From Alphaproteobacteria bacterium (lineage in GTDB: Bacteria > Pseudomonadota > Alphaproteobacteria > Rhizobiales > Beijerinckiaceae): 33,035 bases of DNA. The DNA is taken from the NCBI GenBank assembly GCA_016869555.1, contig VGDY01000020.1, forward strand, positions 1 through 33,035. The letters are read 5' to 3'. Under the pieces are notes generated by a model. The model was not told where the DNA came from. It saw only the letters and a list, made by a program, of their open reading frames with translations, and did no database searches. How positions within the stretch are numbered: the first letter of the stretch is position 1; each line of letters begins with the position of its first letter. This document shows, one piece after another, positions 1 to 33,035 of the stretch. A program made the translations under genes and the position numbers.

Positions 1-1
1 T

Positions 2-115
2 TGCAGGCTGAAGGACTTCAGGCGCATCGCAACCAGATACGACAAGCTCGCTCAAAATTTCTTCTCGGCCCTCTGCTTCGTCGCTACCTTGGCATATTGG
101 ATAGGAGTTAATTGA
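2..115 (+). mobile_element. C-terminal end of an IS5-family-like transposase
   Basis: Reading from base 2, the frame encodes 37 residues ending in a TGA at 113-115. The peptide contains DFRRIATRYDKLAQNFFSAL followed by a hydrophobic tail, which is the usual C-terminal signature of IS5-group DDE transposases (the R-Y-D-K-L-A block just before the end). Only the last part of the gene is in the window. The bases after the stop, with GTCCGGAC near 116-123, probably belong to the element's terminal repeat, but the other end is not visible so the boundary cannot be fixed. The element ends within about 70 bp of hpnB. Confidence 0.75.
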
Positions 116-187
116 GTCCGGACCCTAGTTTAGCTTGAACGCGGGTGATAGAAGGCGGTCTGCGTCGAATCTTCACCCCGATTCGCC

Positions 188-1516
188 ATGCTCGCAATGT
201 TCATCGCCCTCATTGGGCTATTTGCCTGGCTCTATCTCATTGCGCTGCGCGGCGGATTTTGGCGGCTGACCGAGCACGACCGCAACCTCGGCGGCCAGGA
301 ACCCGCCACGCCGGCAACCCATGTCGTGGCGATCGTTCCGGCCCGCAACGAAGCCGACGTCATCGAACAGAGCCTGGCGTCGCTGTTCGCGCAACAATTC
401 CAGGGCCGCTTCGACGTCATTCTGGTCGACGACGAGAGCGACGACGGCACCGCCGAAATCGCGCGCCGCTGCGCGGCCGCGCATGGCGCGTCCGGCCGGC
501 TGACCATCCTCTCGTCGCGCGGACCTGACGCGGGCTGGACCGGAAAGCTCGCGGCGATGCAGCGCGGATTCGATCATTTGCGAAGCCTGCCGCGCGACCC
601 CGACTTCGTGCTGTTCTGCGACGCGGACATCGAATTTTCGCCGCCGGTGCTGGCGCGTCTCGTTTCGGGGACGACGGCCCGCGGCGCCGTCCTAACCTCG
701 CTGATGGTCAAGCTGCGCTGCGAAAGCGCCGCCGAGCGTTGGCTCGTTCCGGCCTTCATTTTCTTTTTTCAGAAGCTCTACCCGTTCCGCCACGTCAATG
801 ATCCCGACCATTCGGCGGCGGGCGCGGCGGGCGGGGTGATGCTGGCGCGCCCCGAGGCGCTTGCGGCGGCAGGGGGCTTTCGCGCCATTCGCGGCGCGCT
901 GATCGACGATTGCGCGCTGGGCGCGCTGATGAAGGCGCAAGGGCCGATCTGGCTAGGTCTGACCGAAGACGTCTGCAGCCTGCGCGCCTATCCGCGGATC
1001 GCCGACATTTCGCGCATGGTCGTGCGCTCGGCCTACGCCCAGCTCAGCTATTCGCCCTGGCGTCTCGCCGGGGCGCTGCTGGGCATGGCGGCCGCCTATC
1101 TCGCGCCGCCCTATCTGGCGTTTTTCGGCGAATCGCCGGCCCGCGAGACGGCGCTCGTCTCCTGGCTGATGATGGCGCAGTGCTATATGCCGACCTTGCG
1201 CTTTTACGGCCTGTCGCGGCTGCGCGCCTTTGCTTTGCCAGGCGTCGCGGCGTGCTATACGTGGTTCACGGTTGAATCGGCCTGGCGGCACTTCTGCGGC
1301 CGTGGCGGCGAATGGAAGGGCCGCTATCAGGCGCCGCGCGCGCAAACGGCGGCGCCGAGATTCGAATCGTCCGACGAGATCGAGGCGAGCCGCGAAATCG
1401 AGGTTGAAGGCGCGGGAGCGTCGTGGAGCGGTAAAACGGCGTCATCATGGACATCGAGCGGACGAGTTCGGGAAAGACCCATCGCGACGAAAATTTTCCC
1501 GTCGCCTCCTTTCTGA
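188..1516 (+). CDS. hpnB: Hopanoid-associated glycosyltransferase HpnB
   Basis: Predicted family 2 glycosyltransferase of 442 residues, membrane-linked, of the HpnB group found in hopanoid operons; its exact acceptor is not established. It starts with a hydrophobic segment (residues 2-20). The GT-A nucleotide-sugar fold follows, with VVAIVPARNEADVI near residue 46, VDDESDDGT near 80 and FCDADIEF near 143 as the metal-binding DxD-type site. More hydrophobic stretches lie at about 290-345. The start ATG has only a weak ribosome site. The last 50 or so residues are low complexity and the gene runs 70 bp into hpnC, so the C terminus may be an extension created by loss of an earlier stop. First gene of the hpnBCDE run; hpnA is not in the window and an IS element lies just upstream. 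Confidence 0.9.
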   Translation: MLAMFIALIGLFAWLYLIALRGGFWRLTEHDRNLGGQEPATPATHVVAIVPARNEADVIEQSLASLFAQQFQGRFDVILVDDESDDGTAEIARRCAAAHGASGRLTILSSRGPDAGWTGKLAAMQRGFDHLRSLPRDPDFVLFCDADIEFSPPVLARLVSGTTARGAVLTSLMVKLRCESAAERWLVPAFIFFFQKLYPFRHVNDPDHSAAGAAGGVMLARPEALAAAGGFRAIRGALIDDCALGALMKAQGPIWLGLTEDVCSLRAYPRIADISRMVVRSAYAQLSYSPWRLAGALLGMAAAYLAPPYLAFFGESPARETALVSWLMMAQCYMPTLRFYGLSRLRAFALPGVAACYTWFTVESAWRHFCGRGGEWKGRYQAPRAQTAAPRFESSDEIEASREIEVEGAGASWSGKTASSWTSSGRVRERPIATKIFPSPPF

Positions 1517-2343
1517 TCGCGCCGCGCCATCGCGCGCCGATCCTCGCCTTTTATGATTTCGTTCGCGCCGCCGACGATATTTCCGATCATCCCACGCTCG
1601 GCGCGCAGGAAAAGCTCGATCTCCTGGACGCGCTCGACGGCGCGCTGATCGGAAAGACCGAAGCGGATGCGCCGGTCGCGCGCCGCCTGCGCGACACATG
1701 CCGCGCGCGCGGCCTCGATCCGCAGCATGCGCGCGACCTGATTACGGCGTTCAAGCGCGACGTGACCCAATTGCGCTATCGGGACTGGGACGATCTCATC
1801 GACTATTGCCGCTATTCGGCGATGCCCGTCGGGCGCTTCGTCTGCGACGTTCACGGCGAGGATCCCGGCCGGGTCTGGGCGGCGAATGACGCGCTCTGCG
1901 CCGCGCTGCAAATCATCAATCACCTGCAGGACTGCGGCAAGGACTACCGCGACCTCGACCGGGTCTATCTGACCCAGGACGCGCTCGCGGCGCATGGCGC
2001 TGCGGTGGAGATGCTGGCTCAGGAGAAAGCGCCGGCGCCGCTGCTCGCGACGATCCGCGAATTGAACGAGAAGACGGCGCGTCTCCTCGCCCAGTCGCGC
2101 TGCTTCGCGGACCTGATCGACGATGCGCGGCTCGCCATGGAGGTTGGCGCCATCCAAACCCTCGCCGAACATCTCGTCGCGCGGCTCGCCATCGCCGATC
2201 CGCTCAGCGACAAGGTCCATGACGGCAAGCTCGGCTTCGCGGCGAAGGGCGCGATCGGCGCGATCGGCGCGATCGGCGCGCTGCTTCGGCGATTCTTGCG
2301 CCCCCGCGCGGTTTCGCCGGCCATCCCGGGAACGCGCCAATGA
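1447..2343 (+). CDS. hpnC: Squalene synthase-like HpnC (hydroxysqualene synthase)
   Basis: Member of the squalene/phytoene synthase superfamily, 298 residues. In characterised systems HpnC converts presqualene diphosphate to hydroxysqualene. Visible motifs are ENFPVASFLIAPRHRAPILA near the N terminus, the first aspartate-rich motif VRAADDISD (about residues 39-47) and the second, LQDCGKDYRDLDR, near 159. The start at 1447 preserves the conserved N terminus although it overlaps hpnB by 70 bp. A tandem triplication of a 9-bp unit at 2251-2277 writes a GAIGAIGAIGA stretch near the C terminus. The stop overlaps the hpnD start as ATGA, so translation is probably coupled. Confidence 0.93.
   Translation: MDIERTSSGKTHRDENFPVASFLIAPRHRAPILAFYDFVRAADDISDHPTLGAQEKLDLLDALDGALIGKTEADAPVARRLRDTCRARGLDPQHARDLITAFKRDVTQLRYRDWDDLIDYCRYSAMPVGRFVCDVHGEDPGRVWAANDALCAALQIINHLQDCGKDYRDLDRVYLTQDALAAHGAAVEMLAQEKAPAPLLATIRELNEKTARLLAQSRCFADLIDDARLAMEVGAIQTLAEHLVARLAIADPLSDKVHDGKLGFAAKGAIGAIGAIGALLRRFLRPRAVSPAIPGTRQ
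2251..2277 (+). repeat. Three tandem copies of the 9-mer GCGATCGGC in hpnC
   Basis: Copies lie at 2251-2259, 2260-2268 and 2269-2277, in frame, encoding (AIG)3. Because 9 is a multiple of 3, slippage here would change protein length without shifting the frame. It lies in the poorly conserved tail of HpnC. Confidence 0.9.
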
Positions 2344-3215
2344 CCATCGACGCGCTTGCCGATTCGACGACGCTGCGCACGCGCGCGATCGCGACCAAAA
2401 GCTCCTTCTATCTGGCGATGCGCATCCTGGAGCCGGAACGCCGCGACGCCATGTTCGCGATTTACGCCTTCTGCCGCGCGGTCGACGACATCGCCGACGA
2501 TGAGGGAGACCGCGCTCTACGTCGCGCCGCGCTCGATCAGTGGCGCGCCGACCTCGATGAGCTTTACGCCGGCCGAATTCGCGCGCGCGTGAGCTTTCTT
2601 ACCGAGCCTGTCCGCCGCTTCCGGCTCGACCGCGCCGATTTCGAATCGGTGATCGACGGGATGGCGATGGACGTTGACGAGGATATTTGCGCGCCGGAAT
2701 GGGAAAAGCTCGAACTCTATTGCGATCGGGTCGCGAGCGCCGTCGGACGACTGTCGGTGCGCGCCTTCGGCCTCGTCGACGAGGAGCCGGGCGCCGAATG
2801 CGAACTGCCGACAGGACCGAAACTGCTCGCCTATCACCTCGGACGGGCGCTGCAGCTCGCCAACATCTTGCGCGACCTCGACGAGGACGCCGGCCGCGGA
2901 CGCCTGTATCTGCCCCGCGAAGCCATTGAAACCGCCGGGCTGACAAGCTTCGCGCCGCACGCGGTGCTTTCGCATCCCTCGCTCGAAAAGGTTTGCGCGC
3001 CGGTCGTCTGCCGCGCCCGCGAACATTATGATCAGGCCGATCTGGTGATGGCGGGCCTGCCGAAGCGCGCGGTGAAAGCCCCCTATCTGATGGCCGCCGG
3101 CTACCGCTCGATCCTCGACGGTCTCGCGGACCGCGGCTTCGCGCCGCCGCGCGCGCCAGTGCGGGCGTCGCGCCTCAAGCTGATCAGCGCTTTCTTGCGT
3201 CACGCCTTCACGTGA
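2340..3215 (+). CDS. hpnD: Presqualene diphosphate synthase HpnD
   Basis: Squalene/phytoene synthase family protein of 291 residues. HpnD condenses two farnesyl diphosphates to presqualene diphosphate, the first step of the HpnDCE route to squalene. The sequence shows SSFYLAMRILEPERRDAMFA, the first Asp-rich motif FCRAVDDIADDEGD (about residues 45-58) and the second motif LANILRDLDEDAGRGRLYLP (about 172-191), both typical of this family. It starts in an ATGA overlap with hpnC and ends in a GTGA overlap with hpnE, which argues for one transcript and coupled translation. Confidence 0.95.
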   Translation: MTIDALADSTTLRTRAIATKSSFYLAMRILEPERRDAMFAIYAFCRAVDDIADDEGDRALRRAALDQWRADLDELYAGRIRARVSFLTEPVRRFRLDRADFESVIDGMAMDVDEDICAPEWEKLELYCDRVASAVGRLSVRAFGLVDEEPGAECELPTGPKLLAYHLGRALQLANILRDLDEDAGRGRLYLPREAIETAGLTSFAPHAVLSHPSLEKVCAPVVCRAREHYDQADLVMAGLPKRAVKAPYLMAAGYRSILDGLADRGFAPPRAPVRASRLKLISAFLRHAFT

Positions 3216-4453
3216 GCGAAACGATTCATGTCGTCGGCGCGGGCCTCGCCGGACTCGCCTGCGCGCTGCGCCTTGCCGACGCCGGCTGCCGCGTCGCGCT
3301 GTATGAGGCCGCGCGCATGGCCGGCGGGCGCTGCCGCTCCTATTTCGACGCCTCCCTCGGCCTGACGATCGACAATGGCAATCATCTGCTGCTCTCCGGC
3401 AATAGAGCGGCGCGCGATTACGCCAAGCGCATCGGCGCGAGCGACGCGCTCGTCGGCCCCGACGAATGCGCCTTCGATTTTCTCGATGCGCGCACGGGCG
3501 AGCGCTGGCGGCTGCGCCCCAACGCCTCGCGCGTTCCCTGGTGGATTTTCGTCGCCAACCGCCGCGTCCCCGGCGCCGGACCGCTCGCCTATTTCGACGC
3601 CGGCAGACTGCTCTTCGCCAAGGACGGCGCGACGATTGGCGAAACCATGCACTGCAAGGGCCCGCTGTGGGAGAAGCTTTGGCGCCCGGTTCTGCTCTCG
3701 GCACTCAACACCGAGCCCGAAGAGGCTTCCGCCAAACTCGCCGGCGCGGTGCTGCGCGAGACGCTCGCGGCGGGCGGCGACGCCTGTCGCCCCATGGTGG
3801 CGAAAGGCGGCCTCGGCGACGCCTTGATCGAACCGGCGCTGCGCACGCTCCGCGCCAGAGGCGTCGAGCCGCGCTTCGGCGCGCGTCTGCGCGAAATCTC
3901 TTTCGAGGAGTCGCGCGTCGCGGCGCTGCGTTTTGGCGATACGGAAGTGACGCTCGGAAAAGGCGAGGCGGTGGTTCTCGCTGCGCCGCCATGGATCGCA
4001 GAGGAGCTTATTCCCGGCCTCGTCGCGCCAAATGATTTTCGCGCGATTCTCAATGCGCATTTCAGGATCGCGCCGCCTGAGGGCCAGCCGCTGCTGCTCG
4101 GCATGATCGGCACGCTGACCGAATGGCTGTTCGCCTTCGACGATCGCCTATCGGTGACGATCAGCGGCGCCGACCGGCTAATGGACGAACCGCGCGAAGC
4201 GCTGGCGCGAAAAATCTGGGCGGAGGTCGCCGCCGCGACGGGCCTGCCGGCGGCGTCGCCGCCCTGGCAGATCGTGAAGGAGAAGCGCGCCACCTTTGCC
4301 GCGACGCCGGCGCAGGAAATGCGCCGGCCGAACGCCAAGACGGCATGGGACAATCTGTGGCTTGCTGGCGACTGGACGAACACGGGATTGCCGGCGACGA
4401 TCGAGGGGTCGATACGCTCAGGTTACAAGGCGGCTGAATTGTCGGGCGCCTGA
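3212..4453 (+). CDS. hpnE: Hydroxysqualene dehydroxylase HpnE (FAD-dependent)
   Basis: Flavin amine-oxidase-like protein, 413 residues, which reduces hydroxysqualene to squalene in the HpnC/HpnD/HpnE pathway. The N terminus has the dinucleotide-binding motif HVVGAGLAGLACALRLADAG (residues 5-24) followed by YEAARMAGGRCRSY. The C-terminal FAD motif is LAGDWTNTGLPATIEGSIRSG. The start is a GTG inside a GTGA overlap with the hpnD stop. No membrane segments are obvious. Last gene of the tightly overlapped hpnBCDE block; the next gene begins 34 bp later. Confidence 0.94.
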   Translation: MSETIHVVGAGLAGLACALRLADAGCRVALYEAARMAGGRCRSYFDASLGLTIDNGNHLLLSGNRAARDYAKRIGASDALVGPDECAFDFLDARTGERWRLRPNASRVPWWIFVANRRVPGAGPLAYFDAGRLLFAKDGATIGETMHCKGPLWEKLWRPVLLSALNTEPEEASAKLAGAVLRETLAAGGDACRPMVAKGGLGDALIEPALRTLRARGVEPRFGARLREISFEESRVAALRFGDTEVTLGKGEAVVLAAPPWIAEELIPGLVAPNDFRAILNAHFRIAPPEGQPLLLGMIGTLTEWLFAFDDRLSVTISGADRLMDEPREALARKIWAEVAAATGLPAASPPWQIVKEKRATFAATPAQEMRRPNAKTAWDNLWLAGDWTNTGLPATIEGSIRSGYKAAELSGA

Positions 4454-4487
4454 ACCCGGTTTCATTAGCCGCGCCGGAGGAAACTCC

Positions 4488-4922
4488 ATGGTGAAGAATT
4501 TCGACCACCTGACGATCGTCGTGCGCGACGTCGACGCCGCCAAGAAATTCTTTGCGGTGTTAGGCTTCGCCGAGGCGATGTCGGTCGTCATCTCCGGCCC
4601 GCCCTTCGACTCCTACATGGGCGTTCCCGGCTTAACGGCCGAGCACGTCACTCTGGTTCTGGAAAATGTTTCGCCGCGAACGGAAATTCAGCTGCTCAAA
4701 TATCTTCACCCCGAGCCCCTGCCCGATCCCGCCATTCGCGACCTGCATCGGATCGGCTTCAACCACGTCTGTTTCGCGGTGGAGAATATCGAAGCCGAGG
4801 TCGCTAGAATCCGGGCGGCCGGCTTTCGGACGCGAAACGACGTCATGAATTTTCATTCCCGCAAGCTGGTCTTCATCGAAGGGCCTGAGGGCGTCACGGT
4901 CGAACTCGCGCAATGGGTTTGA
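4488..4922 (+). CDS. VOC-superfamily (glyoxalase/bleomycin resistance-like) protein
   Basis: A 144-residue single-module VOC-fold protein. It opens with FDHLTIVVRDVDAAKKFFAV, where the first His is a usual metal ligand, and later has GFNHVCFAVENIEAEVARIRAAGF and VFIEGPEGVTVELAQW, where the Glu residues fit the metal site. Substrate cannot be told from sequence; the fold serves glyoxalases, epimerases, dioxygenases and drug-binding proteins. The start is set by GGAGG eight bases before the ATG; a longer open frame upstream is ignored because it overlaps hpnE. It is 34 bp downstream of hpnE and could be co-transcribed with it, but no hopanoid role is known to me. Confidence 0.85.
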   Translation: MVKNFDHLTIVVRDVDAAKKFFAVLGFAEAMSVVISGPPFDSYMGVPGLTAEHVTLVLENVSPRTEIQLLKYLHPEPLPDPAIRDLHRIGFNHVCFAVENIEAEVARIRAAGFRTRNDVMNFHSRKLVFIEGPEGVTVELAQWV

Positions 4923-4932
4923 TGACCGCGCG

Positions 4933-4964
4933 GCGAGCGGGCGCAGTTTGCGCCCGCCGCTCGC
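4933..4964. terminator. Probable bidirectional terminator hairpin
   Basis: A GC-rich stem between two convergent genes: GCGGGCGCA (4937-4945), loop GTT, TGCGCCCGC (4949-4957), then GCGA (4933-4936) pairs with TCGC (4961-4964) across a 3-base bulge. It sits just after the VOC gene stop and before the end of the minus-strand gene. No long T run follows on either strand. Confidence 0.6.
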
Positions 4965-4969
4965 AAATC

Positions 4970-5611
4970 TTACGCAGCCTTCTTTTGCCGCTCGGCGATG
5001 TAAGCCGTCGTTTTTTCAACCGCGACGGCAATCTGCTTCTGCACGACCGGCGAATATTCCTTCGCCTTGAGCAGGCCTTGCTGCAGTTCGCTCAGCGCCC
5101 TTTGCGTCAGCGGATGCGTCTTCAGCTTCGTCCACTCGGCCTGCACGTCGAGTTCCGCGAGCCAGGCGATCGCTTTCTCGGTCATCGGATGCGCTTTCAG
5201 CGCCTCGAACTTGCCCTTGAAATCGACGGTCGCGAGATAGGCCAACGCTGCCTTCGAACCATCCTCGGCGTGCTTGCGCGCGACGGGGAGATATTCGACG
5301 ACGCTTTCGACGCCGCGCTTCGCCGCGCCGACGGCGGTCTGCGTCAGCGCATTCGCCTTCAGCAGCGCATAGACTCTCGCGTTCGCCGCGCACAAGTCGG
5401 CTTCGAGCCGAAAAATCCTATATTCCTGCTGTCTCGCCGCATTGACCGAGCGCTCATATTGCGCGCCGGTCCGCTCCGCTTCCGTCCTGACGCGCTCCAG
5501 CTCAGTCTCGAGCGCGCCGACATGATCCTTGATGGCGTCGACCATCTCAAACGAAAACTTGCCGGCCGCGAGGTCGGCCAATGCGCGTCTGCCTTCGAGT
5601 TTCATAGCCAT
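4970..5611 (-). CDS. Helical repeat protein of unknown function
   Basis: I do not recognise a named family. The 213-residue protein is almost wholly helical and charged, with no signal peptide or membrane segment. Residues 28-75 look like a coiled coil (LETELERVRTEAERTGAQYE). The C-terminal part contains three spaced copies of a motif of the form LK[AT][NH][AP][LM]T[QE]xA at about residues 84, 138 and 163. Such amphipathic repeats occur in proteins that bind lipid surfaces, for example phasin-like proteins, but that is only inference. The start at 5611 has GGAAGGA nine bases upstream; a second ATG two codons later is also possible. It lies inside the hopanoid cluster in opposite orientation. 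Confidence 0.7.
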   Translation of the reverse strand: MAMKLEGRRALADLAAGKFSFEMVDAIKDHVGALETELERVRTEAERTGAQYERSVNAARQQEYRIFRLEADLCAANARVYALLKANALTQTAVGAAKRGVESVVEYLPVARKHAEDGSKAALAYLATVDFKGKFEALKAHPMTEKAIAWLAELDVQAEWTKLKTHPLTQRALSELQQGLLKAKEYSPVVQKQIAVAVEKTTAYIAERQKKAA

Positions 5612-5791
5612 GCCTATCCTTCCAACGCCGCCCCAAAGACCATCGGCGGCGGATAGTTAAAACTTCGTTTTCATCACGCGAAAATCGCCTTCTTTTCCAA
5701 TAATTGCACAATGACCCGTCAGGCATGTGACCTTCAAACTCCGCAACCTGGCGTCTCTCCTTGCCGAGGCGGTCGTAGAGCCGGGCGCGGC

Positions 5792-5818
5792 TTGACGATA
5801 TAGTCAATTCACTATAGC
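5792..5818 (+). promoter_or_regulatory. Promoter with overlapping palindrome before the XRE gene
   Basis: TTGACG at 5792-5797 is a good -35 candidate, and TATAGC at 5813-5818 could be the -10 element, though the spacing of 15 is short. Between and over it lies TATAGTCAATTCACTATA (5799-5816), an 18-bp palindrome broken only at two positions. An XRE protein binding its own promoter here would be expected; the following gene encodes such a protein. Confidence 0.5.
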
Positions 5819-5867
5819 CAATGCGCTCGGCGCGACTGCGCCGCGCGCCTTTCAACAAGCCAGAATC

Positions 5868-6161
5868 ATGACCGAAGTCTCGACCGCCGCTGTAGAGACG
5901 CCTGCCGACGACCATCTCCTGAAGGCGCAACTCGTCCGCAAGATCGACGCGCTCTTAAAGGAGCGAGGATTGAAGCAGGTGCAGGCCGCCGAAATTTTCG
6001 GCGTCAGGCAGCCGGACGTTTCGAAGCTGCTGCACGGCGACTTCCGGCAATTCTCCCTGGAGCGGCTGCTGCGATTCCTCGTCGCGCTCGGGCAGGATGT
6101 CGAAATCGTCGTCAAGCCGCACCGCCAATCGACCAAAGCCGCGACGCTCAGCGTCGCCTGA
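5868..6161 (+). CDS. XRE-family regulator, HigA-like antitoxin type
   Basis: A 97-residue DNA-binding protein. Residues 19-45 carry LKAQLVRKIDALLKERGLKQ, and the helix-turn-helix is QVQAAEIFGVRQPDVSKLLHG (about 38-58), followed by FSLERLLRFLVALGQDVEIVVKP. This is the standard form of HigA/COG5606-type antitoxins, which usually follow a Gp49-like toxin gene. No toxin-like frame is visible upstream or downstream, so it looks like an orphan used as a regulator. The gene ends 24 bp before the shc start, so both are likely on one transcript started at the palindromic promoter near 5800. The ribosome site at the chosen ATG is weak. Confidence 0.85.
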   Translation: MTEVSTAAVETPADDHLLKAQLVRKIDALLKERGLKQVQAAEIFGVRQPDVSKLLHGDFRQFSLERLLRFLVALGQDVEIVVKPHRQSTKAATLSVA

Positions 6162-6185
6162 ACGCAAATGTCAAAAGGAATTGCA

Positions 6186-8159
6186 ATGAACGTCGCCGCG
6201 CGCATTGACGATCATTTCACCGCCGTGTCGACCGAAGCGCTCGAGGCGAGCATCGACAACGCCAAGGGCGCGCTGCTGTCGCTGCGCAAGACCGGCGGAC
6301 ATTTCTGCTTCGAACTCGAAGCCGACACCACCATTCCCGCCGAATATGTGCTGATGCGCCATTTCCGCGCCGAGCCGGTCGACGCCGAACTCGAACGCAA
6401 GATCGGCGTTTACCTGCGCCGCTGCCAGGGCGACCACGGCGGCTGGCCGCTGTTTCAGGACGGGCGCTTCAACATAAGCGCCAGCGTCAAGGCTTACTTC
6501 GCGCTCAAGATGATCGGCGACGACGTTGAGGCGCCGCATATGGCGCGCGCCCGCGCGGCGATCCTCGCCTATGGCGGCGCAGCGAAGAGCAACGTCTTTA
6601 CCCGCGCGCTGCTGGCGCTTTACGGCGAAATTCCCTGGCGCGGCGTGCCGGTGATGCCTGTCGAAATCATGCTGCTGCCGAAATGGTTTCCCTTCCACCT
6701 CGATAAAATCTCCTACTGGGGCCGCACGGTTCTCGTGCCGCTGCTGGTGCTGATGACGAAAAAGCCGCGCGCGAAGAACCCCAGGAACGTCCACATTCCC
6801 GAACTCTTCGCGACGCCGCCGGAAGAAGTGAAGGTCTGGCCGAAAGGCGAACACCAGACCTGGCCCTGGGCCCATATTTTCGGCGAGGTCGACAGGCTGC
6901 TGCGTTTGATCGAGCCGCACATGCCCAAGGGGCCGCGCGAACACGCGATCGAACTTGCCGAGAAATGGACCACCGAGCGCCTGAATGGCGTCGACGGCCT
7001 CGGCGCGATCTTTCCATCGATGGTCAACAGCCTGCTGATGTATGACGCGCTCGGCGTCTCTGACGACGATACGCGCAAGAAGCTGGCGCGCGAGTCGATC
7101 GAGCGACTGCTCGTCGTCAATGAGACGGAAGCCTATTGCCAGCCCTGCGTCTCGCCGGTGTGGGACACATGTCTGGCGGCGCATGCGCTGATTGAAACCG
7201 GCGACGAAGACGCGCGCGACGCCGCCCGCGCGGCCTGCGAATGGCTCGCGCCCTTGCAGGCGCTCGACGTGAAGGGCGACTGGGCGGCGCAGCGGCCTGA
7301 CCTGCGGCCCGGAGGATGGGCGTTCCAATACGCCAACGCCTATTATCCGGACGTCGACGACACCGCTGTCGTCGTCACCGCGATGGATCGACTGACGGCG
7401 AATGACGCGTCCCGGCCTTATGACGAACGCATCGCCCGCGCCAAGGAGTGGATCGTCGGCATGCAGTCGAAAAACGGCGGCTGGGGCGCCTTCGACGCCG
7501 ACAATACTTACGATTATCTCAACCACATCCCCTTCGCCGATCATGGCGCGCTGCTCGATCCGCCGACGGCCGACGTGTCGGCGCGCTGCGTCTCGATGCT
7601 GGCGCAGCTCGGCGACACGATCGACACAAGCGACTGTCTCAAGCGCGGCGTCGATTATCTCATCAAGGAGCAGGAGAAGGACGGCAGCTGGTTCGGCCGC
7701 TGGGGCGCGAATTACATCTACGGGACCTGGTCGACGCTGTGCGCGCTCAACGCCGCCGGCTTGCCGCATGATCATGGCGCCTATCGTCGCGCCGTCGACT
7801 GGCTCGCCGCGATTCAGAACGACGACGGCGGCTGGGGCGAGGACCTTTCAAGCTACAGGCTGGATTACAAGGGCTATGAGCAGGCTCCCTCGACGGCGTC
7901 GCAAACCGCCTGGGCGCTGCTCGGGCTGATGGCCGCCGGCGAAATCGACCATCCGGCCGTGGCAAAGGGGATCGCCTATCTGCAAGCAACGCAAAACGAC
8001 AGCGGGCTGTGGAGCGAGGCGCGATTCACCGCCACGGGTTTTCCGCGCGTCTTCTATCTGCGCTATCATGGCTATGGAAAATTCTTCCCGCTCTGGGCGC
8101 TGGCGCGCTACCGCAATCTGCGACGCGCCAACAGCAGACGCGTGCAGGCTGGGCTTTAA
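6186..8159 (+). CDS. shc: Squalene-hopene cyclase
   Basis: Cyclises squalene to hopene (and diplopterol), a membrane-bound step at the centre of the hopanoid route. The 657-residue length fits the family. The acid motif DVDDTA is at residues 389-394; the second Asp (391) matches the proton donor of characterised cyclases. QW-type repeats are seen, for example QGDHGGWPLF near 80, QSKNGGWGAF near 430, KDGSWFGRWG, NDDGGWGED and TQNDSGLWSEA toward the C terminus. An ATG six codons earlier (6168) is open, but AAGGA at 6175-6179 sits seven bases before the 6186 ATG and favours the latter. hpnG follows after 39 bp. Confidence 0.96.
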   Translation: MNVAARIDDHFTAVSTEALEASIDNAKGALLSLRKTGGHFCFELEADTTIPAEYVLMRHFRAEPVDAELERKIGVYLRRCQGDHGGWPLFQDGRFNISASVKAYFALKMIGDDVEAPHMARARAAILAYGGAAKSNVFTRALLALYGEIPWRGVPVMPVEIMLLPKWFPFHLDKISYWGRTVLVPLLVLMTKKPRAKNPRNVHIPELFATPPEEVKVWPKGEHQTWPWAHIFGEVDRLLRLIEPHMPKGPREHAIELAEKWTTERLNGVDGLGAIFPSMVNSLLMYDALGVSDDDTRKKLARESIERLLVVNETEAYCQPCVSPVWDTCLAAHALIETGDEDARDAARAACEWLAPLQALDVKGDWAAQRPDLRPGGWAFQYANAYYPDVDDTAVVVTAMDRLTANDASRPYDERIARAKEWIVGMQSKNGGWGAFDADNTYDYLNHIPFADHGALLDPPTADVSARCVSMLAQLGDTIDTSDCLKRGVDYLIKEQEKDGSWFGRWGANYIYGTWSTLCALNAAGLPHDHGAYRRAVDWLAAIQNDDGGWGEDLSSYRLDYKGYEQAPSTASQTAWALLGLMAAGEIDHPAVAKGIAYLQATQNDSGLWSEARFTATGFPRVFYLRYHGYGKFFPLWALARYRNLRRANSRRVQAGL

Positions 8160-8198
8160 AAAATCTTAAGCGACGGATGCGGCGCGAGCGGAGGAACG

Positions 8199-8930
8199 AT
8201 GACGCGCGACATTAGCCGCAGACGGACCGCAAAGCTCGACGCCCTCGCGCCGATCCTCGTCATCGTCGGCATGAAGCGCGAGGCGGGTTGCGCCGCGGGC
8301 GAAGGCGTCACGACGCTGTGCAGCGGCGCGGATGTGGCGCGTCTTCGGCGGCAGCTCGACGCGCTTGAGGGAACGGACTTCTCCGCCGTCGTCAGCTTCG
8401 GACTGGCCGGCGGCCTCGATCATGCGCTGCGGCCGGGCCATGTCGTGGTTGCGGACGCCGTCGTCTCGGGAGAGTCGCGTCGCGACACCCATTCACGGCT
8501 CTCGTCGGCGCTGATGAAAGGCGCTGGCGCCGCAGGCTGCAGCGTCTCGCAAGGCGCCATCATCGGCGTCGACGAACCAGCCATGCACCCAGCCGCCAAG
8601 GCGGCGCTGCGCGAAAGCGCGCAAGCGGTCGCCGTCGACATGGAATCGCATCTCGCTGAAGAATTCGCGCGGCGGCGCAATGTCCCTTTCGTCGCGATTC
8701 GCGCGATCAGCGATCCCGCGGCGCGGGCGCTGCCGCCGCTGGTCGCCAGGGCGCTGACGCCCGAAGGCGACATACATACGTGGGGAGTCGCGCGCGAACT
8801 CATCCGCAGGCCGGGTCAGCTCGGCGGAATGATCCGCGCCGGCCTCGACTCGCGCGCCGCCTTCGGTTCGCTAGGCCGCTGTGGACCGCTGCTGGGCCCG
8901 TTGCTGCGCCTCATGCTCGCGGAGCTCTGA
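8199..8930 (+). CDS. hpnG: Hopanoid-associated phosphorylase HpnG
   Basis: Nucleoside phosphorylase-family protein of 243 residues that removes adenine from adenosylhopane, leading to ribosylhopane. It contains VSFGLAGGLDHALRPGHVVVAD (about residues 66-87), the phosphorylase turn seen in MTA/SAH nucleosidases, and VDMESHLAEEFARRRNVPFVAIRAISDPA (about 146-174), the usual substrate-ribose and base region. GGAGGA precedes the ATG at good spacing. It follows shc in the same direction. Its last 60 bp overlap the 3' end of the convergent hpnH. Confidence 0.92.
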   Translation: MTRDISRRRTAKLDALAPILVIVGMKREAGCAAGEGVTTLCSGADVARLRRQLDALEGTDFSAVVSFGLAGGLDHALRPGHVVVADAVVSGESRRDTHSRLSSALMKGAGAAGCSVSQGAIIGVDEPAMHPAAKAALRESAQAVAVDMESHLAEEFARRRNVPFVAIRAISDPAARALPPLVARALTPEGDIHTWGVARELIRRPGQLGGMIRAGLDSRAAFGSLGRCGPLLGPLLRLMLAEL

Positions 8931-10022
8931 AAGCTTGGCGACATTCTCGTCGAAGACATATTCGGCCGGGCGCTGGTTATCGAGCGAAATGTCCGGCGCC
9001 ATCGGGTCTTCGGTACGTACGCCAAAGAGCGCGACGGCGGCCGCCCGCCAGGGGCGGCGGACCGAATCGGCGACGGCGGTGGCTTCGAAACCGCAATGCA
9101 CCATGCAGTCGGCGCATTTCTCGTAATTGCCGACGCCATAGGCGTCCCAATTGGTCTCCTCCATCAGCTGCTTGAAGGTCGGCACATAGCCTTCGCCGAG
9201 GAGATAGCAGGGACGCTGCCAGCCGAATACGGTGCGCAGCGGCATCCCCCAGGGCGTGCAGCGGTAGCTGACATTGCCGGCGAGAAAATTGAGAAACAGC
9301 CCCGACTGGGTGAAGTCCCAGGCCTTGCCGCCCTTGCCGCGGCGCAGAATGGCGCGGAACAGCTCCTTGGTGCGCGTGCGGTTCAGGAAATGCGTCTGAT
9401 CCGGCGCGCGCTCATAGGCGTAGCCGGGCGAAACCGTCATGCCGTCGACGCCGAGCGCCGTCGTGGCGTCCAGAAACTTGGCGACGCGCTCCGGGTCGGC
9501 GTCGGAGAAGAAGGTGCTGTTGGTGGTGACGCGGAAGCCCTTCGACTTGGCGAGCCTGATCGCCTCGACGGCGCGATCATAGACGCCGTCCTGGCAGACG
9601 GCGCGATCGTGCATTTCCTTGTCGCCGTCGAGATGAATTGACCAGGTGAAATAGGGGCTCGGCTTGAAGAGGTCGATCTTCTTGGCGAGCAACAGCGCAT
9701 TGGTGCAAACGATCGCGAATTTCTTGCGCGCGGTGATCCCTTCGACGATCTGCGGCAGGTCCTTGTGCAGCAGCGGCTCGCCGCCGGCGACCACCACCAC
9801 CGGCGCGCCGCATTCATCGACCGAGCGCAGCGCGTCCTCGACCGACAGCCGCTTGTTGAGAATATGGTCGGGATAGTCGATCTTGCCGCAACCGGCGCAG
9901 GCCAGATTGCAGCGGAAGAGCGGCTCCATCATCAGCACGAGCGGATAGCGCTTGACGCCCATCAGCTGCTGTTTGACAAGATATGCGCCGATTTTCGCGA
10001 CGTAGCGGAACGGAATGGCCAC
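8871..10022 (-). CDS. hpnH: Adenosylhopane synthase HpnH (radical SAM)
   Basis: Radical SAM enzyme that adds a 5'-deoxyadenosyl group to diploptene, the first committed step to extended hopanoids. With the GTG start at 10022 the protein is 383 residues, near the family norm. Cluster cysteines are C38, C42 and C45 in FRCNLACAGCGK (CX3CX2C). VVVVAGGEPLLHKDLP carries the SAM-binding GGEP, and a C-terminal Cys-rich part (KCADCMVHCGFEA) follows. The start is chosen because AAGGGG lies six bases before this GTG and MAIPFRYVAKIGAYL is the family N terminus; the frame stays open to 10118. It points toward hpnG, and the two coding ends overlap by 60 bp. Confidence 0.94.
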   Translation of the reverse strand: MAIPFRYVAKIGAYLVKQQLMGVKRYPLVLMMEPLFRCNLACAGCGKIDYPDHILNKRLSVEDALRSVDECGAPVVVVAGGEPLLHKDLPQIVEGITARKKFAIVCTNALLLAKKIDLFKPSPYFTWSIHLDGDKEMHDRAVCQDGVYDRAVEAIRLAKSKGFRVTTNSTFFSDADPERVAKFLDATTALGVDGMTVSPGYAYERAPDQTHFLNRTRTKELFRAILRRGKGGKAWDFTQSGLFLNFLAGNVSYRCTPWGMPLRTVFGWQRPCYLLGEGYVPTFKQLMEETNWDAYGVGNYEKCADCMVHCGFEATAVADSVRRPWRAAAVALFGVRTEDPMAPDISLDNQRPAEYVFDENVAKLSELREHEAQQRAQQRSTAA

Positions 10023-10040
10023 GGCTGACCCCTTGGAATT

Positions 10041-10063
10041 CTGGCGGGTTAAAGGCCCGCCAG
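10041..10063 (-). promoter_or_regulatory. Perfect hairpin in the hpnH leader
   Basis: CTGGCGGG (10041-10048) and CCCGCCAG (10056-10063) form an 8-bp perfect stem with a 7-base loop. It lies directly upstream of the hpnH ribosome site (10029-10034), in the probable 5' untranslated region. It could shape translation or be a processed or terminated RNA end; nothing here decides between these. Confidence 0.5.
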
Positions 10064-10408
10064 CGCGAGTCGCGGCCGAACGGCCCAGCCGCAGACAGTC
10101 AAACTCGGGCTCTAGCACGAATCATCGAGCGAGGGAAAGCGCGTCGCTACGGCTTTGCGGCGGGGTAGTGGGTCGGATTGAATTTTCATCGCTATTTTTG
10201 AGAGCCGCGCTTCCCCGACTTTGGCGTAGCCTCTCCCCTAATCTCGACAATTTGCTCTTAAGTCATGGCTGTTCGGAAGAGCCAGCTGCCATGGCTGGCG
10301 TCATGCTGCCGCAATCCTCCGGCTCTTCGCCCCTGAGAATACACATCGCCACCGGGGCGCGGGAGATGGCGTTGGCGGGGCGCTTCCCGCCTTTAGGGCC
10401 AGCGGGCA
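10064..10408. other. Intergenic stretch, no gene supported
   Basis: About 345 bp between hpnH and the small membrane protein gene. Open frames here overlap hpnH or have no ribosome site and no recognisable protein features. The part nearest hpnH should contain its promoter; a TTGACT on the minus strand at 10097-10102 is a possible -35, without a convincing -10. No clear terminator was seen. Confidence 0.5.
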
Positions 10409-10645
10409 TTACGAGGATGCGATTAGTTTGTAGAGAGCGTAAACGGCAACAATCATTCCAAATGCCGCAAATGCTATTCCTGGGGCCACACTTTCCAAAC
10501 CAACGCTACCAACCGCAGACTGAGCCCCAAAATTAAACGCTCCAGTAGCTCCGGCCAAAAACAATTTGTAGCCGAGGTAGATACTTAGCAAGGAAACGGA
10601 AAATGCCCCAGCAGCCGTAACGATGGTTATCCAAACTGGGCTCAT
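10409..10645 (-). CDS. Small two-helix membrane protein
   Basis: No family recognised. The 78-residue product has two hydrophobic segments, VWITIVTAAGAFSVSLLSIY (residues 4-23) and a stretch around 53-74 ending AAFGMIVAVYALYKLI, separated by a Gly/Ala-rich loop. The start at 10645 is set by AAAGGAG seven bases upstream, which is stronger than anything near the upstream in-frame ATG codons. The stretch is visibly AT-richer than its neighbours, so it may be acquired. It sits beside hicAB and could belong to an inserted segment, but no link is shown. Confidence 0.65.
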   Translation of the reverse strand: MSPVWITIVTAAGAFSVSLLSIYLGYKLFLAGATGAFNFGAQSAVGSVGLESVAPGIAFAAFGMIVAVYALYKLIASS

Positions 10646-10813
10646 ATCCTTCTCCTTTGTGCTAACTAAGTTCATAGGGAACAACAACGAATTTGTATTC
10701 GTCAAGGGGCTTAGATTTCAAACTTAGACTCTACCTGCGGGCGGTCTCAGTTGCTCTTAACAATCCGATACCCACGCGAACTGACAAGACGCGCTTTACC
10801 TCCCGGCGCAGCA

Positions 10814-10854
10814 CAACACTTTTGTTGACCCGGTCAAACGCAACAGATATGTTG
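10814..10854 (+). promoter_or_regulatory. hicAB promoter with two CAACA-N4-TGTTG operators
   Basis: Two identical-arm palindromes, CAACA-N4-TGTTG, occupy 10814-10827 and 10841-10854 with centres 27 bp apart. TTGACC (10825-10830) and TATGTT (10848-10853) with a 17-bp gap make a plausible promoter, so one operator overlaps the -35 and the other the -10. The predicted transcription start falls on or next to the hicA ATG at 10860. HicB antitoxins repress their own operon, which fits this arrangement. Confidence 0.7.
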
Positions 10855-10859
10855 CGCGC

Positions 10860-11048
10860 ATGAACAGCCGGCAGGCCAGGCGGTATCTCGCCAAGAAGGG
10901 CGCGACGTTCTCTTCCGGCAAGGGCGGACATCTTCACGTCACGCTCAACGGCAAGCGCTCGGTTCTGCCGCAGCATGGCGGATCGAAAGAGATTCCCAAG
11001 GGGCTCTGGCTTTCGATCCTCAAACAGCTCGGCATAGAGGACAAATGA
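10860..11048 (+). CDS. hicA: HicA-family mRNA interferase toxin
   Basis: A 62-residue protein with the double-stranded RNA-binding-like HicA fold. NSRQARRYLAKKGATFSSGKGGHLHVTL carries the conserved catalytic His region (GGHLHV, near residues 22-27), and the end PKGLWLSILKQLGI is the family C terminus. HicA cleaves mRNA and is neutralised by HicB. The ATG has no ribosome site, and the predicted transcription start is at the ATG, so the mRNA may be leaderless. The stop overlaps the hicB start in an ATGA. Confidence 0.88.
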   Translation: MNSRQARRYLAKKGATFSSGKGGHLHVTLNGKRSVLPQHGGSKEIPKGLWLSILKQLGIEDK

Positions 11049-11467
11049 TCATGCGCTACGCCGTCACGCTCACCAAGGACGGAGACGCAATTTCCGTCCG
11101 CGTTCCCGATATTCCGGAAGCCCTCACCTATGGCCAGGATCGCGACGACGCGCTGGCGCGCGCGGCCGACGCGATCGAGACCGCGATCATGGGATATATG
11201 GCCGCGCGCGAAGACATTCCGGCGCCGAAAGCGAAGGGTCGGGCCTATGTCGCGCTGCCCGCTCTTTCGGCGGCGAAGATCGAACTCTATTCGGCGATGC
11301 GCGCCGGCGGCGTCGGCAAGGCGGCGCTCGCCAGAAGGCTCGGCGTCGCCCTGCCGCAAGTCGACCGGCTGCTCGATCTTCGCCACGCCTCGCGACTCGA
11401 CGCGATCGAGCGCGCCTTCGCGGCGCTAGGCAAGAGCATCAGCATCGCGGTCAGCGACGCCGCTTAA
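11045..11467 (+). CDS. hicB: HicB-family antitoxin with C-terminal HTH
   Basis: A 140-residue antitoxin. Residues 1-60 form the degraded RNase H-like HicB domain (RYAVTLTKDGDAISVRVPDIPEALTYG, then DALARAADAIETAIMGYMAAREDIPAP). The C terminus (about 85-137) has a helix-turn-helix, VGKAALARRLGVALPQVDRLL. It should bind HicA and also the two operators before hicA. Translation starts within the hicA stop (ATGA); another in-frame ATG two codons later is possible. Confidence 0.88.
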   Translation: MIMRYAVTLTKDGDAISVRVPDIPEALTYGQDRDDALARAADAIETAIMGYMAAREDIPAPKAKGRAYVALPALSAAKIELYSAMRAGGVGKAALARRLGVALPQVDRLLDLRHASRLDAIERAFAALGKSISIAVSDAA

Positions 11468-11587
11468 GGCCGGGCGACTTCGCTTTCGCGGCGCAGCAAC
11501 GACCGCGCCGCCCTTGCGCCGGAGCGCAAATCCGTCTCAATTCGCCTGCAGCTTCGGCAATGGATATTTCTTAAAAAGGGAGCGGAC

Positions 11588-11632
11588 ATGCGCGGCCGGC
11601 CGGGTTCAGCGTCAAGAGCGTCGGCGCGATGA
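11588..11632 (+). CDS. Possible 14-residue leader peptide coupled to the next gene
   Basis: A short frame with AAAGGGAG (11576-11582) five bases before its ATG. It encodes 14 residues rich in Arg, Ser, Ala and Gly and stops with the TGA of an ATGA that contains the start of the 734-residue gene. The downstream ATG itself has no ribosome site, so the short frame may deliver ribosomes to it by coupling. Expression is not shown; it is an inference from spacing. Confidence 0.4.
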   Translation: MRGRPGSASRASAR

Positions 11633-13833
11633 CAGCCTCCCAGCAGCAGGCCCGCGCGCCCGATTCGGCGCCGCCCCGACGCGGCTTCGGTCTTTTCGAC
11701 GCGCTCGCGTCGCCGCTCGTGCGCTTGTGGCGGGGCGATCTCAACCTCGGCCGAATCGGCATGGCCGCCGCCCTGCCGGTCCTCGCCTGGGTCTTCTACA
11801 CGACCTCCTCCGGCATGATCGACATCATGCAGAAGGAGCCCGGCGACATGATCGGGATCGCCGGCACGCTGATCGCGACGACCGCCGTCCTCACCATGCT
11901 CGCGGCGACGTCCTGGTCGCTCGGCGTCGATCTCGCCGCGCTCATCGCGCGGCGGCGGATGGCGCGCGAACGGGTGATCATCAAGACCGCCGTGACCGCT
12001 CTGGTCTTCATCTTCGTCTTCTCGATCTCCGTCTTTTTTTCCTTCACCTTTTACTACAACAATATTTTCAAGCTCTCTTCCCGCAAGATCGTCGCCGAAC
12101 TGCAGCCGATGGAGTTCGCGACCGAATTGATTCTGCCGGCGACAAAGGAAATCGCCGCCGCCTACGACGCCGCCTCGTCGCGCATCGCCGAGACCCCAAG
12201 CTACAAGACTTATCTCTCATCGATCGACGGTCTCATCGACACCGCGCGTCAGGCGGGGCCGGCGCTGCGCGAGGCCATTCGCAAACGTCAGGAGGCGCAG
12301 CTGGCGGTGATCGCGCAGGCCGCGAGCCAGGCCGCGGCGGAGTTGGAAAGCGCCCAGGCGGCGATGCGTCAGCTTGAGGACGCACGGCGCGAGATCGAGG
12401 CGCTCGAGCGTAGCATCGCCGCACTCGCCGCCGTGGTTAAGGCGAAACAGGATGAGATGGCGTCCGCGGCCGCCGCCGTGCGCCAGGAAGAACAGCTCGC
12501 CATCGACGCCGAGCACGGACTCGACGGCCTGGGCGCGTCCTGCGGCCCGAACTGCCGCGCGCATCGCGACAAGGCGGCCGAAGCCATGAAACGCGTCACC
12601 GCGCTGCGGCAAACGCTCGCCGGCCCGGCGAACGAACGCGCCAACGCCGTGAAACGGCGTGACGCGCTCACCGCCCAGACGATCACGCTGAAACAGAAAG
12701 CCGAGGCCGCCAGCGCCGCATCGGCGCGGCCGACGCCAAAGAGCGAAGCCACGCTCGATCTCGACGCGACCGTGCGCGATCTCGCCGCGCTGCGCGACCA
12801 ACTGCGGATGGATCCGCGGTGGCGCACGGTGCGCGAAGCGAAGCCCCTGTGCGAACCGATTTTCGCGGCGGCGCGGCAGTCGAACGCCCTGCCGGCAAGC
12901 GTGCCGCACGACTTCACCTGCGAGCCGCAGGGCGAGGCGCGCGATCTGCTCTCCGCGCGCGATGAATCGCTCGCCGCGCGCGCCGCCTTCGACCAAAAAT
13001 GCGGGCTCGAAACCGGGCTGCGGGACGAACTTTCGGCGATCGTCGCCAAAATCCGCGCGGCGCCGGCGTCGGACAAGGCAGCCGCCGCCAACGGCTTCAA
13101 CGACGCGAAAACGCTCATCGACGCCTGCGTCGTCTCCGGCAAGGCGGCCGGTCTCTCCGATGACGAAGTGCGCGAGCTGTTGAAGAAAAGCGACGCCTAT
13201 CTGCGCACGCATAGTTCCGAGCGCAACAAATTCGAACTGGCGCGCGAAGCCTTCTGGAGCTTCACGCCAGACTCGACCATGGCGATCTGCGTCGCCATGG
13301 CGCAGGACGCCTTTCTGTTTATCATGAAATTCCTGTCGGAAATTTTTAAACGCAGCTATGACGCGCGCGAGCGGCGCCAGTTCGCCGCGCCGCTCGATCT
13401 TTCCGACGACGAGGACCAGCCCACCGACGTGCGCGCGATGAAGGCGATCCTGCGCGCGGCGCGTCCGGTGCATGGCGACATGAGCGAAATCGCGCCCGAG
13501 GCGGAAGCAATTTCGGCGCTGCCGCCCAATGTGCATGACAATGTCGTCGCCATCCTCAATCGACTCGTGCGCGACGAAATCGCTCATGTCGACCGCAAGG
13601 GCGCCTATCTCGTCGACAATGTCACGATCGCGCAGATCGAAGCGCGGCTCTTCTCGGCGCTGAAGCCTCGCGCCGCCCGCGCCTTGCAGCGCGCCGCCGA
13701 CGGCGCAGCCAATGGTCCGCGCGCCTATTACTCGGACGCCGGCGCCGCCAATCTTCCGCGCCGTCGCTGCGGCGCGCTCGAGCGCTATCTGATCGCCGAG
13801 ACGGGGCCGATGGACAGGCGTCCGTCAGCGTAG
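11629..13833 (+). CDS. Large membrane coiled-coil protein, unknown
   Basis: Not recognised as a named family. The 734-residue protein has three hydrophobic helices at about residues 43-60, 75-96 and 117-142. A long Ala/Glu/Gln/Arg-rich region at about 160-545 follows, with strong coiled-coil character around 210-290 and again near 370-400, and a CGPNC pair near 305. A fourth hydrophobic helix lies at about 545-570 (STMAICVAMAQDAFLFIMKFL). The C-terminal 160 residues are soluble, and about 600-680 could be a small winged-helix-like domain. This predicts a membrane anchor with a large coiled-coil part on one side and a soluble tail on the other. It ends two bases from the convergent GAP1-like gene. 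Confidence 0.75.
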   Translation: MTASQQQARAPDSAPPRRGFGLFDALASPLVRLWRGDLNLGRIGMAAALPVLAWVFYTTSSGMIDIMQKEPGDMIGIAGTLIATTAVLTMLAATSWSLGVDLAALIARRRMARERVIIKTAVTALVFIFVFSISVFFSFTFYYNNIFKLSSRKIVAELQPMEFATELILPATKEIAAAYDAASSRIAETPSYKTYLSSIDGLIDTARQAGPALREAIRKRQEAQLAVIAQAASQAAAELESAQAAMRQLEDARREIEALERSIAALAAVVKAKQDEMASAAAAVRQEEQLAIDAEHGLDGLGASCGPNCRAHRDKAAEAMKRVTALRQTLAGPANERANAVKRRDALTAQTITLKQKAEAASAASARPTPKSEATLDLDATVRDLAALRDQLRMDPRWRTVREAKPLCEPIFAAARQSNALPASVPHDFTCEPQGEARDLLSARDESLAARAAFDQKCGLETGLRDELSAIVAKIRAAPASDKAAAANGFNDAKTLIDACVVSGKAAGLSDDEVRELLKKSDAYLRTHSSERNKFELAREAFWSFTPDSTMAICVAMAQDAFLFIMKFLSEIFKRSYDARERRQFAAPLDLSDDEDQPTDVRAMKAILRAARPVHGDMSEIAPEAEAISALPPNVHDNVVAILNRLVRDEIAHVDRKGAYLVDNVTIAQIEARLFSALKPRAARALQRAADGAANGPRAYYSDAGAANLPRRRCGALERYLIAETGPMDRRPSA

Positions 13834-13835
13834 CA

Positions 13836-14654
13836 TCAAGCGGCGACCGAGGTCCGAGCCGCCGCCCGCAGCGACGGCAGATAGCGCAGGCAAAGGCCCT
13901 GCGACTCATGACGCAAGCCGGAAACGACGCAGATCTCGCGCCAGCGCGGATAGCTCGCCGGCAGGAATTGCAGCGCGAGACCGACGGCCCTGAGAAACGC
14001 CGCTTCGCTTGCGAAATCGTCGGCGCCGTAGGTCAGCGTCGCGTCTTCGCCGGTTTCGGCGCCGCGCGCCAGAAATTCCAAGGTCGGGGCCGCCCAGTGC
14101 GACTTGTCGAGCGCGTCCTCGAGCGCGCCCCAGACGTCCTGCGGATCAAGCATGCGCACGACATAGCGCGCCGGCGCGGCGCTGAAGCGCACGCACTCGG
14201 CTTCGCTCGCCAAGTCTGGAAGCGCCTCAAGCTCGGAGCCCGCCATGGCGAGCAGCGCCGCCGGATGTCGCCGCCAATCGGAAGCGGCCACGCTCCACAC
14301 GGCGCTCTGCTGATAGAGGCGCCCGTGGCCATCTTCTCCGTCCTCAGGGCGAAACCGGGCGCGCAAAAAGATCGCGCGGCGCGAATCCGGCTCGGGCGAA
14401 ACGCGCGCGAGAAAGGCGCCGCGGCGGCGCGCGCCGGGATCGACCAGATCGGGTTCGAATCGGCGCAGCGCCATGAGCCGCGGCGGCGAGAGCAGCCGGT
14501 CGTCGGACGCCTGTAAATTGTGGCTGCGCAGAGTCACGCCATAGCCTGCCGCCGCCGGAACGCTCAACGTCGCGCCAGAAGCGAGCTTTCCATAGTGCAG
14601 CCGTTCAAGAGAGACTTCGGCCGTCTGATCGGCTTGCGGGACCGCCGGATGCAT
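13836..14654 (-). CDS. GAP1-like (GTPase-associated protein 1 N-terminal) protein
   Basis: A 272-residue soluble protein. LERLHYGKLASGATLSVPAA near residues 16-35, and a later DGHGRLYQQSAVWSV, resemble the start and core of the GTPase-associated protein 1 N-terminal domains, which Pfam describes from predicted bacterial NTP-dependent conflict systems. I judge this by motif memory only; the similarity is modest. AAAGGA precedes the ATG by six bases. A P-loop GTPase of the kind that partners such proteins lies 1.3 kb away, and a membrane coiled-coil gene converges on it, so a shared role is plausible. The function of the family is not established by experiment as far as I know. Confidence 0.5.
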   Translation of the reverse strand: MHPAVPQADQTAEVSLERLHYGKLASGATLSVPAAAGYGVTLRSHNLQASDDRLLSPPRLMALRRFEPDLVDPGARRRGAFLARVSPEPDSRRAIFLRARFRPEDGEDGHGRLYQQSAVWSVAASDWRRHPAALLAMAGSELEALPDLASEAECVRFSAAPARYVVRMLDPQDVWGALEDALDKSHWAAPTLEFLARGAETGEDATLTYGADDFASEAAFLRAVGLALQFLPASYPRWREICVVSGLRHESQGLCLRYLPSLRAAARTSVAA

Positions 14655-14751
14655 CGCCCGTCCTTTCGCGCGGAAAGTGAACGCGTCAGCCTAGCCGCAT
14701 ATCCTTAACCAGGGATTGACGCGCAGACGATTGGTTCAGCGGCGAGCATTG

Positions 14752-14779
14752 TTGACGTCTAGACGTCTTTCGATAAGAT
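14752..14779 (+). promoter_or_regulatory. Promoter with perfect palindrome before the methyltransferase gene
   Basis: TTGACG (14752-14757) and TAAGAT (14774-14779), 16 bases apart, form a plausible promoter. GACGTCTAGACGTC at 14754-14767 is a perfect 14-bp palindrome overlapping the -35 and spacer, as expected for a repressor site. The gap is shared with the divergent GAP1-like gene, so one site could control both. Confidence 0.55.
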
Positions 14780-14806
14780 CGCCGCCATCACCGGGAGACG
14801 GCGAAG

Positions 14807-15916
14807 ATGCATGACCGCGGAGCAATCAGAGACGCCGTCATCGACTGTCTGCGCGATATGGGCCGCGACGCGCCAATCGACGAAATCGTCGGAGCGGTAA
14901 CCGCGCGGCATGGCGCTGTCCCGCATTCTTCCGTGCGGTCCTACCTCAACCTCAATACGCCGGCGCTTTTTGAACGAACAGGTCGCGGCCGTTACCGGCT
15001 GCGCGGCGTCGCCGCCGTCGAATGCGCACCAATCGAATCGAGCGCGCAAATCGATCGCGCGACGCTCTACCACGCCGACGCATTCGGCTGGCTCGCCGCG
15101 CAGCCGCCAAAATCCATTCACGCCGTCGTGACCGATCCGCCTTACGGGATCGTGGAATATAGCGCCAAGGAGAAGGCGAAACTTCGCGAAGGAAGGGGCG
15201 GCGTCTGGCGAATCCCGCCTTCCTTCGACGGACACAAACGCGCGCCGCTCCCAAGATTTACCGTTCTATCCAGCGACGATCACAAGGCGCTCGCCTCGTT
15301 CTTTCGTCGTCTCGGAACGCTCCTCCTTCGCACATGCGTTCCGGGTGCGAATATCATTGTGGCGTCCAATCCGCTGCTCTCGCATATCGTCGCAAGCGCC
15401 ATGAGCGAGACTGGGCTCGAGCTGCGGGGCTACATCGCCCGCCAGGTGATGACGATGCGCGGCGGCGACCGCCCCAAGAACGCCCACCAGGAATTTGCCG
15501 GGGTGAGCGTCATGCCGAGATCGCAATGGGAGCCGTGGGTGGTCCTGCGCACGCCTCTGGACGGCCGCGTCCAGGACAATCTGCGCCATTATGGCGTCGG
15601 CGGCTTCCGCCGGCTCTCAGCGGACAAGCCATTTGGCGACATGATCCGTTCCCATCCGACGCCAGCGAAAGAGAAGAAAATCGCGCCGCATCCGAGCCTG
15701 AAGCCGCAGGCTTTCATGCGTTCGATCGTGCGCGCGTCTCTGCCGCTCGAGACCGGGATCATTTGCGATCCCTTCGCGGGCGCCGGCGCGACGCTCGCCG
15801 CTGCGAACGCCGTCGGCTATGCGTCCGTCGGCGTGGAGATCGATCGCGACTATTACAATCTTGCGCTTGCAAGCGTGCCGCGTCTCACCGCGCTCAAGGT
15901 TGAACAGGAGAGATAG
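14807..15916 (+). CDS. DNA methyltransferase (N6-adenine/N4-cytosine type) with N-terminal winged helix
   Basis: A 369-residue modification methyltransferase. The catalytic motif DPPYG is at residues 110-114 and the SAM-binding motif DPFAGAGAT at 321-329. The order, with DPPY before FxGxG, is that of beta-class amino-methyltransferases. Residues 1-65 look like a small winged-helix domain of the HARE-HTH kind (RDAVIDCLRDMGRDAPIDEIVGA..., then SSVRSYLN and RGRYRLRG). The target site cannot be read from sequence. No restriction nuclease gene is adjacent, so it is either a solitary methylase or tied to its neighbours, the GAP1-like and GTPase genes, which flank it on the opposite strand. Confidence 0.85.
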   Translation: MHDRGAIRDAVIDCLRDMGRDAPIDEIVGAVTARHGAVPHSSVRSYLNLNTPALFERTGRGRYRLRGVAAVECAPIESSAQIDRATLYHADAFGWLAAQPPKSIHAVVTDPPYGIVEYSAKEKAKLREGRGGVWRIPPSFDGHKRAPLPRFTVLSSDDHKALASFFRRLGTLLLRTCVPGANIIVASNPLLSHIVASAMSETGLELRGYIARQVMTMRGGDRPKNAHQEFAGVSVMPRSQWEPWVVLRTPLDGRVQDNLRHYGVGGFRRLSADKPFGDMIRSHPTPAKEKKIAPHPSLKPQAFMRSIVRASLPLETGIICDPFAGAGATLAAANAVGYASVGVEIDRDYYNLALASVPRLTALKVEQER

Positions 15917-15928
15917 AGACGTCTCCTG
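15905..15928 (+). terminator. Stem-loop over the methyltransferase stop codon
   Basis: CAGGAGA (15905-15911) pairs with TCTCCTG (15922-15928). The interior also holds the palindrome GAGACGTCTC (15916-15925), so two folds compete. It spans the stop codon and has no T run, so termination is possible but weakly supported. Confidence 0.35.
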
Positions 15929-15964
15929 CTCCGGCCAGAATGAATCGGCTTTTTCAATGCCCGT

Positions 15965-16945
15965 TTACGCGATCCCCTCCTGGCGCGCATCGAGCTGCGC
16001 GTAAGAGAAGGTGAAGGCGCTGTCGTGCCCGAGCGCCGCGTAAAGAAACGGCTCGGCGGTGAGAAACGGCCGCCAATATTCATTATAGGCGCGGGCGCCC
16101 TCGAGTCCGGCGCGGCGAAACCGGCGCTCGCCGGGCTGATGCGGATCGATGTTGGGATTTTGAAAGCGCTTGACGAAGCCATAGGCCGAGCACACCGTGA
16201 AGCGCACTGATACGCCGCCGCCGTTGGGCGCCTCCAGGGCGCGCAGCCGGTCCAGCCATTGCACGCCGCGCAGCGATTTGCGCAGGACGTGCAGCGCGAC
16301 CGCAGGATCGCAGGCGTAGGTGAAGGCGCTCGGCCCGAGCCGCGCGAATAATCGCTCATATTGCGAGAAGACGACGACGAGGCGCTTCAGCTTCTTTTCC
16401 GGGGCGAGCGCCAGCCGGTCGATCAGGCGCGCGAGATTGCCCGACCAGCCGGAATCCTCGAGCCGCACCAGCGGCAAGACGAGGATGATCGCCTCCGAGT
16501 CGAGCATCTGCTTGGCGAGCTTCGCTTTGACGTCGTTCAGGATCGCCACTTCGGCGCCGTCCGGCGGCACGGCGATCTCGCCCGCCGAATCGATGATCTC
16601 CAGCAGCCAGGGTCCGCGCAAAACGACCGCCGGCGGCGCCTCGCCATTCACCGTCAGGCGGAAGCGATATTCATAGGTGTCGAGCGTATCGGTGGCGACG
16701 CCGCCCTCGGCGAAGTCCCGCCGCAGCCGCTCATAGTCGCCCCGTTCGACCGTGAGCAGATCGGCCTTCTTCGGTTCGACGCCCTCGCCATAGAATTCCG
16801 CTTCGGTGACGGGCTGCAGCGCCGGTCGCAGGCGCGGCGAATAGCCGAAGGCGCTCTGCGCGACGCAATCGACGAGCGAGGCGAGCAGCGACGACTTGCC
16901 GCCCTTCTTGGGGCCGATGAGACAGATCGACAGTCTTTCGGTCAT
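15965..16945 (-). CDS. P-loop GTPase of the DO-GTPase-like type
   Basis: A 326-residue soluble nucleotide-binding protein. The P loop is GPKKGGKSS at residues 11-19. A switch II-like DSAG lies at 119-122 in LLEIIDSAGE. The strand LKRLVVVFSQYERLF (about 186-200) occupies the place of the guanine-specificity strand but lacks a plain TKxD/NKxD. This pattern resembles bacterial double-GTPase (DO-GTPase) families linked to GAP1 proteins. I chose the ATG at 16945, with GAAGG upstream. The frame continues to a TTG at 17023, but that extension is encoded by a palindromic repeat. No membrane segment is visible. Confidence 0.65.
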   Translation of the reverse strand: MTERLSICLIGPKKGGKSSLLASLVDCVAQSAFGYSPRLRPALQPVTEAEFYGEGVEPKKADLLTVERGDYERLRRDFAEGGVATDTLDTYEYRFRLTVNGEAPPAVVLRGPWLLEIIDSAGEIAVPPDGAEVAILNDVKAKLAKQMLDSEAIILVLPLVRLEDSGWSGNLARLIDRLALAPEKKLKRLVVVFSQYERLFARLGPSAFTYACDPAVALHVLRKSLRGVQWLDRLRALEAPNGGGVSVRFTVCSAYGFVKRFQNPNIDPHQPGERRFRRAGLEGARAYNEYWRPFLTAEPFLYAALGHDSAFTFSYAQLDARQEGIA

Positions 16946-16982
16946 TCGCGCCTTCAACTGATAGGGCCACCGGCGCGCTTTC

Positions 16983-17006
16983 CGATCAGACGGCATCGTC
17001 TGATCG
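16983..17006. repeat. Palindromic element, 10-bp arms
   Basis: CGATCAGACG (16983-16992), spacer GCAT, CGTCTGATCG (16997-17006): a perfect hairpin in the gap between the GTPase gene and prmA. Together with the next hairpin it looks like a compound REP-type element of the kind scattered in Rhizobiales genomes. Confidence 0.7.
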
Positions 17007-17030
17007 ATAAGAAATCGCGCCAAGTTACTG

Positions 17031-17078
17031 GAGCAAGTTCTAATCGAAAAAGTCTGTCAACTTTTTCGGAACTTGCTC
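17031..17078. repeat. REP-like long hairpin before prmA
   Basis: GAGCAAGTTC (17031-17040) pairs with GAACTTGCTC (17069-17078), and CGAAAAAGT (17045-17053) pairs with ACTTTTTCG (17060-17068), leaving only a 4-base bulge and a 6-base loop. It is 19 bp of stem. The T run on both strands means it could also act as a terminator for upstream transcription. Confidence 0.75.
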
Positions 17079-17150
17079 TACCGCGACATTATAGGTCGAG
17101 CCGGCTCCGCGAAAGGTGACGCGCGGGTCGGCCCCGTGCTAAGCGCCCTC

Positions 17151-18053
17151 ATGATTGAAGGCCTTCCGCCCAACAACGCCAGCCACATGCTGCGCCTCGA
17201 TTGCGACGAAAAGCGCGCCCGCGCCGTCGCCGACCTCATTGTCGAGACCTTCGATCCGACCGAAACCGCCGCCGCCGCCTTCGAACTCGACGGCGGGCCG
17301 CAATGGTCGCTCGAAGTCTATTTCGCCGACGCGCCCGACGAAGAACTGATTCGCGCGCTGATCGAAGCGGCCGCCGACGCGGAAACGGCGCGGTCGGCGC
17401 GCTTTTCGACGATCGCCGAGCAGGACTGGGTCGAGAACGCGCTTGCCGGCCTCGCGCCGGTGCGTGCCGGCCGCGTCCTCGTGCATGGCGCGCATGACCG
17501 GGGCCGGCGGCGCGCGAATGACATCGGCGTCGAGATCGAAGCGGCGCTCGCCTTCGGCACCGGCCATCACGGCACGACGCTCGGCTGCCTCAAGGCGCTC
17601 GACAGAATCGCCAGGCGCCGGCGCCCGGCGCGAATTCTCGATGTCGGCACAGGCGCCGGGGTGCTGGCGATCGCCGGCGCGCTGATTTTCCGCCAGCGCG
17701 TCGCCTGCGGCGACATCGATCCCGTCGCGGTCGAGACGGCGCGCGCCAACGCAAGCGCCAATGGCGCCGGCCCCTATGTGCGGCCCGTCGTCGCCACGGG
17801 GCTCCGCCATCCGTCGCTGCAAGGCCAGTACGATCTGATCTTCGCCAATATTCTGGCCAAGCCCTTGCGCCTGCTCGCGCCCCAGATCGCCGGCGCGGCG
17901 GCCCCAGGCGCGGAGCTTGTGCTCTCGGGACTGCTGGCGCGCGACGTGCGCGGCGTGCTCGACGCCTATCGCGCCCAGGGCTTTTTTCTCGCCGAGCGGG
18001 GCGACATCGACGGCTGGGCGACGCTGGTTCTGCGAAGAGGCGGGGCCGGCTAG
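17151..18053 (+). CDS. prmA: Ribosomal protein L11 methyltransferase
   Basis: SAM-dependent enzyme that trimethylates ribosomal protein L11; 300 residues, close to the family length. The N-terminal substrate-recognition part is followed by the catalytic domain, with FGTGHHGTT near residues 137-145, motif I DVGTGAGVLAIA at 164-175 and YDLIFANILAKPLRLL near 228, all characteristic of PrmA. The ATG at 17151 is chosen because upstream codons run into a REP hairpin. A GTG five codons earlier is also open. No strong ribosome site is seen. The gene stands alone. Confidence 0.9.
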   Translation: MIEGLPPNNASHMLRLDCDEKRARAVADLIVETFDPTETAAAAFELDGGPQWSLEVYFADAPDEELIRALIEAAADAETARSARFSTIAEQDWVENALAGLAPVRAGRVLVHGAHDRGRRRANDIGVEIEAALAFGTGHHGTTLGCLKALDRIARRRRPARILDVGTGAGVLAIAGALIFRQRVACGDIDPVAVETARANASANGAGPYVRPVVATGLRHPSLQGQYDLIFANILAKPLRLLAPQIAGAAAPGAELVLSGLLARDVRGVLDAYRAQGFFLAERGDIDGWATLVLRRGGAG

Positions 18054-18054
18054 C

Positions 18055-18211
18055 GCCCCCTCCCTATCCCTCCCCCGCTAACGCGGGAGAGGGGACGCTC
18101 CGAACCGCAACGCCTCTCCGACGACATGCAACCTGCTCCTGCTCCCGCGCCCTGCTTCAACTCGCGCAAACTGCTCCCTCTCCCGCGAAGCGGGGGCTGG
18201 GGAGGGGGCAA
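18055..18211. repeat. Intergenic inverted-repeat element (CCCTCTCCCGC type)
   Basis: The gap between prmA and the aminopeptidase gene carries a C-rich left part (CCCCCTCCCTATCCCTCCCC) and a complementary G-rich right part (GGGGGCTGGGGAGGGGGC) near 18194-18211. Local hairpins such as CCCCCGC-TAAC-GCGGG lie inside. This is a familiar dispersed intergenic element in proteobacteria; it may end prmA transcription. Confidence 0.65.
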
Positions 18212-18263
18212 GTCAAACGTTCGAGCCATTGCTCATTGTGCGCCACGTGCATAGGTTGTGCGC

Positions 18264-20078
18264 ATGTTCGAAGCGAAATTCCAGACCTTTGTCGACGACG
18301 CGGCGCGCGGCGACGGCGCGGCGCGGCTCAAGACGCTGCGCAGTGAACTGAAGCGGCACGGGCTCGACGGCTTTCTCGTGCCGCGCGCCGACGCCCATCA
18401 AAACGAATATGTGCCCAAATGCGCCGAGCGCCTCGCCTGGCTCACGGGCTTTACCGGATCGGCCGGCTTCGCCGTCGTGCTGGAGAAAGAGGCGGCAATC
18501 TTCATCGACGGCCGCTATGTCATTCAGGTGCGCGGCGAGATCGACGCCAAACTCTTCAAGCCGCTCGACATCGCCGAGACGACTCCGCTGAAATGGCTCG
18601 GCGATCATGCGCCTCCCGGCGCGCGCATCGGTTACGATCCCTGGGTGCACGCCAGCGCGCAGATCGAGCGCTTTACGAAGGCGCTCGCGGAAAAGAAGAT
18701 CGAACTCGTCCCGCTCGAATTAAATCCGATCGATGCGCTGTGGACCGATCGTCCGGCCGAGCCGAAAGGCGTGGTGACGATCCATCCGGCGCGTTACGCC
18801 GGCGAGAGCGCCGGCGCGAAGATCAGAAGGCTGCGCACGGCGCTGAAAGACGCCGACGCCGCGCTGATGTCCGATCCGCATGCGATCTGCTGGGCCTTCA
18901 ACATTCGCGGCGCCGATGTGGCGCATACGCCGATCGCGCTGTGCTTCGCTTTGCTGCCGAAAGAAGGCGCGCCTGCGCTCTACATTGACGAAGAAAAGCT
19001 CGCGCCCAAGACGCGCGCGACGCTCGAAAAATTCCTCGCGCGAAAGGCGCCCGAAAATCTCATCGGCGATCTCGTTGACGCCGGCAGGCGCGGCGCGACG
19101 ATTCTGTTCGATTCGGCGACGGCGCCGGCGAAGCTGGTCGAAACCCTACGCGCGGCGGGCGGCAAGCCGCGTCTTGCCGACGATCCTGCGACTCTGCCCA
19201 AGGCGATCAAGAACGAGACAGAGCTTGAAGGCGCACGCGCGGCGCATATTCGCGACGGCGCGGCGCTGACGCGCTTTCTCGCCTGGTTCGCTGAAGCCGC
19301 GCCAAAGGGCGGGCTGACGGAGATTTCGGCGGCGGAAGCGCTCGAAACCTTCCGCCGCGAGAACGGCGATCTGCGCGACATTTCCTTTCCGACCATCTCC
19401 GCCTTTGGCGAACATGCGGCGATCCCGCATTATCGCGTGACCGAAAAGAGCAATCTCAGAATCGGCCGCGGCGTCTATCTCGTCGATTCCGGCGCGCAAT
19501 ATCTCGACGGCACCACCGATGTGACGCGCACAATGGTCGTCGGGCCCGCGTCGAAACAGCTGCGCGACCATTTCACCCGCGTGCTCAAGGGCCATATCGC
19601 CATCGCCCGCGCCGTGTTCCCGAAGGGCGTCTCCGGCGCGCAGCTGGACGCCTTCGCGCGACGCGCGCTGTGGGAGGCGGGCCTCGATTTCGACCATGGC
19701 ACGGGGCACGGCGTCGGCTCTTATCTTTCCGTGCATGAGGGGCCGCAGCGCATTTCAAAACTCGGCGCGACGCCCCTGCAGCCGGGCATGATCCTCTCGA
19801 ACGAGCCCGGCTATTACCGCGCCGGCGAGTATGGCATCCGGCTCGAAAATCTCGTCATCGTCGAGAGACGAGACATAAAGGGCGCCGAGCGCGAGACGTA
19901 TGGCTTCGAAACCATCACGCTCGCGCCTTTCGATTTGAACTGCGTCGAGCCGAGACTGCTGGCGCCGGAAGAGATCGACTGGCTCAACGCCTATCACGCC
20001 AAGGTGCGCAGAACGCTGTCGCCGCTCGTCGACGCGCGGACGCGCGGTTGGCTGAGAGAAGCGACGAAGACGTTATGA
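18264..20078 (+). CDS. Xaa-Pro aminopeptidase (M24 family)
   Basis: A 604-residue metallopeptidase of the long APP form, which removes an N-terminal residue before proline. Two creatinase-like N-terminal domains precede the pita-bread catalytic domain. Metal ligands are recognisable: D408 and D419 in VDSGAQYLDGTTDVTRT, the His of HGTGHGVGSYLSVHEGP (about 478-494), the Glu in ILSNEPGYY and the Glu in YGIRLENLVIV. The length fits eukaryote-like APP1 and not the shorter E. coli PepP. A GTG two codons earlier is possible. The stop overlaps the start of the HEPN gene in an ATGA. Confidence 0.92.
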   Translation: MFEAKFQTFVDDAARGDGAARLKTLRSELKRHGLDGFLVPRADAHQNEYVPKCAERLAWLTGFTGSAGFAVVLEKEAAIFIDGRYVIQVRGEIDAKLFKPLDIAETTPLKWLGDHAPPGARIGYDPWVHASAQIERFTKALAEKKIELVPLELNPIDALWTDRPAEPKGVVTIHPARYAGESAGAKIRRLRTALKDADAALMSDPHAICWAFNIRGADVAHTPIALCFALLPKEGAPALYIDEEKLAPKTRATLEKFLARKAPENLIGDLVDAGRRGATILFDSATAPAKLVETLRAAGGKPRLADDPATLPKAIKNETELEGARAAHIRDGAALTRFLAWFAEAAPKGGLTEISAAEALETFRRENGDLRDISFPTISAFGEHAAIPHYRVTEKSNLRIGRGVYLVDSGAQYLDGTTDVTRTMVVGPASKQLRDHFTRVLKGHIAIARAVFPKGVSGAQLDAFARRALWEAGLDFDHGTGHGVGSYLSVHEGPQRISKLGATPLQPGMILSNEPGYYRAGEYGIRLENLVIVERRDIKGAERETYGFETITLAPFDLNCVEPRLLAPEEIDWLNAYHAKVRRTLSPLVDARTRGWLREATKTL

Positions 20079-20686
20079 ATCCGAAGCTGGAGGATATTTT
20101 TCAGGCCGTTTTCAACCAAGTCATCGAAATCTCTACTCACTGGAAGTTATATTTGCAGTTATTCGATAGCGGAACAGACAATGTCGACCTGTTGAATGCC
20201 AGCGGTTCATTCGTCTTCGGTCTGCTTCAGCGACTGATGCTGTACGATATCACTCTTGCGGTTGCTCGCCTCACAGACCCAGAAGCCTCCGGCCAGGGAA
20301 AACATCGAAACGAAAACGCGAGCCTAAAAAACCTTGTTTCAAAGGTGAGAAAGGAGCTTGCTGAATCTGATTCGCAGGAAATCGAAAAACTGCTCGAGCA
20401 ACTGGACGCGCGTGTTGAGAAAATCCGGCTGCACCGCAACAAACTTCAAGCACATGCAGACCTCAAAACTTCCGTCCAAGGGTTACCTGGTATCGCCTAT
20501 GATGATTTAGAATCGGCCATGGCGATAATCCATAAGCTCGTGACAATTGCCGGCCGAGCTGCTGGACACAACATTCTCCATTTCGACGTGAGCTTTACCT
20601 ATGGCACCGATGGCCGAAAACTTCTGGAAACACTCCGGATTGCACAACACGAATCAAAAATGAGCGTCCCAGCACAACATAAGTGA
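20075..20686 (+). CDS. HEPN-domain protein, AbiU2-like
   Basis: A 203-residue soluble helical protein. The N-terminal half matches the pattern of AbiU2-type HEPN proteins: HWKLYLQLFDSG, VDLLNASGSFVFGLLQRLML, then LAVARLTDPEASG. The HEPN signature RNKLQAH (R-x5-H) lies near residue 128. HEPN proteins are often RNases in abortive infection or toxin-antitoxin systems. The gene is clearly AT-richer than its flanks, so it was probably acquired. Its ATG overlaps the aminopeptidase stop, so it may depend on that gene for translation. No partner antitoxin was found; the next gene is of unknown type. Confidence 0.75.
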   Translation: MNPKLEDIFQAVFNQVIEISTHWKLYLQLFDSGTDNVDLLNASGSFVFGLLQRLMLYDITLAVARLTDPEASGQGKHRNENASLKNLVSKVRKELAESDSQEIEKLLEQLDARVEKIRLHRNKLQAHADLKTSVQGLPGIAYDDLESAMAIIHKLVTIAGRAAGHNILHFDVSFTYGTDGRKLLETLRIAQHESKMSVPAQHK

Positions 20687-20717
20687 TCGAGGACGGCGAC
20701 AACCGGAGGAGAACCCC

Positions 20718-21236
20718 GTGAGCATTGACGCCGAACCCACACCGAACGACCCCATCGCCGCTTTGGCCGGCGAGGCCTTCGCCAAGGCCGTCACCACTTT
20801 GGCGCGCGGACATATGCTGACGCCCTTCGGCGTGGCGCGCTCGGACGCCGGCGTCGACCGGCCGCAGCAATTCATCGTCAGCGTGGCAGGCAAGATCGAC
20901 ATCGCCGAAAGCGTCGAGGCGGCGCTGCAATGGCTGGAGGACGAAGCGCCGAACGCCGACATCTGCATGATCGTCCTCGACGGAATCTTGAGCGGCGACG
21001 ACAACCGCATCGACGCGATCGTCGGCCGCGCGCTGTCGCTGAAGCGGCAATTGATGGTCGAGATCGCGCTGCCCTATGAAAGCGCCGAGGATGACGAAGG
21101 TTTCGAGTTCTCGGACCCGCAATATCGCTTTTCCGGCGTCGCCGAAGACGGCGCGGCGGTCGAATCCGTCAATGTCGACGCCAACGCCTTCGACGCCGTC
21201 TTTCGCAACGCCTTCGCCAAACACGCGCCCGCGTAG
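20718..21236 (+). CDS. Conserved-looking hypothetical protein
   Basis: Not recognised. The 172-residue acidic protein has no signal or membrane segment. GGAGGA sits seven bases before the GTG start. The middle has alternating strands (QQFIVSVAGKID, ADICMIVLDGIL, QLMVEIALPYES) that suggest a mixed alpha/beta fold. GC content is back to the local norm, so it probably does not share origin with the HEPN gene 31 bp upstream. A REP-like hairpin begins at the stop codon. Confidence 0.7.
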   Translation: MSIDAEPTPNDPIAALAGEAFAKAVTTLARGHMLTPFGVARSDAGVDRPQQFIVSVAGKIDIAESVEAALQWLEDEAPNADICMIVLDGILSGDDNRIDAIVGRALSLKRQLMVEIALPYESAEDDEGFEFSDPQYRFSGVAEDGAAVESVNVDANAFDAVFRNAFAKHAPA

Positions 21237-21288
21237 AGCGCGGCTCGCGAAAAAGTGGGAACCGGTTTTTCGCGTCGAGCGCGCTCTA
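21234..21288. repeat. REP-like hairpin with CGCGAAAAA arms
   Basis: TAGAGCGC (21234-21241) pairs with GCGCTCTA (21281-21288), and CGCGAAAAA (21246-21254) with TTTTTCGCG (21266-21274). Same style as the element before prmA, where CGAAAAAGT arms lie inside an outer stem. The T run makes it a possible terminator for the gene ending at 21236. Confidence 0.75.
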
Positions 21289-21301
21289 AACTTTTGGAAT
21301 C

Positions 21302-21349
21302 GATCACGTCATCTGCATTTGGGCGATTCCGCCCAAATGCAGCGTGATC
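21302..21349. repeat. Second hairpin of the REP-like element
   Basis: CTGCATTTGGGCG (21313-21325), loop ATTC, CGCCCAAATGCAG (21330-21342) is a perfect 13-bp stem. It is extended by GATCACG (21302-21308) and CGTGATC (21343-21349) across a 4-base bulge. Lies between the hypothetical gene and the PAP2 gene. Confidence 0.8.
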
Positions 21350-21437
21350 TAGCGCGTCACGCAAACATCACATAAGCGTCACGCAACATCTATCGCAGCG
21401 TCGCGAAACCGCAGCCTCGCGGGCGTAGCCTTGCGTC

Positions 21438-22043
21438 ATGGCGTTCACATCGGACCAGCTGGCGAAGCTGACGCGAGACGCGTCATCGGAGCCGCAAACA
21501 GCCGCCGCCGCCACATGGGGTCAGCGCCTTTTCGAACTTGACCTCGCGGCGGTTCATCTCTTTTCAAGAACGGCGCGATCGGCCATCGGCAAATTCCTCG
21601 CCGTCGCGATCAGCAAGCTCGGCAATGGCTGGATTTATTTCATCCTCGCGCCGATCGTTCTCATCGGCCTCGGCTGGCAGGGGACGCATGTCGCGGCGCT
21701 CGCCGGTCTCAACGCGGCGCTGCTGCACATGCTCTATCCGCTGATCAAGCGGCGGTTCGGACGCAAGCGCCCCTTCCAGACCGATCCGCGGCTGCCCTCG
21801 CTGCTGCGCACGCTCGACGATCACTCCTTTCCGAGCGGCCATGCGATGACGCTGACCGGCGTGCTCGCGCCGATCGTCATCGCCTGGCCGGCGGCGACGC
21901 TGTCTGCGGGCCTTCTCCTGGCGTCAATGGCCTGGTCGCGAATCGCCACGGCGCATCACTATCCAAGCGACGTCGCCGCCGGCGTCGCCCTGGGCGCCGG
22001 CCTCTCCTATCCGCTCGCGAGCGGCATTCTCGCCTATTGGTGA
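21438..22043 (+). CDS. PAP2-family membrane phosphatase
   Basis: A 201-residue integral membrane protein with the three PAP2 phosphatase motifs: KRRFGRKRPF (about residues 107-116), the PSGH motif in FPSGHAMTL (about 133-141) and SRIATAHHYPSD with the catalytic His and Asp (about 169-180). Four to five hydrophobic helices are visible. It likely acts on a lipid phosphate or undecaprenyl pyrophosphate at the membrane surface; the substrate cannot be told. It is convergent with the acetyltransferase gene, 3 bp apart. Confidence 0.9.
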   Translation: MAFTSDQLAKLTRDASSEPQTAAAATWGQRLFELDLAAVHLFSRTARSAIGKFLAVAISKLGNGWIYFILAPIVLIGLGWQGTHVAALAGLNAALLHMLYPLIKRRFGRKRPFQTDPRLPSLLRTLDDHSFPSGHAMTLTGVLAPIVIAWPAATLSAGLLLASMAWSRIATAHHYPSDVAAGVALGAGLSYPLASGILAYW

Positions 22044-22046
22044 GGC

Positions 22047-22640
22047 TTACGCCGCCCGCGGCAGATCGACCGCCGGCCTCGCGGCCGGGATGACGCGACC
22101 GCGCACGCCTTCCAGCGCTCCCGCGACGAGCTCCAATCCCAGAAAGCGCGCGCGCTCGACCGGGCCCGGCATCGTCAGCCGCTCGGTGAAACGCCGCTCG
22201 AAACCGAACCGCGCATAATAAGGCGCGTCGCCGACGAGCAGCACGGCGCGATGGCCCAACTCAACGGCGCGAGCGAGCGATTCCTCGATCAGCGCGCGGC
22301 CGATTCCCAGCGAGCGCGAAGACGCCGCGACGGCAAGAGGACCAAGCAGCAATGCGTCGCGTCCGCCGGCGCGCGCCGGCCACAGCCGCACCGTGCCGAT
22401 CAGCGCGCCGTCATCGTTCGTGGCGACGAGCGCGAGCCCCGGCGCCGGCGCCGATCCGTCGCGCAGCCGCTGACAGGTCTTCAGGAACCGCGCGGGACCG
22501 AAGGCGTCATCCAACAAGGCTTCGCGCGCGTCTATGTCGCTCGGCGCTTCGTCGCGAATCGCAAACGCCGAAAGAGCGAGCGCGACCGGCGCGATGAGCG
22601 AGCCGGGGGCGTGATCGAGGCAAGCAAGTTCAAAGGCCAT
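22047..22640 (-). CDS. GNAT-family N-acetyltransferase
   Basis: A 197-residue acetyltransferase. The acetyl-CoA site is LLLGPLAVAASSRSLGIGRALIEESLARAVELGHRAVLLVGD (about residues 99-140), with the RSLGIG turn. Then YYARFGFERRF is the usual YhbS-like ending of the fold. The start at 22640 has GGAGGAAAAG directly before the ATG; a longer frame upstream reads through a repeat and is ignored. Substrate unknown. Confidence 0.88.
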   Translation of the reverse strand: MAFELACLDHAPGSLIAPVALALSAFAIRDEAPSDIDAREALLDDAFGPARFLKTCQRLRDGSAPAPGLALVATNDDGALIGTVRLWPARAGGRDALLLGPLAVAASSRSLGIGRALIEESLARAVELGHRAVLLVGDAPYYARFGFERRFTERLTMPGPVERARFLGLELVAGALEGVRGRVIPAARPAVDLPRAA

Positions 22641-22730
22641 CTTTTCCTCCCTTTGAGAAGGACAAGCGACCCTCGCGCCTGGCGCATGACGCGCCTGCCG
22701 AACGGGACTGACAGTAGTGTGAGGCGAATC

Positions 22731-22813
22731 CTTCTCCCGCTTGCGGGAGAAGGTGGCCCTCGCGTCAGCGAGGGTCGGATGAGGGCCCCTACCCGTCACG
22801 CATGCCGCGTGAC
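22731..22813. repeat. Cluster of three intergenic hairpins
   Basis: CTTCTCCCGC-TT-GCGGGAGAAG (22731-22752), CCCTCGC-GTCA-GCGAGGG (22757-22774) and GTCACGC-ATGCC-GCGTGAC (22795-22813). The first two are a common dispersed repeat of proteobacteria. The third is 14 bp beyond the decarboxylase stop and may end that transcript. Confidence 0.7.
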
Positions 22814-22827
22814 AGGGCGAGCGCTGC

Positions 22828-23973
22828 TCAGATCACATGGGTCTCGAGCGGCGGGAAACCGTTGAAGCCCACGGCCGAATAAGTCGTCGTATAGGCGCCG
22901 GTTCCTTCGATCAGCACCTTGGCGCCGATTTCGAGTGAGACCGGCAGCAGATACGGCTTCTTCTCATAGAGCACGTCAACGCTGTCGCAGCTCGGTCCGG
23001 CGATGACGCAGGGGCTCGTCGGCGCGCCGTCCGAAGGCGTGCGGATCGGATAGCGGATCATCTCGTCGGTCGTCTCGGCGAGCCCGTTGAACTTGCCGAT
23101 GTCGAGATAGACCCAGCGAATTTCGCTGTCCTGCGCCGACTTCTTGGAGATCAACACGACTTCCGCTTCGATCAGCCCGGCGTTGCCGACCATGCCGCGG
23201 CCCGGCTCGATGATCGTCTCCGGAATGCGGTTGCCGAAATGCTTCGAGAGCGCGCGGAAGATCGCGGCGCCATATTGCTTCACCGCCGGCACGTTCTTTA
23301 GGTATTTCGTCGGAAAACCGCCGCCGAGATTGACCATCTGCAGGTTGATGCCGCGCTCCGCGAGTTCGCGGAAAATGTCGGCCGCCGACTTCAGCGCGCC
23401 GTCCCACATGCGGGGATTGGTCTGCTGCGAGCCGACATGGAACGACACGCCATAGGCGTTGAGGCCGAGGCGATGCGCATGTTCCAGCACGCCCGTCGCC
23501 ATTTCGGGGACGCAGCCGAATTTGCGCGACAACGGCCATTCGGCGCCGGAGCCGTCGCAGAGAATGCGGCAGAACACCCGCGAGCCCGGCGCGGCGCGCG
23601 CGATCTTCTCGACTTCCGCCTCGCAATCGACGGCGAAGAGCCGAACGCCCAGCGCATAGGCGCGCGCGACGTCGCGCTCCTTCTTGATCGTGTTGCCGAA
23701 GCTGATTCGATCCGGCGGCGCGCCGGCGGCGAGCGCCTGCTCGATCTCGACGACGGAGGCCGTATCGAAACACGAGCCGAGCGACGCGAGCAGCGAGAGC
23801 ACTTCCGGCGCCGGATTGGCCTTCACCGCATAGAAGACGCGCGTATCGGGCAGCGCCTTGGCGAAGCCGAGATAGTTTTCGCGCACCACGTCGAGATCGA
23901 CGACGAGGCAAGGTCCATTGTCGCGGCCGTTGCGGCGGCGGTCGGCGAGGAATTCGAGAATGCGGTCGGTCAT
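22828..23973 (-). CDS. Ornithine/lysine decarboxylase, PLP fold-III type
   Basis: A 381-residue enzyme of the eukaryote-like ornithine/diaminopimelate decarboxylase family, which makes putrescine (or cadaverine) for polyamine synthesis. PLP lysine K51 is in FYAVKANPAPEV. Further landmarks are FGNTIKKERDV, SFHVGSQQ, the PLP-phosphate loop GGGFP, EPGRGMVGNAG, and the active-site Cys-Asp in GPSCDSVDVLYE. Ornithine against lysine preference cannot be settled. The ATG at 23973 has AAGGGGG upstream; the longer frame is not needed. The gene has a leader of several hundred bases with hairpins (see the separate entry). Confidence 0.92.
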   Translation of the reverse strand: MTDRILEFLADRRRNGRDNGPCLVVDLDVVRENYLGFAKALPDTRVFYAVKANPAPEVLSLLASLGSCFDTASVVEIEQALAAGAPPDRISFGNTIKKERDVARAYALGVRLFAVDCEAEVEKIARAAPGSRVFCRILCDGSGAEWPLSRKFGCVPEMATGVLEHAHRLGLNAYGVSFHVGSQQTNPRMWDGALKSAADIFRELAERGINLQMVNLGGGFPTKYLKNVPAVKQYGAAIFRALSKHFGNRIPETIIEPGRGMVGNAGLIEAEVVLISKKSAQDSEIRWVYLDIGKFNGLAETTDEMIRYPIRTPSDGAPTSPCVIAGPSCDSVDVLYEKKPYLLPVSLEIGAKVLIEGTGAYTTTYSAVGFNGFPPLETHVI

Positions 23974-24440
23974 TTTTGGCCCCCTTGCGCGGCGAACCGC
24001 GCCCAGATCGTTGAGCGTCAACGGACGCGCCGATCCGTTCGCCCGCGCGCGATGGAGACGCGACGAACGTCGGTTTCAGCGGTCCAAAGGCCGCGCGAGC
24101 GCGAAGCGCTCAAACGGCCGGTTGATGCGCCGTTGGCTGACCGATGCGCAATAATGCGCGCCTGAGCGCGCACGCTTCCGCTGGTACAGCCATCGATTGG
24201 AAGGGGAGAATCCCGATCCGCACGCCCGGCAAGAAAGACAAGCCTCTTCGGTACGCCGACCTTTGGAGGGTCGACAGAGACGAAAAAGCCCGGTCCGTCG
24301 TTGCTTTAAGTCGCGATCCTCCGCAGAGACGGAGTTCGCCGGTTCGCCTCCGGCTGCCGGTTTTATGCTGGCGGTTGACCGGCCTCTTGTCCGGATCCCC
24401 GCCCACCGACACACGACCACAGGCACGTGCGATTTGGGCA
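23974..24440 (-). promoter_or_regulatory. Long structured leader, candidate speF-type RNA
   Basis: No coding gene is supported in this stretch, and its position, about 465 bp before a PLP-type decarboxylase gene in an alphaproteobacterium, matches the known speF leader RNA (roughly 400 nt). Visible stems on the minus strand are CGACC-CTCCAAA-GGTCG, TGCGCGC-CTGA-GCGCGCA (24155-24172, followed by TTATT), and GAGCGC-GAA-GCGCTC (24097-24111) nested inside a larger GGCCG/CGGCC stem. I cannot match the Rfam consensus from memory. Confidence 0.45.
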
Positions 24441-24446
24441 AGCATG

Positions 24447-24474
24447 TAGATACGCGCTTTTGCCGCTGTGACAA
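24447..24474 (-). promoter_or_regulatory. Possible promoter for the decarboxylase leader
   Basis: On the minus strand, TTGTCA (24474-24469) and TATCTA (24452-24447) are 16 bases apart. This would place the transcript start near 24440 and give a leader of about 465 bases. The -10 match is weak. Confidence 0.35.
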
Positions 24475-24633
24475 GCAGTTTTTGCGGCGCGAGACTATTT
24501 TTTCGGCGAGGCTGGCAAAGTTGTCGCGTCGCGACGCCTTCGGGCCCGCTTCTTGCGCAGCCGAAGCGATAGAGCTAGAGCAGCAAGCAGGCAGTCCGTA
24601 TAGACAACGGAAAATCCTGGTTCGGATGCGGGA
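24475..24633. other. Divergent intergenic region before the glucan gene
   Basis: About 160 bp between the putative decarboxylase promoter and the OpgG/OpgD-type gene. It should contain the latter's promoter, but no convincing pair of hexamers was found. No gene or repeat seen. Confidence 0.4.
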
Positions 24634-26202
24634 ATGAGGCGATTAACGCGGCGCCAATTCGCGGGCGCGCTCACTGCAGTCGGCGCGCAGTTTGCGCTCA
24701 AGAGCCCAGCGCAGGCCGCCAATGTCGTTGCCACGCCGCGGTTCGACTTCGAAAACGTGGTGCAACGGGCGCGCGATCTCGCGCTTGCGCCGTTCGACGA
24801 AGCCGCGCCTTCGCGCCTGCCGGACCCGTTTGACGCGCTGGACTTTGACACTTGGCGAGAGATTCGCTTCCGGCGCGATCATGACGTCTTCGCCGGCGCC
24901 GACGGCGGCTTCCGGCTGGAGACCTTCCATCTGGGCTTCCTTTATCGTCGCCCGGTGACGGTGAACACGATTCGCGACGGCATCGCGACGCCTATTCCCT
25001 ACGCGCCGGCGCTCTTCGACTATGGCCGCCTCAAGATCGAAAGGGCGCCTCCCGTGAACACCGGCTTCGCCGGCTTCCGCTTGCATTTTCCGGTCAACGA
25101 CCCGCATGTCCATGACGAGGTGATTTCCTTCCTCGGCGCGAGCTATTTTCGCTTTCTCGGCCGCGACCAGAATTATGGCCTGTCCGCGCGGGCGCTTTGC
25201 GTCGACGCCGGCGCCGATCGCGAGAGCTTTCCGTTTTTCCGCGAATTCTGGATCGAAACGCCGGAGAAGGGCGGCAATCACGCGACGCTCTATGCGCTTC
25301 TCGACGGCGAGGCGACGACAGGCGCCTTCAAATTCGATCTTTTCGCTGCGCAGGACAGCACGCTCGAAATCCAGGCGACGCTGTTCCCGCGCCGGACGGG
25401 CGCCAAACTCGGCTTAGCGCCGCTCACGTCGATGTATCTGACCGGTGAAAACGACCGGAGGATGCGCGACGGTTTTCGTACCGAGTTGCATGATTCCGAC
25501 GGGCTCCTGATTCACACCGGCGCAGATGAATGGATTTGGCGTCCGCTTGGCAATCCGCCCCGCGAACGGATTTCATCATTTCTCGACGCCAACAATCGCG
25601 GCTTCGGCCTGCTGCAGCGCGACAGAACCTTCGAATCTTATCAAGACCTCGACCTCGCCTATGAAAACCGCCCCAGCTATTTCGTCGAACCTCTCGGCGA
25701 CTGGGGCGAAGGCCGCGTGGAGCTGATTGAACTGCCGACGCGCGACGAAACCAACGACAATATTGTCGCAAGCTGGATCCCGGCGAAACCGCCGCAGCCC
25801 GGCGCGCCCTTAGTTTACGCCTATCGAATCACCGCGGGTCTCGATATGCCGCGGCTCGCGCCCAATGGCGTCGTCGTCAACACTTTTGAGGCGCCGGCGC
25901 GAGCGCTCGGCTCGACCGAACCCAATGACCCCGAGTCGCATCGGTTCCTCGTCGATTTCGCCGGCGGCGACCTCGCCTACTACCTCGCCGATCCCAGTCA
26001 GGTCGAGGCGGTGGCGACGACCAACACCGGGCGCATGCTGCGCGCGAGCGTCGCCGCAAACCCGCATATCGGCGGACTGCGCGCGCTGTTCGACGTGTCG
26101 GTGAAGCCCGGCCAGACCGCCGATCTTCGCCTGTTTCTGCGGGTGCACGGGCGCACGCTGACGGAGACCTGGACCTATCCCTGGACATCCCCGGCGGCCT
26201 AA
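24634..26202 (+). CDS. Periplasmic glucan biosynthesis protein, OpgG/OpgD family
   Basis: A 522-residue exported protein for osmoregulated periplasmic glucans. The N terminus TRRQFAGALTAVGAQFAL is a twin-arginine signal, with probable cleavage after AQA near residue 29. Mature sequence matches the MdoG pattern: FDFENVVQRARDLA, YRDPV-like LGFLYRRPVTV, ASYFRFLGRDQNYGLSARAL (about 170-190), FFREFWIETP and LTSMYLTGEND. The Tat signal favours OpgD over OpgG, since OpgG usually uses Sec; the rest does not decide. It is convergent with the creatininase-family gene, 3 bp apart. Confidence 0.88.
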   Translation: MRRLTRRQFAGALTAVGAQFALKSPAQAANVVATPRFDFENVVQRARDLALAPFDEAAPSRLPDPFDALDFDTWREIRFRRDHDVFAGADGGFRLETFHLGFLYRRPVTVNTIRDGIATPIPYAPALFDYGRLKIERAPPVNTGFAGFRLHFPVNDPHVHDEVISFLGASYFRFLGRDQNYGLSARALCVDAGADRESFPFFREFWIETPEKGGNHATLYALLDGEATTGAFKFDLFAAQDSTLEIQATLFPRRTGAKLGLAPLTSMYLTGENDRRMRDGFRTELHDSDGLLIHTGADEWIWRPLGNPPRERISSFLDANNRGFGLLQRDRTFESYQDLDLAYENRPSYFVEPLGDWGEGRVELIELPTRDETNDNIVASWIPAKPPQPGAPLVYAYRITAGLDMPRLAPNGVVVNTFEAPARALGSTEPNDPESHRFLVDFAGGDLAYYLADPSQVEAVATTNTGRMLRASVAANPHIGGLRALFDVSVKPGQTADLRLFLRVHGRTLTETWTYPWTSPAA

Positions 26203-26205
26203 TTC

Positions 26206-27021
26206 TCAATCATCCAGGCTCTTGAGCCGCGTAAGGTCGAACGCCTCAATGTCGCGCAGCAGTTCGATGAAGGCCGTCGCCCAGTAATCCGCCACCGCTT
26301 CGCCCTTCTCGGCGCTCGCTTTCGAGGCGTCGCCCATCGCGCCGGCGGGCGAAAGGTCCTGCGCCATCCAGCCAAAGCCGGCGGGGCGATCGGCGCGCAG
26401 CCAGGCGAAATCGCGCTCGAAGTCGAGCGTCGCAGGCGGAAAGTTCTTTGCCCGCGCCATATCAACGAGCTCCGGCCGAAAAGCGAGCATCAGCGACGTC
26501 TCGATCTCGCCGCCGTGGATGCCGTGGCGCAGCTCCAACTCCGAGAACAGCCCGTCGGGGTAGCCAAAGCGCGCCCAGGAGGCGACGACCGCCAGCGCCC
26601 CGAAACGGGCGCGCAGCTCCAACGCCGTCTGCGAGACGAGCGCCGAATTGCCGCCATGCGAATTGAGCAGCGCCAGCTTCGTCACGCCCGCGCGCAGGAC
26701 GCCTTCCGCGATCTCAGAGAGGAGGCGCGACGCCGTCTCGCTGGTCAGAGTCAGCGTGCCGGGAAAGTCGCGGTGCTCGGTTGAAACGCCGACGCATTGC
26801 ACGGGCAGAAAAACGGCTTCGAGATCGTCCGGCAGGCGCGCCGCGACGCGCTCGATGCAGCCTTCCATGATCATGGCGTCGACGCCGAGCGGCAGATGGG
26901 GGCCGTGCTGCTCCACCGCCGCGATCGGTAAAACGGCGATGACGCGCGACATGTCATGCGCGCGCATGTCCCGCAGCGAGAGTTGTGTCCAGAAGCGCGA
27001 CGGCAGCATGTCGGCGAGCAT
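26206..27021 (-). CDS. Creatininase-family amidohydrolase
   Basis: A 271-residue metal-dependent hydrolase. The family signature is IAVLPIAAVEQHGPHLPLGVDAMI (about residues 28-51), with metal ligands E37, H39 and D48. ALLNSHGGNSALV (about 117-129) and GIHGGEIETSLML (about 165-177) supply further ligands. Members act as creatininase or FAPy/formamide deformylases, or MftE-like peptidases; which one applies cannot be told. It follows the flavoprotein gene by 45 bp in the same direction and may be its operon partner. A second ATG four codons in is possible. Confidence 0.88.
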   Translation of the reverse strand: MLADMLPSRFWTQLSLRDMRAHDMSRVIAVLPIAAVEQHGPHLPLGVDAMIMEGCIERVAARLPDDLEAVFLPVQCVGVSTEHRDFPGTLTLTSETASRLLSEIAEGVLRAGVTKLALLNSHGGNSALVSQTALELRARFGALAVVASWARFGYPDGLFSELELRHGIHGGEIETSLMLAFRPELVDMARAKNFPPATLDFERDFAWLRADRPAGFGWMAQDLSPAGAMGDASKASAEKGEAVADYWATAFIELLRDIEAFDLTRLKSLDD

Positions 27022-27066
27022 ATGCGCCTCGGGCTTAAAGGGAAATGCGTAGCCGGCGCGGTCCGA

Positions 27067-28389
27067 TCATGCGCCGTATTTGTTCGACTCTTCCGGCGAA
27101 CGCCCGTCTGACTCCTGTCGCGGCGGCGCGGCGGTCTGATCCTGCATGGGCGGCGCGAGGGGCTGATCGGGCGAAAGTCCGAGATAACGGGCCGCGCCCC
27201 GCCCGGCGGCCAGTCCGGTGGCGAAGGCCGCCTGCAAAAGATAGCCGCCGGTCGGCGCGTCATAGTCGAGCATCTCGCCGGCGACGAAAACGCCGGGCAG
27301 CTTCTTGAGCATCAGATCGTCGTCGAGTTCGTCGAAGGAAACGCCGCCGGCGGTCGAAATGGCGCGCTCAAGACCGGCGACCCCGGTGACGGTCAGCGGC
27401 GCGTTTTTGATGAGTGCGGCCAGCGTTTCGGCGTCGCGCGGCAACCCGCCGGCGCGCGACTCGCGGATGAGGCCGATCTCGACTTTCGAGAACCCCGCTT
27501 TGCGCAGAAAATTCGCATGCGACTGTTTGGGCGGACGGCGCGAGAGTTTGCGCGTCAGACAGTCAAGCGTCGTATCGGGACGCAGATCGATCGACAGCGT
27601 CGTCTCGCCATGTTTTTGCGTCGCGGCGCGCAATTGCGAGGAGAGCGCGTAAACCGGCCCGCCCTCGAGTCCGCTGCGCGTCACCACGACGTCGCCGCGC
27701 GCGACGGACGCGCCATGGCGCAGCAAAACCGTCTTGATCGGCTGGCCCTCGAAATCACTGCGAAAGATCGCGCTCCAGTCGATCAAAGCGCCGCTGTTGG
27801 CGGCGGCGAGCGGCGTGACCCGCACGCCTTGCGCGCCGAGCCGAGCCGCCCAAGCGCCGTCGGAGCCGAGCCGCGGCCATGAGGCGCCGCCGAGCGCCAG
27901 CACCAGCGCGTCGAATTTGCGGGTGAATTCCCCCTCGGGACCGATGAGACGCAGAGCCCCGGATTCGGCAAAGCCCGCGAAATCGTGCTTTGTCGCAATG
28001 GCGACTCCGAATCGCGCCAGCCGCGCGAGCCAGGCGCGCAACAGCGGCGACGCCTTGAAGCTCGCCGGAAATACCCGGCCGCTCGAGCCGACGAAAGTGG
28101 TTTCGCCAAGCTCGGCGCAGAAGTCGCGCAGCGCCTGCGGCGGCCAGGCGCGGACGAAGGGCGCGAGCCGCGCGGCGGCGGCGCCGTAGCGCAAGATGAA
28201 GCGGTCCAGGCTTTCGCTGTGGGTGATGTTGAGGCCGCCCCGCCCCGCCATCAGAAATTTGCGCGCCGGGCTCGCTTTGTGCTCATAGATGACGACACGC
28301 GCTCCGGCGCGCGCAAGAGCGTCGGCGGCGAAAAGACCGGCGGGGCCCGCGCCGATGACGGCGCAGAACGGAGCCTCGGCGTCGCTAAT
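27067..28389 (-). CDS. HI0933-like NAD(P)/FAD-dependent oxidoreductase, possible AUU start
   Basis: Flavoprotein of the HI0933/YhiN group. The first in-frame ATG, GTG or TTG is at 28251, but the FAD-binding motif AVIGAGPAGLFAADALARAG is encoded upstream of it in the same open frame. Translation from an ATT at 28389, seven bases after GGGGAGG, gives 440 residues with the motif intact. MAGRGGLNITHSE, the family signature, then falls at about residue 47. The C terminus has FVAGEMLDYDAPTGGYLLQAA, the second FAD contact. Reaction unknown. Divergent from the pseudouridine synthase gene, about 130 bp apart. Confidence 0.8.
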   Translation of the reverse strand: MSDAEAPFCAVIGAGPAGLFAADALARAGARVVIYEHKASPARKFLMAGRGGLNITHSESLDRFILRYGAAAARLAPFVRAWPPQALRDFCAELGETTFVGSSGRVFPASFKASPLLRAWLARLARFGVAIATKHDFAGFAESGALRLIGPEGEFTRKFDALVLALGGASWPRLGSDGAWAARLGAQGVRVTPLAAANSGALIDWSAIFRSDFEGQPIKTVLLRHGASVARGDVVVTRSGLEGGPVYALSSQLRAATQKHGETTLSIDLRPDTTLDCLTRKLSRRPPKQSHANFLRKAGFSKVEIGLIRESRAGGLPRDAETLAALIKNAPLTVTGVAGLERAISTAGGVSFDELDDDLMLKKLPGVFVAGEMLDYDAPTGGYLLQAAFATGLAAGRGAARYLGLSPDQPLAPPMQDQTAAPPRQESDGRSPEESNKYGA

Positions 28390-28519
28390 GGAATGGCCTC
28401 CCCTGGGCGGCGGCGTTCGATGCGCAGTTTGGCGAAGGTTCGCGCCTTCGCTCGCGCCGCGCCTGCGTTTGCGCAGCCCTCATATCATGCGCGCGCCGGC
28501 GCGAGGAAAAAAAGCTCCA

Positions 28520-29566
28520 ATGACGTTCAAGGCTCCGCCTCAAATTGACGCATGCGCCGCGCGCTTCGAATTTCTCGTTGCGCCGCAACATGCCGGCGCC
28601 CGGCTCGACCGCTTTCTCGCGGAGCAGCCGGACATCGTCGCCGCGCATCTCTCGCGCAGCCGCGTCAAAGCGCTGATCGAAGACGGACGCGCTTCGATCG
28701 GCGGCGAGACGGCGCGCGATCCGGCGAAGAAGCTCGGCGCTGGAGATGCGGTCGTGCTCGATGTTCCCCCGCCGGCGCCGGCCGAACCGAAGGGCGAGGA
28801 TATCGCGCTCGACGTCGTCTATGAGGACGAACATCTCCTCGTCATCGACAAGCCGGCGGGCCTCGTCGTGCATCCGGCAAGCGCGCATGAGAGCGGCACG
28901 CTGGTGAATGCGCTGATCGCCCATTGCGGCGACAGTCTTTCCGGCGTCGGCGGGGTGAAGAAGCCCGGCATTGTGCATCGCATCGACAAGGATACGAGCG
29001 GGCTGCTGGTCGTCGCCAAGACCGACGCCGCCCATCACGGCCTCTCCCGCCTCTTCGCCGATCATGGCCGCACGCTGCATTTGACGCGCGAATATCTGGC
29101 CTTCGTCTGGGGCGTTCCGGACCGCGCCCATGGAACGATTCAAGCGCCGCTCGGCCGGCACTCGACGCAGCGCGAGAAAATGGCGGTGGTCTCGGAAGCG
29201 CGCGGCCGCGAGGCGATCACCCATTGGGAGAAGGTCGAGGATTACGGCGTCGCCTCGCTCCTGCGCTGCCAATTGGAGACCGGCCGCACCCATCAGATCC
29301 GCGTCCATATGGCCCATATCGGCCATCCCCTGATCGGCGACAGAACTTACGGCGCGGGCTTCAAGACCAAGGTCGCCAAGCTTTCGGAACATGCGCGAGA
29401 AGTTGTGGAGAACTTGCGTCGTCAGGCGCTGCATGCGGCGACGCTCGGCTTCGAACATCCGATCACCGGCGAAGAAATGCTGTTCGAAAGCGAGCTGCCG
29501 ACGGATTTGGCGGGGTTGCGGGCGGCGCTGGCGGAGGTTGAGGGCGCCAAACCCCGGCGCGACTGA
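28520..29566 (+). CDS. RluD-type 23S rRNA pseudouridine synthase
   Basis: A 348-residue RluA/RluD-family enzyme. An S4 RNA-binding domain lies at about residues 25-85 (ARLDRFLAEQ, LSRSRVKALIEDGRASI). The catalytic domain follows, with VIDKPAGLVVHPA (108-120), the active Asp156 in HRIDKDTSGLLVV, and LETGRTHQIRVHMAHIGHPL near 255. The S4 domain and spacing favour RluD (helix 69 of 23S rRNA) over RluC, not proven. The start at 28520 is chosen because the N terminus fits the family; the upstream open frame is antisense to the flavoprotein gene. Confidence 0.92.
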   Translation: MTFKAPPQIDACAARFEFLVAPQHAGARLDRFLAEQPDIVAAHLSRSRVKALIEDGRASIGGETARDPAKKLGAGDAVVLDVPPPAPAEPKGEDIALDVVYEDEHLLVIDKPAGLVVHPASAHESGTLVNALIAHCGDSLSGVGGVKKPGIVHRIDKDTSGLLVVAKTDAAHHGLSRLFADHGRTLHLTREYLAFVWGVPDRAHGTIQAPLGRHSTQREKMAVVSEARGREAITHWEKVEDYGVASLLRCQLETGRTHQIRVHMAHIGHPLIGDRTYGAGFKTKVAKLSEHAREVVENLRRQALHAATLGFEHPITGEEMLFESELPTDLAGLRAALAEVEGAKPRRD

Positions 29567-29625
29567 AACGCCGGCTTGGCGACCTTGCCGGCGCAACAAG
29601 CGACGCGCCTCCTGTCCGCGTTATG

Positions 29626-29719
29626 CCCGGCCTTGCGCCGGGGGCCTACGCAGCGCCGCTCCGCCGATCTCGCAGCGTTGCGCCGCCTCTCGACATGGAT
29701 GGCCGGGACAAGCCCGGCC
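29626..29719. repeat. Intergenic hairpin repeats (GCCGGG type)
   Basis: The gap after the pseudouridine synthase gene carries a CCCGGC-CTTGC-GCCGGG hairpin near 29629-29643 and GGCCGGG-ACAAG-CCCGGCC (29701-29719). Both are of a common dispersed proteobacterial repeat type. Coding potential here is not believed. Confidence 0.65.
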
Positions 29720-29838
29720 ACGGACGGCTGGGATGTCGCCTCGGCGCCCGCTTCATGCCATTAGAAGCGGGGCGATGCTTGCTCGCGGGCGCCGCCGCCA
29801 TTACCATCCCTCAAGGTTTAAAGTTTGGAGTTATCCGC

Positions 29839-30843
29839 TTGCGCGCATTCGCTCTTCGCATTCTGCTCTGCTCGTCCCTGCTGCTTCTCGCGCCTGGCGC
29901 CGACGCCGAGACGCCCGCGTCCGGAAGCTTCGTCGTCCGTCAGAATTGTCCCGCGCTTCAGTCGATCAGAAGCGGCGCCAATCCTGGCAATGTCGTCGTC
30001 GAGCCGGGTCAGCACTACAGCATCTTCGCCAAGAACAAGCCGAATGCGACGCATTATCTGATCGACGTGCCGGACGCCAATCCAGGACGCCGATGGGTCG
30101 CGGTCGGATGCGGCGAGGCGACGCTTGACGAAGGCGGGCAGGATCCGACCGATCCTGGCGGACAGCAGGGGAAGGACGGCGGGCAGGCGGCGCAAAAGCC
30201 CGACTACATCCTCGCCGTCAGTTGGCAGCCGGCGTTTTGCGAAGGCAAGCCCGACAAGACGGAATGCGAGACCCAGCGCCCCGACCGTTTCGACGCGACG
30301 CATTTCACGCTGCATGGGCTCTGGCCCAAGAAACAATATTGCAAGGTCGATCGCCACATTATCGCGGCCGACAAGGACGACAGATGGAACGCCCTGCCCG
30401 AGCCTGAACTCACCGACGCGACAAGGAACGCGCTGACGGAAGTCATGCCGGGAACGATGTCGCTGCTCGAACGGCACGAGTGGATCAAACATGGCACATG
30501 TTTTCCGGGCGGCGTCGCGGACGACTATTTCTCGCGCTCGCTGGCGCTGGTGTCGCAGCTCAACGCCTCCAAGGTTCAGGAGCTTTTTTCGTCGCATATC
30601 GGCGAGGAGATCACGCGCGACCAGCTCAAGGCCGCCTTCAACGCGACATTCGGCGACGGCGCCGCCGACCGGGTGCGCGTCGCCTGCAAGAAAGACGGCG
30701 ACCGGAACCTGATTGTCGAAATGACCATCGGATTGAACGGCGAGATCAAAGCCGACAGCAAACTCGCCGACCTCATCGCCGCCGCGCCGGCGACGGACCC
30801 CGGCTGTCCGAGCGGAATCGTCGATCGGGTGGGCGCGCAGTAG
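29839..30843 (+). CDS. Exported ribonuclease T2 family protein
   Basis: Secreted endoribonuclease of the T2 family, 334 residues from the TTG start. It opens with a signal peptide (MRAFALRILLCSSLLLLAPGADA). An N-terminal domain of about 75 residues with a Cys-containing SH3-like look follows, then a Gly/Asp/Gln linker. The T2 catalytic core has both active-site motifs: FTLHGLWP and HEWIKHGTC, each with its His. The TTG has TTGGAG nine bases upstream, and starting there gives a clean signal peptide. A longer ATG frame (29755) begins close to the repeat and is less likely. Confidence 0.85.
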   Translation: MRAFALRILLCSSLLLLAPGADAETPASGSFVVRQNCPALQSIRSGANPGNVVVEPGQHYSIFAKNKPNATHYLIDVPDANPGRRWVAVGCGEATLDEGGQDPTDPGGQQGKDGGQAAQKPDYILAVSWQPAFCEGKPDKTECETQRPDRFDATHFTLHGLWPKKQYCKVDRHIIAADKDDRWNALPEPELTDATRNALTEVMPGTMSLLERHEWIKHGTCFPGGVADDYFSRSLALVSQLNASKVQELFSSHIGEEITRDQLKAAFNATFGDGAADRVRVACKKDGDRNLIVEMTIGLNGEIKADSKLADLIAAAPATDPGCPSGIVDRVGAQ

Positions 30844-30939
30844 GAGACGCCCACCGCGCCCTCGCCGGGACGCGCGGCATCTGCTCGGAAATGGAGATAA
30901 TCTTTCCCCTGGATTCCCAAGATCGGGTAGATTTCCGCC

Positions 30940-32925
30940 ATGTCGGCAGTCATTGAGGGCGAAAACGCGCCCATCGAAAATTTCATTAGTAAATGGCTGG
31001 GACAGGAAGGCGGCCAGGAACGGGCGAATTACGCCTTGTTTCTTACCGAGTTTTGCGACGCCCTCGATCTGCGGCATCCTGATGGCGCCTCCGCCCAACA
31101 CGAGACCAATGATTACGTGTTCGAGCGCGTAGTGCGGGAGACTGGGCGCGACGGCGCCGTCTCCAATCGCCGCATCGATCTCTACAAGCGCAATTGCTTC
31201 GTTCTCGAAGCCAAGCAGTCGCGCCTTAAGGGCGGCGAAAAGGAAGTGCGCGGCCAGTCAGACCTCTTCGTCACTGAGACCGCCCCGCGCGGACGCCGGG
31301 GCGCCGAGCGGACGTGGGACGTACTGATGCTCAACGCACGTCGGCAGGCGGAGGACTACGTCCGACTGCTCCCCGCTGGCCACGAGCCGCCGCCTTTCGT
31401 CCTCGTCTGCGATGTCGGCCATTGCTTCGAGGTCTACGCCAATTTCCGCCGCGACGGAAAAGCCTTCGACCAGTTTCCCGACCGTCAGTCCTTCCGCATC
31501 TTTCTAGAAGACCTTCGTCGTCCAGAGGTTCGCGAACTTCTCAAAACCATCTGGACCGATCCTGTCTCCCTCGATCCTGCTCGCAAATCCGCGCGTGTCA
31601 CGCGCGCCATTGCGGAGCGGCTTGCGGCGGTCTCCAAGGCACTGGAACGAGACAAACATGCGCCAGAGGACGTCGCCATGTTCCTCATGCGCTGCCTCTT
31701 CACAATGTTCGCTGAGGACGTGGGGCTGCTGCCGGAAGAATCCTTCACGGAAGTTCTAGCGCGTTGCGAGAAGGAACCGGACACTTTTCGTCACGATGTC
31801 GGCCAGCTTTGGGAGGCGATGAATTCCGGCGGCTATGCCCACGCTCTTCGCAGAAGCGTCGCGAAATTCAACGGCGAGTTTTTCCTCAAGCGCGGCGTGC
31901 TGCCGCTCGGGCGCGAGGAAATCGGCGAATTGCGCCGCGCCGCCGAATATGACTGGCGCGATGTCGACCCGTCCATTTTCGGCACGCTGCTCGAACAGGC
32001 GCTCGATCCCAAAGAGCGCAAGCGCCTCGGCGCGCATTTCACGCCGCGCGCCTATGTCGAGCGGCTCGTCGTCGCGACGGTGATCGAGCCGCTGCGCACA
32101 GAATGGGGACAAATGCTCGCCACGATCGAGCGCAAGAAATCTGAGATTGCCGTTCTCGGACCCATCGATCCGAAGCGCACGACTCTTCTCATGGAAGCGC
32201 GCGAGCTCGCAATACGCTTTCACGCCCAATTAAGTGCGACGCGCATTCTTGATCCCGCCTGCGGCACAGGCAACTTTCTTTACGTCGCTCTAGAGCTAAT
32301 GAAGCGCTTAGAGGGCGAGGTCATCGATATCGTCGAGACATTAGGTGGTCAGGAGGAGCCGGTTTGGCTCGACCGCCAAAACGTTGACCCGCATCAGTTC
32401 CTCGGTTTGGAAATCAATCCGCGCGCAGCGGCCATCGCGGAACTCGTGCTGTGGATCGGCTTTCTTCAGTGGCACTTCCGCACGCGCGGCGACAAGCCGC
32501 CAGAACCAATTTTGCATGCTTTCAAGAATATCGTCGTCAAGGATGCAGTGCTGGAAGCCGACAAGGCGTTGAAGCGCGACGAGCACGGCAAGCCGGTGAC
32601 GGGCCGCGACGCCGAGGGCAATCTTGTTGAGGTCTATGATTACAACAATCCGCGCCGGCCGGTCTGGCCGGATGCGGAGTTCATCGTTGGCAATCCGCCG
32701 TTCGTCTCAAACAGGGAAATGCGAGAGTTATTGGGGGATACGTACGTCGACTGTCTTAAGCGGGTTTATCCTGAATTCAATCAAGCAGCTGATTTCGTAC
32801 TCTTCTTTTGGATCAACTCAGCGCGCAACCCAGGTGTGCGTCGAGTTGGGCTCGTTTCAACATCTCGACTAAGGATGAAGCAGAACAACACCGTATTCAG
32901 GGGAGCAAGGGGATGTCCCGCTTGA
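30940..32925 (+). pseudogene. Truncated MmeI-like DNA methyltransferase (IS-disrupted)
   Basis: N-terminal 640-odd residues of a large class I adenine methyltransferase of the type IIG/MmeI-like kind. The SAM motif is DPACGTGNF at residues 438-446 and the catalytic motif NPPF at 585-588. The N-terminal part holds a conserved RxxID...CFVLEAKQS region (about 72-88) that may be a nuclease-like domain. After VGLVSTSRLRMKQNN the family-like sequence stops, and a TGA at 32923-32925 closes the frame inside sequence that looks like an insertion element. Related proteins are about 900-1100 residues, so the target-recognition part is missing. Likely inactive, unless the rest lies beyond the element and is rejoined. 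Confidence 0.75.
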
Positions 32926-32962
32926 TGTTGAAAAGCGGAAATCGGCGTTGCTGGCCTGAATG

Positions 32963-33035
32963 CTATGCGGCTTTCGCGGTTTGAGCAAGATGCTCGTTCG
33001 ATGGGACGGCGTTCGCCATGCGCTTTGCGAGCGCC
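32963..33035 (-). mobile_element. C-terminal fragment of a transposase, family unclear
   Basis: On the minus strand a frame runs in from the window edge and ends at a TAG at 32965-32963. The 23 visible residues read ALAKRMANAVPSNEHLAQTA plus a short tail, in the style of transposase C termini. The 50-60 bases between its stop and the methyltransferase sequence would be the element's end, with GGGGATGTCCC near 32909-32919. Family cannot be assigned. Confidence 0.45.

Follow-up and report, generated by a model that had tools for sequence, protein, structure and literature searches.

The stretch of DNA analysed here (the window) comprises 33,035 nucleotides of contig VGDY01000020.1 from an alphaproteobacterial assembly (GCA_016869555.1) and contains four open reading frames (ORFs) in the strand order +,-,+,- (Table 1). 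An earlier note had described four genes in alternating orientation, and all were found, with the motifs that it named: a membrane coiled-coil protein (memCC), a 272-residue protein (p272) with the motifs LHYG and DGHGRLY, a DNA methyltransferase with a DPPY motif, and a P-loop GTPase-like protein in which GPKKGGKSS is present and VVVFSQYERLF stands in place of TKxD. Read from its first TTG, the GTPase ORF covers 15965-17023 on the minus strand (352 aa). The window assembly is listed with 8.61% contamination, yet the gene context matches that of relatives.

Table 1. Genes and sequence features of the locus, in window coordinates
Feature	Position	Strand	Description
memCC	11629..13833	+	734 aa ORF, membrane coiled-coil protein
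p272	13836..14654	-	272 aa ORF, GAP1-N2-like adaptor (putative)
Palindrome GACGTCTAGACGTC	14754..14767	.	Perfect, 14 bp, 39 bp before the methyltransferase
DNA methyltransferase	14807..15916	+	369 aa ORF, PF01555
GTPase-like P-loop NTPase	15965..16945	-	326 aa from an inner ATG, where relatives start

Conservation was assessed across the genus to which the window belongs, using 39 genomes mostly labelled Methylocystis, a genus of methanotrophs. Removal of duplicates and of ORFs with internal stops or lengths outside 85-125% kept 36 GTPase, 31 p272 and 33 memCC sequences, of which 21, 20 and 17, respectively, were taken into the alignments. The alignments for structure prediction were made without L040, which is near-identical to the window.

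Co-occurrence of all four genes, as the earlier note had envisaged, holds for three of them: GTPase and memCC are each present in 37 of the 39 genomes and p272 in 33, whereas a closely related methyltransferase was found in only three. p272 is missing from four of the 37 GTPase-bearing genomes (G199, G212, G220 and G234), including two that are 100% (G199) and 98% (G234) complete. Of the 33 genomes with p272, 27 have it 83-198 bp behind the GTPase gene on the same strand, and three more have a restriction-modification (R-M) cassette between the two. In the remaining three (G202, G213 and G215), p272 is instead found near memCC, at 64, 70 and 1620 bp, with one 445-aa ORF separating the two in G215. 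In 7/37 genomes, a long distance or a contig boundary separates memCC from GTPase. GTPase adjoins prmA in most loci examined. Over 26 genomes (26 of 29 loci), the distance correlation between GTPase and p272 was r=0.956; with PrmA, the values were 0.876 and 0.928.

The methyltransferase matches the N6/N4 DNA methylase family PF01555 (E=3.3e-15; motif TDPPYG). In the two other carriers of the genus (L042 and L043), it is arranged tail-to-tail with a 203-aa PD-(D/E)xK-like partner (PD...EIKST) that has no Pfam match. Relatives of the enzyme were found on plasmids in 21 records, and the pair is present there too. For example, the window enzyme is 66% identical to the 'DNA methyltransferase' that accompanies a 'hypothetical protein' on a plasmid of Rhizobium sp. 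N1341 (NZ_CP013506.1). The same tail-to-tail arrangement is seen in L042 and L043; the window differs in that the methyltransferase stands alone, its partner lost, with 48 bp between the ends of the methyltransferase and GTPase ORFs. The window gene thus looks like the orphaned remnant of a mobile R-M pair and a bystander between GTPase and p272. Upstream of it, palindrome GACGTCTAGACGTC has one match in the window, with 0 expected, and among 199 loci it occurs only in G000, G225 and G226, all methyltransferase carriers; it is possibly an operator.

The GTPase-like protein keeps a P-loop (G1, GPKKGGKSS) and the Walker B glutamate (DxxGE; G3, DSAGE), the latter found in 33 of 39 aligned sequences, together with a G5-like SAYGF. 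The usual G4 motif of GTPases is (N/T)KxD. The decayed form SQYE is read at this position in 26/32 GTPase sequences of the genus, window included, and relatives show TKID (G719), TKYE (four g37 genomes) and TKTE (G670). Given this decay from TKxD to SQYE, the protein may have lost guanine specificity. An assignment to the DO-GTPases, suggested earlier, is borne out only in part: DO-GTPase2 (PF19993; cut-off 27 bits) gave sub-threshold matches in 8/21 relatives (best E=0.017), but the window protein had no match at E<=1. The PF19993 stretches inspected were short and at the P-loop, with one exception, and the GTPase of G486 matched over the P-loop only (E=0.012). AAA_25 matched more members of the family (13/21, best E=0.0095), and AAA_16 also outscored DO-GTPase2 (7/21, best E=2.3e-4). 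In scans against Pfam, PADLOC, NCBIfam and PHROGs, the window protein alone yielded a single weak P-loop match, to AAA_25 (E=0.061). N-terminal zinc ribbons were not found: the protein starts ten residues before the P-loop, and its only cysteines are at positions 8, 27, 212 and 252. A profile search of PDB sequences gave a best E of 0.14, the predicted structure is weak (mean pLDDT 52.7, pTM 0.54) and gave no Foldseek match to the PDB at E<=0.001, and plasmid searches with the window and G486 GTPases returned no match.

A similar picture emerged for p272, which had been proposed to be GAP1-like. Sub-threshold matches to GAP1-N2 (PF20013) were found in five of 20 family members, but the window p272 had none at E<=1. 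The best was that of L026, which scored 21.5 bits (E=2.6e-4) where 24 are required and whose residues 18-142 align collinearly with positions 4-128 of the 139-column profile. The GAP1-N2-like part would correspond to about residues 12-147 of p272, and over this stretch the p272 profile matches the genes adjoining GTPase in G486 and G719 with 95% probability. GAP1-M and GAP1-C domains were not found in p272, the window protein received no family from the Pfam, PADLOC, NCBIfam and PHROGs scans, and a PF20013 search of 240 genomes of the class gave 0 matches. Its predicted structure is weak (mean pLDDT 64.6, pTM 0.74), with no Foldseek match to the PDB at E<=0.001, and a p272 relative had just two matches on plasmids, at E 1 and 2. 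Overall, the GAP1/DO-GTPase reading survives as a sub-threshold likeness in relatives, whereas the window proteins match neither model.

Hydropathy places transmembrane segments of memCC at 74-92, 121-139 and 551-569, with a domain C-terminal to the last; a first segment near 45-62, below threshold, is suggested by likeness to G486. Coiled-coil character extends over about 400 residues, as judged from weak matches to SMC/Rad50-like models rather than from a coil predictor. Six cysteines (305, 309, 408, 431, 458 and 500) are invariant in 17/17 aligned relatives; together with the charges, they suggest that the coil is extracytoplasmic. For the window protein alone, the Pfam, PADLOC, NCBIfam and PHROGs scans gave weak coiled-coil matches. 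Classification as an SMC-like protein was rejected. DUF4407 (PF14362) overlaps weakly with the coil (E=0.48), but with 10.1 bits, where the family requires 31.3, memCC is not a member. A profile search of PDB sequences reached a best E of 0.42.

Outside the genus, genes for a membrane coiled-coil protein, an 850-aa protein, the GTPase and a p272-like protein lie in a row in G486, which belongs to another family. In a set of 460 proteins, the E values were 9.4e-28 for GTPase, 1.9e-6 for p272 and 0.016 for memCC; the last is a weak likeness, at 59% by hhalign. This likeness and the co-conservation within the genus uphold the membrane coiled-coil gene as part of the set. A p272 profile search of genomes did not return G486, which was presumably among those searched. 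In G719, GTPase is followed by a p272-like gene (E=7.6e-6), and memCC was not found; at G670, and by tblastn at g37, neither memCC nor p272 was found, the gene-by-gene neighbourhood reading of g37 covering one of five genomes. Other listed genera of the window's family lack GTPase (6/6 genomes) and both p272 and memCC (3/3). Elsewhere, GTPase is patchy, occurring in 3/243 relatives of G486, itself included, and in 2/367 genomes of a class sample, the window's own included. No relative was found in viral contigs.

A further candidate partner, overlooked by the earlier note, is a protein of about 670 aa (p671; G000:C3:33694-35706) that is unlinked to the window genes and matched in 39/39 genus genomes, in G231 by a C-terminal match only (E=1.3e-7). 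It adjoins GTPase in one relative, and a large protein does so in G199, G486, G719, G670 and one g37 genome. By hhalign, p671 had no significant match to the 850- and 780-aa proteins (0.5% probability). Over its first 45 columns, the 850-aa protein was the best non-family entry (E=0.0071), and the partners in G670 and g37 did not rise above noise (E=5.2 and 6.4). The p671 alignment holds 17 rows, excluding three divergent genomes (L185-L187) in which the match lies outside gene calls. No GAP1-M, GAP1-C or effector domain was found in p671, and at E<=1 FNIII matched neither memCC nor p671 nor any large partner that was examined.

Co-conservation, adjacency, family-level resemblance and the absence of the methyltransferase elsewhere are observed; physical interaction, sensing, the direction of the signal and the part played by p671 are inferred. 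Our preferred reading, to which we give a probability of roughly 0.55, is that one membrane-anchored NTP-dependent switch is built from GTPase, p272, memCC and, probably, the unlinked p671, and that it is a divergent, split relative of DO-GTPase/GAP1-N2 systems. With its long extracytoplasmic coiled coil, held by Cys bonds, memCC would sense the state of the envelope and relay it to its own cytoplasmic C terminus, where the GTPase-like protein would bind nucleotide and act as the switch. p272, with the GAP1-N part only, would read the switch and link it to p671, a large scaffold or output protein. In Methylocystis, the module would have become part of the core genome, inherited vertically, with the methyltransferase as a passenger. 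More speculatively, and with the odds against it, Methylocystis may have domesticated a DO-GTPase/GAP1-type conflict system, which would now serve as a core switch for envelope surveillance, with GAP1 split, components scattered over the chromosome, the Cys-bonded coil as sensor and the base specificity of the GTPase lost.

The same module could instead be active in conflict, against phages or otherwise, and p671 or its relatives would then be the effector. DO-GTPase/GAP1 systems are themselves conflict systems predicted from sequence (eLife 2020, e52696), the GTPase is as patchy outside Methylocystis as defence genes would be, and two gene pairs, one R-M and one hicAB-like, entered the same region. 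This is nevertheless improbable: the module is core in Methylocystis, with GTPase beside prmA in most loci examined, no effector domain was found in p671 and no relative among viral contigs, and in PADLOC neither GTPase nor p272 has a match, while memCC has weak coiled-coil ones only. Equally unlikely, in our estimate, is that three unrelated core genes are neighbours by inertia. Convergent memCC and p272 fit such an arrangement, the evidence comes mostly from a single genus, and old neighbours do persist: where memCC and p272 have separated, GTPase keeps prmA in 4/4 loci (L144, L146, L148 and L155) and memCC an hpnH-like gene in 3/4 (L145, L147 and L156, not L149). Against inertia, the same kinds of gene stand together in another family (G486), albeit with a weak memCC likeness, p272 lies near either of two partners, and the family's other listed genera lack all three genes. 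That the methyltransferase belongs to a four-gene system, as first proposed, is scarcely credible. Position alone speaks for it, yet the gene sits inside the otherwise short GTPase-p272 gap, belongs to an R-M pair known from plasmids, and has close relatives in just three of 39 genomes, most of the others carrying the trio without it. Conserved neighbourhoods can thus carry passengers, and here an R-M leftover made the gene set look unusual.

The membrane-anchored switch that we favour is best compared with the DO-GTPase2/GAP1-N2 systems (eLife 2020, e52696). A search of a paper library found no experimental study of DO-GTPase/GAP1 systems; besides their description, it returned a mention of the GTPase family in psp operons. 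In the window module, GAP1 is cut down to its N part in the 272-aa protein; the zinc ribbons that GAP1-N2 systems usually carry at the N terminus, GAP1-M/-C and FNIII were not found; G4 is decayed; and the genes belong to the core genome, partly dispersed, of one genus. Shared with these systems are a P-loop protein that has the Walker B glutamate, a component in the membrane, in several relatives a large protein linked to the GTPase and, resting on sub-threshold family assignments, a GAP1-N2-like gene downstream of the GTPase. The same paper reports that GAP1-N2 co-evolves with its DO-GTPase type as a partner; here the resemblances to GAP1-N2 and DO-GTPase2 were found independently, and they were counted in favour of the proposed switch. 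If this is true, the genus would offer a minimal core version in culturable, non-pathogenic bacteria, with a separate GAP1-N protein that makes the switch mechanism directly testable.

The four ORFs that the earlier note had proposed as one membrane coiled-coil, GAP1-like, methyltransferase and GTPase system are present as described, in a 3.95-Mb assembly of 295 contigs in which the window is contig C20. Conservation sets the 369-aa PF01555 methyltransferase (MTase, METHYLTRANSFERASE) apart from the other three genes. Among 39 genomes of the window's genus (Methylocystis by most titles), the GTPase (326 aa) and memCC, the 734-aa membrane coiled-coil protein, are each found in 37, and p272 (272 aa) in 33; GTPase and memCC are absent from two genomes, of 66% and 59% completeness. 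p272 lies beside the GTPase in 30 of its 33 genomes, directly in 27 (same strand, matches 83-198 bp apart) and with the MTase cassette between them in three, and within 1.7 kb of memCC in the remaining three.

Positions of the four window genes and of p671, a candidate fourth partner, in the window genome (G000)
Feature	Position	Strand	Remark
memCC	11629-13833	+	ORF
p272	13836-14654	-	ORF
MTase	14807-15916	+	ORF
GTPase	15965-16945	-	ORF extends to 17023; inner ATG is the start in relatives
p671	G000:C3:33694-35706		unlinked to the trio

Comparison of the window with two genomes in which GTPase and p272 are direct neighbors places the MTase cassette inside the GTPase-p272 gap, the stretch before p272 being near-identical letter for letter. 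The MTase query finds some match at E<=0.001 in 28 of the 39 genus genomes; outside the window genome, close full-length relatives, at 90-91% identity, occur only in G225 and G226. The other matches are weak, short, and to different methylases. In G226 and G225, a 203-aa gene lies tail-to-tail with the MTase (L042 4948-5559, L043 1223-1834). Its product carries the pattern GHPDL...GVEIKST, which we take to resemble a PD-(D/E)xK nuclease motif; a Pfam scan of it gave no match, and it is perhaps a candidate unrecognized PD-(D/E)xK endonuclease. Relatives of the MTase occur in 21 plasmid records and those of the partner in 20, with identical genus tallies except for Microvirga, on whose plasmid the MTase relative has a different neighbor. 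On a Rhizobium plasmid, the two genes are also tail-to-tail. The partner's records, 17 of 20 mobilizable, come from enterobacteria, Rhizobium, Gordonia, and others, and its relatives there are mostly annotated as hypothetical. Because a mere 48 bp separates the ends of the MTase and GTPase ORFs, the partner is gone from the window. The window trio (GTPase, p272, and memCC) shares 94-99% protein identity with cassette-free G229 and G230 and 86-93% with MTase-bearing G225 and G226, which fits an old insertion that would have been lost stepwise, from the pair to the MTase alone to nothing. A perfect 14-bp palindrome (14754-14767), 39 bp upstream of the MTase start, is perhaps a putative operator; among 199 loci compared, it is confined to those of the three MTase-bearing genomes, and no perfect palindrome of 10-24 bp lies immediately before the MTase on two plasmids examined. 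With close relatives in only 3/39 genus genomes and membership of a plasmid-borne tail-to-tail pair, the methyltransferase drops out of the proposed system.

In Pfam, neither the window's GTPase nor its p272 matches a DO-GTPase or GAP1 family, but relatives of both do so below the cut-off. DO-GTPase2 is matched by 8 of 21 GTPase family members (best E=0.017), AAA_25 by 13, and AAA_16 by 7 (best E=2.3e-4). The DO-GTPase2 matches comprise the P-loop only in proteins of G486 and g37, relatives outside the genus, and of G199, a genus genome without p272, and a later part in that of G670. Given these P-loop-only stretches and the AAA matches, sequence alone therefore supports a P-loop NTPase, and its reading as a GTPase depends on motifs. 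A Walker B glutamate, named as a mark of DO-GTPases in eLife 2020 e52696 (PMC7159879), is present in 33 of 39 aligned sequences. At the TKxD position, 26 of 32 genus GTPases have SQYE and the other six have variants; outside the genus, the position holds TKYE (four g37 relatives), TKTE (G670), AMFD (G486), and TKID (G719). The wider family thus includes a canonical motif, which seems to have decayed in the genus. GAP1-N2 is matched by 5 of 20 p272 family members. The best match (E=2.6e-4, 21.5 bits vs. a cut-off of 24) is collinear, covers positions 4-128 of the 139 in the profile, and starts at the LHYG motif; no other Pfam family matched more than one of the 20.

Outside the genus, the GTPase profile matched 2 of 367 class genomes (its own and G486), and the p272 and memCC profiles matched their own genome alone; when 199 genomes from the order were searched with a single GTPase sequence, five more were added, all of one other genus. 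In G486, genes for a 792-aa membrane protein and an 850-aa protein are followed in the same row by the GTPase and then by a gene for a 325-aa protein. Candidates chosen by position and tested among 460 proteins scored E=9.4e-28 (GTPase), 1.9e-6 (325-aa protein, for p272), and 0.016 (membrane protein, for memCC). Profile comparison gave 95% probability for p272 with the G486 and G719 proteins (residues 12-147) and 59% for memCC with the G486 membrane protein (N-terminal membrane part), both membrane proteins having TM segments at either end of a long stretch with several Cys. The GTPase occurs in 3 of 243 relatives of G486, itself included. In G719, it precedes a p272-like gene, and a 780-aa protein is related to the G486 850-aa protein (E=2.1e-11); memCC was not found at this locus. 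At the G670 locus, the GTPase accompanies a divergently transcribed 953-aa gene, and neither p272 nor memCC was found. Further genes of 1108, 265, and 491 aa, possibly more components, adjoin the G719 set (L198 580-6177), the 265-aa one having a TM segment.

A 669-aa ORF lies immediately upstream of the GTPase ORF in G199, with a 4-bp overlap. Its relatives (p671), in which no Pfam domain was found, have matches in 39/39 genus genomes, at E 4.8e-70 or better in 38 and by a C-terminal piece only in G231. The GTPase adjoins a 780-974-aa protein in all four outside-genus loci read (G486, G719, G670, and one g37 genome), which suggests that these GTPase-adjacent proteins and p671 share a role; profile comparison of p671 with the 850- and 780-aa proteins gave no significant match. 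Next to the window genome's p671, at L177 8952-10313, the downstream ORF is TIR-domain-like and the upstream genes dTDP-rhamnose-like, by eye; the neighbors differ in L178 and L181.

memCC adjoins a DUF3463 radical SAM gene (by Pfam) and a cyclase gene (6186-10022), presumably hpnH-like and squalene-hopene cyclase-like, respectively. These neighbors are kept in three (L145, L147, and L156, not L149) of the four loci where memCC has parted from the GTPase. Directly before memCC is a hicAB-like toxin-antitoxin pair (10860-11467), with a 62-aa HicA-like protein (by eye) and a 140-aa HicB (PF15919, E=7.1e-7) whose sole match among the loci searched is the window's own.

Positively charged stretches in memCC, between TM2 and TM3 and after the last TM, would place its coil outside the cytoplasm under the positive-inside rule. 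Six Cys in the coil are invariant in 17/17 aligned relatives, and hydropathy gave no TM segments in GTPase, p272, or p671. memCC could act as a disulphide-stabilized sensor with a cytoplasmic tail, which suits the invariant Cys and predicted topology; GTPase, p272, and p671 would act at that tail, with p272 as a linker, its position near GTPase or memCC being as expected of one. We infer all steps from sensing to output. The GTPase-p272 distance correlation (0.956 vs. 0.876 and 0.928 with PrmA, 26 genomes) is only supportive because the pairs are not independent.

Several points speak against a module: family matches below threshold, p272 missing from four GTPase-bearing genomes, memCC and GTPase distant or on separate contigs in 7/37, and gene sets that are incomplete at G719, G670, and g37. 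In addition, the structural models are weak, and no effector domain was found. Literature searches, using the genus name in part, turned up no description of the module in Methylocystis. As for the trio being a typical defence locus, its patchy pattern outside Methylocystis counts in favor, and its core, vertical pattern within Methylocystis counts against. Because these patterns conflict on function, we commit only to GTPase, p272, and memCC forming a shared membrane-linked switch module.
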